Positions 1-64,000 of a DNA stretch of 64,000 bases are shown here, piece after piece. The stretch covers positions 399,112-463,111 of the forward strand of contig CAUYUJ010011237.1 of assembly GCA_963575745.1 (NCBI GenBank), written 5' to 3'. The position numbers and the translations under genes are program-made. Numbering within the stretch: position 1 is the stretch's first letter; every line of letters begins with the position of its first letter. This DNA comes from Prorocentrum cordatum (Eukaryota > Sar > Dinophyceae > Prorocentrales > Prorocentraceae). The notes beneath the pieces were generated by a model. That model was not told where the DNA came from, ran no database searches, and saw only the letters and a list, made by a program, of their open reading frames with translations.

Positions 1-1165
1 GGCCTGCGCCGCCAGCCCTCGAAAGTGGCGACAATATCACACTTCGCAGCCCCCCCGGGATGGCGAGGTCTCGTTTGGATCTGCGTGGGGCCCCCCTGAG
101 CTGCCCCGCCCAGCAGTCCTCGAAAGCGGCGCCAGTTTCACACTTCGAAGCTCCCAAGGGATGGCGATGCCCAATTTGGAGATTCCTCCCAGCTGCCTTC
201 AAACGTGGCGCTAGTTGCACACTTTGCAGCCCCCCCCCAGGGTAGCGAGGACCCGTTTGGATCTAAGTGGGACCTCACTGTGTTGGCACCCCTGCAGCCC
301 TCGAACGTGTCGACAGCTTCGCACTCCACAGCCCCCCCAAAGATGGCGAGGTCCCGTTTGGATTTGCGTGTGACCTTATTGCGCTGGCTCCCCCATCAGC
401 CCTCGAAAGTGGCGACAGTTTCACACTTCGCCCCCCCCCCCCCCCCCCCAAAGGGATGCCAGGTACGGTTGGATCTGCGTGGGACCCCATTGTGCTGGCT
501 TCCCCAGCAGCCCTCGGAAGTGGCGACAGTTTCGCACGTCACAGCCTCCCAGGGATAGCGAGGTCCCGTTTGGATCTGCGCGGGACCCCATTGTGTTGGC
601 CCCCCCAGCAGCCCTAGAAAGTGGCGACAGCTTCACACTTCGCAGCCCCCCCCCCGGGATGGCGAGATCCCGTTTGGATCTGCGTAGGACCCCACTGAAG
701 TGGCTCCCCTGCAGCCCTCGAACGTGTCGACAGTTTCACCTTTCGCAGCCCCCCCAAAGATGGCGAGGTCCCGTTTGGATTTGCGTGTGACCCGATTGTG
801 TTGGCCCCCCCAGCAGCCCTAGAAAGTGGCGACAGCTTCACACTTCGCAGCCCCCCCCCGGGATGGCGAGATCCCGTTTGGATCTGCGTAGGACCCCACT
901 GAAGTGGCTCCCCTGCAGCCCTCGAACGTGTCGACAGTTTCACAGTTCGCAGCCCCCCCAAAGATGGCGAGGTCCCGTTTGGATTTGCGTGTGACCCGAT
1001 TGTGATGGCTCCCCCAGCAGCCTTCGAAAATGGCGACAGCTTCACACTTCGCAGCCTCGCAGGGATGGCGGGGTTCCGTTTTGATCTACGTGGGATCCCA
1101 GTGTGTTGGCTCCCCTAGTGGCCCTCGAAAGTGTCGACAGTTTCACACTTCGCAGCCCCCCCAGG
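1..1165. repeat. ~103-bp satellite array, about 12 copies
   Basis: A head-to-tail array enters from the left edge. The landmark CAGCCCTCGAAAGTGGCGAC or a close variant recurs near 13, 117, 296, 398, 509, 609, 712, 811, 915, 1018 and 1119, so the period is about 100-111 bp. Each unit also holds a C-run, GGGATGGCGAGGTCCCGTTT and GATCTGCGTGGGACCCC. Open frames across it are by-products of the repeat. The array stops about 230 bp before the first NBAS-like exon. Confidence 0.9.
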
Positions 1166-1326
1166 GATGCGAGAGGAGAGAGCCGAGAGGAGAGCGGGGG
1201 AGAGGGGGAGAAGGAGGAGAAGGGAGTCGGCACCCCACTGCTCTATTCAAAACGAGAACCCAACCAACTGAGGGTTGGGAAGAGTCACGACGGGGGGTGG
1301 GGAGGAAGTAAGTGTTCCGCGCGGTT

Positions 1327-1347
1327 GCCCCAGCCTCGTTGGCTCAA
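1327..1347 (+). other. Possible spliced-leader relic upstream of the NBAS-like start
   Basis: Compared with the 21-nt core of the dinoflagellate spliced leader, 16 of 21 positions match and the last ten bases (TTGGCTCAAG) are identical. It lies 50 bp before the ATG at 1398. Such relics are known where trans-spliced mRNAs were reverse-transcribed and reinserted. The match is partial, so chance is possible, although orientation and position fit. Confidence 0.4.
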
Positions 1348-1397
1348 GCCACACTGGCTAGGGCGCCCGTGCAGAATCGCTTTTTGTGACTCGCGCG

Positions 1398-1865
1398 ATG
1401 GCTTGGGCGTCGCGATCGGTGAGGCTGCCCGACGAGGGCGGCTTGAAGGAGAGGATCCTGGCGGGCGGTTGCGGAGTCTCTGGCGACCCCACCGGCACCG
1501 TGCTGGCGCTGTGGCACGGCACCGTCGTCATCTGGTTCGGACCGCAGGAAGTCGGGAGTTTCTCGTACGCGTCGGCGGGCAGCACCGAAGGGCCGGAGCA
1601 CACCGTGCCGCTGGAGGTCGTGGTCGCGCGGCCGCTGCCTCCGGACGCACGCGCCGTGGCCGTGCTGCTCGCGCGGGGCGCTGTCAGCCTGCTGTCGTGC
1701 CACGTCGGGCGCGGCTCGGAGTTGGCGAGGATCGCAGACACGGGCGCGGTGGATCTGTGGCCCCTGGGGTCGGAAGGCCTGGCCCTCGTCTGCGAGGGGG
1801 GGGCCTTGTGGCACGTCGAGCTCGGCGAGCCGGATCCGCAGCCGCGGCCTCTATGCAAGGCCGAG
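1398..1865 (+). CDS. NBAS: NBAS/Sec39-like protein, exon 1 (N-terminal beta-propeller)
   Basis: The ATG at 1398 opens MAWASRSVRLPDEGG. Runs such as GTVLALWHGTVVIWF and AVLLARGAVSLLSC have the strand pattern of WD-like propeller blades, as expected at the N-terminus of NBAS. The frame stays open to 2081. A GAG|GTGGGT donor at 1865/1866 gives phase 0 and joins to the phase-0 acceptor at 5591; GTG at about 1947 or GTCGCG at 1964/1965 are equally in phase, so the 3' end is uncertain. About 150 residues of propeller expected from animal NBAS are missing between exons 1 and 2, so an exon may be undetected in the intron. Assignment rests on position before the clear Sec39 exon. Confidence 0.6.
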
Positions 1866-3699
1866 GTGGGTCTCGAAGAGAACGACGCCGTAACCGCCTC
1901 GGCAGCGAGCCGTGGCTCATCCAGGGCAACGCGCAGGCGACTGGAGGTGGCCAGCCTGCACCAGGTCGCGTGGCATAGCGTGCCGACCGGCGGCGACCAG
2001 GCTGAGCACAAGGTGGGCGGAGCACCCCGTGAAACCCCGGAATGCCGAAAACACATGGAATCGAGTTCGGTTCCATGGTGATGGCTGGGAGCACAAACGC
2101 ACGCGACAGTCTGAAGGTAGCACACAGGCACATCACAGCTCGTAAATCGAAGGTCTCTGCACACCGCTTCGCGGGGGGCACGGCTAGACAAGCCTTACGA
2201 CCCCGTGCGTTTCGAGGAGACGCAAACGGGCGAGGATGGGTGGTAGGCCCCGCTTCCGTACAGAACTACAACGAACACCGTCGCCAAATCGGGCGGCACT
2301 GACCTCACACACGACTTTCGGGGCCATCTTGGGGCGTTCTTGTCGGGGAAGCCTAAGACTCAAGTGCGCCAGAACTCGGGTTTGCCGGCGCTTTTTGGCG
2401 AGCGTGTCTTGAAGGTTGACAGTCCAGTTTTAGTGGGATGTCTGCAGCGGGAGCTCTCTTCAAATTTCATATGGGGTCTCCTAATTTTCATGACGGCCCC
2501 GTCAGGCCAACCCGAGTCCCCCAAACCCGAGTCTCACGTCTCCGCGATTTTGGGCCGCTCTCAGGCGATCTTAAGATCATATTGGAGCCTGTATGGGCCC
2601 CCTCTTTGTGCTCTTTGGGGCGAGCTTGGGCCATTTCGGGGCCCCAGAAGCACATAGGAGAGGAACTGGTGAGAAGGCCACCATCATGTCCCCTGATGTG
2701 TTTGAATGCTTTGGGCGTGTCGGGGGGGCGGCCTCGGCAGGCTCCGTGGCCCCCTGGAGCCGTATTGGGATCTCTTGAAAGTATGTTGGAGGTCATTGGG
2801 GAGGCCAGAATGGTTCACCTCGAGCCAGCTTGGAGCCATGTTGGCCCAAGCGCCTCCCGAGGATGTCCCCTAGATACCACAATCCTTCAAGCGCCTTGGG
2901 ATGTTCAATGGCTTTGGCTTTGGGCGAGGGGGCCGTCCTGGATTGGCGCTGCCGTCCTAGGGCCCGAACGGCCGCCTCTCGTGGAGCCATCTTGGGGCGA
3001 TCTTGGGGGCGTCTGAGACCATGCACGGGACCCCCCGGGGTCCCTTTGGTAATGATGGGGCCATCGCACGGCTGGGATCGAAGTTCGAGGCGAGGTTGGC
3101 CGTTTGGGGGTCCTCCTGGAAAGCTTTGGAGCGTTCTTGGGGGCCCAGTTCCTGGAGGACATGGCGCTTCCTCGGGGAATTGGCGACCCCCCTGGTGGTG
3201 GCTAGGGTAAACGCTCGGTGCAAGAAGACGGCGTCAGGCCTCGGAGGCCCATCGGAAGCGAAACGGCGAACTGGCAGAGAACGGTTGGCAATCGTTGTCT
3301 TATTCATTGTTTTGCCGATCGGCGCGGGCCCCCGCACCCTCCCTCCCCCCACCCATGGAGTAGATCTTGATTGTTCTTGGCGCCTGTTTTAAGCAGGTGG
3401 AATCTCCCCATCATGGACGCACTGTTGGAAACAGTCGCATTCAGCAGAGGTCCGGAGCCAGACCCCTCCCCTCCCCCCGTTCCGCCCAATGTCGAAACGC
3501 CGAATAAGAAAACGTGCACGTTGAGATAACGGCTCAGGTGGTTTGGGCATCTTGGGGTCTCCTTGGTACGCTCCGTGGCTACTTAACGAGTCGTCTCGGA
3601 TTGGTCCTGAGGCCTCTTGGAGGCACGCTGCAGGTCGCAGATCATGTTCAGCCAGATTTCGACTATAGTGAACCATCTTGAAGGCCATCTTGAGCTATA

Positions 3700-3895
3700 G
3701 TGCAAACCCATGCCAAGAAACACCTTGCTTGCCTCCAGGGTACCCTAGGTTTCTTGGGTTTCGATGGTTTCGCTATGGAACGCGTGTCGTCCCCACACCA
3801 AAAATCAATGTACGTCCTAGGGTCACAGGGTTGGGTGTCTTGTGGAAGGTTTCTGTTGGTCGAGCTCCTCCTGCATTCGATTAGATTGAGCCATA
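3700..3895 (+). repeat. Dispersed repeat, copy 1 (copy 2 at 48660-48860)
   Basis: Shares an extended, roughly 80% identical segment with 48660-48860. Landmarks common to both are GCCTCCAGGGT, CCCACACCAAA and TGTCTTGTGGAAGG, in the same order and spacing. Neither copy has a clear reading frame or terminal repeats. Confidence 0.75.
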
Positions 3896-4580
3896 TTGGA
3901 GGCCATCTTGGGCTACTCGAGGCCGCTCTTGGAGCCACCTGGGCCGCTCTGACCGCTCGCGGGGCTCCCCCGTCCAGACCCAGGGGAGGGGGCAAGGGGG
4001 AGGGGTAAACCCTTCCCTGAAGGGGATGAGGGAACAAGATGCTCTCTAGACCACCTACGTACCTGGCGCCTGCTTCACAGGACACAGAGCATCGCGCGAG
4101 ATTCGAGTTCGCAGTGAATCAAAATAAGAGTAGCGACAGGTCGCGCGGTGTCTTCCGTGCTGGTTCGGCGGTGTTTTGCGGTGTCAGCGGCATCCGGCTC
4201 GGCCTCTCCTCTGGGGGCGTGGGAAGACGCAACGATTCACGCCCACAGGCGGTGCATCCTCGTCTTCCTCTTCCTCCTCCTCCTGCTCCATCTTGGGCCT
4301 TTGCTCCAGGGGGTGGGGGCTTCCTTGACGCAGGTGGGGGCCGCGTGGCCTCTGGGCCGCTCCTGGGAGCCTCTCGCACTGTCTTGGAGGTCTCCTGGGC
4401 CGCCCTGGCGACCTCCGGGGCTCGTCTTGGGCCACCTCGGAGTCGTCTTTGGGGAAACGGCCGCTCGGACTTCCCCTACCCCCGATGGGCCTGCGCCCTC
4501 CCACCACAAGTCTGCGATGGGCGAAGGCTTGACGGCCGGTGCCGCCGACCCTGAAGACGACGACGCTAATCGCGACGAGG

Positions 4581-4735
4581 TAGGAGTAGGAGGAGGAGGA
4601 GGAGGAGGAGGAGGAGAAGAAGCAGGAGGAGGCGGAAGACGAGGCCCAGGAGGTGGAGGCGAGGGAGGAGGAGGAGGAGGAGGACGAGGAGCAGGAGGAG
4701 CAGGAGGAGCAGGAGGATGGTGGCGATCATGTGGA
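4581..4735. repeat. GGA-rich microsatellite
   Basis: Imperfect (GGA)n and (GCAGGA)n tract, purine on the plus strand. It generates long Gly/Glu frames that are not genes. Confidence 0.9.
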
Positions 4736-5191
4736 GGAGTATAAGGATGTGGAGTTAGAGGTTGATGGGGGGGGGCTGAGCACCGGGAGGGAGTACAGGG
4801 AGACGTGGGAGAGGGAGGCGACTTGGGGTGGGGGCCCTCTTGGACGCTCTCGAAGACCTGTTGGGGCACTTGGGATTGTTTTGGCATTTTTTCCAGCCCC
4901 CGAACCCTCAGGGGAGGATGCGTACCTGACCCCCCCCAACCCCCCCCACCCCCGACGGGGGAGGGATCAAAGGGCAGGGGCTTCCCTTCGATTCGATTAC
5001 GACATTGCTGGGTTTTTCTGTCGCTGACAGGCTTGATGGATGTCAGGGTCGGCGGATGTCGGTTAGGCCCCAGAAGGGTTGTGGCTTCTTGAACGACACC
5101 AACGGACACCGAGTCGAACGGATAAACCCCTCACACACGCCGACAGGGTCGGCGGATTTGAGGACCAGCATGGGAGGATTACAGAACGGAA

Positions 5192-5255
5192 GAGCTTCTC
5201 CTTCTCCTCCTCCGCCTCCTCTTCCTCCACCTCCTCCTCCTCCTCCTTCTCGTCG

Positions 5256-5303
<48 letters not shown>

Positions 5304-5321
5304 GCATCAGCATCAGCATCG

Positions 5322-5394
<73 letters not shown>

Positions 5395-5398
5395 CTTC
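5192..5398. repeat. CTC tract followed by a ~145-bp CAT microsatellite
   Basis: 5192-5252 is (CTC)n-like. From 5253 to 5398 the sequence is nearly uninterrupted (CAT)n with a few CAG and CGT interruptions near 5302-5320. It lies about 200 bp before exon 2. Confidence 0.95.
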
Positions 5399-5590
5399 AT
5401 ATTTTTCCTCCTTCCTCCCTCCTCTGGGGAGAAGCGGGGGCGACGGCGTGCTTGAATCAGTACGTGTCTGTGCCAATGGCGTTGAGCGACAATGATGATT
5501 AACACTTGAGCTGGATGCACACAATCAAAGTGCGCGTCCATGAGATCAGCCTCTTGGCAATTGTCGCGTGGTCCTTCTGGACAGCTCAAG

Positions 5591-5939
5591 GTGGTGGTCG
5601 CCGTGGCAGGCATGGCGGCCGATGCCAGCGCGGTGGTGCAGATCTCGCAGCTGGTGGGTACCGTAATTGTGGACCTCGCCGAATTGCCGATCGAGCCGCT
5701 GGCGCCAGCCGCCACGCAGGTGAATCCAGGCCGAGGCACCAGAGGCCCTGCAGGACGGCAGTCGTGCCAGGCCGTCTCTCTGGCGCTGCTGAGCTCCGGC
5801 GACACGCTGTGCGCGTTGCTCGCTGAGGGCAGCGTCGTCGTGTTCTCCTGCCTGGGCGAGCCGCGGCGGTGGGCCGAGGCGGCGCGGCTCTCGCCTGCGC
5901 GCGTGAGCGGCCTGAGGATGTGTGCAGCAGCGGGCACTG
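5591..5939 (+). CDS. NBAS: NBAS/Sec39-like protein, exon 2 (beta-propeller blade)
   Basis: In frame from an AAG|GTGGTG acceptor. The segment SLALLSSGDTLCALLAEGS followed by VVVFSCL has the 'SPDG-hLLA-h-h-G-h-h-hW' rhythm of a propeller blade and corresponds to a blade of the NBAS N-terminal domain. A GT donor at 5940 gives phase 1, which fits the acceptor at 6127/6128. Upstream bases in the same frame (from 5540) are probably intron. Assignment follows from the chain of phases leading to exon 4. Confidence 0.6.
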
Positions 5940-6127
5940 GTCTTAGAGCTCCCTGATCCATCCTCTGGGGCTCAACCAGACTGCTGATCCGCCCGATCTG
6001 CAGAGCAGCCGCCGTCGGGGCTTCGACCAGGCCCTTGATCAGCAGGACGATCTGGAATGAATCGGGCCTGCTAGGTGATAGGGCCCGTGCCTGGAAGGGG
6101 ATCAGCTGAGATCGGGGGGGGTCTGAG

Positions 6128-6333
6128 GGCTCGACCTGGCGCTCCTGGACGAGGAGGACGGCTCCGAGGCGGCGGAGGTCGCCAGTGCACCCCTGCTCCT
6201 GCAGGCCTGGGAGGACGACACGGTGTCGCTGATGTTTCCATGCGCCAGCGGCGCCGGCATGGAGCGGCCGCGCTCGCTCGAGGCCGTCGCCCTGACGCTG
6301 CCCGGCCTGGAGCTGGCAGAGGATCGCGTACGC
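6128..6333 (+). CDS. NBAS: NBAS/Sec39-like protein, exon 3
   Basis: The acceptor GAG|GGC at 6127/6128 completes the phase-1 codon left by exon 2. The translation includes DLALLDEEDG, LLLQAWEDDTVSLMFPCAS and LEAVALTLPGLELAEDR. This resembles the last propeller strands of NBAS before its helical Sec39 solenoid. It ends at a good GTAAGA donor at 6334 in phase 0. The intron that follows (6334-6494) is only 161 bp and ends AG|GAG. Confidence 0.7.
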
Positions 6334-6494
6334 GTAAGAGTGCCCTTTTGCCAGAGTGGCCTTTGGTGCGGGCCCACATGGGTCCCTCCGGCATTGGCTC
6401 GCGCGCTCGGATGTGCCTTCCCCACGGCCCGCTAAAGCCGCACACCACAGGTCACTCTTGCCTATGTAGGGTCACTCTTGCGCGTAGCCGAGAG

Positions 6495-9419
6495 GAGCCC
6501 TACAGGCCGCTGGACGTCGGCAGCGGGGGGTGCGTCCTGGGCGTCGGCTCGGCCGGGCGGCGCCTGGTTTTCGCCGCGCAGGCCGGCGACGGCGCCAGGT
6601 CCGCCATCGAGCTGCTCTCGCGCGCGGGTCCCGCGGCGGCGGCGTCCGGCGGCGCGGAGGGCGGGCGCGCCCACGCGATGGGCCTGCAGTGCTACCGAGA
6701 GCTGCTCGCGGTGCGCAGCGTGCCCGAGTTCGCGGAGCGGGCGCTGAGCCTCGAGCTGATGGCCCCGCGCGCGGGCGCGGGCGCGGACGGGGCGGCGCTT
6801 GGGTGCGAGCAGCTGAGGCGGTTGCTGGAGGTAGCGGAGGCACGACTGTCGTGGGTGCTGGAGGCGTGCGGGGCACGCGACGGCGGCGGCTGCCCAGCAC
6901 TGGCGGCGCCCGCCGCAGCAGAGGGCGGTGCGGACGGCTGGGATGACCTCGATCTCGGCGATGATTTGCAGCCAGCTGCTCCTCAGCCAGAGGCCCAGGA
7001 GGGCGGCGGAGGCTGGGGAGACATGGACCTCGACGAGGAGCTGCCAGCGGATCTGGCAGCGGAGGTCGTGGAGGCCGCCACTGGGCCAGGACATTCCAGG
7101 CTGTCGGCGGCGCGGGTGCAGCATCTGCAGGCTCTGCTGAGCAAGGCCCAGCTGCAGCTGCGTCGCCTGGACGTTTACCGGCGCATGCAAGACACGGCGA
7201 CTGCTGGCACCGACAGGGCATCCCTCTCGTGGGCCACCTTGCGAGACGTGGGGGACGACGATGCTTCGCTGGTGCAGTTGGCCAGGCGGGTGGCGGCGGA
7301 GAAGTGCGCGCCCGCGCTGGAGGCGCTCTTCACTGCCGAGCGAGGTGCTCTGATGCCGCGCTGGGAGGAGGTGCTGGCCGCCGTGCCCGAAACGGCACGG
7401 GCTGCGGAGCTGCGCCGGGTGCTGCCAGCGCCACCATCTTGCCAGGCCAGCACAGTGCTCCGCGTGGCGGGCGGCGGCGCTTCCTGGTACGTGGCCAGGG
7501 CCAGGCAGATCGTGCAGCGGACCGGCCTCTGCAGCCTGGCCCTGGACCTGCTGCGGCACGGCATCTTCGTGATGGTCACGGGCCAGTGGCCGCAGGCCGC
7601 GGACGACGGCGCCGTGGGCCTGCCGTGCGCTGACGCCGAGGCGGCAGGCGCCCCCACGGGGCTGCCTCGGCTCTGCGGTATGTTCCGCCTCTGCGCCGAG
7701 TACAGCATGTACTGCGACGCGTCGCTTGGGGATCTGGCCATCGACCCTGCCAGCGAGCCAGCCGCGATTGCGCTCGAGAGGCTGCTAAGCTTCGACTCGT
7801 TCGTCCAGCTGGAGCCAGCGGCGCGCTGTGCCCTTGCGCTGCGGCGGAGCGTTGCGGCGACGGTGGTCGAAGATGTGAAGGCATGGGTTCAGCAGGTCTC
7901 GGTGGAGCACTGTGGGCTGGGCCCACTGATTGCCGATGACAGCTCCGTGCTGTGCGGTGGACTCGAAGCCACGGCGCTGGCAGCTGTGAGCGGAGAGCAA
8001 GTCGAGGAGACGGTTGCGAAGGCTTTGCTGCGCTTGCTCAGCACCAACGGCTGGGACCCGGGCACCTTCGCCATCGTGGCCGAGGTGGTGCAGGGATCGA
8101 GCCCGGATAAGCCGCCTACGCAGCGCATTTTGAAGGACGAGTTGCGGTTGCTCGAGTTCATCTTTAACGCAGTGTACAGCGACGATCAGCGGTGCCATGC
8201 CATGGACATCTACAATAGCGTGGACGCGATGTTCTGCTGCATCCCCAAGAGCGACGCCAACGTGGCAACGCAGGACAGCCAGAGGTGGGCCGAGCTGCAG
8301 CTGCTGGCCGACGAGCTCGAGGGGCACCTAAACTGCGTACAGCTGCTTCACAAGCACAGCATCGGACTCTCGTTGAGTTTCTTGGACCTCCGCCGTGGCT
8401 GCTCCAACGAGCCCATGGCCATCCGCTCACTCTGGAACCTCTTTCGTGTGCTAGGCGCTCGCTACCGGCCGGCATTGTTCTGGCGCGATTTCTTTAAGGA
8501 TATCGCTTACCTGGAAAAAAACGCATTCGCCGCCGTATCCTCGCATGCAGTGTGCGAGATGTTGGCGAGGTGCCTTGTAGAGCAGGAGCACTTTGAGGTC
8601 ATGACGGCGTCCACTGCAGAATGGTTGACGCAGTCAAGTGCTGAGAGGGTCGCTGGATCCTTGGTGGCGCTCGCACAGGAGCTGGTCAACTCGAGCCCTT
8701 CTCTGAAGCATGCCTCGCTGGAAAAAGCGCGCCGGATCCTGCGGTGCGTGCCCGCCGGTGTGGACCAGCAAGTCTCCGATTGTGTGCAGAGGGAGATGGA
8801 CTTCATCAAGGCGTGCGAGATGCTGCACGACCTAGTGCGCCTGAAGCCGCGGCACGCTCTGCTCGACCTTGGGCGCAAGGGCATCGCGAGCCTGGCGCAG
8901 GTCACCTCGGCCGTGTCCGCGCACGCGCAACAGGGGTTCTCCGCGGTGCGTCCGGCAGGCGCGCCAGCAAGACCGCAGGCCGGGGACGTGGCCGCGCCAG
9001 GCTGCGGAGCCGCCTTGGACGGAGCGGGCGGGGCCAGCACTGGCTTCCGGATCGATAGCCCACTGCAGCTGCGCCTGCAGCTGCAGCTTCCCCTGCGAGT
9101 GGTCACGGACCTGCTGGAGTTCAACCCGCCAGTGCTCTTGGAGTCCGAGGTGCTCCACACGTTCTGTGCGCTGCTGGGCCTCTCTCCCGCCACGCCCGCC
9201 TGGGCTGAGGTGATGGCCATGTGTGGCGCCGCGAACTTGCTGTGCGGCGTGAAGGGCGAGGCGTTCGCCGTCACCGAGAAGCTGCTGGCCAACTCCCACC
9301 CGTCGGCGTGGAAGCTGGCGCTGGCACTGACGTCGACCGAGACCTCTGGCGGCGCCGGCGCCGACCCGGACGGCGGCTCGGATCTGCTTGCCGACGCAGC
9401 CAAGGTCTGCCCGCCAGAG
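6495..9419 (+). CDS. NBAS: NBAS/Sec39-like protein, exon 4: Sec39 domain
   Basis: This exon holds most of the Sec39 helical domain. Recognisable blocks, in the order seen in animal and plant NBAS, are: LSWVLEACG; ALEALFTAERGALMPRWEEV followed by PETARAAELRRVLP; SWYVARARQI then LALDLLRHGI; EYSMYCDASLGDL; ELQLLADELEGHLNCVQLL; LFWRDFFKDIAYLEKNAF; and a terminal NSHPSAWKLALALTS and CPPE. NBAS binds ZW10 and RINT1 in the NRZ/Dsl1 complex, which captures COPI vesicles at the ER. Two acidic tryptophan modules, GWDDLDLGDDL and GWGDMDLDEEL (about 6940-7050), interrupt the domain and resemble the modules massed in exon 6, which ties the two exons together. The GTCGAG donor at 9420 is phase 0. The bases from 6075 to 6494 in this frame are intron and overlap exon 3. 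Confidence in the family is high; the exact ends are inferred. Confidence 0.88.
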
Positions 9420-9623
9420 GTCGAGGGAAGAAGCACGGGGGCCATGACCAAGATGTCGCGGGATCTTGGCTGTGCCGATCTTGGTCATGATCTGAGTCGG
9501 CCGTCGCCGAGTCGCGAGGATGATCTTCGAAGTGACGTCGACCAAGATCGACGGTGACCAAGGTCGGCACGACGCTTCCGCGGTCAGTCCTGTTCATGGC
9601 CCCCGCCTCTTCTTCCTCCAGAG

Positions 9624-9809
9624 GAGCTGCCGCAGCTGCTGGCGAGCTTCAGCCCGCGCCCGCCCCCAGCAGAAGTTCGGGACGCCTCCGCGGAGCAGGC
9701 CGCCCCGCTGCAGGACGGCAGCCCGGTGGAGGCCCGCGGCTATGCTCAGGAAGGCGGCGGCGCCACGTCCTTGGGCTGCCTCGTCCAGCGGAGCCTGGGG
9801 CTGGTGCAG
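9624..9809 (+). CDS. NBAS: NBAS/Sec39-like protein, exon 5
   Basis: A pyrimidine-rich acceptor ending CCAGAG|GAG starts the exon in phase 0, so the junction reads CPPE-ELPQLLASFSP. In animal NBAS the same place has a CPP motif followed by a LLAAS-like helix, which supports this splice. The exon continues as a Pro/Ala linker and then LGCLVQRSLGLVQ. A GC donor (CAG|GCAGAG) at 9810 keeps phase 0 and matches the acceptor at 10180/10181. GC donors are common in dinoflagellates. Confidence 0.75.
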
Positions 9810-10180
9810 GCAGAGTTCGGCAGCAAGTCACGGGAGTCTCGTATACAGCCAAGACGCTGAAATGAGGAGCAGTTTGGGTTCGAAAGGGAGTCGATGATCT
9901 TTGGGTCCTTCCATGGCTGCTCCTCTAGCCCTCCTCGTGCACGCAGGGGGGCCAGACAGGGGCTTCGTTCCACATGCATCGTTCCTTGTTTCATCAGCCT
10001 GACTGCACCCTCGTAGTTCCGTCTGTGGAGTGGGTTAGCGTCGATTAACGTCCTGTAGTCGATGAGATGGCACCGATTAGCGTCGATCAGCATCGAGTAG
10101 CGTCGATTTAGCGTCGACTAGCGTCCATTCTCAAGAGCCAACAAGATGGTATGGGAGGCTCCCGTGGGTTGCCGCAGAAG

Positions 10181-13100
10181 GCGGAGTCGTCAGAGGGGCT
10201 GGGTTGGCGGGGTCTCCCACTGGCCGCTCCGAGCTCCGAGTGGGTGGACGCTGGGGCTCAGCAGCGCTTCGGGCAGGCGCTCCTGGCAGTGGACCGCGAC
10301 ATGGGCATGGCGCTCCTGGACCAGCACGGCCGGCCACTCCCGCGCACGAGCGTGAAGGACCTCCGCGCTGGCCGGGCGGCGAGCAGCTTTGCATCACCAG
10401 CCCCGCAGGCCGCAGCGGCGGCGGCCACAGCACCCTCGGGGTCTGGGGGGGCCTCAGGAGTCCGCTCGGCGGCGTTCGGTAGTGACGACTTCGATTTCGA
10501 CGACCTCGAGAAGCCGGGCGCGGGCTCCACGCCAGCGCCCGCCTCTGGCGGCCCTGAGCGCGCAGAGCCAGACAGAGGTGGCTTCTTGGACGTCCTGGAC
10601 CGCATGGCCAGCCCGGCCGCTCCCAAGCAGGCCGCGGGGATTGAGCCCGCAGGCTCTGCGCAGGGTGGATTTTCCAGCCTGCTCGACCGCATGGCCGGCG
10701 GGGGCGCCGCTGCGCCCGAGTCCGCGCCCGACGTTCCCGCTCCAGGCGGCTTCTCGAACTTGTTCGACAGGATGTCTGGAAGCAGCGCTCAGGCCGGGAG
10801 AGCTGAGAAACCCGGCGGCAGTGGCGGCGGTGGCTTCGCAAACCTGTTCGACCGCATTGCTGGAGGGGCGGCGCCTGCGCCTGCCCCTGTGGACCGCGGT
10901 GGCCTCTCGGACCTGCTCGACCGCCTGGCCAGTGGGCCCGCGCAGAAAGACAGCAAGCCGGACGCGGCCACTTCGGCCGCAGGGGAGGGGGCTGAGCCGC
11001 CAGGCGGCGATTGGGACGACTTCGACATTGGCGATCTCGGCGAGGCGCCTCCAGCCGCAGCCGCGCATGAGGCCGACGCGCCGCCAGGCGGCGCGGCCGC
11101 AGCGGCGGGGCCGGCCGACGGGTGGGACGATCTCGACGTGGGCGACCTCGGAGACCAGCCGTCCTTTGCCGACTCCCAGGAGGCAGAGCCGCCGCACTCG
11201 CGCGAGGTCCCGGCAGTGCAGGCGCGTGCATCGCTCGCGGCCATTGCAGCGGAGGCAGAGCCTGCTAGTGGTGCTGAGTGGGACGAATTCGACATAGACG
11301 ACCTCGGCGAGCAGCCTCCCCCCGCTGGCGTGCCAGAGGTGACGCCGCCGGCTGCTTCCACGCCCGCCGCAGTGGTGGCACAGCCAGCGAGTGGTGCTGG
11401 GTCAGACGAGTTCGACATGGACGACCTCGGAGAGCAGGCGACCGCCGCTGGCTCGCGGGGGCTGGCGCCGCCCCCTGCGGTCACGGCCCCCGCAGCGGAG
11501 GCAGGGCTAGTGAGCGGCGCTGCGTGGGGCGAGTTCGACATGGACGACCTCGGAGAGCAGCCTCCTTTTCCCGCTCGCTCGCGGAAGGCGACGCCGCCAG
11601 CTGCGCTCGCGGCCACTGCAGCGGAGGCAGAGCCTGCTAGTGGTGCTGAGTGGGACGAATTCGACATAGACGACCTCGGCGAGCAGCCTCCCCCCGCTGG
11701 CGTGCCAGAGGTGACGCCGCCAGCTGCTTCCACGCCCGCCGCAGTGGTGACACAGCCAGCGAGTGGTGCTGGGTCAGACGAGTTCGACATGGACGACCTC
11801 GGAGAGCAGGCGACCGCCGCTGACTCGCGGGGGGCGGCGCCGCCCCCTGCGGTCACGGCCCCCGCAGCGGAGGCAGGGCTAGCGAGCGGCGCTGCGTGGG
11901 GCGAGTTTGACATGGACGACCTCGGAGAGCAGCCTCCTTCTCCCGCTCGCTCGCGGAAGGCGACGCCGCCAGCTGCGTTCGCGGCCACTGCGGCTGAGGC
12001 AGAGCCTGCTAGTGGTGCTGAGTGGGACGAATTCGACATAGACGACCTCGGCGAGCAGCCTCCCCCCGCTGGCGTGCCAGAGGTGACGCCGCCAGCTGCT
12101 TCCACGCCCGCCGCAGTGGTGCACAGCCAGCGAGTGGTGCTGGGTCAGACGAGTTCGACATGGACGACCTCGGAGAGCAGGCGACCGCCGCTGACTCGCG
12201 GGGGGCGGCGCCGCCCCCTGCGGTCACGGCCCCCGCAGCGGAGGCAGGGCTAGCGAGCGGCGCTGCGTGGGGCGAGTTCGACATGGACGACCTCGGAGAG
12301 CAGCTTCCTTCTTCCGCTCGCTCGCGGAAGGCGACGCCGCCAGCTGCGCTCGCGGCCACTGCAGCGGAGGCAGAGCCTGCTAGTGGTGCTGAGTGGGACG
12401 AATTCGACATAGACGACCTCGGCGAGCAGCCTCCCCTCCCTGGCGTGCCAGAGGTGACGCCGCCGGCTGCTTCCACGCCCGCCGCAGTGGTGGCACAGCC
12501 AGCGAGTGGTGCTGGGTCAGACGAGTTCGACATGGACGACCTCGGAGAGCAGGCGACCGCCGCTGACTCGCGGGGGGTGGCGCCGCCCCCTGCGGTCACG
12601 GCCCCCGCAGCGGAGGCAGGGCTAGCGAGCGGCGCTGCGTGGGGCGAGTTCGACATGGACGACCTCGGAGAGCAGCCTCCTTTTCCAGCTCGCTCGCGGA
12701 AGGCGACGCCGCCAGCTGCGCTCGCGGCCATTGCAGCGGAGGCAGAGCCTGCTAGTGGTGCTGAGTGGGACGAATTCGACATAGACGACCTCGGCGAGCA
12801 GCCTCCCCCCGCTGGCGTGCCAGAGGTGACGCCGCCAGCTGCTTCCACGCCCGCCGCAGTGGTGACACAGCCAGCGAGTGGTGCTGGGTCAGACGAGTTC
12901 GACATGGACGACCTCGGAGAGCAGGCGACCGCCGCTGACTCGCGGGGGGTGGCGCCGCCCCCTGCGGTCACGGCCCCCGCAGCTGAGGCAGGGCTAGCGA
13001 GCGGCGCTGCGTGGGGCGAGTTTGACATGGACGACCTCGGAGAGCAGCCTCCTTCTCCCGCTCGCTCGCGGAAGGCGACGCCGCCAGCTGCGTTCGCGGC

Positions 13101-16100
13101 CACTGCGGCTGAGGCAGAGCCTGCTAGTGGTGCTGAGTGGGACGAATTCGACATAGACGACCTCGGCGAGCAGCCTCCCCCCGCTGGCGTGCCAGAGGTG
13201 ACGCCGCCGGCTGCTTCCACGCCCGCCGCAGTGGTGGCACAGCCAGCGAGTGGTGCTGGGTCAGACGAGTTCGACATGGACGACCTCGGAGAGCAGGCGA
13301 CCGCCGCTGACTCGCGGGGGGTGGCGCCGCCCCCTGCGGTCACGGCCCCCGCAGCTGAGGCAGGGCTAGCGAGCGGCGCTGCGTGGGGCGAGTTCGACAT
13401 GGACGACCTCGGAGAGCAGCCTCCTTTTCCCGCTCGCTCGCGGAAGGCGACGCCGCCAGCTGCGCTCGCGGCCACTGCAGCGGAGGCAGAGCCTGCTGGT
13501 GGTGCTGAGTGGGACGAATTCGACATAGGCGACCTCGGCGAGCAGCCTCCCCCCGCTGGCGTGCCAGAGGTAACGCCGCCAGTTGCTTCCACGCCCGCCG
13601 CAGTGGTGGCACAGCCAGCGAGTGGTGCTGGGTCAGGCGAGTTCGACATGGACGACCTCGGAGAGCAGGCGACCGCCGCTGACTCGCGGGGGGTGGCGCC
13701 GCCCCCTGCGGTCACGGCCGCCGCAGCGGAGGCAGGGCTAGCGAGCGGCGCTGCGTGGGGCGAGTTCGACATGGACGACCTCGGAGAGCAGCCTCCTTCT
13801 CCCGCTCGCTCGCGGAAGGCGACGCCGCCAGCTGCGCTCGCGGCCACTGCAGCGGAGGCAGAGCCTGCTGGTGGTGCTGAGTGGGACAAATTCGACATAG
13901 ACGACCTCGGCGAGCAGCCTCCCCCCGCTGGGTTGCAGGAGGCAGGGAACACGGTGGCCGCCACTACCCTCGTGATCAAAGACGTTGCGGCACAGCTAGC
14001 ATCGGAGAAGAGTCCAAAGGAAGGGGCTTGGGATGGCGACATCGATTTCGGCGACCTCGAAGGTCTTGGAGAGCTCGACGGGGGGGCCGTCTTGCCGGTT
14101 GAGCCTAGCGGCGCTGGTGTGACGGCCCCGCGTGTCGAGCAGGAGGATGGCAGGCAGGAAAGCGATGCGGGTTGGAACGATTCCGACGTCGACGTCGGAC
14201 CACAAGTCGCCGGAGTTGCTGCCACGGCGGCGGCCTCCTCGGTTGAGAATGACACGCAGCAGAAGGGGGAGGTGGGCCTGGACGACCTCGACGCCGAGAT
14301 CAGCCCGCAGGACGGTGGCGCTGGTTCTCGGGCTCTGCCGGTAAATGAAGACGAGGGCGCGAAGCAAACAGCTGAGGCAGGCTGGGACGACTTTGACGTT
14401 GAGGTCAGTCCGCGGCTTGATGGCGGTGGTGCCACCCATGTCAAGGAGAAGGGCACAGGGGACGGGGCCAATGCAGACCAGGAAAACTTCAAAGTCGAGA
14501 TCAGCTCGCCGGCCAGTGGCGCTGGCCCTGCAGCCCCGCCTGTTCAGGCAGCCCAGGGGATGCCGACTGCGGAGTTCCCTGCCACCGTATTGGAGACAGA
14601 GCCAGCGAGTGGTGCTGAGTGGGACGAGTTCCACATGGACGGCCTCGGAGAGCAGCCTCCCACCACCGGTCCGCAGGAAAAGACGCCGCCAATGTTTTCC
14701 GCTCCCGCCGCAGCGGAGACGAAGCCAGTGAGTGGTGCTGAGTGGAACGAGTTCGACATAGACGACCTCGGAGAGCAGGCGACCGCCGCTGATTCGCGGG
14801 GGGTGGCGCCGCCCCCTGCGGTCACGGCCCCCGCAGCGGAGGCAGAGCCCGCTGGTGGTGCTGAGTGGGACGAGTTCGACATAGACGACCTCGGAGAGCA
14901 GGCGACCGCCGCTGTCATGCCAGAGGTGACGCCGCCAGCTGCTTCTACGCCCGCCGCAGTGGAGACACAGCCAGCAAGTGGTGCTGCGTGTGACGAGTTC
15001 GATATGGACGACCTCGGAGACCAGCCTCCCCCTGCTGGCGTGCCAGAGGTGACGCCGCCAGCTGCGCTCGCGGCCACTGCAGCGGAGGCAGAGCCCGCTG
15101 GTGGTGCTGAGTGGGACGAGTTCGACATAGGCGACCTCGGCGAGCAGCCTCCACCCGCTGACGTGCAAGAGGTGACGCCGCCAGGTGCTTCCACCCCCGC
15201 CGCAGTGGCGACACAGCCAGCGAATGGTGCGGCGTCAGGCGAGTTCGACATGAACGACCTCGGAGAGCAGGCGACCGCCGCTGGCTCGCGGGAGGTGGCG
15301 CCGCCCCCTGCGGTCACGGCCCCCGCAGCGGAGGCAGGGCTAGCGAGCGGCGCTGCGTGGGGCGAGTTCGACATGGACGACCTCGGAGAGCAGCCTCCCA
15401 CCGCCAATTCACAGAAAAGGACGCCGCCAGCTGCAGCAGCGGAGACACAGCAAGCAAGTGGTGCTGCGTGGGACGCGTTTGACATAGACGACCTCGGAGA
15501 GCAGCCCCCTCCCGCTTGCTCGCGAAAGGTGACGCCGCCAGCTGCGCTCGCGGCCACTGCAGCGGAGGCAGAGCCTTCTAGTGGTGCCGAGTGGGACGAA
15601 TTCGACATAGGCGACCTCGCAGAACAGCCTGCCCCCGCTGGCGTGCCAGACGTGACGCCGCCAGCTGCTTCTACGACCGCAGCAGCTGCGACACTGCCAG
15701 CGAGTGGTGCTGCGTCAGACGAGTTCGACATGGACGACCTCGCAGAACAGCCTCCCGCCGCCGGTTCGCAGGAAGTGACTACGCCAGCTGCTGCAGCGGA
15801 AGTACAGCCAGCGAGTGATGCCGCGTGGGACGAGTTCGACATAGACGATTTCGCAGAACAGCCGCCCCCCGCTGGTGTGCCAGAGGTGATTCCGTCAGCT
15901 GCTTCTACGCCCGCCGCAGCGGTGACGCAGCCAGCGAGTGGTGCTGGGTCAGACGAGTTCGACATAGACGACCTCGGAGAGCAGGCACCTCCCGCTCGCT
16001 CTCGGAAGGCGATGCCGCCAGCTGCGTTCGCGGCCACTTCAGCGGAGGCAGAGCCTGCTAGTGGTGCTGAGTGGGACGAGTTCGATATAGACGACCTCGG

Positions 16101-16902
16101 CGAGCAGCCTCCCCCCGCTGGCGTGCCAGAGGTAACGCCGCCAGCTGCTTCTACGCCCGCTGCAGCGGAGATACAGCCAGCGAGTGGTGCTGCGTCAGAC
16201 GAGTTCGACATGGACGACCTCGGAGAGCAGCCTCCTTCCCCCGCTCGCTCGCGAAAGGCGACGCCGCCAGCTGCGTTCGCGGCCTCTGCAGCGGGAGGAG
16301 AGCCTGCTAGTGGTGCTGAGTGGGACGAGTTCGACATAGATGACCTCGGAGAGCAGCCTCCCCCCGCTTGCGTGCTGGAGGCAGAGGGCATGATGACTGC
16401 CACCATCCCCGTCCCCGCCGCAGGCTCGCGGGAGCTGGCACCGCCCCCTACGATCACCACCCCCGCAGCGGGGGCAGATCTAGCGAGCGGCGCTGCATGG
16501 GGCGAGTTCGACATGGACGACCTTGGAGAGAAGCCTCCCACGGCTGGGTTGCGGGAGGCAGAGGACATGGTGGCCGCCACCACCCCCGTCATCGACGACG
16601 TTGCGGCACAGCCAGCATCGGCGAAGAATCCGAGGGAAGAGGCGTGGGATGGCGACATCGATTTCGACGATCTCGACGTTCTCGGAGAGCTCAACGGGGG
16701 GCACGCCGTATCGGCCGAGCCTAGCTCTGGGGGGACCGCACCTGGAACGACGGCTGCGCCAGTAGAGGAGGAGCCCCAGACGCAGAAGGCGCCCGCTGGT
16801 GAGTTCAGACAGGAGGCGCAGGACACGGCTTTGGACGACTTCGACCTCGAGGTCGATCCACAAGTCGGTGGCGCTAGTGTCACGGCGCTGCCTGTTGAGG
16901 AG
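10181..16902 (+). CDS. NBAS-linked giant exon 6: GGF-LxDRM repeats and ~40 acidic WxxF modules
   Basis: A single long exon of about 2,240 codons follows in phase from exon 5. Order: a Trp-containing start (SSEWVDAGAQQRFGQ); five copies of a GGFxxLxDRM motif (10580-10930); then DWDDFDIGDLGE and GWDDLDVGDLGD; then a long run of modules EWDEFDIDDLGE, GSDEFDMDDLGE and AWGEFDMDDLGE in Pro/Ala/Thr linkers. I count about 40 modules, some 27 with a WxxF core. From 13930 the pattern loosens into units with AWDGDIDF, GWDDFDVEV and similar, then modules resume to 16510. WxxF and WxW motifs in acidic sequence bind the delta-COP mu-homology domain (yeast Dsl1, Gcs1), so a COPI-binding tail is the natural inference. 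A 1-bp deletion near 12121 shifts the frame (frame 2 before, frame 1 after). The end at 16902 is a phase-0 GC donor; GA at 16900 is possible. Confidence 0.7.
10580..10935 (+). repeat. Five-fold GGFxxLxDRM peptide repeat
   Basis: Inside exon 6, five motifs occur about every 70-80 bp: GGFLDVLDRMA, GGFSSLLDRMA, GGFSNLFDRMS, GGFANLFDRIA and GGLSDLLDRLA, joined by Pro/Ala/Gly linkers. Each could form one short amphipathic helix. I do not recognise the motif. Its regular spacing suggests a multivalent docking segment separate from the acidic modules downstream. Confidence 0.8.
11279..13884 (+). repeat. 372-bp (124-codon) tandem higher-order repeat, seven periods
   Basis: The TGG of the EWDEFDI/EWDKFDI module falls at 11279, 11651, 12023, 12394, 12766, 13138, 13510 and 13882. 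Intervals are 372, 372, 371, 372, 372, 372 and 372. Each unit holds three modules (EWDEF, GSDEF, AWGEF) and their linkers. Homology continues on both sides with lower identity. Confidence 0.95.
12115..12125 (+). other. 1-bp deletion / frameshift in the repeat exon
   Basis: Other units read GCAGTGGTGGCACAGCC or GCAGTGGTGACACAGCC; here it is GCAGTGGTGCACAGCC, one base short. It is the only 371-bp interval in an otherwise exact 372-bp array. Coding character is in frame 2 before it and frame 1 after it, so the event is recent or an assembly error in a GG run. Confidence 0.9.
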
Positions 16903-16951
16903 GCGCGTGCCTTCAGCAAACAATTCAGACATGGCCGCTTCTGTTCCTGTT

Positions 16952-17122
16952 GCTCCAAGATTGCCCCCAGAGGCCTCCCAGCGGAACCCCAAACAACCCG
17001 AGACTGGCCCAAGGCGGCCCAAGAGGGTCTCGAAGAGGGCGCCCGACGCAGCCAAGAAGGCACCACGAGGAGACAAAAGGCAACCCCAACACCGACATCT
17101 CGAGTCCTGTCCCCCACCTTGT
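16952..17122 (+). repeat. ~171-bp direct duplication, copy 1 (copy 2 at 18193-18363)
   Basis: Nearly identical to 18193-18363, starting TTGCTCCAAGATTGCCCCCA and ending TCCTGTCCCCCACCTT. Only a few substitutions are visible (for example AAGAAGG against AAGGAGG). The copies are 1,241 bp apart. Confidence 0.92.
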
Positions 17123-17249
17123 CAGACAAAGGACCTGAGGACACGCCCACTCCGTGCCGCCCGTGCCCAGAGGCACGGTTGCGGATATACAGATATTCGG
17201 TTTACGAGGTCAGGGTCCCGACAGCGCATGGTAGTGTGCGGGCCCAGGT

Positions 17250-18100
17250 CCGTCCCAAAAGGCTTCAGAGACGTCCCAGAGGTGCCCCAGACGTCCCCAG
17301 AGGGTCCAAGAGGCCGACAAATATTGCCCAGGTGCCCGTGATGGCCTTCAGGTGGCCCAAAAGGCCCCCGAGAGGCTCCACGAGAGCTTCCAGACGGCCC
17401 AAAACGCCTTCAAGACGCCCCAAGAGGTTTCCAAGAGGCACTCCAAGAGGGCCCCAAGAGGCACAAGTGATTGGCCCCCATTAGTTATGAGAAGGTTTTG
17501 TGGTTTCACTGTTGCTGCTTTTCGGCGCTCCAAGACTACCTCAGAGGCACCGAAAACCGCCCAGAGACAGCCTCAGAGGCCCCCAAGTGGGCGCACAGAC
17601 GTTCCAAGAGGCTCCTAAAATTACCCAAGAGACCTCCAAGACGGTCCAAGAACACCTCAGGAGCCGCCCAAGATCTTTAACCTTTCTGCGCACTGGGACC
17701 CCCGGGAGGCCGAAACGGGCCCACAACATGCTTCCCGGGAGGCCCCCAGAAGCCTGCAGGAGTCGACAAGAGACCCCAAGAGGCCCCCAAGAGGCCCCCA
17801 AACCGCCCCCCACAGTACCCGAGAGGCCTCCGAAGATATTCCGACATGCGTCGCAAAGCTCGATGCCTCACCCACAACGCTGGCGCGAGGCGAGATGGGC
17901 GGAACGGCACTCCTTACACATGTCCCTGGGTGCACTGCCCAATCGCGGGCTGTTTTCCCGAGGCCAGGGGCGCCCAAGACGGGCCAAAGGACTCCAGGAC
18001 CCGCCCCCGGACGATTCCAGAGGCCTGGGACATGGGCCAGGAGCGTTCCAGGATGGCTTCCAGACAGCCCCAGAGGGCGCCCAACAGGGCCCCGAGGGGG
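17250..18100. repeat. Degenerate CCAAGAGGCCCC-type repeat
   Basis: Variants of CCCAAGAGG and GCCCCCAAGAGG recur every 12-20 bp. The reverse complement (CTTGGGGCC words) fills 36740-37085 and parts of 43880-44280; this strand sense recurs at 52150-52690. No coding sense is evident. Confidence 0.8.
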
Positions 18101-18192
18101 AATAACAATTGATTCTCTGTGGGTTTCTTATACGCTTTTCGCATGCTGTTCTCGAGCCCCTGACTGGCCAAGACGGGTCAAGAGGGTCCCCA

Positions 18193-18363
18193 TGTTGCTC
18201 CAAGATTGCCCCCAGAGGCCTCCCAGCGGAACCCCAAACAACCCGAGACTGGCCCAAGGCGGCCCAAGAGGGTCTCGAAGAGGGCGCCCGACGCAGCCAA
18301 GGAGGCACCACGAGGAGGCAAAAGGCAACCCCAACACCGACATCTCGAGTCCTGTCCCCCACC
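18193..18363 (+). repeat. ~171-bp direct duplication, copy 2
   Basis: See the copy at 16952-17122. Flanks differ, so the duplicated unit is well delimited. Confidence 0.92.
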
Positions 18364-18860
18364 TTTGGACCTCAGGAGCCCCCCAGAAGCTCAAAACAAG
18401 ACAGGGGATCCAAGGGGATCCCCAGAGCCGTCAAGACAGACCTGCAAGATGCGACCTGGTGCCCTCACGAGAGATCTCACGAGGCATCTCACGAGGGCCC
18501 GTCCCAAAGGCTCCCCCGTCCTCTGGCCCAGGGGCCGTCAGCAGAGCGACTTGGAGTGGCACGCTGGTCCGGGCCCCCCCAGGGTCCAGGACCCCGTTCC
18601 TCCAGGCCCATTTATCCCTCCATGCCCAAGATGCACGAGCGAAGCGCAAGAAGAAGCGGAGGAAGGACGAGGGCAGAAGGAGTGGATACCGATAGTAGCG
18701 GTGGAAGCGGTCGTGTCAGTGGTCGTGGCCGTACCACCAAAGGTGGTTGCGGCAACCGTAGCAGAATTGGTGACGGTAGGGGTGATGGCCGTGTAATTAT
18801 CGTGACTAGAACCTAAGCGCGCGAAGCGCGCGCGTGGCTTTATCACACATTCCTACCTCC

Positions 18861-18865
<5 letters not shown>

Positions 18866-18893
<28 letters not shown>

Positions 18894-19030
18894 AATGTAA
18901 ACACATGTATATGTATAGAGCTGTGTCTATATGTGTATATATATATGTATATATGAGTATAACTGTGCGCACATATGCGCGTATCTGCACACTCCGAGTA
19001 TGTGTATGGATACATGCGTGCGTGCATGCA
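18866..19030. repeat. TA/TG microsatellite region
   Basis: CTCTCTCTATATATAT followed by mixed TATATGTG repeats, then GTGCGTGCATGCACG. AT-rich compared with its surroundings. Confidence 0.9.
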
Positions 19031-20624
19031 CGTTGTATACAAATGGAAGTACACACAACCACAAAACAATGTGTTTCGCCCCAACACCGTTTTCCGGAAT
19101 CACCGCAACTACAACATTTCCTTGGTTTCAGCAACTGCTCTGCTCACTACAGTTAGTTTGCCTGTTGTGAGATTCTGCTCAAGCTATTGATCATGCTGGC
19201 TGTACCTGTTACCCCTGGAACTGACACTGGCATTTGTATCCCTGGTGTTGTTCATCCTATTCCGTCTTCCGCCGCCCTACACGAGATGCAGTTCGAGTGC
19301 TATCATTATAGTTATTGCTAGTGGCGTCGCTTCTTTTACACTTGCAAGTGTGCTTATTATTGGTCAGAAGGCAGACGTCTTTCACGAATACCACCGATGG
19401 TAAAGAGCATGTCCGAACTCATACGATCACCGAGGTCGCTGCCACCGTTGCTGTCGTCTTCGTCGTCGTCATCGTCGCCGTCGCCGCCGGCACCGACGAC
19501 TCCGTGCTGGAAGACCGCCCCCGACGGCCCGAGGAGGCCAAAGAGACGGCACAATGATGAGAGCCGCAGGCCCCGGACAGCATTGGAGGGTTCAAAGAGG
19601 CCCCTGAGGAGGGCCTCAGACAACCCAAGAGGGCCCGAAGAGAGCCCCAAGACCGGTCTCGCGGAGAGATGTCCACATCCGCAATCATCCCGCAGAGTTT
19701 GTCTGCCGTGGGAAATAAGGTGGGGAAACAACAAACTTGGTTTCACCGCAGACGCCTTCGGCGAGTCAGCGTCAACCCCCTGCGGCCGAGATGCCCACAT
19801 CATAGCACAGTGCACCACATACGTCAACCGCGCGTACCAACGAACGGCATGCGTAAGAAGAGGAAATTAGGATGATATGTAGTTCTCTTGTATGCCAAGC
19901 AGACACCAAGATGTTCACCAGCGCGGGCCCAAAACAGTGAGCTGCTGCACTTGTGGATGTGCAAGCTGAGAGGCGACAGCTATGTGGTGCAAGCTACGTG
20001 GCGCAAGCTATCTGGTGTTAAGTGTACGGCGCAAGCTATGCAAGCTATGCTGTGCAAGCTGTGTGTTGCATCACGGGACTCCCGCGATGGACCCACGGCC
20101 GGCCATTGCCCGAGACAACGCGGTGTGCCCACGAGGAGCGTCTCTTCGCCGGGACACCCGGAGCACACGGGGCCGGGACCCCCAGAGCACCCAGAATACC
20201 CGTTGATATGTTGGCAACGAAAATGAGGGGGGTTATGTTTTACGCAACTGCAGTGGTATTCCTATAATTTGCAAGTAGAACCACTATATTAACTCCAACA
20301 ACTTAGATATTGAAGTTGAGCTAGAGTTAGTGTTCGAGTTTCGGGGTTAGTTTCTTTTATCGGTCGAAGCTGTTTAAGTTAACGGTGATGTTAGGTTTTT
20401 AGTGGTCGAAGTTGTAGAAGTTTGTTGTTTTTTTTCGGAATTCCGTTGTTCTAGCGTTTTGCGTTGTTCGTCGGGACCCTCCTCCTCATCCTCCTCCCTC
20501 GTCTGTCCGTACGTATGTTCATTCGACGATGACGTCGGCCTCCTCTCCTCTCCTCCCCTTTCAGTTGCTCTCGTCTCCTCACCTCTCCTTTCCTGTCGTC
20601 CCCTCGTCCTCCGCGGTAGCCGGG
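19031..20624. other. Non-coding stretch with minor short repeats
   Basis: No gene recognised. 19435-19500 has a GTCGTC/GCCGCC microsatellite. Around 19955-20060 the octamer GCAAGCTA or a variant recurs about eight times at 10-20 bp spacing. 20230-20420 is AT-rich relative to the window. Confidence 0.6.
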
Positions 20625-20747
20625 CTGGCCCGAGGAGGAGGAGGAGGAGGAGGAGAAGGGGGATAAGGAGGGCGATGAGGAGGGATGAGGAGGAGGAGGA
20701 GGAGGAGGAGGAGGAGGAGGAGGAGGAGGAGGAGGAAGAGGAGTACG
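20625..20747. repeat. GGA microsatellite, insertion site of the LINE-like element
   Basis: (GGA)n tract that resumes at 25289 after the element, so the insertion split one microsatellite. Confidence 0.9.
20731..20747. repeat. 17-bp target-site duplication, 3' side of the LINE-like element
   Basis: GGAGGAAGAGGAGTACG, identical to 25272-25288. It is directly followed on plus by TTTTT, the complement of the element's A tail. Confidence 0.92.
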
Positions 20748-20804
20748 TTTTTCCCGCGAGCACAGCGTGGGCGAGCACCTCGCGTCCACCTGCGTCAGGC
20801 CAGG

Positions 20805-23555
20805 TTAGTCCTCCGCGCCGCCTGAGGCGGCGGAGGAAATTTGTGCCTCCACGCCACTTCCCGCGGCGGAGGCCCTGGCAGCATTCCCAATCGATTCCAG
20901 AAACTCCAATTCCTGGGTTCTGGACAACGCGACCACCTCTCCAGGCAGTCTGTCATTCTTATAAGGATGCTTACCTGCCAGCAAACGATTACGCCGAGTG
21001 TTGGCTTTGTGGTCCCTCGGGTCCTTAGGACAACCTGTAAGTAACCCACAAGCCCTGGCGCTCAAACAGGCGCCGCACTCTCGACAGAAGGTGTGGTGGC
21101 CAATTCGAGACAGCATGTGTCGCCTTGGCCCCTCCAAAGGAGCCCCGTCGACACTCGCTATCTTCTTCCACTTGGCGTGCGAGGAGAAACCCTCCCTGCA
21201 AAACTTACGCGACAGCACCAGCTTGGCCTTATAGCTGTGGGCCGGTCTGGCACACCATGCACACCTCCAGGACCCCCTGTCCACCTCCAGGACGTGCCGA
21301 TACTCGGGAGGAGGCAAAACCGAACGGCGCGGCCGAGGGCCAGGGGGCTGGGAGGCGCTCTGGTGACGGCCTGTGGTGTCATCAACTGTGCCTATCTTAC
21401 AGGTCATATCTCCGACAAGCCCGAGGACAGCACAAACCTCCTTAAATCTGGCCACCCACGTGTCTCTGATATGCGGCGGGATGGCATCTAGCTTGGCGCC
21501 GTCCTTCGCTTGAAGGTCGGCGCTCTGATTCCTTAGGTACTTGCACAGCTCGAGTCCCTCGAGCTGTTGGGCATGGGCCTTCTTGGAATGCGCTTCGACT
21601 TTGACGACGACGAGGTCACCCTCCCCAACGAACGAATCTTCAATCGCATTCCAAATTCTATGCCCTAAATCGGCATGCGGTCGTCTGGCTGGGCGGCACC
21701 AAACTGGGCCTCGCATGAAGCCCCGAACGACGGTAGAATTGTCGATCCCCACCTGTAGAGGGGCAGCGCCATGCCGCAGAACATTCAGGAAACCGTACAA
21801 TTCTGCTCTAAGCACACTTTGTGCCTGCCTAACTCCTGGAACCGTGCCATGCATTGCTTTGCGTATATTTCCATGCTGGTCGACAAAACAGAGGCCCCCT
21901 CCGAACGACTTCAACCCAGAAGCCCCGACCCCCGACCCATCCGAGTAGGCCAGTCCTGAGAGAAGGGGATCGTCCCCGTACTCTGGGCCCAGGGTCTCCA
22001 TGCTGGGCGTGACGTCCAGGAAGGGATCCCCCAGTGGGTGAGGCACGAGAGCCCTGGAAAAGAGACAGGAAGAGGTGCACGAGGAGGAGGCGCGGTAGAT
22101 GATATCAGGATAGGATTCACTTGCAGCCTGGCGCTGCTCCTGACACGCTGGGCACCCCTGGGAGCCCCAAACGTCAAACCACTCTTGCGCGGCCCTGTCG
22201 GCCGCTTCCTGAGGATCAGCAAGCTCGAGGTTGGGAACGGAGTAACCCTCAACGGGGAGAGGAGGAGTACGCCACTTGCTGATCCTGTGGATGAAAGAAG
22301 AGCCTGCAGTCGACTCCTTCTTCAAACGTTCTCGCCATTCTTTTGACCGTGCGGCTGCCTGGTGCCGTTCGATGGTCTGAGCATTGGCTTCTGCGCGACG
22401 CTGGAGACCCATGATCTCTGGGGGCTGCTCCATGAGCGCTGGGCCCTCGAGACAAAGGGCGCGGTATCGTTCAAACTGGGCGATTACGTGCTCAGCCTCC
22501 TCCCCCAAGTCATGAACCAGCCGACTCCTTCCTCCTCCGATGCGGCGCTCGAGCTTTGCTCGTCGCGCACGTGCATGCATCCAGGTGCCCTCCTGCTGGG
22601 CAGCTTGTGCGAGGAAATTACTGGCTCGTGCGGCTACCCACCGCCATGCTTCAGCACAGTGTGAGACCTGCTTCCAGAGCTGATCAAGCTGGGTGCCCTT
22701 CAAATCGTGCTGATGATCGAAGTCTGGCCACTGCGCAGGCTGCGGGACTGGTCCGCACGGCCTCTCGATTGGGAAAGGTCTAGGCTTGGCAAGCCTCCAG
22801 CCGCCTTTTGTTCGGATCCTGGACTGCTTGACTAGACGGATTGGCGAATGAGGCGCGGCTGCAGTGTCTAAAACTTCTACCGCGTCACCGAACGCATGCT
22901 GGATGCGGGCGTCGAGCACAAAGAAATCGCTGATACTGCCACCGCCGACTCCTGCACACGTGGTAGTGGAGGGGAGACGCACCACTCCTCCCACATCTTG
23001 GCACCACCACGTCTTGAGCCGAGACTCCCCCATCTCATTGAAATCTGCTTGGAATATCCACGGTATGTCATACTGCTTGATGACCGTAGCGATGGCCTCC
23101 ATTGACAAATTTTGAATCGTCCAACTTTCACGTGTCCACAAATATGCCGTGGTAATCATGCGGCCACCCTTCTGTCCAGCAGAGCACCAGCCCACTGCCG
23201 CGCGCCCAGCCGAGCCAGGTGAGATATCAAACGTATTCATGCCTTCGAGGGTAAGAACAACATTCCTTGGCACACGAAATCCAACTCCACTAGACGGTCG
23301 TCCGCCTGGGCCGCTGACGGCTGGAACCAATGCTGCTGTATGCCTGTTGAAGCTGGCCGCCTCTATGTCCTTGGCGACGGGCGCAATCAACTTATGCACC
23401 TGAAGGAACGTGATGTGCATGGGGCCCACGATCTTCCTTGTGGCGACCTCGTCCAGCACATCGATAGCCTGCGCCCAAGAAGAGCAGTTGAAGCCTATGA
23501 ACTCGAGCCCCACATTGCGAGCGCCGCCCTTGCCTCGACGACGCGGGGGGCTCAT
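20805..23555 (-). CDS. LINE-like ORF2: endonuclease + RNase H, no reverse transcriptase
   Basis: The ATG at 23555 starts MSPPRRRGKGGARNVGLEF, 916 aa. Residues about 15-245 form an endonuclease/exonuclease/phosphatase fold: FIGFNCSSW, TFLQVHKL, FQADFNEMG (residues 168-176), SISDFFVLD (207-215) and APHSPIRLV (234-242), where the usual SDHxP is PHxP. Residues 250-470 are a basic, helical linker. Residues 533-670 are RNase H1-like with candidate catalytic D539, E585, D605 and H656. The C-terminal third has several CxxC pairs (CAWC, CREC). The polymerase expected between 470 and 530 is absent, leaving only a ~60-residue join, yet the frame stays open. The same frame extends upstream to 25205, but that part overlaps ORF1 antisensibly in composition and is not coding. 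Confidence 0.85.
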   Translation of the reverse strand: MSPPRRRGKGGARNVGLEFIGFNCSSWAQAIDVLDEVATRKIVGPMHITFLQVHKLIAPVAKDIEAASFNRHTAALVPAVSGPGGRPSSGVGFRVPRNVVLTLEGMNTFDISPGSAGRAAVGWCSAGQKGGRMITTAYLWTRESWTIQNLSMEAIATVIKQYDIPWIFQADFNEMGESRLKTWWCQDVGGVVRLPSTTTCAGVGGGSISDFFVLDARIQHAFGDAVEVLDTAAAPHSPIRLVKQSRIRTKGGWRLAKPRPFPIERPCGPVPQPAQWPDFDHQHDLKGTQLDQLWKQVSHCAEAWRWVAARASNFLAQAAQQEGTWMHARARRAKLERRIGGGRSRLVHDLGEEAEHVIAQFERYRALCLEGPALMEQPPEIMGLQRRAEANAQTIERHQAAARSKEWRERLKKESTAGSSFIHRISKWRTPPLPVEGYSVPNLELADPQEAADRAAQEWFDVWGSQGCPACQEQRQAASESYPDIIYRASSSCTSSCLFSRALVPHPLGDPFLDVTPSMETLGPEYGDDPLLSGLAYSDGSGVGASGLKSFGGGLCFVDQHGNIRKAMHGTVPGVRQAQSVLRAELYGFLNVLRHGAAPLQVGIDNSTVVRGFMRGPVWCRPARRPHADLGHRIWNAIEDSFVGEGDLVVVKVEAHSKKAHAQQLEGLELCKYLRNQSADLQAKDGAKLDAIPPHIRDTWVARFKEVCAVLGLVGDMTCKIGTVDDTTGRHQSASQPPGPRPRRSVLPPPEYRHVLEVDRGSWRCAWCARPAHSYKAKLVLSRKFCREGFSSHAKWKKIASVDGAPLEGPRRHMLSRIGHHTFCRECGACLSARACGLLTGCPKDPRDHKANTRRNRLLAGKHPYKNDRLPGEVVALSRTQELEFLESIGNAARASAAGSGVEAQISSAASGGAED

Positions 23556-23730
23556 CTTAGGTGAACTTGACCATGTAGAGAGAGATGTACTGGATGTTGC
23601 GTCAGGAGGGGACCCTCTGCCGTGATCTGACTCCTGCGACGTGCTAGACTCCTGCCATGAGCCCGACCATGTAGAGCATTGAGTACTGGTACCTGTGGCC
23701 GTGGAGGCCGAGCTGCCGAGCCCGCGCGGG

Positions 23731-24993
23731 CTACAGCGGTACTGGCTTGGCCACTGCCTCCGCCCTGCGGGCCCTGGCGCGCTGCAAGGCCTCCGCCAGC
23801 TCCTTGCCAGCGGCTTCGCAACCAGCGTCAGGGCCAACATCAGCGCTGGCAGCGCCTGGCGAAGCGCCCTGGGCACCCTGCGCCTGCGCGGCGGGCTGGG
23901 CGGCCTGCTGGGCCTCCTGGGAGGACTGGGCTGGCGCCTGCGGCGGGCCTCCCTCGGGGCTCTGGGCCGCTGGCGCCTCCGCAGCCGCCGCCTCCGCAGG
24001 AGGGTCCTCGCGCATGGCCTGGGCAGGCGCCTGCGACGGGCTCCCCTCAGGGGTCTGGGGCGCGGGCGCCTCTGCAGCCGCCGCCGCCGCAGGGGGGGCC
24101 TCACGCCTGCGCTTCTTGAAGGTCTCGCGGAGCACCCTGATCTCTTCAAACTGCTCACGCTGGGACTTGAGGACGTCGGCCCCTGGCCCGAAGTGCGCGC
24201 GGACCGCCTGCTGCACCGACGCCTCGAAGGTCTGCTTGAGCTTGCTGAACTGCTCCCGCTGCTCGGCCGTGATGTCCAACCCCTCAAGGTCGAAGAGGGG
24301 GCCGTCCTCGATGACGAAGCTGGCCTCGCCTTCGCCCAGCAGGGCAGAGAGGTTGATGACCCCGCCGCCCTTGTTGGTCCCCTCGGGCTGGGAGTCCTTG
24401 CCTGGAGCCGCCAAAGCCTTCTTCTCCTGAGCCAGCTTGACCTCCGCACCCACCAGGGCGTCAGCTGCGGCATCGGAGCGGGCCTGGCACTCGTCGAGCC
24501 AGAGCTTGGCGTCGGCCAGCTGCTTGGCTCGCTTTTCCAGCTCCCGACGTGCAGCCCTCTCCGCTGCGGCCGCCCGCTGGATGCCCTCCTCCAGGAGCGC
24601 GGGACGCTCTGCAGGTGCTGGCGGGGCAAAGGCGCTCTCGAGCTGCTGGAGCGCCTGCCGCTGGGCCTCGGAGAGGGCCTGCCCACCAAGGGTCTGCACC
24701 ACCTCGCCGATCGCGAGCGGCTCGGTCCTCTGCGTGGTCTCCTCGGTTTCGTGGTACCAGTCGGTCTGACCCTTGTGGTTGTCCTGCCACCAGCCTCTGC
24801 TGCCGCTAGCCCAGACGCCACGGGGCTTTGGGGCGGGAGAGTACGATGGTCGCAGGGCCTGCCCACAGCTGTAGCACGACTGCTTGGTCTTGTAGGTCCA
24901 ACGGTATCCACATTTCTTGCATCCCACGTAGTCGGCCGAGAAGGAGATCCTTGGAGCTGGGGACTTGCCGCCTCCACGCCTGCGATCCGACAT
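23731..24993 (-). CDS. LINE-like ORF1: zinc-ribbon and coiled-coil RNA-binding protein
   Basis: I chose the ATG at 24993 (MSDRRRGGGKSPAPRISF) because an upstream start at 25083 lies in the 5' monomer; 420 aa. Near the N-terminus C-K-K-C and C-Y-S-C are separated by ten residues, a CxxC-x10-CxxC zinc ribbon. Residues about 100-330 are rich in Glu, Gln, Ala and Leu with heptad-like spacing, suggesting a coiled coil (AAAAERAARRELEKRAKQLA). The C-terminal third is Ala/Pro/Gln low complexity. Zinc binding plus coiled coil is typical of LINE ORF1 proteins that package the RNA. ORF2 starts 175 bp after its stop. Confidence 0.8.
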   Translation of the reverse strand: MSDRRRGGGKSPAPRISFSADYVGCKKCGYRWTYKTKQSCYSCGQALRPSYSPAPKPRGVWASGSRGWWQDNHKGQTDWYHETEETTQRTEPLAIGEVVQTLGGQALSEAQRQALQQLESAFAPPAPAERPALLEEGIQRAAAAERAARRELEKRAKQLADAKLWLDECQARSDAAADALVGAEVKLAQEKKALAAPGKDSQPEGTNKGGGVINLSALLGEGEASFVIEDGPLFDLEGLDITAEQREQFSKLKQTFEASVQQAVRAHFGPGADVLKSQREQFEEIRVLRETFKKRRREAPPAAAAAAEAPAPQTPEGSPSQAPAQAMREDPPAEAAAAEAPAAQSPEGGPPQAPAQSSQEAQQAAQPAAQAQGAQGASPGAASADVGPDAGCEAAGKELAEALQRARARRAEAVAKPVPL

Positions 24994-25007
24994 GGCGTGC
25001 GGGATAG

Positions 25008-25219
25008 ACTGGGACTCTGGACGGCAGCGCGCAGCTCCCCGTACAGGTCCGAGAGAAGATGTCGGGCTGAACAGCCCTGGCACTGCCGCGGACTAGGGCG
25101 GGGGGATGTGATGGGATTAAGAGAATAGACTGGGACTCTGGACGGCAGCGCGCAGCTCCCCGTACAGGTCTCGAGAGAAGATGTCGGGCTGAACAGCCCT
25201 GGCACTGCCGCGGACTAGC
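25008..25219 (-). repeat. Two tandem ~93-bp 5' monomers of the LINE-like element
   Basis: 25008-25098 and 25125-25219 are almost identical, from GACTGGGACTCTGGACGGCA to ACTGCCGCGGACTAG on plus; one has an extra TC. They lie between the spliced leader and ORF1. Tandem 5' monomers act as promoters in some LINEs; here that role is only an analogy. Confidence 0.9.
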
Positions 25220-25252
25220 GGTATCCACTTGTTCCCCTGAGGAACTCATCAT

Positions 25253-25274
25253 CTTGAGCCAACATGGCTACGGA
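25253..25274 (-). other. Dinoflagellate spliced-leader sequence at the 5' end of the LINE-like copy
   Basis: Read on minus, the 21-nt core matches the conserved leader at 20 of 21 positions; the one change is T to G in the T-run. The 22nd base (T) fits the leader's first position. It abuts, and by two or three bases overlaps, the target duplication. This shows the inserted RNA had been trans-spliced. Confidence 0.93.
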
Positions 25275-25288
25275 GGAAGAGGAGTACG
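25272..25288. repeat. 17-bp target-site duplication, 5' side of the LINE-like element
   Basis: Identical to 20731-20747. On plus it is followed by more GGA repeats. Confidence 0.92.
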
Positions 25289-25958
25289 AGGAGGAGGAGG
25301 AGGAGGAGGAGAGAAGAGGAGCAGCCTCCTCCTCACTCATCCTCACTCCTCCTCCCCCTCCTCCTCGTTAAACCTCAGCCTCCATCTTTCTTCCTACCGC
25401 CTCCGTCCTCCTCCAATATCCTCCCCTCACCCTCCTCCCGCCAACCTCCTCCATCCTCTACATCCCTCCTCCTGTCCTCCACTCCCCCCCTCCTCCTCCT
25501 CCCTCCTCCATGCTCCTCAGCCTGTTCCTCCCCTCCCCCTTGTGTTCCTCCCCCACCCCCCCCCCCCCCCCCCCCCCCCCCGTCCCCCCCCCCTCCCCCC
25601 CCTCCCCCCCCCCCTCCCCGCCTATCCCTCCCCCTCCTCTCCTCCTTCCCCTCAGCCTTTCTCCTCCTCCTACCTCCTCCTCCTTCCTCCTCCTCCTCAC
25701 TCCATCCCCTCCCCTCCCCCTTCCCCCTCCCATCTCCCTCCCTCATCCTCCCCCTCCCCTCCACCGTCTCCTCCTCTCCTCCCCTCCCCTCCTCTCCTCC
25801 TCCTCCTCCTCCTCGCTCCCCTCATCCTCCTCCTCCTCCCTCCCTCATCCCCTCCTCCTCCCCTCCTCCTCTCCTCCTCCCTCTCTCCTCCCCATCCTCC
25901 TCCTCCCCTCCTCCTCCTCCTCCTCCTCCTCCTCCTCCTCCTCCTCCCCCTCCTCCTC
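25289..25958. repeat. ~640-bp polypyrimidine tract (after a short GGA run)
   Basis: 25289-25316 is (GGA)n. From about 25320 to 25958 the plus strand is almost only C and T, with CTC repeats and long C-runs near 25554-25620. Frames over it code Pro/Ser/Leu on plus and Gly/Glu/Arg on minus and are not genes. Mirror-repeat polypyrimidine can form triplex DNA. Confidence 0.93.
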
Positions 25959-26657
25959 CAGCACAGCGACGAGCAACACGGGACCCCAAACCACCGCCCG
26001 AAGGCGGCCAACATTTCGAAGCGAGTCCAGCCCACCGCGACGAGGGAAGCGAGACGGCAAGAGCCCGACGGCTCAAGGATTTCGAGGGAGAACCAGCCCG
26101 TGGCGATTGACCAAGCGCAGCAGGTAGGGAGACCGATGCTTCCCTACCTCCACCGCTCACAGGCGCGTGGGAGAGGCTTGAAAACCGACCCCCCCGAGAA
26201 CGCTCGATAACATTCCAATCACACCAAGATACCATCCCGATAGCATGTTATCGAGATGGTATCGAGTGTTACCCGGCTCGATAACACCCGATAGTACTTC
26301 TATCGCATGCGATCGAGATGTTATCGGGTGTGATCGAGCCGGGTAACACTTCGGTAACATTTCGGTAGCATGCTGTCGGGATGGTGTCGAGGTGTGATCG
26401 GGATCGTATCGAGCGTTATCGGGCGGGCCGGTTTTCAAGCCTCTCCCACGCGCCTGTGAGCGGTGGAGGTAGGGAGGCATCGGTATCCTTACCTGTTGCG
26501 TTTGGTCAGTCGCCACGGGCTGGTTCTCCTTCGAAAGTCTTGAGCCGTCTGGTTTTTGCCGCCTCGCTTCCCTCGTCGCGGTGGGCTGGACTCGCTTCGA
26601 AATGTTGGCCGCCTTCGGGCGGTGGTCTGGGGTCCCGTGTTGCTCGTCGCTGTGCTG
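25959..26657. repeat. Large near-perfect palindrome, arms ~349 bp, centre 26307
   Basis: The left arm starts CAGCACAGCGACGAGCAACA (25959) and the right arm ends with its complement (26657). At the centre, ATCGCATGCGAT (26302-26313) is a perfect dyad with no spacer. Mismatches are scattered, by eye under roughly 10%. CTC repeats lie outside the left arm and GGA outside the right, so symmetry continues into the flanks. No protein is encoded. Confidence 0.93.
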
Positions 26658-26846
26658 GAGGAGGAGGAGGAGGCGGGAGGAGGAGGAATAGGAGGAGGAC
26701 CAGTGTAAACCCAAGAGGCATCAACGATGCTGGAATAAACCTTCCCTCCAAGCTCCCTCTTCATAGGCCCCTGGAAAGGTTCATTTTTAGTGAGGGAACT
26801 GCCACGTTGGAAGACAACTGGTTGAAGACCCTGACGCATGCCAAAA
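26658..26846 (+). repeat. Complex repeat, copy I, left part (interrupted by the DIRS-like element)
   Basis: A GGA tract then CCAGTGTAAACCC, ATCAACGATGCTGGA, CCCTCCAAGCTCCCTCTTCA and GACAACTGGTTGAAGA. The same order occurs at 55270-55485 and 57620-57860. The rest of this copy continues at 34929, so the DIRS-like element split it. Confidence 0.8.
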
Positions 26847-26852
26847 CATTGT

Positions 26853-26882
26853 TTTACACAGCACCCACACTCGAGAGCCAGG
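26853..26882. repeat. Short direct repeat X1 (X2 at 27352-27381)
   Basis: TTTACACAGCACCCACACTC and GAGAGCCAGG occur at both places. X2 directly follows A2 on plus; X1 lies 25 bp before B2. The pair brackets the A2-B2 block and may mark a recombination or insertion boundary. Confidence 0.8.
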
Positions 26883-26907
26883 CTTGAATCTATGTTAACT
26901 CGGAGCG

Positions 26908-27184
26908 TGCCTATACCTTTAAATCTTGATTTAAGAGTGCTGGGGGCAGGCGGGGGTAGAGCGACAACCCTAATGAAAAGAGGCCCCACAGAATATCCGA
27001 CGCAGCAGCGGGAGGAGACACACCCACAGGACAGCGAGCGGCTCGAGAGGAGGGGGCACCCTCCGAAAGTATCTGTTCGCAGCGGCGGTGCCCCATGTGA
27101 GGCCCGAAACTTAAAAGGCCGAGAGGTTCCTGACCGTGCCTCGGCCCACGGTCGGGCCACAAAGCCTCGCGGCGAAACCCCCAG
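26908..27184 (-). repeat. DIRS-like terminal repeat B2
   Basis: About 277 bp, near-identical to B1 (27623-27898). On plus both begin TGCCTATACC and end GGCGAAACCCCCAG. Differences are few, for example AAAAGAGGCC against AAAAAGGCC. Confidence 0.92.
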
Positions 27185-27217
27185 AGCCCATACAAGCCCA
27201 GGGGGGGGCAGGGTTGG

Positions 27218-27351
27218 GAGCCGAAACTTTGCGCAAGGAGAGGAGGGTCAAGCACGAGAGAGAAAGCGCTAGCCCTTCTCCTAAAATACAGTTGAGGCCT
27301 CTATCTGAACGTTTAAAGGGGGTGTGTAAAAGTGTGTTTAAAAACGCGTAT
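27218..27351 (-). repeat. DIRS-like terminal repeat A2
   Basis: 134 bp matching A1 (34795-34928) with about two mismatches. On plus it begins GAGCCGAAACTTTGCGCAAG and ends TTTAAAAACGCGTAT. Confidence 0.93.
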
Positions 27352-27381
27352 TTACACAGCACCCACACTCGAGAGCCAGGA

Positions 27382-27622
27382 TGGTTCAGACTATCACTAT
27401 AATCTTTCTTGTTTTTTAGTGGTTAGTGATAAATGAATTTCGCATCTTATAAGGTTTTTCTAATTTTGTCGTTTGATTGTGCTTCCCCCCCTTACTTTTT
27501 GATTTCTTTCATTTTTTGCTCTTTTCTTATCTTTTTCTTTTTTTCGTCTTCGCTCTTCTTTTTTTCCTCTTTTTTCTGATTCTTCTCTCCCTTTGAGCTT
27601 CCTATCGCGGAAGTGGAGCACA
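27382..27622. other. AT- and pyrimidine-rich spacer between A2 and B1
   Basis: TTTTC-rich on plus (A/G-rich on minus), about 240 bp. Canonical Ngaro/PAT elements have B1 and A2 adjoining, so this spacer is unusual. No frame of interest. Confidence 0.7.
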
Positions 27623-27898
27623 TGCCTATACCATTAAATCTTGATTTTAGGGTGCTGGGGGCAGGCGGGGGTAGAGCGACAACCCTAATGAAAAAGGCCC
27701 CACAGAAAATCCGACGCAGCAGCGGGAGGAGACACACCCACAGGACAGCGAGCGGCTCGAGAGGAGGGGGCACCCTCCGAAAGTATCTGTTCGCAGCGGC
27801 GGGGCCCCATGTGAGGCCCGAAACTTAAAAGGCCGAGAGGTTCCTGACCGTGCCTCGGCCCACGGTCGGGCCACAAAGCCTCGCGGCGAAACCCCCAG
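27623..27898 (-). repeat. DIRS-like terminal repeat B1
   Basis: 276 bp, pairs with B2. It lies about 290 bp downstream of the recombinase stop on minus. Confidence 0.92.
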
Positions 27899-28183
27899 TC
27901 CCGTCATCACTAGACTGGCACTTGTGCCTTCACGCTTCCAGCCACAGCTAGACACGAGCGCGGCACACATTCGGGAGGGGGGGAACGGGAGATAATTTGT
28001 GTCGCTCTCACCCACCAAAAAACCTGCTTTATATTTTCCCCGGATCTATCAAGTGTTCAAGGAGGACAAGTGGAGGACAGGGTGCACGCGCCCAACTCTC
28101 GAGGCTCCTGCATTTATATCAAAAGATATAGCTCCCGCGAAAGGCGGGGGCCTAAATAGAGGGTGGGGGCTGCGGCAGCCTGC

Positions 28184-29398
28184 TCATTGCCTTCTCGCCC
28201 TGCTGCGGCCAGCCGTAGACGGGCGGCTGGAAGGCTCCGCGCCCCCGTCCGCCATGCTCTCCAGCTGCGGCAGCACGACCTCGTCGTTCTTGGCCGCCTC
28301 GAGCTCCTGCACCATGTCCTGCGCCAGCGGCGCCAGCACGGCGTCGGAGCGGTAGATGGCCTCCGCGATCTTCTGGGCCGGCCTGCGCCAGAAGGCCCGC
28401 CCCCGCTCAAGCTGCTCGGGGGTGAGCCGGCTCCGCTGCTCGATCAGCACGTGCACCTTCGTGTAGCGCTGAAGGGCCGACGTGGTCTGCCAGCGGCCCT
28501 TCCGGCGCGCCGCCTCGAGCGAGCCACCCGCGGCGATGTAGGCCGCCGCGCCCGCGTGCCTCAGCGAGTGCGGCGGCCCGAAGTCCGCCAGGCCCGCCCT
28601 GTCGAAGGCCAGCCGCCACGCCTTCCTGTACCTGTCCTGCGAGAGCGGGAAGAGGAGGTCCCGTGGCGCCGCGCCCTTGCCAATCGCCCGCAGGATGGCC
28701 TTCGTCACCTGCCACGTGACCACGACGCCCTGGTTCGCTCCCGTCTTCACCTTCTCGCCCCGCTCTCTGCGGCCCAAGGTGAGCCCGACCTCCCCGTCGG
28801 GCCCGACCGCCACGTCCGTCTTCCTGAGCAGGCCCCAGTCCTGCTCCCTCAGCCAGCCGTCCAGCTGCAGCAGCACCGCGGCCCCCTCGTACAGCTGGCC
28901 GTGCTCAAAGAGGTCATAGAGCACGCACCCCACGGCCTCGAACGGCACCGGCGCCCCCTCCTTCTGGAAGCCCATCCTGGACCAGGACTTCAGCGCCCTG
29001 GCAGCGACGGGGAGTCGATTGCGGTGATCCTCGAAGATGTGCATGAAGCCATTGAACAACGCAGACGCCCTGCTGAAGGGTAACTGCATCACGTAGCACA
29101 TGTCCGATATGTACCCGCCGAGCGCCGCATCCCTCTCCTCGTAAGTGGAGAAGGGGAGACCGTGCCGCTTCACGTCCAGGAGGAAGGCCCTCACCTCCTT
29201 CTCGTAGATCTGATTCGTGGCGTCGTCCACGGCGTGCACCACGAGCCTCACATTGTGATGCAGCCTGTCGCTCGGCGCCTGCTCCCAGGCCCGAGCGCCC
29301 CTCTTAGCCAAAGGGGGGGGCTTAGCCGAGGTCGTCGCGGGGCCGTCCGCTCCGCGCCGCGGCATCGCCTCGCACAGCCTCAGCCCGCTCATCGCCAT
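28184..29398 (-). CDS. DIRS-like tyrosine recombinase
   Basis: Reading from the ATG at 29398 (MAMSGLRLCEAMPRRG), 404 aa. The catalytic set of the tyrosine recombinase family is present in order: R184 in GWLREQDWGLLRKTD, H277 and R280 in PHSLRHAGAAAY, W303 in GRW and Y312 in RYTK. An N-terminal SAM-like helical region spans about 60-150. The enzyme would integrate a circular cDNA by site-specific recombination. Its ATG overlaps the Pol stop as TGATG (29400-29396), suggesting termination-reinitiation or coupled translation. The frame continues open upstream to 32800; its first 250 codons are the 5' part of Pol, and the middle is a shadow of Pol. Confidence 0.9.
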   Translation of the reverse strand: MAMSGLRLCEAMPRRGADGPATTSAKPPPLAKRGARAWEQAPSDRLHHNVRLVVHAVDDATNQIYEKEVRAFLLDVKRHGLPFSTYEERDAALGGYISDMCYVMQLPFSRASALFNGFMHIFEDHRNRLPVAARALKSWSRMGFQKEGAPVPFEAVGCVLYDLFEHGQLYEGAAVLLQLDGWLREQDWGLLRKTDVAVGPDGEVGLTLGRRERGEKVKTGANQGVVVTWQVTKAILRAIGKGAAPRDLLFPLSQDRYRKAWRLAFDRAGLADFGPPHSLRHAGAAAYIAAGGSLEAARRKGRWQTTSALQRYTKVHVLIEQRSRLTPEQLERGRAFWRRPAQKIAEAIYRSDAVLAPLAQDMVQELEAAKNDEVVLPQLESMADGGAEPSSRPSTAGRSRARRQ

Positions 29399-32300
29399 CA
29401 CAAAAGCGAAGCTCCAGGCGGTCCTCGTCGGGCCCGGTCTTGCAGCCGCTGAAGTAGCTCCCTCGGCACTCCACGGCCCACGTGGCCCGCCACCGTGTCC
29501 TCCGCCGCTCCTATGCCTTGACCCCTCGAGGGGCCGTCTGCCAGGTTGAGCTCGCTCGGCACCCACCTGAAGTACCCGCGGATCCTGCAGACCATCTGAA
29601 TGATGCCACCGATCCTCGCCAGGTGCAGGAGGTCCCTGGCAGACGAGCGCCCTTTCTTCAGGACGCCTAGGCTCACCAACGAGTCGGTGAAGAAAAGCAC
29701 GCGGTGGTTCCAGCTCTGGGACGTGCGGCTGAGGTGTCGGAGCACCGCCACCACCGTCCGCAACTCCAGGACGTTGTTGTGCTCGGCGTGAGACCATCGT
29801 CCCTGAAACAACACGTGCCACTTCCTCTCCAGCCAATGGCCCAGCAACGGCAGGGCTGGGCCCGTCGCACGCACGACGCGCCCGCGGTCCCCCTGCAGGC
29901 GAAGCCGGGCCCCCGCTGGTATCGAGTCCCAGTGCGGCTCGAGCTCCTGCAGGGTGGACGCGTATGCCCTGCGCAACTCCAGCGGGTAAGCACAGGCCAC
30001 CTGAGTCCACCGTAGCCCACCTGGTGATCGCCCTCGTAATTCTCGGTGAGCTCGGCCAGTCCGACTGCAGCGGCTCGAGGAACACAAGCACACCCGCTGT
30101 AGCGTCGCCATCTTCTTCACGTTGGTGATGAACGTAGTTGGCTTCCTCCATTCCTCGCCATACATGCAGTAATCCACCTCCACACGGAAAACCCCCTCGA
30201 GATCCAAGAGCGCGGTCATTGGCGCGAACGCCCATATCATGCTGGTCCTGGGGTTCTCGAGGGTGAATCCAATGCCAAGGCGTAGGCAGATCTTGACCAC
30301 CTCTACTGCTATCAAAGCCAAAGCGTTCCCTTCGTCGATCTTGGCCTGGTCCGTCTCCGTGCAGTCCGGCAGCCCCCATGGGTGATCGCTCGACCTCAGC
30401 GGCGGCTGCCTTGCTCTCGAAAACGTCGCGCACGGGGGGGCGACATGCACCCACCAGAACCAGCCAGTCCTCAACCTCCGTAACAGCAGCTCCAAGTTCT
30501 CTGTGACCAGTACGTCGAACTCCACGCCACGCTGGATGTCCCAGGCCTCGCCCCACGAGTCGGTCAGCTCCCTGATCGCGTCTAGCAGGCGAGAGCTCCC
30601 AGCGAAGAGCTCCAACACTCCAGGTCGCCCCATGGTGGGAGCGGCCGGGAGGTCCTCCTCCTCGCCGATCGCCTCCTGCGCCCGCTCGATCTCGGTGTAG
30701 CTCTGCTCGGCCAAGGGTCCCCAAGCTCCCCCATCTCCTCGGGCAGCTTCCCGTCGGACGTCCTCCTCCGCGCAGTCGCAAGCCAGGGTGCCGAAGCCCT
30801 CGTTGGACGCATCCGTCATATATGCTCTCGGCCACCAGCCCATCTCCAGGTTCGACTCCATGTAGACCGAGAGTGACGCGACGGCCCTCAACTCGCTCCT
30901 GACCTCCTCGGGCAAGCGGTGTGGCACAACACTCTCCTCCTCGGTGAACTCCCTCAGCCACCTGTAGGTCGCGTCCAGAATCGCAAACGAGGGGCGGAAG
31001 ACCATCATGGTCCAAGTCCAGTGCCCGACCAAAGAAGCCACCGCTGCAGGTCTGAGAGCCACTTCCAACACCGCCGCCTCGGTAGCTAGCACGACCTGCT
31101 CCATCTTCTTCGGCTGGATCCTCAGCGTGTAGGGTCTCGTGGCGGCAATGCACAGGCCCAGGCCGTTCTCCATCCCTTCTCCCCAGGCCTCCTTGTGCAC
31201 CGCGAGCCCCTTGCCGTTCAGGAGCTCCTTGATCATCTCCTTGTCCTCCAGGATCTTCAGCTCGCCGTCCTCGCCCTCGAGGGTGAAGCCGATGTAATCG
31301 TCGATGTACAGCATCAGCAAGAACCTGATCGCCTCCTCCTCCGATAGGCCAAAAGACGGGGTGGGCTTGCCGTAAGTCAAGCTGGGGGCCTTCAGGGACT
31401 CGAAGCTCGCCTCCAAGCAGCTGTGGGCCAAGAACACCGCCCACGCCGAGCCCATGACTAAGCTCGAAGCCCCAATGCCAATGTCCTCCTCGCGCGGCTT
31501 CGGCAACGTCACGCCCTGCTCCATCCCGTATTGATACAGCTCCTGCGGTGAGACATCCTCCACCACAAAATATTCCGCCAAATACGAACCCCAGTGCAAC
31601 CGATAAAACCAGTCCGGTACGTCGCCCTGGAAGGAGAAGAGCCGCCGTCCACGCAACACCGCTTCGTCCAGCTCCAGGAGCGCGAGGCCCGCGGGGCTGC
31701 CCAGAGGTACCCAAGGGGGATCCACGAAGAGCAGGTTGACTCTTCGGCAGTCCCAGATCAGCCGAGACTTCAAGATACCACCAGTCTTGGGGTCGAAGTC
31801 CTTCGCCACCGTGAACAGCCCGACATGTTCGCGTATCTTCGTCACATATGTTATCATTCCAGCCTGCGCCATCCGCAGGGCAAGTGCCAAGCGCTCCTTC
31901 TTGCTCCGCCACGCCGGGTCCGAGTAGCTCTTCGTCGCCTCGTACTTTTCCCAGTCGACTTCCCCCGAGCCCCTGATCATCAGCTGGCTGGCCTCTGTGA
32001 GGTACCGTCCAGCGAGGCTCGAGATCGCCGCCACCTCCAAGCTCTGGGTCCCCGGCGCTGGGAGCGACACCTGCTCCGCTCTCAGAGGGCACAGGTCGCC
32101 CTTCCTCAACTGCGGTGAAGCCTTCGATGCCGTAGCCGTCGTAGACCTCGATCCCTTCGCAAAATACTCTGTCGGGCTCCCTCCTGCCAGGCGGCTCAAT
32201 GCCGCCCTGCCGTCGTTGATGGTCCCCCACTTCGCCCTCGCGGCGTGAAGGTCCCAGGCTTCCGTCACCAGCCTCTTCTGTAGCGGCGTACTCGCACTCC

Positions 32301-32800
32301 AGTCCGTCTGGCACGTCTGCTTGTCCGTCAGGGTCGATGGATGTATCCAACCATTCGAACAGCCCGTCGCCATACTCCTGATCGCCGCTATCGTCCTCGA
32401 AGTCCGATGCCAGGTTGTCCTCAGCTCCTTCTCGGACAGGCTCGAACTCGACCTCCTCGACTGTAGTGGGAACGGAAGCCCAGGTAGACTCCTCAGGGGA
32501 TCCCTCTCTCTCGCATCCTTCTCCCCAGTAGTCATCTGGGACCACCGAGCGACCTGCGCTCCGACGTACGGGAAAGCCAGCTCGCCACAGAACGGCGCGA
32601 GGCTCTAAGTACAAGAAAGGCCTCGACGCACCGACGCCGCCGTGGAAGACCCCACAACCGATCGCCAGGAAGCTCACCAGCCCGATGTAGCACCACCAAC
32701 CGAAAGACGTGTCCAGCAGGAAGCTCGGCACGAAAGCGGCTCGCCGCCGCGGCCGTGGTAGAGGGGATTGACCCCTCAGGCCTTGGCCAGAGCACACCAC
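29398..32800 (-). CDS. DIRS-like Pol: RT, RNase H with nested cytosine-methyltransferase-like domain
   Basis: Two frames combine. 32800 to about 32100 is acidic with a hydrophobic stretch (GWWCYIGLVSFLAIGCGVF). After a +1 shift, a frame open from 32535 runs to the stop at 29398. Residues below count from 32535. Reverse transcriptase is about 200-500: RLIWDCRRVN (258), a motif-A-like FQGDVPDWF (302) and YIDD (410-413). RNase H starts with MTDASNEGFG (D575). Next comes a methyltransferase-like segment, about 637-805: motif I GVLELFAGSSRL, motif IV APPCATFS with the candidate nucleophile C702, and motif VI LENPRTS. RNase H then resumes: HNNVLELR (E924), FFTDSL (D951) and LNLADGPSR (D1000). Target-recognition and C-terminal methyltransferase motifs are not obvious, so activity is uncertain. 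RT and RNase H would copy the RNA. Confidence 0.85.
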
Positions 32801-32818
32801 GATAGCTCCGGCCGCAAC

Positions 32819-33811
32819 CTATTCGTCCTCGCCGGCGGGCTGCCCCGAGCGCACCTCACCCAGGTGCTTGCTGAGGATCGCCCGCCGCCTGAGCTTCTCC
32901 AGCGCCTCGTCGTCGGCCCCCCTGTTCTCGCTGTTGGGGTCCCCGTCGAGGCGCAGGTACTCCTCCGCCAGACTCCAATCGACCTTGGAGCGCCACTTGC
33001 CGCCGTGCTGCGCCTTCGGCCTCTGCCAGTCGCTCTTGCACTGCACCCGCTCGTAGGCCTTCCAGATCGAGTAGAGGCGCAAGCAGGTCACCTCCGCGGC
33101 CTGCGAGTTGATCAGCTCGTCGCACTGCCCCTGGCTCATCATCCCGTCGAGGACCAGCGCCAGCATGTTCAGCTCCTGCGCGACGCCTGCGCCCTGCAGC
33201 TCCTTGGAGCGGAGCCACTCCTGCGTCTCCACGCGGGCGCTCCGCCCGCCCTTGTAGAGCCTCGCCAGCACCGTCGGCGCCACGCGGGCCTTGATCCCAC
33301 CCACGGGGGAGCCTGCCACGCGGCGGTACTTCTCCAGCGTCGTCAGCAAGCTCTCCTTCGGGTTCCGCGACTCCTCCTTCAGCTGAACGATCTGGTCCTT
33401 CAAGGGATCGATGAGCTCGCCCAGGTCCCCGACCTTCTCCCAGGACGCTGCGCTCGAACTCGGCGTAGGCGATCCTGCCTGCGCCCGGGTGCTCGAGCCC
33501 GAGTCACGCTGCACCAGCTCTTCGTGCTCCGTCAACTTCTTGATGAACGCGTCCACCTCGGCCGTGCTGGGCTCGTCCACTCTGGACGGCGGCGGCCCCG
33601 CGGGGGGCGGAGGAGGCGGGCCTGGCTCCGACGCCTGAGCCCCACCGCCGCAGGCCGGGCCTGCTCCCGCGCCGCCGCCGACGTCCAGCCTCGACTTCAG
33701 CATGCCCACCGCGTCGGCCAAGTCTGACTGCCCACGAGCCAACTCCGCGAACAGGGTCTTGGTGTCCCGCTCGTCCCCACTCACGTCACTCACGTCCTCG
33801 CCAGCGTGCAC
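32819..33811 (-). CDS. DIRS-like Gag-type protein
   Basis: ATG at 33811 (MHAGEDVSDVSGDERD), 330 aa. The order is an acidic N-terminus, a Gly/Pro/Ala-rich linker (about 50-80), a charged helical region, then a conserved-looking core: LTTLEKYRRVAGSPVGG, VLARLYKGGRS, LNMLALVLDGMM and LRLYSIWKAYERVQC. No CCHC knuckle is seen. Position before Pol and lack of enzymatic motifs suggest the capsid or nucleoprotein. It overlaps the upstream ORF by 22 nt. Confidence 0.7.
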   Translation of the reverse strand: MHAGEDVSDVSGDERDTKTLFAELARGQSDLADAVGMLKSRLDVGGGAGAGPACGGGAQASEPGPPPPPPAGPPPSRVDEPSTAEVDAFIKKLTEHEELVQRDSGSSTRAQAGSPTPSSSAASWEKVGDLGELIDPLKDQIVQLKEESRNPKESLLTTLEKYRRVAGSPVGGIKARVAPTVLARLYKGGRSARVETQEWLRSKELQGAGVAQELNMLALVLDGMMSQGQCDELINSQAAEVTCLRLYSIWKAYERVQCKSDWQRPKAQHGGKWRSKVDWSLAEEYLRLDGDPNSENRGADDEALEKLRRRAILSKHLGEVRSGQPAGEDE

Positions 33812-34659
33812 GGACCCGCTGTCCGAGTCCGAGCCTGAGTCGCTGTCCGAGTCGCCCTCCTTTCGGCAGGAGCATCCGTAAGTCCAGACCGCGTAGATCC
33901 CGATGAGACGCAGCCCAGGTACGCCGCGCCCAGCTCAAGGTCGCCTGACTCGTACAGCTCACCCACGAACTCACGGAAGTTGTCCAGGTCCTCGATCGCC
34001 TGCATCCCCGCGGAGATAGCGTGGTACCCTGCGGCGAAGAAGGACCCGAGATGTAGCCACCGCCACAGCCTCCAGCCCACGAAAAACGCCGCAGCCGCAC
34101 CGCCCCACGTCTTGTGGGCCCAGGCCGTCACCACGGTTGTCACGACCCCCTTGCCGAACCAGGACGCCACCTTGGCCTTCGAGCTCGCCTTCTTCCCCTT
34201 CGTCGAGTTAGCCTTAGCGCTCTCGGCGCCAGCCTGCCCCAGCTCGTGTCGCACGATGAGCCGCTCCGCAGCTATGATCGCCTGCTCCCTCTCCTTCTCG
34301 CTCAGCCCTGGGTGCTCGGTCCAGGTCACTCCCTTCTTCGGGCGTGGCAGCATCCGCGCCTTGTCCCGAAGGTTGATGATCTGCACCCGCTTCGCGGGGT
34401 CGATCGCGGTCCACACCAGCGAAGTCCCTGGGCCGACGCGGCTCACGAGCAGCATCACCACCCCCGTGTTCCTCCCCTGCGTCTGGACGTAGACGCGGTT
34501 CCACCTGCTCCACGGCGCCATGAACCCCGCTGGCGACCCTGCCCACTCGACGCCCCCCGCCAGGTCGAGTGGCTCGACCAGGACCTCCTCGGCCTCCCTC
34601 TGGCGGCCGCCGAAGAACTCCAGCAGCCCGTCCAGCTCGCAGAGGGCGAGCGCCGTCAC
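33790..34659 (-). CDS. DIRS-like upstream ORF with a hydrophobic segment
   Basis: 289 aa from a start at 34659 (an in-frame internal ATG also exists). A basic stretch around residues 145-165 (STKGKKASSKAK) is followed by a hydrophobic, Trp-rich segment GAAAAFFVGWRLWRWLHLG near 180-200, which could cross or dip into a membrane. The C-terminus is Arg/Thr-rich and overlaps the next ORF. I do not recognise a family; a role in the element is inferred from orientation and position between A1 and Gag. Confidence 0.55.
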   Translation of the reverse strand: MTALALCELDGLLEFFGGRQREAEEVLVEPLDLAGGVEWAGSPAGFMAPWSRWNRVYVQTQGRNTGVVMLLVSRVGPGTSLVWTAIDPAKRVQIINLRDKARMLPRPKKGVTWTEHPGLSEKEREQAIIAAERLIVRHELGQAGAESAKANSTKGKKASSKAKVASWFGKGVVTTVVTAWAHKTWGGAAAAFFVGWRLWRWLHLGSFFAAGYHAISAGMQAIEDLDNFREFVGELYESGDLELGAAYLGCVSSGSTRSGLTDAPAERRATRTATQARTRTAGPCTLART

Positions 34660-34794
34660 CAGCAGCCAGCCGGGACGCCCGATGGCGGGCGTCGTGGCGG
34701 CGCCCGAGCCTGTCGGGCTCGGGGCGAGCAGGGGCTGGAAGCTACCCCTCTCTGATGGCTCGAGTGCGGGCCTCGCCCGCGAAACCCACGCCTC

Positions 34795-34928
34795 GAGCCG
34801 AAACTTTGCGCAAGGAGAGGAGGGTCAAGCACGAGAGAGAAAGCGCTAGCCCTTCTCCTAAAATACAGTTGAGGCGGCTATCTGAACGTTTAAAGGGGGT
34901 GTGTAAAAGTGTGTTTAAAAACGCGTAT
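34795..34928 (-). repeat. DIRS-like terminal repeat A1 (5' end of element)
   Basis: 134 bp, pairs with A2. It ends at CGCGTAT (34928); the next base begins host repeat sequence. Confidence 0.93.
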
Positions 34929-35590
34929 CTCGGGATTCCAACGCCACGGATCAACCTGATTGTTGCGTCTCGACGAGCCTGGATCGCGTCAGAAAGCCAT
35001 TCTTGGAACTTCAACGCCGCGAATCAACAGAACGTGTGCACCCCATAAGCTTGTATCCTTCAAACACACAGCTTCTGGTACGCTGATCATGGGAGCCCGT
35101 GAAACCCTTTGCACATGTTTAAGACGAGTGTGCATGGCGCTCAGGCGAGAGCCACAGTTTGAAAATGAACCGCTCTCAAGCCGTGAAGCTCTTGCAAATG
35201 TTTAAGTGTGCGCGGCGCTAAGGCGAGAGCCACAGCTTGAAATGGAACCGCCCTCAATCCGTGAAACTCGTGCAAATGTTTAAGACGAGTGCGCGCGACG
35301 CTGAAACGAAAACCGCATTTTGAAAATGACTCGCCCTCAATCCGTGAAACTCCTTGCAATGTTTGAAGACCAGTGCGCGCGGCGCTAAGTCGAGAGCCAC
35401 ATTTTGAAAACGGCTCGCCCTCAATCCGCGATGCGATTGCAATGTTTTAAGACGAGTGCGCACGGCGTTGAGGCGAGAGCCACATTTTGAAAACAATGTG
35501 CCCTCCATGTGTGAAACTGTGGTCAACGTTTAAGCTTCAGAGTCATAAATGGTGAGGAAGTCTCAGGCGAAACGCCCGGCTCGCCCTAAA
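34929..35590 (+). repeat. Complex repeat copy I, right part, with ~80-bp tandem units
   Basis: Starts in the module CCAACGCCACGGATCAAC, GATTGTTGCGTC, then about five or six units of CAATCCGTGAAACTC, TTGCAAATGTTTAAGACGAG, GCGCGGCGCTAAGGCGAGAG and CCACATTTTGAAAA. It ends at CATAAATGG, AGGAAGTCTCAGGCGAA and GGGGTGCGACA. The same order is seen at 55480-56160 and, shortened, at 57870-58240. Confidence 0.85.
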
Positions 35591-35624
35591 CATTGGCTCC
35601 GGGGTGCGACAGGGAAAAGTTATG

Positions 35625-35800
35625 CATAAGGAGAAGGAATGAAGGAGGGAGGAGGGAGAGCAGGAGCAGCAGCAACAGGAACACCAGGAACACCAGGAAC
35701 AGCAGGAGCAGGAGGAGCAGAGCAGAGGAGCAAGAGGGGTGGAGAGAGCAGGGGCGCAGAGAGGGCGGGGCGCTCCGTGGAGGGGGCGAACAATGAGTAG
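35625..35800. repeat. GGA/GCAGGA-rich tract closing copy I
   Basis: Imperfect purine-rich tract with CACCAGGAACACCAGGAA runs. All three copies of the complex repeat have such a tract at this point. Confidence 0.8.
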
Positions 35801-36735
35801 GGGATCGGGCATGACCTATAATCATTTCAGGTGAGGGCTTATCCATTGCAAAAACTGTGCGCGTGCAACTTCACATCCAAATAGCACCCCGATGCACTTC
35901 ATATGAACAACAGAAGGGAGGTAATGGGATACTCGTTCATGCTGGTACTGGGAGAAGCACTTACATCAACAGTAGAAGGGTGGACACCCGGATAACGAAG
36001 AAACCACCACACGACAAGTATGAAAGATGAGTGGGGGTGCTGGTCTGGTGGTTGGGGGCTACGCTGTGTGGACAGGCGTTTGCGCTGTTGCATACGCACC
36101 CAGACATGCACCAGAACGTGCACTATGGATGTGTTTGCGCTAGCGGCTGTAGAGACGCACACAGTGGGAGCGTTCGTCAAAGAATGTGCCCAAGATGTTT
36201 CAGACCCTGGAGGGCTCCTTATTTGATGAGGGCGGCGGTGATATCCACGACCAAGCTTCATATGGTGCTCCTCCGTGCTTTCAGACGCTGGATTTCGTAT
36301 CCAGTGGTCCTTAGTCAAGGCCCTCACCGTATCGTGTCACATGTGCTATGCCATCGGCCATGGCTGCACACACTTCGCAATCCGTGCCCACTGACTGCAA
36401 TGCACGCATGGACCAAATCGCAACCATGAGTCAACATGGTAAGGCAGCATCGTTCCCCGCTTCCATCGGACACTGTGTGTCCCTCTACGTGTTCTCAGTA
36501 TGTTGTGTGTTTTAGTCGTATGCGTTTACACGTGCGCGTCGGGATCTGCATTCACACACACACACATACGCACACACACTTTTGTGTTTATTTAATCGCT
36601 TCGCTCATTCCGCCAGCCCATATTGCCTCGCCGCTGTCGTTTGTCGGGGAGTTATTGTCAATGCGGTGCGGTTGGGCGGCTGCCATTCTTCGGAGGCGGT
36701 GGGTGGCGGGTGAGGCCTCACGGATGTTGGTTGGG
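35801..36735. other. Non-coding stretch with a CA microsatellite at 36554-36592
   Basis: No gene recognised. The CA/CATACG microsatellite is the only clear feature. Confidence 0.55.
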
Positions 36736-36739
36736 CTCT

Positions 36740-37085
36740 CGCGGTTGGCCTCTCAGGGGTTTGGGGGAGGCAGTTTTGAAGCCTCTTGGGGGCCTCTTGG
36801 GGGCGTCTTGGGGCTTCTTCAGGTGCCTCGTGGAGGCCCATTTGGGGCCTCTTGGGGGCCTCTTGGGGCCTCCTGGGGACCTCATGGGGCTGAAGGCTGG
36901 ACGTTTCGGTTCCTGGTCTCCTTTTTGGGCTCCTCTTGGGGCCGTTTTGGGGCTCTCTTGGCTGTCTTGGGCGCCTCTTGCGCTGTCTTGGTGCCATCTT
37001 GGGCCGTCTTGGGGCCCTCTTGACGCTTCGTGGGCCGTTTTGGGGCGGTCTTGGAAGCCTCTTGGGCCGTCTTAGAGCGCCGGTA
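36740..37085. repeat. Degenerate CTTGGGGCC-type repeat
   Basis: CCTCTTGGGGGCC, CGTCTTGGGGCC and variants in tandem, the reverse sense of 17250-18100 and 52150-52690. The edge sequence GTCTTAGAGCGCCGGTAAG resembles the complement of 17510-17540, so these arrays belong to one larger dispersed family. Confidence 0.8.
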
Positions 37086-37164
37086 AGCCGAAAAGACGAG
37101 AACGCCAAAAAACGTCAGAATTTAAAGGACAACGATCCTGGCGAAGGACCCAACCATGTGCAGT

Positions 37165-39955
37165 TGTGAGTAACGCGTTGTGCGTGCCGCTTGCGGTGGA
37201 GCTTCCTATAGGGCCACGAAACGCGTGAGGGACGTGCCGTAATGGGTGTGAAGGCGCATGCGGGCGGTGCCACTGGGGCATTCGGTGGGGTTCCATATGG
37301 GCCACGAGACGCTGTACTGGGCGTGGCGGACGCAGGCGGGCGGTGCCCTTCGCTGGAACTCCCGATGAGGCCATGAAGCGCTGTACTTGGGTGTGGCCGA
37401 CGCATGCGTGCCAGTGGGGGCTTCGGTGGGGCCCCCTTTATGGGGCCACGAAACTATAGTGGGAGGAGGGGACGCATGCGGGCAGTGCCACTGGGGCCTT
37501 CGGTAGAGCTCCCTATATGGGCCCACGAAACGCTGTACTGGGTGGGGGGTCGCTTGTGGGCGGACCACTGGAGCTCCCTACGGGGCCACGAAACGCTTTA
37601 CCGGGTGGGGGGGGGCGCATGCGGGCGGTGCCACTGGGGCTTGGTGGAGCTCCCAATCAATGGGGCCACGAAATGAAGACTACGCACGCGGGCTGTGCAA
37701 ATGAGGTCTTTTTGTGGAGCTCCCTATGGGGCCACGAAACGATGTACTGAATGGTGGCTGACGCATTCGGGCGGTCCCATTGGGACCATCGGTGGAGCTC
37801 CCTATGGGGCCACGAAGCGCTGTGCTGGGTGGTGGCTGACGCATGCAGGCGGTCCCACTTGGACCATCGGTGGAGTTCCCTATGGGGCCACGAAACGCGG
37901 TACTCGTAGCTGACGCATGCGGGCGGTCCCAGTGGGACCTTCGGTGGAGCCCCCTTTTATGGGGCCACGAAACGCTGCGCTGAGTGGTGGCTAACGCATG
38001 CGGGTGACGCCGGTAGGACCCTCAGTGGACCTCCCGATGGGGCCACGAAACTGTGTATTGGGTGGGTGAAACGCAGAGGAAAAGGGCTGTGTTGGGTGGC
38101 GGTTAACGATGTAGGCGGCCTCACTGGGACCTTCGGTGGAGCTCCGTATGGGGCCACGAAGCGCTGTACTGGGTGGGTGAAACACAGGGAGCAAGGGCTG
38201 TGCTGGGTGGTGGTTGACGCATGCGGGCGGTCCCACTGGGACCTTCGGTGGAGTTCCTTGTGGGGCCACTCAGCGCTGAATTGAGTGGGTGAAACGCGGG
38301 GAGCAAGGGCTGCGGTGGGTGACGCATGCGGGCGGTGCCACTGGGACCTTCGGTGGAGCTTCTGATGGGGCCACGAAGCGCTGTACTGGGTGAGCGAAAC
38401 GCAGGCGGTGGAGCTCCTTATGGGGCCACAGAACGATGTACCGGGTGAGTGAAACGCAAGGAGAAAGGGCTGTGCTGGGCGGTGGCTGACGCATGCGGGC
38501 GGTGCCACTGGGGCCTTCGGTGGAGCTTTTTACGGGGCCACGAAGCGCTGTACTGGGTGGGTGAAACGCGGGGAGCAAAGGCTGTGCTGGGTGGTGGCTG
38601 ACGCAGGCGGGCGGTCCCAGTGGGACCTTCGATGGGGCTCCCTATGGGGCCGCGAAACGTTGTACTGGGTGAGCGAAACGTAAGGAGAAGGGGCTGTGCT
38701 GGGTGGTGGCTGACGCATGCGGGCTGTGCCATTGGGACCTTCGGTGGATATTTGTATGGGGCCACGAAACGTTGTACTGGGTGGGCGAAACGCAGAGACC
38801 AAGGGCTGTGCTGGGTGGTGGCTGACGCATGCGGGCGGTGCCATTGGGGCTTGCAGTGGAGCTTTTCACGGGGCCACGAAGCGCTGTACTGGGGGGGTGA
38901 AACGCAGGGAGCAAGGGCTGTGCTGGGTGGTGGCTGACGCATGCGGGAGGTGCCACTGGATTCTTCGGTGGAGCACCCTATGGGGCCACGAAACGTTGTA
39001 CTGGGTGGGCGAAACGCAGGGAGCAAGGGCTGTGCTGGGTGGTGGCTGACGCATGCGGGCGGTCCCTGTGGGACCTTCGGTGGGGCTCCCTATGGGGCCA
39101 CGAAACGCTGTACTGGGTGGGCGAAACGCAGGGACCAAGGGCTGTGCTGGGTGGTGGCTGACGCATGCGGGCGGTGCCACTGGGACCTTCGGTGGAGCTT
39201 CTGATGGGGCCACGAAACGTTGTACTGGATGAGTGAAACGCAGGGAGCAAGGGCTGTGCTGGATGGTGGCTGACGCATGCGGGCGGTCCCTGTGGGACCT
39301 TCGGTGGGGCTCCCTATTGGGCCACGAAACGCTGTACTGGGTTGGTGAAACGCAGGGAGCAAGGACTGTGTTGGGTGGTGGCTGACGCATGCGGGCGGTG
39401 CCATTGGGACTTTCGGTGGAGCTCCTTATGGGGCCAAAAAGCGGTGTACTGGGTGGGAGATATGCATGGAGCAAGGGCTATGCTGGGCGGTGGCTGACGC
39501 TTGCGGGCGGTGCCATTGGGGTTTTCGGTGGAGCCCCCTTATTATAGGGGCGACGAAGCGCTGTATTGGGTGGGCGAAACGAAGGGAGCAAGGGCTGTGC
39601 TGGGTGGTGGCTGACGCATGCGGGCGGTGCCACTGGGACCTTCGGTGGAGCCCCCTCTGGGGCCACGAAACGCTGCACTGGGTGGGTGAAACGCAGGGAG
39701 CAAGGGTTGTGCTGGGTGGTGGCTGACGCGCGCGGGCGGTGCCACTGGGACCTTCGGTGGAGCTCCCTATGGGGCCACGAAGCGCTGTACTGGGTGGGGC
39801 AAACGCAGGGAGAAAGGGCTGTGCTGGGTGGTGGCTGACGCATGCGGGCGGTGCCCCCTTATGGGGCCACGAAACGCTGTACTGGGTGGGTGAAACGCAA
39901 GGAGCAAGGGCTGTGCTGGGTGGTGGATGACGCACGCGGGCGGTGCCACTATGCG
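37165..39955. repeat. 112-bp satellite, about 25 copies
   Basis: Unit landmarks are GTGGCTGACGCATGCGGGCG, GGGACCTTCGGTGGAGCTCC, GGGGCCACGAAACGCTGTAC, TGGGTGGGTGAAACGCAGGG and AGCAAGGGCTGTGCTGG. Starts at 38706, 38817, 38929 and 39041 give 111-112 bp. The left part (37165-37900) is older and lacks the AGCAAGGGCTGTG block. Frames in both strands arise because 112 is not a multiple of 3. Confidence 0.93.
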
Positions 39956-40284
39956 CGCGAACTAGAAATAATGTTAACCAGTTGCCGGAGATCTTAGCAC
40001 GCCCTTGGCCCGTTCGGCCGACGAATTGATTCACCCATCCAGCATATGACCCGCAGTGTTGACGTACAGATGCTCGTGTATGCTTATCTGTGTGCGAGTG
40101 CCTTTTAAAGTGAATACGCGATAACCTAAACATACCTATACGACCACCCTGCGGGTGATAAGGCGGTTGGGGGAGGAGGGGGGCCAGCAGTGGGCAACAG
40201 TGGTGATTGTTGCGTTGCCGCTCGCTCTTGGGAGCCTTGGTGACGAGTTGTTTACATCATCCTTCGCTCTTGAGTGTCTTCGAT

Positions 40285-40545
40285 CCCACTATCGATCTCA
40301 CTCCATCGATCTCACTATCGATCTCACTCGATCGATTTCACTGTCGATCTCACTCTGGATCTCGCTATCGATCCCACTAACGATCTCCCTATCGATATCA
40401 CTCGATCTCACAATCGATATCACTATTCATCGCACTATCGATCTCACTATCGATCTAACGATCGATCTCACTGTCGGTCTCACTATCGATCTCACTATCG
40501 ATCTCACAATCGATTTCGTCATCGGTCTCACTATCGTTTTCGCAC
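40285..40545. repeat. CACTATCGATCT dodecamer array
   Basis: (CACTATCGATCT)n with variation, about 20 units, rich in ATCGAT palindromes. Confidence 0.92.
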
Positions 40546-40559
40546 CAGCGGGGCACCAG

Positions 40560-40705
40560 GACACCGGCGGGACACCGCGCGCCACCACTTGCCGGAGGGA
40601 GAATCATTTGGTCTGGCCCGGGCCCAGCCACAAGCGGGACACCGGCGGGACACCGCGCGCCACCGCTTGCTGGAGGGAGAATCATTTGGTCTGGCCGCGC
40701 GTCAG
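40560..40705. repeat. Two ~70-bp direct repeats
   Basis: Both copies contain GGACACCGGCGGGACACCGC, GCGCCACC and GGAGGGAGAATCATTTGGTC; they start near 40560 and 40635. Confidence 0.85.
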
Positions 40706-41136
40706 CCACAGGAGACTTTCCTCTCGCCCGCCCACGCAGCTTCGCCTCGCCCGCACGCACGGCACGCACGGACACGAAACCGAAACCGATTTCCCGGTGG
40801 GGGGCTCTCCGTTCCACTTCGATCTCACCCCCCACCCTCCGAAGAACGACGGCCTCCGATCAGTCGCAAATGCCATGTATGTTTGTGCATAGAAACGATT
40901 TAGCGTGGAACAGCCGTTGGCATTGTTGTCGCGAAGCCTCGCCCAGCCAGGGGCCCAACGGGTGCGCCGGATCCAGGGCGCACAGAAAAGTGGTTGCGTT
41001 CAGGCTCCCGCAGCGGGCGGTTGTTTCAGTTTGTTGCTTCCAAACCCAGAGTGTCTGCGGGGCCGATGGGTTGAGTACAAATTTAATGATAAAGATAGTG
41101 ATGGAGTCTCGGGTGTTCCAAAAGCTTCTGAGACAG

Positions 41137-42888
41137 GCGGCCGAGGTGGTGCCGCCGCCCTCGGTCACGGCCACCGCAGCGGAGGCAGAGTTGGCGAGTG
41201 GCGCTGGGTGGGGGGACGATTTCGATTTGGACGACCTCGGAGAGCAGACTCCCCTTGCGGGCTCGCGAGAGGCAGAGAGTAGGGCGGTTGCCCCCGCTTC
41301 TGTCATCGCAGATGTCGTGGCACAGCCAGCGTCTGAAAGGAGCCCTTTGCAGGCGACCTGGGATGGCGACTTCGACCTCGACGGTCTCGACGAGCTCGAC
41401 GGGGGGCTGGCCGTGCCGGCAGAGCCTGGCGCTGAGGGAGGCGAACTTGCAAAGCGGGCCGTGCCGGCAGAGGTGCCTACGCTGGAGGCTGCCAACAACG
41501 ATTGTTGGGGCGATTTTGACGACGACGTCAGCGTGCAGGAGGAGCCCCAGACTCAGACTCAGTCCACGCAGCATTCACCTGCCGATGACCCGAGGCAGGA
41601 AGCGGCGGACGCGGCCTGGGACGATTTCGAAATCGAGATCAGTGCCCAGGCAGGTGGTGCTGAGGCACAGAGGGCGGCTTCAGAAGTGGAGACCGGCAGG
41701 GCGACAGGGGACGCAGGTGGGCACCACGCCTATGCGGAGACCAGCCCCCAGAGCACGGCCACAGGCGCCTCCGCGGCTGCGCGGGCTGCACACACCGCAC
41801 CTGCCGAGGAGCAGCAGGAGCTGAGGGCCGGAGCGGGCGGGGGCGACTTCGACGCCGAGATCAGTCCACGGGGCGGTGGTGCCAGTGCTCAGGCTCCAGC
41901 GGTGGAGGGGGAGCGTACGAGGCAGGAGAGCGAGGCGGGCTGGAGCGACTTCGGCGACGAGGTCAGTCCGCACTTCGACGTCGACATCAATCTGCAAGAT
42001 ACTGGCGCGGCTGCTCAGGCACCGCCGATTGATGACGAGGCAGACACGAAGCAGGCATCCGAGGTAGGCTGGGACGAATTGCACGTCGAGATCGAGCCAC
42101 AGGCCAGCGATGTTGGTGATGTGGCCCCGCCGATTGGTCATGACAGGCAGCCAGGGATTGAGGCGGTCGCAGCCAGTGGCGCTAGTGGTGCTGAGGCCCC
42201 GCCGGCTGATGAGGAAGAGGGCAGGAGGCAGAAGGCCGAAGCGGACTCCGATGGTGTCGACGTTGAGGCCGGTCTCCAGGTCGGTTGCGCTAGTGTCTCG
42301 ACCCCGCCAGTCGAGGATGGAAGGGGGCAGACAGCCGAGGCGTCTTGGGGTGACCTGGACGTCGAGATTACGTCCCTGCCCAGTGGTGCTGGTGCTACGG
42401 GCCCGCCGGTTGATGAGGAGGGCACTGCACAATCGGGCGAGGCGGGCACGGACAACGTCGACGTCGAGATCAGTCCGCAGGCCCGTGCTGCTGGCGCCAC
42501 CCAAGCGGCCCCCTTCTTTGAGGATCACTGGAGGCAGGGGGCTGAGACGGGCCGGGGTAATGTCGACGTCGAGATCGGTCCGCAGGCTGGTGGCGCGAGC
42601 GCTGCGGCCCCGCCTGTTGAAGAGCATGGTGCGAGGGAGGCAGCCACTGCCAGGATGCCCGAGCACGCGCCCAGATCGTCTCCGGAGAGCGGCCGCGAGG
42701 ACTTCGACGCCGACGGCAGCCTCGCGCCGCCAGAGCCTGCTGGAGTGCCTGCGCGGCTCGGCCGAGCACCTGAGTCTACAGGGGCGGAGGGTGCTGCCGC
42801 GGACCTGGGCCCCGGTCGCCCCGGGGAAGGCTCTGCCAGCCGGGAGGCGGCGCAGATGGACCCGACCCGCCTGGCCGAGAGCGTGTTG
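41137..42888 (+). CDS. NBAS-linked exon 7: degenerate acidic W/DF modules
   Basis: From the acceptor CAG|GCG the frame gives AAEVVPPPSVTATAAEAELA then GWGDDFDLDDLGEQ, nearly the exon 6 module. There follow TWDGDFDLDGL, CWGDFDDDV, AWDDFEIEI, GWSDFGDEV and GWDELHVEI spaced by 40-60 acidic, Ala/Gly-rich residues. The block around 41330-41430 parallels 13990-14110 and 16600-16720 (VAQPAS, WDGD, LDELDGG), so it is a third copy of a higher-order unit. It ends in TRLAESVL at a GTG donor (42889; 42883 possible), phase 0. No known catalytic domain. It is probably the continuation of the exon 6 tail; a separate duplicated gene is the alternative. Confidence 0.65.
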
Positions 42889-42933
42889 GTGCTTGGCACC
42901 AGCGACGATGGTCGAGGAGCGAAAACCGCACAG

Positions 42934-43063
42934 GCATAGAATTGTCGGAGGTCCACGCGGATTTCTTGGTCCCGCGCCGGGACCCCCGAGGCGCCGACCC
43001 TGGGGGGGGTCCAGCGCCACCCAAGAAACACAGTCGGCCCTCCGAAAGTTCATGCTTGTGCCA
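42934..43063. repeat. Foldback element, copy 1 (GGATTTCTTGG family)
   Basis: Arms GCGGATTTCTTGGTCCCGCG and CCAGCGCCACCCAAGAAACA pair with GGGACCCCC and GGGGGGTCC near the loop. Related copies are at 45690-45875 and 47525-47800. All share GGATTTCTTGG or GGATTTCTCGG ... CCAAGAAA or TCAAGAAA and a nearby GTGCCA. MITE-like: short, non-coding, palindromic. Confidence 0.7.
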
Positions 43064-43589
43064 CTCCTGGAGAGACAAGAGAGAGATCGATACAGCTACT
43101 CTCTGGACCTCTCCCAGTGCGCGTCCTGGCCAGTGTTCCAGGAGCATCCAGCCGTGGCGACGAGGCCTCTCCAGGACGAGCAGCGGCATCCGGTACCTGC
43201 CCCCCTCGGGGACGATGTGTTGCTCCCCCAGATGGCTGGGACGCGGTCGACGTCGGCCTCGCGCCCACGCCCTCCGACAGCTCCAGCGAGGCTCAGGAGG
43301 GAAAGATAGACACAGACACAAACGTCAATGACCAGGAAAATGTTGGCAGCGGATGGGGAGGCGAAAATCAGGAAAATATGTATACACGAAACAGGGATTC
43401 CTGGAATTTGTGTGTTTTCTTTCTGGAGGCCTTGCGGCCAGTGCCGCCGACCCTGAAGGCGGGACCTCCCCCGGGACCCTGGGGCCCCCTTCCGGGACCC
43501 CGGGGCTTGGGCCACGGCCACGGCCACGGCCATGGCCACGGGCGGGGTTGGGGCCAGGGCAAGGACAAGGGCCGGGACCAGGGCCGCCC

Positions 43590-43795
43590 CACCCCCCCAC
43601 AGAGGAAACCCCTCCCTGCACAGAACCCCGACGTCGCGATTTTTTCGCAACGCCGACCCCCAGAGTTCTCGACCCATTCCCTGGAATTGTTTTTTCATCC
43701 TGAGTCGTTTTTTGACGGTCCCGAGGCCCGGTAAGGGCCCCAGAGATCTCGAGCGAACACATCAAAAAACCTCCCGTCGTGATTTGTTCCATGAC
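43590..43795 (-). repeat. Dispersed repeat related to 48425-48600 (opposite strand)
   Basis: On minus it reads CACGACGGGAGG, CCGGGCCTCGGGACCGTC, CTCAGGATGA and a GACGTCGGGG-type end. 48425-48600 has the same order on plus. The central GGCCTC/GGGACCGTC part also occurs in both arms of the inverted repeat at 45355-46805. Confidence 0.75.
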
Positions 43796-43879
43796 CCGAG
43801 GGGGTCTGGGTGTCCCCGCTGTCCACGGGTATGCGCTTCGTTATTGAAAGACTGCCGCCTCTGCCGCCGACCCCAGAAG

Positions 43880-44280
43880 AGCCGGCAGCTCGTTTGGCTC
43901 CCTTTAGAGGCCGCCTTGCGGCGTTCTTCAGCCCGTCTTGAGCGCTTGTTGGGTGTCTGGGGTTTCTCTCGATCGTTTCGGAGCCCTCTTGGAGGCTTCC
44001 TGGCCTGCTTTGGGGCGCACTTGGGGCCCTATTAAGCAATGCGGGAAGGCCGAAAGTTTCCAAATAATTTCGTGACGTTTAAGATTTAGGCGTTTTCTGG
44101 CGCCCTCGGGACATGTTTTCGGGGCTTCATGGGCCGGTTGGGCGGCCTTCAGGTTCTCTGGGAGCCACCTTGGGCGTCTTGGGGCGACCTTCATGATTCG
44201 GCGCCGTGTCGGACCGTCTTGGAAGCTTCTCGGGACCCTTTGGGTACGTTTTCGCCGCCTCGTGGGTTCTAAGTACTCGC
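43880..44280. repeat. Degenerate CTTGGGGCC-type repeat
   Basis: Scattered GGGCGTCTTGGGGCGACC and CCCTCTTGGAGG words, weaker than at 36740. No coding sense. Confidence 0.55.
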
Positions 44281-44722
44281 GCGCGAAGACGTGTGGGTAC
44301 AGCGGGAAGGCCTGGCGGATTTGGCAATTTGGGGTTCGGGTTCTCATCCATGTCTCATGACAGAGGCGGGGGGGGGGGGGCCCGGGAGCGAGCCCATGCA
44401 GAAAGCCGATGTTTCGTTCGCTCCGCGGCTGTCCCTCGCGATGTTCCAGCAGCCCCCCCCCCCTGGCCGCACCCTGCCCCCTGCGCGCCCCCAAGCAGAG
44501 GGGGGGGGGGCCGAGCGAGCACTGGGTGGGCGCCTCTGCGCGCAGTGCCCCGCCGCCGCCACAGACGTTTCGGTTCACTGGATCACTCTCCCCAGCGTTG
44601 TGCTCCGGGTGTTGCTCGAGGTGCCCCTGGCCCAAGGTGCTTCCGGGATCCCCAGGGGAGGCCCGGATGGCCTCCAGGTTGGTGTGCTCTGTTGTGTGCG
44701 TCGCCCCGAGCCCCTGGTAGAG

Positions 44723-44869
44723 GCGTCGCCGGGCGCGGCGGGCCTGTCGCCGCGGGCCGCCGAGGCCGTGCGCCGGTCGGCCGGGCGCCTGCTGCGGGCG
44801 ACGGGCGGCCAGGGGCGGGGGTCGGCGGCGTGCGTCGCGCTCTGCCGCCGGCTGCTGGACCTGTGCGAG
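44723..44869 (+). CDS. Candidate exon 8 (C-terminal helical segment)
   Basis: Acceptor TAGAG|GCG starts ASPGAAGLSPRAAEAVRRSA followed by GRLLRATGG and CVALCRRLLDLCE, an Ala/Leu-rich amphipathic helix run with strong codon-like GC bias. Phase 0 fits exon 7. The end lies at GAG|GATCTC, which needs a GA donor, reported in dinoflagellates; TGC|GAGGAT is equally possible. The next in-phase acceptor found is at 53249/53250. Family not recognisable from this short piece. Confidence 0.5.
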
Positions 44870-45113
44870 GATCTCTGAGAAGAACATGGCTGTCTCTATA
44901 AGGGGCAACGATAGGGGGGGGGGGGATAGGCACAGGGAGGGATGCGTCGTCCCCTGATCGCCCACTGATCGCCGAGAAGGGTCTGATAGCCCCACCCCGC
45001 TCACGAAGGTGCGGATGCGCGATCGGGGGCCGATCGCCGATCTATCGGCGATGCATCGGCGCTTCCAGGTCGATGCATCCCCCCTATGCCTGGACCTGTG
45101 CAAGGATCTCTGA
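44853..45113. repeat. Inserted ~210-bp repeat flanked by ~25-bp direct repeats at the exon 8 edge
   Basis: GCTGGACCTGTGCGAGGATC (44854) and its continuation TCTGA recur at 45089-45113 with one G to A change. The interior (44905-45085) is homologous to 46010-46190. The pattern is that of an insertion with a target duplication of coding sequence. Confidence 0.7.
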
Positions 45114-45689
45114 TCAAACGAAGCCAGGACGAGGATGAATTCGAGTGAGAATGAATTCGGGAATCTCCGAGATCTGGCGGCTCTGAAGAATGTATCGGGC
45201 GTCGCAGCCTTCTCAGAGCGTTCCAGACCGCTCTGGAACTGATTTATCCTCGTGCAAGCCCGTCCGATCTGAGAAGAAAATGATTGTCTTGGACCACTCG
45301 GCACGACGAGCGTCTGAGTGTCTTGGATCACTCGGCACCCGCGGACTTGGAAAGTGTCGGATCGGGCTGCCGCACCACGATGCACAACAGCGCCATGGAA
45401 GCATCCAATAGCATCGGACCGTCGGAGCATCGGAATCGAATCGGATCGGGCTGGCCAGGATCGATATCGAATCGACCGAATCGAAAGTTACTCTGGAGGA
45501 GGGAGCTGGCTCAGGGAGGGAGGCGATGACCTGGAATCGGCGATACCCACACATCCTCGCGTCTTGAGAAAATCACGGCGGACAATTTCGATAATTTCGG
45601 CCTCGTGGGGCTTTCACCAGGCCCTGGGACCGTCAAACCACTGCTCAAGACGAAGAGCCAGTCCCCGGAAAGAGGTCCACACCTCCGGC

Positions 45690-45875
45690 AGAGGAAGAAC
45701 AGCGGCATAAACATAGATTTTCAGAGCTCCTCGCGGATTTCTCGGTTCGGCGCTGGACCCCCCTCTTTGGCATTCGGTTCGCGCCAGTGGCGGCGCCAGA
45801 GGCGCCGCCAGGGGGGCCCAGCGCCGATTCAAGAAATCCACGCGGAGCGCTAAAAGTTTTGTTTGTGCCATCATT
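45690..45875. repeat. Foldback element, copy 2
   Basis: GCGGATTTCTCGGTTCGGCG pairs with CGCCGATTCAAGAAATCCAC, and the inner GGCGGCGCC/AGAGGCGCCGCC forms a tight hairpin around 45795-45810. It lies in the spacer of the 45355-46805 inverted repeat. Confidence 0.8.
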
Positions 45876-46009
45876 TTTCTTTCTAGGATGAGGGGCAGCG
45901 TCAGTGGCTTGGTTCTCGTCGGTTCTCCGGGCGGTCTGGGGGTGCCTGGATCGTCCCGAACGGCCGATGGAGAGCCGAGTTATGATTGGAAAACTAGACG
46001 ACGATCGGG

Positions 46010-46190
46010 GCAACGTTAGGGGGGATGAGCTCAAGGGGGATACGTCAGCCCCCAACTCCCCATGGATCGCCGATAGGGGCCCGATAGCCCACCCCGCCCA
46101 AGGAACGTTCGGTCTCGCGATCGGGAGCATACCGGCGATGTATAGCATCGCCGCTTCAAGCTCGATGCCCCACCCCTGAGCTGGTTCCCC
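46010..46190. repeat. Dispersed repeat related to 44905-45085
   Basis: Common order: GGGGCAACG, GTCAGCCCCC or GTCGTCCCC, GATCGCC, GATAGCCC(C)ACCCCGC, CGCGATCGGG, GGCGATG and TCGATGC.CC. Same orientation as the other copy. Confidence 0.75.
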
Positions 46191-47279
46191 CCTAACGTCC
46201 CCCCCGGAGCTGAAGCCTCCTTACTTCAGGCCCGCTCTTTCCTCTCTAGGGCCGCTCGACTGGGTAGGATAGGGAAAGGGGGGAGTACGAATTTTGCGAC
46301 ACGCAGCTGGTTTCCGCCCCGCCGCCTGACCCTTTCCTCGATACATGGGCGCCTCCCGGCGCCAGGAGGCGCCAGGAAAACCAGCCACATGAGCTGATCT
46401 CTAACCTGCCCTTTGCTATCCTACCCTTTCGTGCCCCCCGAATGTCCCGCGGGCGCGCCAGCCCTGTAGGGCTGACGCGCGCATGGTATAGGCGCTGCCG
46501 ACAACCCTCTAGTTGTTTGACGGTCCCAGGGCCTGGCGAAGGCCCCACGAGGCCGAAATTATCGAAATTGTCCGCCGTGATTTTTCTCAAGAAGCGAGGA
46601 TGTGTGGGTATCGCCGATTCCAGGTCATCGCCTCCCTCCCTGAGCCAGCTCCCCCCTCCAGAGTAAATTTCGATTCGGTCGATTTGATATCGATCCTGGC
46701 CAGCCCAGCCCGATCCGATTCGATTCCGATGCTCCGACGACACGATGCTACTCGATGGTGCCATGGCGCTGTTGTGCATCGTGGCGCGGCAGCCCGCTCC
46801 GACACATCCCGACTCGATCCGACTCCTCATTCGGCGCCGACTGATCATGCGCCTCTCGACCCCCCTCGGAGGAGCCAGCGCGAGCTTACGGCCTCGACGA
46901 CTGCCCCGAGACGGAGCCCGACGCCGTGGCGCGACGGAGGGGCGCGCCGCTGATGGAGGAAGTCCTCCGCTGCGCCGACGGCGACCCAGAGGTGCCCCAA
47001 GAAGAAGCACAAGAAGAAGAAGAAGAGCACAAACAAAAGGAGAAGTTGCCTAAGTACGGTAGGTTTGCGTCGTCCCGACGCGGCCGCGACCCCGCCGCGG
47101 GCGTTCAAGGTTGAACGCCGCCATTGGCCCAGAATCAGCCAATATGGAGCGATGCAGCGATCTGAAAGCCGCCGATCTTTGAAGGCTGAAAGATCCACGC
47201 GGTGTCAGAAACCAATGCTGGGGTCGTCACGACACGAACTTGCCGTATAGACAGAAGAATACGAAGAATACTAAGAAGA

Positions 47280-47340
47280 AGAAGAAGAAGAAGAGGCAAC
47301 AAGCAAGCAAGCAAGCAAACACACAAGCAAACACCACATA
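47280..47340. repeat. GAA then CAAG microsatellites
   Basis: (GAA)n followed by (CAAG)n and CAAACA repeats. Confidence 0.9.
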
Positions 47341-47524
47341 AACACCCACGCATCCAAGACCCTGAAAACATGTAGCCAGCTTGGGCTCAGGAGGGGCTCT
47401 GGTTTTCGGGCCGCTCCTTAGGTCTAGGTTTGGGAGCCTCTTCGTGGCCGAGGCTCGCCGTGGTCATGAAAGCCCATCCGCTCCTCATTTTGCGTTCCTC
47501 CTGGTTGCAGCTATAGCACGACGG

Positions 47525-47800
47525 CCGTAGACGTTTGGAGGTCCGCGCGGATTTCTTGGGTCGGCGTTGGAACCCTCCTGGCGGCGCCTCTGGGTCCGCG
47601 CAGGGCACGCTCCGCGCGCCAGGCAGGGTGGGGCCCATGGCGACAGAGAGGGCGAGTATCTTCGAGTAGGGCGGTTCACGATTGTCCCCGAGCCCCGCGG
47701 AAGCTGCAGCCGCAGCAACTGCAGCGGCAACAGCATCATCTGCGGCGGCAGCAGTTCAGCGCCCGTCCCAAGAAATCCGCGAGTACCTGCGAATGTGTAC
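47525..47800. repeat. Foldback element, copy 3 (expanded loop)
   Basis: GGTCCGCGCGGATTTCTTGG near 47548 and CCCAAGAAATCCGCG near 47758 are the arms; the interior is longer and includes a GCAGC-rich segment. Confidence 0.6.
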
Positions 47801-48424
47801 GCCCGCGCAGTAGTCTAATCGAATCGTAGTCTAATCGAATCAGAGATCTGCCTGTACGCAAGTGCCCCATAGAAAGGTCTTAATCCTCGATGGCCCCATG
47901 GACCGACACAAGCTTCGAGCCAACTCAGGACACTCACAGACGAAGAATGTGCCCCAACACCTACCTCGCATGGCAAGAATTCGTGTCGTATGTGACCACT
48001 GCCCAGTCAAGACGCTGAAATAAGGACCGCCATGGGCTCAGGAGGGGCTCGGGTTTTCGTGCCGTTCCTGAGCGTTCTGTCGCGGAACTTGTTGCTGGTC
48101 TACATGGCCCGCCATGACCAGAAAAGCCCAGTCGTTCCTTATTACGCGTTCCTTTTGGTAGCACGCTGACTGTATGCCGTTTTGATGTCTCGTCGTCCTC
48201 AGGTGTTGCCAGAGCTCCTCGCTGCCCTGGCGGGAGTGCGCCCTCTGGCCGAGGACCAGGGAAAGAGAAGCAGGTGGCGGACGCTGCTGCGCGAATTCTT
48301 CCCCCCCCGCCCGTCGCTTCCTCAGGGGCCTCCCGTGCAGGGGTGGATCCGCCTCGGTCGATGCCGGTGCTGCGGCGCCGACCCATCGCCCAGCGCCCGT
48401 GTCCCAGACCGCTTCGAGTCAGGA

Positions 48425-48600
48425 AAAAATCACGACGGGAGGTTTTTCACTGTTTTCAGCCTCCGGGGGCCTTCACCGGGCCTCAGGACCGTCAGAAAGC
48501 CACTCAGGATGAGAAACCGGTCCCGGGGCGGGGGTCGAGACCTTTGACGTTGTGAAAAAGCCAGGGCGACGGGGGTCCAGGGTGAGGGCCTCCCGCGGGG
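48425..48600 (+). repeat. Dispersed repeat related to 43590-43795
   Basis: TCACGACGGGAGGTTTTTCA, GGGCCTCAGGACCGTC, CACTCAGGATGAGAAACC and GACGGGGG in the order seen on minus at 43590-43795. It is followed after about 60 bp by the copy of the 3700-3895 repeat. Confidence 0.75.
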
Positions 48601-48659
48601 GGCCACCACCGCAAGGGCTGGATCCGCCTCGAAGTCCTGGCCAGGGAGTGCAGCGGTCT

Positions 48660-48860
48660 CGGCCTACAGTGGAATCCCATGCCAAGAAGCACCCTGCTTG
48701 CCTCCAGGGTGCCCTGGGTTTGTTGGGGTTCGATGGTCGTGCGATGGAAACCGTGACGTTCCCACACCAAAGACCGATGGACGTCCTGGGGTTCCACGGT
48801 TGGCTGTCTTGTGGAAGGGTTATTGTGGTCAAGGTCCTCTTTATGTTGATAGACATACAT
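48660..48860 (+). repeat. Dispersed repeat, copy 2 (of 3700-3895)
   Basis: See copy 1. It is fused in frame with the decayed coding region that starts at about 48885, but its sequence is repeat, not gene. Confidence 0.75.
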
Positions 48861-48884
48861 GTACAGACTGCGAAAGTGAGTCAC

Positions 48885-50640
48885 GGTGGCGACTCACTCC
48901 CGCCCACTCCGCGTGGCGACGAGCCGGCCCTGGCCCCTCCCGCCACGCGACCCACAGCTACCAGGTCCGTCGGGGCGCCACCGGCCGTCAGCGCGGCACC
49001 TGAACCCCCCCCCGAGAGCGCGGAACCCAGCAGCCTCGAACGGCAGCAAGGGCGAGTCCCGGACACGCCCATCCAGGGCTCCTTTTGCCCGCTCGCAACG
49101 GACAGCCCGTGCATCCAGGGCGGCGACTACGTGGTCATCAGGAGCGACACCCTCCCCCGCGCCAGGTGGTTCAGCTCAGCGGACAGCACCGAGCCCCTGT
49201 CGACGCAACCCGTGGACGGAGCGGTATTCGGACCCGTCCTCAACGTCTTGGCCCGCGAACAGGACGGGCGGACCCTTATCGTTCAGATCGGCAGCGAGTG
49301 GCTGGAAGTCTGGGGCGCCGGTACCAGGACGCTACGAGTTAACGTCTTCCGCGGCGACGCAGCGCCTTGGGCAGCCGCCTTCCTGGGCAGGACTTACGAC
49401 GAGGCACACGAGGCGCAGGCACCAGCGGCCCCCGCCAGCTCCTGGTTCGGCGGCGACATCGGGGACGACAAAGTGACGTCCCCAGAAGGGACTCAGCCCG
49501 ACTCCAAGCCCGAACCTTGCGCGCCGCGTACGGACACACAAGATCCCACCTACGAACCTGCACCCCTTGTGCTCCCTGAGGAGGAGGACCCCGATTGGAC
49601 CAACGACGACCAGGAACAAGAGAGGAAGCAGAGGCTCGCGGAGGCCCTAAGCACGGTCCATGTGGTCTCCCCATCCTCAGACCCCGAACGACGCAGCAGT
49701 CCCGAGCGCGACTCGAGCAGCACCAACCAGACCCAGCCAGCCTGCGCACCCACGGAACCGACCGTGTTTTTGACGGCCGCTGCCGATAACCGGGCGCTGC
49801 ACACGCGGCCCAGATCCAAAGGCCCGGAAGACAGGCGCCCCGCACGCAACCCCCTCCCTGCGCATGAGCTGGAGCGCTTGCGCGGCAGGGCGCGGGAGCC
49901 AGTTGCCTGGGAGTCATACGAGACTGCGGTGAGGCGGGCGTCCAGAGAAACCGGCGACCGGACCCGTGCTGGAGAGCACGACCGCGACCGCGACCGCGAC
50001 CGCAACAAGGGCGCAGCGGGGGCACCGTGGCGCAAGCAAGACGCCCACGACTGGGACAGAACCAGGGAGCGCTACTGAGATCAGGACCGCGACAGTGGCA
50101 GGGGCACAGGGCGAACCCCCTGGCGCCAGCCAGAACCACGCAGCTCTCACCACAGGGACGATCGCCGCTACCCTGACCCCGGCCGCCCGCGGACAATCTT
50201 CCGCGTCAGCTGGCAGCGCCGCCCACACGAGACAGCAGTCACACACCTGAAGAGGCTGCGGGCCGAGGGAGGATACCACTTCACCGCAGCCTGACACTCG
50301 TGGTGCAGGCATATGTGTAAGGAGCAGGGCAACGGCAAATCCAAAGACCAGGTCGCTTTCGACCAGAACTGCTGGCAACAATAGATAATCGACAAATCTC
50401 TGGAAGACATGGACAGCAGCAACCATCACGTGGAGACGTGGTCTCGCAACACCGGCGTCTACGTGGACTGGGACCGGGAGAAGGCCCTGTACCAGACGTC
50501 CAGAAGAAAAGAGAGGTTGCCAAAGGTGAAGGGCGCGGGGAGGACCAGGCACGCAGCTCCGGGTACAACGACAACCGGACCGGAAAGCGCCGCAGGCGCT
50601 GACCAGCCTGCAACCGGGCCTCCCCTGACTGACGCAGCAC
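48885..50640 (+). pseudogene. Decayed coding region of unknown function, three in-frame stops
   Basis: The frame is open to TGA at 50076 and stays protein-like afterwards in the same frame, through TGA near 50304 and TAG near 50387. Visible parts: a Pro-rich start; a compact beta-rich stretch CIQGGDYVVIRSDTLPRARW then GRTLIVQIGSEWLEVWG; an acidic PEEEDPDWTNDDQEQERKQR; an Arg/Asp/Glu-rich segment; then YHFTAA, HSWCRHMCKEQGNGKSKDQV and HHVETWSRNTGVYVDWDREK. The stops fit TGG or CAG changed by single transitions. I do not recognise the family; retroelement ORF1 or a host gene fragment are both possible. The start is set after the repeat at 48660-48860. Confidence 0.6.
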
Positions 50641-51825
50641 GCCGCGACCGCCCTCCTACGCCCCCAACAACTTGCGGCAAGATCCTGGTCCTACCCACCG
50701 TTGGCCACGCCCACCACCTGTTCCCCCTTCCCCCTCCCTCATCACCTGGCTTGGGACCGCGCGACACCCTGTTCCCCTACCTGTTCCCCCACAGCCTTGG
50801 CTGGAAAGGCTGATGCTGGAGACTGGCTGCCCACATGCGCCCCCGGCAGGCGCGTGTTGCAGGCGCGCGCAGCCTGTCGGGCGCAGTAGCGGCACACTTG
50901 AGACGCGCACGGACCACTCACTGCATCCGCTTACTGCTCCGCCGCCTGTTCCCCGACCGCGTTGCCTGCTCCCCCCACACACACACACACCTGTCTTTAA
51001 CGTGCACTCGGACCGTGTGTCCTACCTGTACCCATTGGGAGCGCAGCTCCCCACGTGAGCACCTGCGGTGCGGGCTGGCACGTCGACGGCTGGCGGTGGC
51101 CGCCGGCCTTTCTCCTCCCTGTTCGCTTCTTCCCACCCCCGCTCGCTTCCCCCCCTCCCACGGCGGCAGCGCCCGGCACTGCGCGGCTTCGGCCAGGTGC
51201 CGGGCGCTGCACCTTGCCGCCTCGGCGGCCCCGCTCGCCATGGCGCTGCGCGGCTCAGGCCCGGCCCTCGGCAATGCGGATGTCAGCGCATCGTACGTGG
51301 CCGCTGCCCGTCTTCACGCGCCGGCGGTGCAGGGCAGGTTCCCCCCCTGCAGTTCACCGGCATCTTGTCGGTCATGAATGGCCCCCTCGTCTGAGGCCGC
51401 TCTTCAAGCAAGCTGCTACCTGGTCGCGGTTTGGACTTCCACCCCGGGCCTCTCCCGCATCGCCCGGCGGCGCAACGTTGCACATCGCCTTCGCGGTGCT
51501 CTTCTTCTTCCCGGGCGTCGACCTGGTCAAGTGGCACGCCCCCCATCTGCAGCGCTCGAGGCTGGTGTTCGTGACGCGCCGTCGACGGCAACACCTTCTC
51601 CCCCACCCTCTGGGATTTCGCCCCCGGTACCAGTCCGCGGCGCACCTGCTCCTGCACATCCATGTCGGCACCGCCTGCACCCCTGGGCCTCGCCCACTCC
51701 GGCCGTCTGAGGCCCCGCCTTCCTGCGCCCTGCCTCCCTAACGAAAGCTGTGCGTAGCCCGCTTAGCTTTTAGCGGAAGAGGTTTGCTCTCGCCCCGCAT
51801 ATCAAAAATATGTATAGAGTGCGAG
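50640..51825. other. No supported gene
   Basis: GC-rich, with frames in several phases but no conserved-looking protein. Short CACACA run at 50978-50990. Confidence 0.5.
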
Positions 51826-51836
51826 AGAGACGTTAT

Positions 51837-51878
<42 letters not shown>

Positions 51879-51916
51879 TATATGGGAACACATATTTATA
51901 TATATGTAAAGCGACG

Positions 51917-51984
<68 letters not shown>

Positions 51985-52000
51985 AAACATATATCTAGAT
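51826..52000. repeat. AT/CA microsatellite
   Basis: (TA)n, (CA)n and (TA)n blocks in succession; the minus strand yields Tyr/Ile and Cys/Val frames that are artefacts. Confidence 0.95.
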
Positions 52001-52149
52001 ATACAGACGTACATTTTTCTCTACCCAGAACCCCCCCTTACACACGCCCCACCCCGCCCTAAACTGGACCCCCCCCCCCCCCAGGGGCGCCCCGGACGCC
52101 ATTGTCGGACGTCTCGGTGGCCTCGGCGGCCCCCTGGACGCCCTTGGAA

Positions 52150-52690
52150 AAGGTCCGTTGGCCCTTTTCCGGGCCTCCTAGGGCGCCTTGCCGGGCCTTG
52201 CGAGCAGACTCAAAACGATCAGAGGGGTCATCGGGGAGGCGCAACTGAGTCTCAAAACAGAACAAGAGCACGCCAAGAGGAGCCTCGATCGTCTGAAGAC
52301 GGCCCAAGAGGCCCCGAAGACGCCCCAAAAGGCCGTTAAGAGAGCCCCGAAGAAGCAAAACCCGTCCCATTTTTCAGGAACGTGTATATGTTTAGCGCAT
52401 CCGTTTTGTATTTTCGCAGCGTCCAAGACGGCCCGATGGGCCCCCGATATCCCCCCAAGACGGCCCAAGAGGCCCCCCTGAGGGCTTGAAGACGGCCCAA
52501 GTGGGCCCCAAGATTGCCCCAGAGAGCCCCGAGATTGCCCCAAGAAGCCCAATATGCCCCCAGAAGGCTCCCAAGAGAGACCCACGAAAACCATGGGAGA
52601 CCCCCAAGAAGGCCACTGGAGGCCTCTTGGGGGCCCCCTAGATGGCTTCAGGAGACCTCTTGAGGGGACGGCCCAAGAGGGCCCCAGGGC
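52150..52690. repeat. Degenerate CCAAGAGGCCCC-type repeat
   Basis: Same word family as 17250-18100. Interrupted by a unique stretch at 52365-52430 (GTATATGTTTAGCGCATCCG). Confidence 0.8.
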
Positions 52691-53249
52691 GGCACAAAAG
52701 AACACCAAAAACGCCCAGACGGCATTCTCCTACGAAGTACATCGAGCTGACCCGACGAGCTTGGTTCCACGCTGGAGACAGGCAGTGGATCTAGATTCGA
52801 AGCTCGACGATCGAAGATTTCCTGAGTGCCTGGAGCCCTCCAGGCATTCAGGAAGCGATGAACATCGATTTGTTCGGAGCTACTGCGATTTTTTCGGCGT
52901 GTCATGGGAACGCTTTTTACTTCCTCAAAGGATTTTCGCGCGCGAAACAAACCTCATTCCATCCTCACTCCTGCGCACAAGCGTGCAAGCGCATCGGGCG
53001 AACGCGGTGTCAGCAGGCACCAAGGATTTCAGAAAAATGAGCCGGTCGCCTGTCCAGGTCTCGAGTTCCCCCCTGCTGAAACAAGCGATGATTTATTGTT
53101 TTGCCGGGGAGGGTCCAGAACAAGGCGCATTGCGCGAACCGCCAAAGCAATCTCGTATAAATATAAGTAAACATATACACACACAGACGTACATGCATGC
53201 ATGCATGCATACATACATACATACATACCCTGCGTGTTCCTTCTGATAG
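52691..53249. other. Non-coding, with CATG/CATA microsatellite before exon 9
   Basis: No gene seen. 53190-53228 is (CATGCATG)n then (CATACATA)n. A 10-bp stem hairpin TGCCTGGAGC/CCTCCAGGCA lies at 52829-52850. Confidence 0.6.
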
Positions 53250-53501
53250 GAGGGCGTCGGCCCCTCCGCCGTGGCACTGCACGCCGCGAGACGGGAGCTG
53301 CCCCGGAGCGAGCGCCCCTGCGACCAGCTCGCGGCGCTGACGCTGTGGCTGCCGCCAGAGGACGCGGTGGCCTTGCTGTGCGAGGTGGTGAACGCCGAGG
53401 GTACGGCGCGAAACATCAGCAGCAGCAGGCGCCTGGAGGTAGTGAGCCACCTGCGCGCTTCGTGCGAGGCGCACCTGGAGGCCTGCGAGGCGCGCCCGCA
53501 G
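53250..53501 (+). CDS. Candidate exon 9
   Basis: Acceptor GATAG|GAG. Protein EGVGPSAVALHAARRELPRS then CDQLAALTLWLPPEDAVALL, CEVVNAEGTARNI and HLRASCEAHLEACEARPQ: a helical, Ala/Leu/Glu-rich segment. NBAS C-termini are helical solenoids, so it could be the NBAS end, but similarity is too weak to claim. The 3' junction sits in a direct repeat AGGACCGCGCG shared with the next acceptor, so the exact cut is ambiguous by up to about 10 bp. Confidence 0.6.
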
Positions 53502-53618
53502 GACCGCGCGCCCCCCAAACAACAAAATGAACAAACCATTTAAAGAAAACATGCCAGATACTGAGTAGGAATGGAACATAACAACCCAAACACAAATCAA
53601 TAACACGAGCAAACCCAG
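53502..53618 (+). other. Short intron flanked by direct repeat AGGACCGCGCG
   Basis: 117 bp (39 codons), A-rich with stops in frame. Both ends carry the same 11-mer, as expected of an intron gained with a small target duplication. A GA donor (CAG|GAC) and CAG|GAC acceptor would be used at the outer position. Confidence 0.6.
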
Positions 53619-53815
53619 GACCGCGCGCAGTGGGCGCGGCTGCAGACGGCGCTGCACATGGCGGAAGAGCTGGGCGTCGTCCGGGCCGTGCTGGGCAGCA
53701 GCGGCTGCGCCGAGGCCGCGCGACACGCCCCGCTGCTGGACCCCGCGGAGGCCCCAGACGATGCCCGGGCGCGCTGGCTCGATGCCGTCCGCGAGGCGGC
53801 GGGGGGCGGCGCCAG
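53619..53815 (+). CDS. Candidate exon 10
   Basis: Same frame as exon 9 across the short intron: DRAQWARLQTALHMAEELGV, VRAVLGSSGCAEAARHAPLL and DDARARWLDAVREAAGGG. The helical pattern with AEELG and a following Gly/Ala-rich helix recalls the last helices of NBAS, but only loosely. A GT donor at 53816 leaves phase 2. No following exon was found to the right, so the gene end is unknown. Confidence 0.55.
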
Positions 53816-54140
53816 GTCCGGGGCCCGAGAGATTCGACACCTCACCGCGAGGGGAGCCCGCCGTGTGCACCGCCGCATTCCTCCCCCACCCCCTCGGGCC
53901 TGTGGGAGGAGGAGGCGCGAGGAGGATGGATCTGGGCCTCCCAGGTGGAGCGACGCGAAAAAACGGGGTTGACTGCGCCGACATGGGCGCATAAGTTGCC
54001 CGCGTAAGGTCGCGCGTGCGCGCCTTTGTCTCCAATGCAGCGTTCCGCGTTGGCGTCCGAACGAAAGCCGCGACGTAAGGTGGCTATGTAGTCTCGCGTG
54101 AGAACCCTTTCTTTGCGTCGCCCAGCTGGGGTCAGAGTAG

Positions 54141-54290
54141 ATGGGGTCGAAGGACGGCGCCGCATCGCCGATGCATTGGCGATGCGGCTCGATGTAGAGC
54201 CCGATTTTCTCCACGTTGGCGTCGCCGACACATAGCCAATGCACCGTCGATGCATCAGCGATGCAGCGCGATCCTCCGACCCCATCCACA
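54141..54290. repeat. Imperfect foldback with an 11-bp perfect hairpin
   Basis: GCCGCATCGCC (54159) and GGCGATGCGGC (54178) form a perfect stem with an 8-nt loop. The wider arms run from ATGGGGTCGAAGGA (54141) to TCCTCCGACCCCAT (54287). The words resemble GCGATGCATCGGCG at 45045-45065. Confidence 0.75.
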
Positions 54291-55265
54291 CGGACCCCAT
54301 CTGGAAGGCCTCCAACGTTCCCCCCCCGCCCACCCGCCCACCCAAGGGGGCAGGAGAAGCGAGGAGGGTGGAGAGCGCAGCAGGGCCCCCGTGCCAGGGG
54401 CGCTGTGCTCGCGCGGTGCGCCGAAGACGCCCTCCGAGGCCGTGAGCGGCAGGGCAGTGGCGGTGCGGAGTGACGGCGCGAGTGCTGCAGTGACCCGCGC
54501 GCCTCGTACCAGTGGAAAAGGCTGCGCTGGCGCGCCTGGTGCGCCCCCGGAGCACTGCGCCGTCCTCCACTCGCCGTGCAGGGCAGGAGCTCCCTGAGGG
54601 CTAACGTGTCCCGCACCCCCGGGGCGCTCCTTGGGACCAGCTCCTCCGCCTCCTCCTCCTCCTCCTCCTCCTCCTGAGCAGTTTTGGTGGCGGCCCTGGG
54701 GCCCGGGCCCTGGGAGGGCCATTGGAGCTCGGCAACGGATCGGGGTTTGCTAGAAGTGACCCTGGCCCAGAGTGGGAGACCCCCACGGCCTCCACGGCAT
54801 CCGCCACGAGGCCCAGGCAGCCTCAGGGATTCCAAAATGAAACGAAAAGCTGGGGGCACCTCTGGCCTCTGGCCATGGGCACTTCACGCCACAGCCGAAC
54901 GCTCAAAGAACTCCAAGGCTCATGCTCTTCAGGCCACGCTGCTCCCACGCGGATCACCATGGGCCCAGCGGCCCGCGCCAGCAGGATGAGGAGACTATGG
55001 CGGCCCCGGGGCCTGGGCCTGGGGAGGGCCCCTGAAGCCCGACAACGGGGAAAGAACTCCAGGGCGCATGCTCTTCAGGACCCGCTTCTCTCACGCCGAC
55101 CGCCGTGGGCGCAGCAGCACGCGCCAGCACGAAGGGGCAGGCAGAACGGAGAAGGCTGGCGAAGAGAGCTCCTTCGGGGAGGCGTGCCCCTCCGCTCTCG
55201 CTGCAGGGAGGAGCCGGTACCCTGCACTGAGCGGTTGCGCCTGTACACATGTGTAGGGACTTTCG
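54291..55265. other. No supported gene
   Basis: GC-rich with a short CTC tract at 54645-54675. Segments 54690-54960 and 54985-55090 share GCCCCGGGGCCTGGGCCTGG-like and CATGCTCTTCAGG words, indicating a diverged duplication. Confidence 0.5.
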
Positions 55266-55269
55266 GGAC

Positions 55270-56640
55270 CGCGGTCCGCCAGAGGAGGAGGAGGAGGAGG
55301 AGGAGGAGGAGGAGGAGGAGGAGGAGGAGGAGGACCAGTGCAATTCCAATCATCAGCGATGCTGGATTGAACCCTCCCCCAAGCTCCCTCTTCATAGGCT
55401 GCTACGAAAATTCATGTCCGGCGAAGCAAGTTCCCCGTTGGGAGACAATCGATTAAAGATTCTGAAGCGTGCCAATACAGAGTGTTCTGGAAGTCAACGC
55501 CACGAATGAACTTGATTGTTGCGTCTTAGAGGTCCTGAGTCGCGCCAGAAGAACATTCCTGGGACTTCAACACCACGAAACCAGTATACTTGCTGCGCCC
55601 TGACAATCCTGAATCGTTCCACCACACCGTTTCTGGCACGCCAACCATGGGAATTCGTGGAATTCTCGCAAATGTTTAAGACGAGTGAGTGCGGCGCTAA
55701 GGCAAGAGCCACGTTTTGGAAAATCCGTGAAGCTCTTGCAAGTGTTTAGGACGAGTGCGCGCGGCACTGAGGTGAGAGCCAGAGTTTGAAAACCACCGCG
55801 CCTCTATCCATGAAGCCTTTGCACATGTTGAAAACGAGTGTGCGAAGAGGCGAGAGCCACATTGTGAAGACCACCGGGCCTCAATTCGTGAAGCTCTTGC
55901 AAGTTCTTAAGACGAGTGCGCGCGGCGCTAAGGCGATAGCCACAGTTTAAAATCCACCTGGTCTCAATCCGTGAAGCTCTTGCAAATGTTTCAGACGAGT
56001 GTGCGCGGCGCTCGGCCACATCTTGAAAATCACCCGCCCTCCATTTTCAAGTTGTGAAGCTGTTATCAACTGTTAAGCTTCGAGGTCATAAATGGCAAGG
56101 AAGTCTCAGGCGAAGCGCCCAGCCCGCCCCTTCGACCGCCCTAGGGGTGCGACATGGAGGAATTCGTTTCAATGATAAGGAGTGGAGGGAGGAGGGCGGA
56201 AGAGGAGGGGGAGGAGGAGGAGGAGGAGGAAGAGGAGGAGGAGGAGGAGGAGGAGGAGGAGGAGGCGGAGGATGGGGGAGGCAGAGGATAGGGGAGGCGG
56301 AGGAGAAGGAGGAGGACGACGACCAGGAGGAGGAGAAGGAGGAGGAGGAAGAGGAGGAGGCGGAGGAAAGGGGAGGCGGAGGCGAGGAAGACAAGGAGGG
56401 GAGGAGAAGGAGGAGGAGGAGGAGGAGGAGCACAAGGAGGAGGAGGAGGAGGAGGAGGAGGTTCACTACCCTGAGAAGGAGACAGAGAGAGAGAGAGAGA
56501 GAAAGGAAAGAGAGAGCGAGAGAGAGTGTGAAGAGGGAAACGCATGAGGGGGCGCTCATCCGACGAGAACTGGTTGCTCCCAGGCAGGGGTGGCGAGCCC
56601 TGGCTGGGCCCACCGACGAGGCGCACCCCCTGAAGCAGAA
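55270..56640 (+). repeat. Complex repeat, copy II (most complete)
   Basis: Order: GGA tract; CCAGTGCAATTCC and CCAAGCTCCCTCTTCATAGG; GGAGACAATCGATTAAAGAT; CAACGCCACGAATGAAC; ~80-bp units with TTGCAAATGTTTAAGACGAG (55660-56040); AGGAAGTCTCAGGCGAA; a second GGA tract (56170-56465); then GGCAGGGGTGGCGAGCCCTG at 56584. About 1.37 kb, no long terminal repeats, no convincing protein. Confidence 0.85.
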
Positions 56641-56754
56641 TCACCCCTAGGCCCGATCCGGCTCGGGTCCACTGGCCGCTCGTCTGGCCTGGGCCCCTGC
56701 TCTCGCCAGGAGAGCTTGCCAGCCCAGATACTCGGCGTCCCCCCCCTATCCTTC

Positions 56755-57390
56755 AGATCTTGGCAATGCAATTTTTTCACGCTGGGCGTTTTCGCCCAAT
56801 TTGGGGTCCCGGGACCCTCGCACATCGATCCAGCTCGAAAAAATAGCGCAGAAAGATAGAGTCTGGGGTTCCAGCCGCGACTTCTCACGATGCTGCAATT
56901 TGTCTGCGACGTCGGATCTCAGGGATTCGCGAAGTCGAACGCAAGCAACACAATATCGAGCCCGAGCCCAGGGGCCGCAGACTGCTTCGAGAAGGGCAGT
57001 GCAGCTGTGGGCTCGGAACACCCCCCCAGACCTCTCCACCGCCAGTCTACGGTGCCTCGAGAAACGGGCACGCGTGGCCTCCGAGGGGGTCAAGCAGGGC
57101 GAGCGACTGTGAGCCCGCAGCCGCCTGCGGACTGTGTAGGCTGAGCCCCCATTTGAGCAGCCCTCGGGGCCCCTTGCAGCCCTCCCCACTCCCTCCCCCT
57201 GTCCCCCTCCCCCTCCTTCATCTCCTCCAACCTGAGATCCGACGCCACGGCAAAGATACAATATCGCAGGAAAGCTCGACCAGAGCCATGGACCCCATCT
57301 TTGTGCTGCATTTCCCGAGCCAGATCGATCCGCGAGGGTCCCGGAGCCCTGAATAAGGCAAAATCGTCCGTTGTGAAACTTCAGCGCGAA
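56755..57390. repeat. Inverted repeat, arms ~160-180 bp
   Basis: 56755-56933 aligns with the reverse complement of 57234-57390: GGGACCCTCG, CGATC.A.CTCG, GCGTCGGATCTCAGG and others. Identity is moderate, so it is older than the 45355 element. The spacer (56960-57190) has a diverged relative at 62930-63190. Confidence 0.7.
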
Positions 57391-57619
57391 GATCTCGGGG
57401 CATCCCCCGTGCGGCGCGGGCCGATCGCCACGGGCGCTGGAACTCTGCGATCCCGGCTGGCCGCTCCTCGCGAGAGCGCGGCCAACTCAGGCTCGGGGAG
57501 CTCACCGCGCTGGTGCTGGCAGAGCGCCGGGAGCGCGTGCGCGGCACCGAGGAGCGGAGTGAGGGGGAAGCAGGGGAGGTGGAAGTGCCTTGTGGCATAG
57601 TGGTTGGAGTGATCTCTCA

Positions 57620-58414
57620 TCCGCCACATGGCAGGAGGAGGAGGAGGTTGAGGAGCAGGAGGGGGAAGAGGAGGAGGGGGAAGGATGGATGGGGAAGGGG
57701 AAGAGAGGGAGGAGGAGGCCGAGGACGAGGACGAGGAGAGGGAGGACGAGGACGAGGAGGAGGAGGAGGAGGACCAGTGTAAATCCAAGACGCATCGACG
57801 ATGTTGTAATAAGCCCTCCCTCCAAGGGCCCCTAGAAGGGTGCGCCTTCGTTACAGGAAGTGCCCCATGTGAAGACACCCGTCCGAGAATCCCCAATCGT
57901 GCCCGAACACCGTTCCTGGGACCTCAGCGGCGCGAATCAGCGTGACTGCTGCGTCCTGACACTCCTAAAACCGCGCGAGAACGCCATTCCTGCAACTCTG
58001 GCAACGCTAACAAATAATACTGCTGAGTCCGAACAGTCCTTAATCCCGCCAGAACATCACTCGTTGGATTTAGCCAGACGAACCTTTGAAGCTGCTTCAA
58101 GCATTTATGACGAATCTGCGCGGCGCTAAGGCGAGGGCCACATGTTGGAAAAGGACAGTCCTACATCCTCGAGCCTGTTGTGAGTTTTTCAGACACATGT
58201 GCGCGGCGCCAAGGCGAGAGCCACAGGTTGACTCCATCCTTGAAACTGCTAGAGTGGGGGAGGGGGAGAAGGAGGAGGCGGCACAGGAGCAGGAGCCGGA
58301 GGAGGAGGAGGAGGAGGAGGAGGAGGAGGAGGAGGAGGAGGGAGGAGGTGATATTTGTTTCTCCCTGGCAGGGGTGGCGAGCCCTGCAGGGTCCACCGAC
58401 AAGGCGCCCCCCCC

Positions 58415-58415
<1 letters not shown>
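57620..58415 (+). repeat. Complex repeat, copy III (shortened)
   Basis: GGA tract (57625-57775), CCAGTGTAAATCC, CCCTCCCTCCAAGGGCCC, CGTTCCTGGGACCTCAGCGG, two or three ~80-bp units to about 58240, GGA tract (58255-58345), then GGCAGGGGTGGCGAGCCCTG at 58369. Same order as copy II with fewer units. Confidence 0.85.
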
Positions 58416-58419
<4 letters not shown>

Positions 58420-58445
<26 letters not shown>

Positions 58446-58446
58446 C

Positions 58447-58502
<56 letters not shown>

Positions 58503-58505
58503 CAC
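58420..58505. repeat. CA microsatellite at the 5' edge of the second LINE-like element
   Basis: Nearly pure (CA)n with CCCGCA and CGCA interruptions, directly abutting the spliced-leader relic. Confidence 0.95.
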
Positions 58506-58526
58506 ACGTAGCAATTGTGGCTCAAG
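58506..58526 (+). other. Spliced-leader relic at the 5' end of the second LINE-like element
   Basis: 18 of 21 positions match the leader core, including the last nine bases. It is in the same orientation as the ORFs that start about 190 bp downstream, as in the insert at 20731-25288. Confidence 0.75.
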
Positions 58527-58718
58527 GCAATGCGATGCCCGACGGCCGCGAGTCCGAGAAGGCGGCTTGAGCGCGAGGGGTCGCGGTTTGAGCCAGCATT
58601 TCTCGAGCGTCTCGCTGTTATTAAGATAGCAACTTTCAGTGTTGTTCTTGGCCTGCGTGGCCGTCGCTCGCTTCGCTCCTGAGTGCGGGACACTCCGTGT
58701 GAGAGGAGCTGCTAGACG

Positions 58719-59869
58719 ATGGCGACGCGTGGAGCAGGAGGCCGTGGGGCTAACGCAGACGGACGAAGTGGTGCTGCAGATTCTGTAAAGGCCGTGATGG
58801 TAAGCCGTTCGTCAACTACCCTGACAAGTTGGCCTGTCATCGACGCTCGGTCTCTAAAGGTGCAGCGTTATTGTGCAGGCCTCCGTCGAAGCAGCCATCG
58901 ACGAGCTCGCTAAGTCGTTCCAAAGACCAGCAGCTTTGGGCCCGGGCTAAACAGCCCATTGCAATGGAGAAGCGGATGGCCAGCCTCACCTCGGAGCTCA
59001 AACAAGCCAAGGCCACGCGGTTGGCGCATGACGTCGACGCAGATATTCTGGCAGTTGAAGTGGTCTCCGATTCGAAGGAGAGAGCAGCAGAGCTCGATGG
59101 TCTCAGCAAGTCCTTGGTTGCAGTCCGTCCCACTGTGCCTGAGATCGAGCAGGTTCTCCAAGGATATAACGCTGAACGTGAGTCGCTCCGTGGCACGATC
59201 TTCCAGGCCAAACCTGATGGTGTCAAGCTCAAGGAGATTGGACAGCGCATCACTAAACTTGAACTCCAGGTGCAACGCTGGCAAAACGCCCAGGAGGCAA
59301 AGCGCCAGAATATTGCCGAGCCCCAGAAGGAACTCGAAGAAGGCGAGCAGCACGTCATGTCCGCGCGCGCCAGCCTCCTTGAGCTCCAGGCAGAGAGAGC
59401 CAAGCTCTGCGCAGCCACCTCCGCATTGTGGCCACCTGCTGAGCCTCCTGCAACTGGTGACGCTGCTGGCAGTCGTTGGAGTCTTTCCAAGATGGCCCAA
59501 GTCCCCCAGCAGATGGGGCTGGCCACAGGCCTTCAGCAGAAGGCGCACGGGCAGCGCAGAAGCTCCACGCCGAGGAGACCAAGATCCAGGAGGCCAAGCG
59601 TCTCCAGGCTGAGCAAGAGCAGGTTGCTCGCCAGGCTGCAGAAGAACCCGACGCTGCTCAAGCAGCCCAGGAGAGAGCCGAGGCCAGCGAGGTTACCTTC
59701 GACGACTCTCAACGCCGCTTCGGCAGAGGAGCTGCGCGCGTATCTTAACCAGCGTGGCGCGGAGGCACTGGCAGGTGGCGCCGATGATGATGTCGAGCCC
59801 CGCGCTGCTGTCAAGCGGACGCACGCAGCGCCAACTCGGCAGGAGGCCAAGCGCCCCAGGGCACAGTGA
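58719..59869 (+). pseudogene. LINE-like ORF1, frameshifted: zinc finger plus coiled coil
   Basis: The start is probably ATG 58719 (MATRGAGGRGANADGRSG). By about 58775 coding sense has moved to frame 2, giving CRFCKGRDGKPFVNYPDKLA then CHRR, a C-x2-C-x17-C-H cluster. A long coiled coil follows (EKRMASLTSELKQAKATRLA, LQVQRWQNAQEAKRQNIAEP). Between about 59450 and 59710 frame 1 is the better one (AEETKIQEAKRLQAEQEQVA), after which frame 2 resumes to the stop with AEELRAYLNQRGAEALAGGA. At least three indels have therefore accumulated. The role by analogy is RNA packaging. Confidence 0.75.
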
Positions 59870-59886
59870 TCTGGTCGACGTCACGA

Positions 59887-60933
59887 TGATGTCACACTCA
59901 GAATCGCAACCAGCTGGGGAGCCCAGCGCGGCGGCATTGGAGTTTGTGCCAGGCCCCCTCTGCCATGAGTCTTTATTCCTGCAGGTGGCTAGTGGCCTGG
60001 AGCGCCACGACGAGCACGTCTGCTCTCCTGCGACGCAGGTATGTTCTTCGATTGGGGTGGCCCCTCTGCGCGAGGCGGCCTGGCGAGATGCGGCGCTGGG
60101 CCCGCCGCCCCCCCCCCCCCCCCCCCCCGCAAGTCCGAGCGAGGCCCGCCGCGGCGGGGCGGCCGTTGCAGCGACGCTCGCGACGCTCGCCTCGTCGCCC
60201 CCCTGTAAGACCGAGCGAGGCCCACAGCGGCGGGGTGACCGATGCCCTCGCATATGAAGGCCATCCTGGCGGCCTGGCGAAGCGTCGCGACGCTCGCCCC
60301 GCCGCCCCCATTGTAAGCCCGACTGGCATGGCCCGCAGCGGTGGAGCGGCCGATGCCCCTGCCCGCGGAGCTCCCGGTGGCGTCGGGAGACAGCGCGACG
60401 TTCGTCGCGTCGACCCTCCTGCACGCCCGAGACCCGCCCGTGGAGTGCCCGACCTCGAACGCGCCGCAGACCGAGACGGGGCGGGGCCTGCGGGCGCCGG
60501 CCAAGGGGGGGCCGACCGCGCTGCGGCACGCCGTCGGCAGGAGATGCTTCGGAGGGAAATACATCGCTACGCTCCGAACTGGATCGGGGGCCCGCTCGAT
60601 GAGCAGCAGACTGGGCAGCAGGTATGCGATGACTGGATGGACTGGTGCGCGGCATGCACCGCCGAGCAGCTTCGCGATCCCGCATGCGCCTCACCGTGGG
60701 ATGAAGCAGAATGGCGGCGAGGAGGCGGCGACCTCCCTCGCCACGCGCGCAGGTGGCACCGCGCTCGTGAGATGCGCGAGGTCGCTCGGCGCGCAGGTGT
60801 TCGATGGGCGGCAGCGCCACCGAGAACACCTTCGGCGGCTACGCGAAATCTCCGAGGCCGACCGGGCAGATGCCGCGGACATGCATTTGCGCGCGTTCGA
60901 GCAGCATCGGGCATGGATGGCCTAGCGTTCTAG
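59887..60933 (+). pseudogene. LINE-like ORF2, 5' portion, disrupted
   Basis: Starts MMSHSESQPAGEPSAAALEF, 17 bp after the ORF1 stop, and reads HDEHVCSPATQ before a poly-C run at 60110-60127. From 60130 to 60430 three diverged ~90-bp repeats (CCGAGCGAGGCC, GCGGCGGGG, GCGACGCTCGC) follow. Coding sense returns in another frame: HRYAPNWIGGPLDEQQTGQQ and CDDWMDWCAACTAEQLRDPA. Function of this part is unknown. Confidence 0.5.
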
Positions 60934-61244
60934 GGATCGCGTGGAACGGGCCCCTGCACCTCGGCTTCTACATGCAGCGCGGGGCATGGTGCTCCGCGGC
61001 CTGAAGCGCGTTCGACGCGCCAAAGGCTTGGCCACCTCGCCAGTGACCAACCTAGATAGCGAGGTTGGCCCCTTTCGTTGACCTGGGCGCCCAGCTGGGC
61101 GACCAGGCGGCCGTCGACTTGCAATTCGGCGACCCGCTCGGGCCTGGTCAGGGCGAGACCCGCGCGCGCAATGGCCCAGCAAGGCGCGAGGCTGCGTTGG
61201 CTGATCGGCCTGAGGTCCCCGACGTGGATGAAGATCGACGAGGT

Positions 61245-61960
61245 TCGCAGATGGCCACCGTGAACGCGAACTCCTACGGCTCGCTCACAAAGTACCTGTC
61301 CACCTGCACGACTGACGTCGCCAGTGCACGAGCGTTTCACGCTTTGGGGCCCAAGCTACACGAAGCCCAAGGCGACGCGATGGACGTTGGATGGAAGGGC
61401 CACTGGTTCGAGGCGACCCCAACCGCAGCAGGCAGATCAGAAGGTGGGCGTGCTGCGCCTGCTCGGACCTCACCCAGCCCCCTTCCTGGAGCACGGAGTG
61501 GCCTACGCTGGACGCATCGAGGCCGCTCTAGTACATGCCGGGCAGCGTGGTGGCATAGCCATGGTCTCGGTCTATTTGTACGCGGGCGAGGGCCGCACGC
61601 TTCGGAACCTTGCCCTCGCGTGGGAGGCGTGCAAGTACGTTCGCCGCGTGGCGACAGCAGGCTATGCCTGGCCCATGGCAGGCGACTTCAACATGTCACC
61701 CAAGGAGCTGTTCGAGCGCGGTTGGCTCCACGTGATCAACGGGCAGTGCTACGCCTCCACCACTCCGACTTGCTTGCGAGCTGCACCAGGCACTACGATC
61801 GACTTCTTACTCTGCGTAGCTATTTAGTCGATGATGTGCTTTTTCAGGCCAGTGTGCAGAACAATGCGACGATGTGGCCGCATCAGCCCTTCTTTTCTAC
61901 CTGCCCAGGGATAGGCTTCAGCTGCAAAAGCGCAGGCAGCAGCCGAGGGTTTCCCCCAAA
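61245..61960 (+). pseudogene. LINE-like endonuclease domain, broken by frameshifts
   Basis: Frame 0: MATVNANSYGSLTKYLST, GPKLHEAQGDAMDVGWKGHW. At about 61430 it moves to frame 1: AALVHAGQRGGIAMVSVYLY, AWPMAGDFNMSPKELFERGW (GDFN), GTTIDFLL. At about 61800 it returns to frame 0: LVDDVLFQASVQNNATMWPH then QPFF. The order is that of an endonuclease/exonuclease/phosphatase enzyme. The usual SDHxP is WPHQP, as in the other element. Confidence 0.8.
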
Positions 61961-61974
61961 GTTGCGAGGCCTGG

Positions 61975-62760
61975 ATGCGCGAGGTGTCTTGTCAATTGGG
62001 GCTATTTCTTCCACTGCGTCGAGGCTGCGCACTCGTTGAGGGGGGCCCGGCTAAGGCCTGGGACATCCTGTTTTCTGGCATTGAAGAGGAGCTGGCCAAA
62101 CGCCATGACCTGATTGGCATCGGGAAGAAGGACTACGTGGGTAGAGCTGGGGCGCCAGCACTGCGGGACAAGCCTGTGGCGTGGGCCCATGCTCGACGGC
62201 GCGCGCGGCATGGGCGCGGCACGACGGCGTGGGCCGCGGCGGCCAGGTGGGCACAACACCTCCCTCATGTCGATGCGGGCTCAGTCCATAACAGAGTTGC
62301 AGATGTGAAAACCAGCCCGCCGGATGAGAAAATTCGCAAGCACGCCCGCACCATCTGGGCGCTTCTACAAGAGGCGCAGGTCCACCAGCATCGGCACCTG
62401 AAGCAGCAACGCCCGATGCGGCAGCTAGAAGAGGAGGCGCAGCTTTTCTCTCACAGCGGTGTCGCGGGCTTGGGCAAGCCAGGCTTCCAGCAGCAGGCGC
62501 AGCGGATCATCGACGAGAGCAGCGCGAGGACGGCCATCGCAGAAGCCCAGTGCACCAGAGCCTGTCAGGACTGGGCCAACTGCGGCTTCAACGGCGGCGC
62601 AGGCCGCGCGCATCGCTTCACCAAGGGGCGCAGCCCAGTTCGGGGCGGCGCCTGGGTTCGGGTTGGGGCCGCTTGCAGGGTACCAGCGTTGCCCCTTGTG
62701 TTCGTGCAGGCCTCTTCTGGCCTTTTCTCGCTGTCTGGGGACCGTTCCTGCGCTCTGTAG
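61975..62760 (+). pseudogene. LINE-like basic linker region after the endonuclease
   Basis: An open frame with VAWAHARRRARHGRG, RKHARTIWALLQEAQVHQHR, QQAQRIIDESSARTAIAEAQ and AHRFTKG. Position and character match residues 250-470 of the other element's ORF2, the segment that normally precedes reverse transcriptase. The coding character fades after about 62650 and no RT motif follows. Confidence 0.6.
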
Positions 62761-63555
62761 CCTCCCTGGGCCTCGAGAGCCCTCTTGACCTCAGTGGCCT
62801 GTTGGGCCGAGGTGTGTTCGTTTCACTCGTGATTCGGACGCTGTCCCTTCAGCATGCGACAGTCACGCACAAAAAAAACTCCCTTCAGCCAGATCTGTCT
62901 CGGTCGCCCTTTTCGAGTGGGCCCGCCTGTCGAAAGACTCGGCCTCACGTCGGTTTGCTCGAGAAGCCGACGGCAAGCAAGACAGGGAACAACAGCCTCT
63001 GGCTGGGGCACGCACCCTGGCACCGTCGTCGCTATTCCAACGTGCCTTGAAAAACCAGCTCGGGAGGCCCCTGACACGGGCCCCAGCTCCACCAGGTGAA
63101 AAAGCGTGTGGCCGTGAGCCCGCAGCCTCCTCTGGACCGTAAAGGCCGACCCCTTTTTGAGCTTCCCACGGCTCTTGCAGACCCCCGACAGCCATCGTGC
63201 ATTATGGTCGGGGACGTTGAGACAGCGTGTCGCTCCATTGGTTCTGGCCCCCCCTTCTTCGCAGCGACACATCCACTTCCCAGCCCCCAAGCGTCCGCGT
63301 GCCGAGCCTTTCCGAGCCTCTCGCCCCCCGCGTAGCGGAGCGAGAGGCTATCCACTGGCAGGACATTGCGTGTCGCCGGGGCCGCCGCCGCAACACGCGA
63401 AGCAAAAGTTGCCCACGGTGAGTGTTGGCGCATTGCCAGTGCCCGGAGCCGAAAATGAGCGGGGGGGTCTTCGGGCACCGCCCGCTTCGTCAGACGGCGC
63501 TGCTTCACACGCCCAGGCCGCACACCCTACTCCAGTAGTTCCCACTCCGGGGGTA
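62761..63555. other. Mostly non-coding; 62930-63190 related to 56960-57190
   Basis: Shared words include GTGAGCCCGCAGCC, CGAGAAGCCGAC/CGAGAAGGGCAG and CTCTTGCAG/CCCTTGCAG in the same order. No gene recognised. Confidence 0.6.
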
Positions 63556-63559
63556 ACAG

Positions 63560-63655
63560 GGGCGGGAGGAGGAGGTGGGGTAGGAGGAGGAGGAGGAGGA
63601 GGAGCAAGGAGCAAGGAGGAAGAGGAGGATGAGGAGAAGGAGGAGGATTTCACGC
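63560..63655. repeat. GGA microsatellite
   Basis: (GGA)n with AGGAGCAAGGAGCAAGG interruption. The remaining 300 bp to the window end show nothing supported. Confidence 0.9.
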
Positions 63656-64000
63656 TCCACTGCTGCTTGACCCCCTCGCCAGGGGACCGTCTGCTTCATC
63701 CCCCTACTGTACAGTCCAGGGAGACGGGAGGAATCTGACATTCTTCTCCCTCTTGATATGCTGTGGGTGCCTGCCTTGCGAAACCTATTTCCAAGCAGTG
63801 TGCCCAGCCCCCGTCTCCGACGGGACACAGGGGGCACCCAACTTCATCACACGGCCGCCAGAACTGTAAAAGCCGCATCGACGACAGATACAGAGGAATG
63901 AGCCATCCGAGCAGTCCATGACCGCACGTTGGTTGCTGTTCTGCTCGATCAGACTAGGGCTGAGCCTCGGCGGTACAACACATCGGCCAGGTGGAGGGCG

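What the first reader, a model, noticed from the sequence alone, without database searches (positions are those of the whole stretch)
20731..25288. A reinserted spliced-leader mRNA of a LINE, with target duplication and A tail
All hallmarks are present in one place: leader at 20 of 21 identities at the 5' end, five A residues at the 3' end and a perfect 17-bp duplication (GGAGGAAGAGGAGTACG) on both sides. Known: dinoflagellate genomes contain recycled processed cDNAs with leader relics. Here the template is a retroelement RNA itself, showing that LINE transcripts in this lineage are trans-spliced and that the leader is carried to the new locus. The near-perfect leader means the event is recent.
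Basis: partly seen in the sequence, partly recalled or inferred. Interest (0 to 1): 0.92.

Follow-up and report, generated by a model that had tools for sequence, protein, structure and literature searches.

The report
Retrotransposon wearing the host's spliced leader
A jumping gene of a marine alga begins, in every copy whose start we could read, with the short leader that the host splices onto its own messenger RNAs, so its copies seem to be made from leader-capped messages, and this copy belongs to a subfamily that lost its copying enzyme and must borrow one.

Summary
In detail: on the minus strand of 20731-25288 lies one insertion with a dinoflagellate spliced leader (20/21), A5 tail and exact 17-bp duplication. 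Of 35 scored relatives (1,237 candidates), 30 have a readable 5' end; all 30 carry the leader at the same base, 25 exactly, behind pyrimidine tracts in one orientation. Four relatives carry 1.83 kb more; reverse transcriptase was found in both that were tested. The window copy lacks it; the junction can be read as a GC-AG intron. The RT-less form bred for several generations with ORF1 constrained while its ORF2 remnant drifts neutrally. Of 48 leader sites sampled elsewhere, 32 lie in pyrimidine or purine tracts; one LINE-like site carries leader plus truncated relic, a sign of re-splicing. I read this as a LINE whose 5' end is set by host trans-splicing, plus a non-autonomous rider. How the leader stays single (renewed, inherited, or leaderless masters) is open: the genome-wide count did not complete.

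The parts
20731..20747 (+). target-site duplication, copy at the 3' end of the element
   Evidence: exact 17-bp pair
25272..25288 (+). target-site duplication, copy at the 5' end (overlaps 2 letters of the leader)
   Evidence: exact 17-bp pair
20748..20752 (-). A5 tail
   Evidence: read directly; 31 readable 3' ends in the family have tails of 3-11 letters by a rule counting G*A*
25253..25273 (-). dinoflagellate spliced leader, 20/21
24994..25252 (-). 5' UTR with a tandem duplication (units about 25217-25126 and 25096-25006) joined by about 29 bp not found in the other fetched copies
23731..24993 (-). ORF1, 420 aa, zinc-ribbon-like N terminus, constrained in the RT-less family
   Evidence: zinc-ribbon hits for the homologous L040 ORF are weak and below cut-off
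20805..23555 (-). ORF2 remnant, 916 aa, open (start codon assumed), evolving neutrally
22737..23507 (-). endonuclease-like region of ORF2 (aa 17-273)
   Evidence: 27% identity over 270 columns to P0001, a protein with RNase H and weak RT matches; no Pfam hit of its own
21585..21971 (-). RNase H-like region of ORF2 (aa 529-657)
   Evidence: 34% identity over 131 columns to the PF00075 part of P0001
22155..22156 (-). junction where 1,827 bp with the reverse transcriptase are missing relative to L042
22646..22647 (-). junction of a second, 132-bp deletion relative to the RT-bearing copies (blunt, not splice-like)

Best explanation
A LINE family of this dinoflagellate replicates through mRNAs that carry the host's spliced leader. 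SHOWN by sequence: leader joined to one fixed base at every readable 5' end, short A tail, 14-17 bp duplications, insertion behind pyrimidine (CCTCC) tracts in one orientation, RT-bearing and RT-less forms sharing both ends. INFERRED: the endonuclease nicks the GGAGG strand, the A tail is reverse transcribed there (target-primed reverse transcription), and synthesis runs to the 5' end of the leader; the window copy and its RT-less relatives are moved in trans by the RT-bearing form, needing their own ORF1 product but not their ORF2 remnant; the RT part was lost once, probably by cis-splicing of a GC-AG intron before reinsertion. INFERRED, less sure (about even odds): each new copy is transcribed from outside and a fresh leader is spliced to the AG that ends the old leader, the pyrimidine target tract serving as the acceptor's tract, so that the leader is renewed and never stacks in this family.
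For: 30 of 30 readable 5' junctions carry the leader, 25 exact. 30 of 30 have at least 18 of 20 pyrimidines upstream, against 1.3% of window positions. 20 of 26 copies with both ends show an exact duplication of 8-28 bp by a strict rule; the ten that are not pure CCT repeat are 14-17 bp. RVT_1 in L040 (E 1.1e-6) and L042 (7e-4), both below the curated cut-off; no Pfam hit in the window ORF2. Three RT-bearing copies with readable 5' ends (L039-L041) have the leader, and four share the 3' end. Nested, well-supported RT-less clades. Substitutions shared by at least two RT-less copies: ORF1 33 nonsynonymous to 34 synonymous, ORF2 287 (one a stop) to 104, P 1.4e-4. A leader plus truncated relic at L044, in front of a 5' end 79% identical over 75 bp to L001, which is LINE-like by eye.
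Against: No RNA data. Published relics arise at the first AG of the leader (GTAG) and leave a 15-nt relic (PMC3229502, PMC12014239, passages); that AG lies right behind the pyrimidine tract here, yet none of the 30 family 5' ends shows a relic, so renewal would have to use the second AG. The 35 nt behind the leader are as conserved as the leader, so conservation alone does not show renewal. Only 35 of 1,237 candidates were scored. Two copies break the target rule on their 3' side: L023 (5'-truncated, flank CCCGCTTCTGC) and L027 (lacks the last bases and the tail). Stretches 600-1500 bp away from the copies are themselves 11.6% pyrimidine or purine tract, above the window's 2.9%. The GC-AG reading is one of three equivalent placements; 5.7-8.5% of random deletions with as many placements also fit a splice pattern, and the second deletion is not splice-like. 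The structure prediction failed (pLDDT 32), so the endonuclease is by similarity only.
Confidence: 0.72

Rival explanations
1. The leader was captured once and is now an integral part of the element, inherited as DNA and perhaps serving as promoter (its TTTT box has been proposed as one).
For: Same junction at all 30 readable 5' ends, never a relic; the 35 nt behind it are also conserved; the promoter proposal is in passages of PMC6050394 and PMC12014239.
Against: Five altered leaders, each altered in its own way; about 3.3 changes expected on inner branches if inherited neutrally, none seen (P 0.04; selection would also explain it). One search counted 2 shared leader columns, but these come from misregister of the two leaders with deletions, L022 and L034. 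Elements with other 5' UTRs carry the same leader, though that sample was chosen for exact leaders. L044 suggests re-splicing.
Confidence: 0.2
2. A few leaderless master loci make all copies; every leader-bearing copy is a one-step product and a dead end.
For: Explains single leaders without relics; unresolved, star-like parts of the tree.
Against: No leaderless 5' end among 30. The RT-less founder, if born by splicing, was itself a retrocopy; nested RT-less clades need a changing master or several masters.
Confidence: 0.2
3. The RT was lost by a DNA deletion or a template jump rather than by splicing.
For: 2-bp microhomology at the junction; a second, blunt 132-bp deletion exists in the same lineage.
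Against: The L042 sequence gives ATGG|GCAAGA...TTTTGTAG|GTG, a GC-AG intron with G after AG, and matches seven RT-less copies letter for letter across the junction.
Confidence: 0.45
4. Chance leader match or a fragment of a leader RNA gene.
For: Only that leader-like sequences are common here (33,832 with up to 2 mismatches).
Against: 9 matches for the reversed pattern against 33,832; the leader sits at the element boundary in all 30 readable 5' ends.
Confidence: 0.01

Closest known systems
DinoSL-tagged retrogenes / recycled processed cDNAs of dinoflagellates (Slamovits and Keeling 2008, recalled; described in passages of PMC6050394, PMC12014239, PMC3229502)
   Same: Host spliced leader at the 5' end of a reinserted cDNA.
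   Different: The template is a retroelement, amplified over several generations, without the 15-nt relic in the 30 copies seen; the passages read treat relics as marks of host genes and leave the enzyme open.
LINE / non-LTR retrotransposons with APE-type endonuclease and RNase H (family features recalled)
   Same: ORF1 plus ORF2 order, A tail, short target duplications, RT in the partner.
   Different: 5' end apparently set by trans-splicing; CCTCC target; the window copy lacks RT.
HAL1 and other non-autonomous LINE derivatives (recalled; only search listings seen)
   Same: RT lost, ORF1 kept.
   Different: Here part of ORF2 is still carried as a neutral passenger, and the leader is at the 5' end.
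SpIREs, spliced and reintegrated human L1 (PMC5860796, abstract and outline read)
   Same: A spliced LINE RNA reinserted.
   Different: SpIREs are described as generally evolutionary dead ends; this form founded a breeding subfamily. Splicing is likely here, not shown.
R2 and its non-autonomous internal-deletion derivatives (PMC3414825, title and start of abstract in a listing)
   Same: 5' end made by RNA processing of a cotranscript; internal-deletion riders; targeted insertion.
   Different: R2 uses a self-cleaving ribozyme; here, by inference, host trans-splicing.

Membership tests
LINE (non-LTR retrotransposon) | reverse transcriptase in ORF2 | tested here: not met
   window ORF2: no Pfam hit; partner L040 RVT_1 E 1.1e-6, below cut-off. 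The window copy is therefore filed as a non-autonomous derivative of a LINE family.
LINE (non-LTR retrotransposon) | A tail and target-site duplication | tested here: met
LINE (non-LTR retrotransposon) | APE-type endonuclease | tested here: inconclusive
   similarity to P0001 but no Pfam hit and a failed structure model
DinoSL retrogene | leader at the 5' end of the inserted cDNA | tested here: met
DinoSL retrogene | derived from a host gene | tested here: not met
   ORFs belong to a retroelement family
DinoSL retrogene | 15-nt relic after re-splicing | tested here: not met
   0 of 30 family 5' ends; 8 of 48 sampled leader sites elsewhere
SpIRE-like | junction at splice sites | tested here: inconclusive
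   one of three placements is GC-AG
non-autonomous ORF1-keeping LINE (HAL1-like) | ORF1 constrained after loss of RT | tested here: met
   shared ORF1 changes 33N:34S against 0.715 expected N, P 1.2e-4; ORF2 287N:104S against 0.730, P 0.91
non-autonomous ORF1-keeping LINE (HAL1-like) | movement in trans by a partner | not testable with these tools
   shared ends only

The most novel reading that the evidence does not exclude
A whole class of dinoflagellate LINEs has given over its 5' end to host trans-splicing: the target choice (pyrimidine tracts in sense orientation) and the leader's own terminal AG together rebuild a trans-splice acceptor at every landing site, so the leader is renewed each cycle; RT-less riders exploit the system with ORF1 alone; and much of the leader 'relic' load of such genomes marks LINEs rather than host retrogenes, these LINEs being the unidentified engine of cDNA recycling.
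Probability: 0.3. Interest if true: 0.86.

Novelty: new variant of a known kind. Interest (0 to 1): 0.68.

Why it matters
Dinoflagellate genomes are thought to have grown partly by reinsertion of leader-tagged mRNAs, but the enzyme is unknown; one review favours LTR elements (PMC6050394, passages). A LINE family whose readable 5' ends all bear the leader is a concrete candidate, with a testable target signature. It also warns that counting leader relics as host retrogenes may count LINEs. And it offers a case where loss of RT can be followed by selection on ORF1 alone.

Tried and rejected
Rejected: the 1,466-aa ORF as one protein; its first part is an out-of-frame reading of ORF1. Rejected: the 132-bp gap as a second intron; its edges are not splice-like. 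Led nowhere: Pfam and solved-structure searches of the window ORF, AlphaFold model (pLDDT 32), Rfam on the 5' UTR of L040 (three hits far below their gathering scores), single-strand folding of 5' ends (z-scores -1.8 to 1.7; one of its five inputs, L062, was given in the wrong orientation). Not reached: genome-wide counts of family copies, leaderless copies and relic-bearing copies. Two homology searches gave one hit each.

Organism: unnamed in the tools; inferred as Prorocentrum cordatum from P0002 (labelled so, pieces 90-95% identical) and from assembly size and longest contig (PMC10666404).
Full report
OBSERVATION. The insertion is real and lies on the minus strand. Leader at 25273-25253 (20/21; none expected in shuffles), A5 at 20752-20748, and an exact 17-bp repeat at 20731-20747 and 25272-25288; five other window sites match it with 2 mismatches. 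The target is GGA-rich and the right repeat overlaps two leader letters, so the duplication is 14-17 bp.

WHAT IT IS. A search of the window's own genome with the element found 1,237 candidates and scored 35 loci (30 became L009-L038, five more were fetched as L039-L043). Of the 35, 24 match over at least 4,000 of the 4,505 query bases in one piece, at 94-100% identity (the window itself being the 100%). Of the 35, 30 show a readable 5' junction: the leader is joined without gap to the same base in all 30, exact in 25; L009 (window), L013 and L033 have one substitution, L022 a small change, L034 a 4-nt loss, each different. L030 has a rearranged 5' end with a leader remnant. L023 is 5'-truncated; L029, L042 and L043 run into N there. 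All 30 have 18-20 pyrimidines in the 20 nt upstream on the sense strand, against 1.3% of window positions; stretches 600-1500 bp from the copies are richer in such tracts than the window (11.6% against 2.9%, both strands). Of 31 readable 3' ends, 22 are followed by CCTCC; L023 and L027 do not end in such a tract. By a strict rule 20 of 26 copies with both ends show an exact duplication; of the six misses, L012 and L028 fail only because a T or a T run stands before the leader.

RT-BEARING PARTNER. L039-L042 carry 1,824-1,828 bp more than the window copy at one place. RVT_1 was sought in two of them: L040 (E 1.1e-6) and L042 (7e-4), both below the curated cut-off. L040 has 29% identity over 608 columns to P0001, whose RNase H passes its cut-off. 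L039-L041 have stops or frameshifts in ORF2. The window ORF2 skips the RT: aa 17-273 and 529-657 match parts of P0001 before and after it.

THE JUNCTION. L042 reads ATGG|GCAAGA...TTTTGTAG|GTGCCCAGCG; seven RT-less copies read ATGGGTGCCCAGCGTTTCAGG. One of three equivalent placements is a GC-AG intron followed by G; random deletions with at least three placements fit GT/GC-AG in 5.7% and GT/GC/GA-AG in 8.5% of trials. Dinoflagellates use GC and GA donors (PMC11453091, PMC10666404, passages). A second 132-bp loss is blunt.

SELECTION. In 24 RT-less copies, substitutions shared by at least two copies are 33 nonsynonymous to 34 synonymous in ORF1 (0.715 nonsynonymous expected; P 1.2e-4) but 287 (one a stop) to 104 in ORF2 (0.730 expected; P 0.91); ORF1 against ORF2 P 1.4e-4. 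Private changes: ORF1 80 to 53 (P 0.005, so not fully neutral either), ORF2 351 to 109 (P 0.12). ORF1 is open over its length in 19 of 24, the ORF2 remnant in 11 of 24 (ORF2 is twice as long). Between RT-less and RT-bearing copies both ORFs look constrained (ORF1 7:30, ORF2 23:89), as expected if ORF2 was needed until the RT was lost. These are simple counts, not a codon model. The tree (27 copies) separates the three RT-bearing copies with full support and nests starred RT-less clades in a ladder; its root is a midpoint and forks near it are weak.

LEADER SITES ELSEWHERE. The leader with up to 2 mismatches occurs 33,832 times against 9 for the reversed pattern. I read 48 of the first 49 listed places (one left out by oversight), all exact matches: 22 have a pyrimidine tract upstream, 10 a purine tract, 16 neither; 8 show a relic; 8 share a motif like GGATACCGCTAGTCCGCGGC about 45 nt in. 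Some of the eight longer ones (L001, L003, L006) encode zinc-ribbon-like ORF1 by eye. L044 has leader plus relic in front of a 5' end similar to L001, as if a genomic LINE-like copy had been transcribed, re-spliced and reinserted; the other seven relic sites showed no similarity to the sampled 5' ends. The window holds a second case at 58506: a leader with 3 mismatches behind a CA repeat, followed by ORFs with a weak coiled-coil match and an AGDFN stretch that looks like an endonuclease motif (motif recalled).

MECHANISM. Shown: ends, target, forms. Inferred: target-primed reverse transcription at GGAGG, movement of the RT-less form in trans. Three ways to keep a single leader remain: renewal at the leader's terminal AG, inheritance, or leaderless masters. 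I put renewal first because leader-bearing RT-less copies must have been donors if the founder was a retrocopy, because leader changes are all private (3.3 expected on inner branches, P 0.04), and because re-splicing is suggested by L044. Against it: published relics use the first AG, and the sequence behind the leader is equally conserved.

NOVELTY. Five searches of the paper library listed no title or abstract describing leader-bearing LINE families in dinoflagellates. I read passages of PMC6050394, PMC12014239, PMC10666404, PMC8045281, PMC11453091, PMC7245778 and PMC3229502 and the abstract and outline of PMC5860796. Subscription papers and supplements were not searched, so prior description cannot be excluded. 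That dinoflagellate mRNAs, retroelement mRNAs included, get the leader is expected; the constant leader, the target, and the breeding RT-less form are the new parts.

Noticed in passing
window 58506-58526 (+) and downstream to about 62760: A second LINE-like element with a degenerate leader (3 mismatches) behind a CA microsatellite; ORF1-like frame with weak coiled-coil matches and an AGDFNMSP stretch.
   Followed up: partly
window 28184-32800 (-): ORF with a weak tyrosine recombinase match (PF00589, E 1.3e-5, below cut-off).
   Followed up: no
P0002 (Prorocentrum cordatum gene model): A ClpB-like AAA+ gene model contains ORF1 and three ORF2 pieces of this LINE joined as if spliced, one joint falling at TTTTCCAG|GGCTCTCG of the element.
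   Followed up: partly
L064, L068, L077 (flagged); L001, L007, L044: A motif like GGATACCGCTAGTCCGCGGC about 45 nt behind the leader, shared by 5' ends that otherwise differ (8 of 48 sites); possible internal control element.
   Followed up: partly
L045, L050, L069, L071: Another class of leader sites lies behind GGAGG (opposite orientation) and shares an AAACG...GAAG-like start, by eye.
   Followed up: no
L046, L066, L075: A class of leader sites behind AT/AC-rich stretches starting GCCATG..., resembling by eye the start of the element at window 58506.
   Followed up: no
L001-L008 and L044-L083: 43 of 48 sampled leader sites have T before CCG (as in a 22-nt leader), against 7 of 25 exact leaders in this family.
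   Followed up: no
L028, just before the leader: About 14 extra T residues between target and leader, probably untemplated.
   Followed up: no
window 25006-25217: Tandem duplication in the 5' UTR with a 29-bp linker of unknown origin; L030 has another rearranged 5' end.
   Followed up: partly
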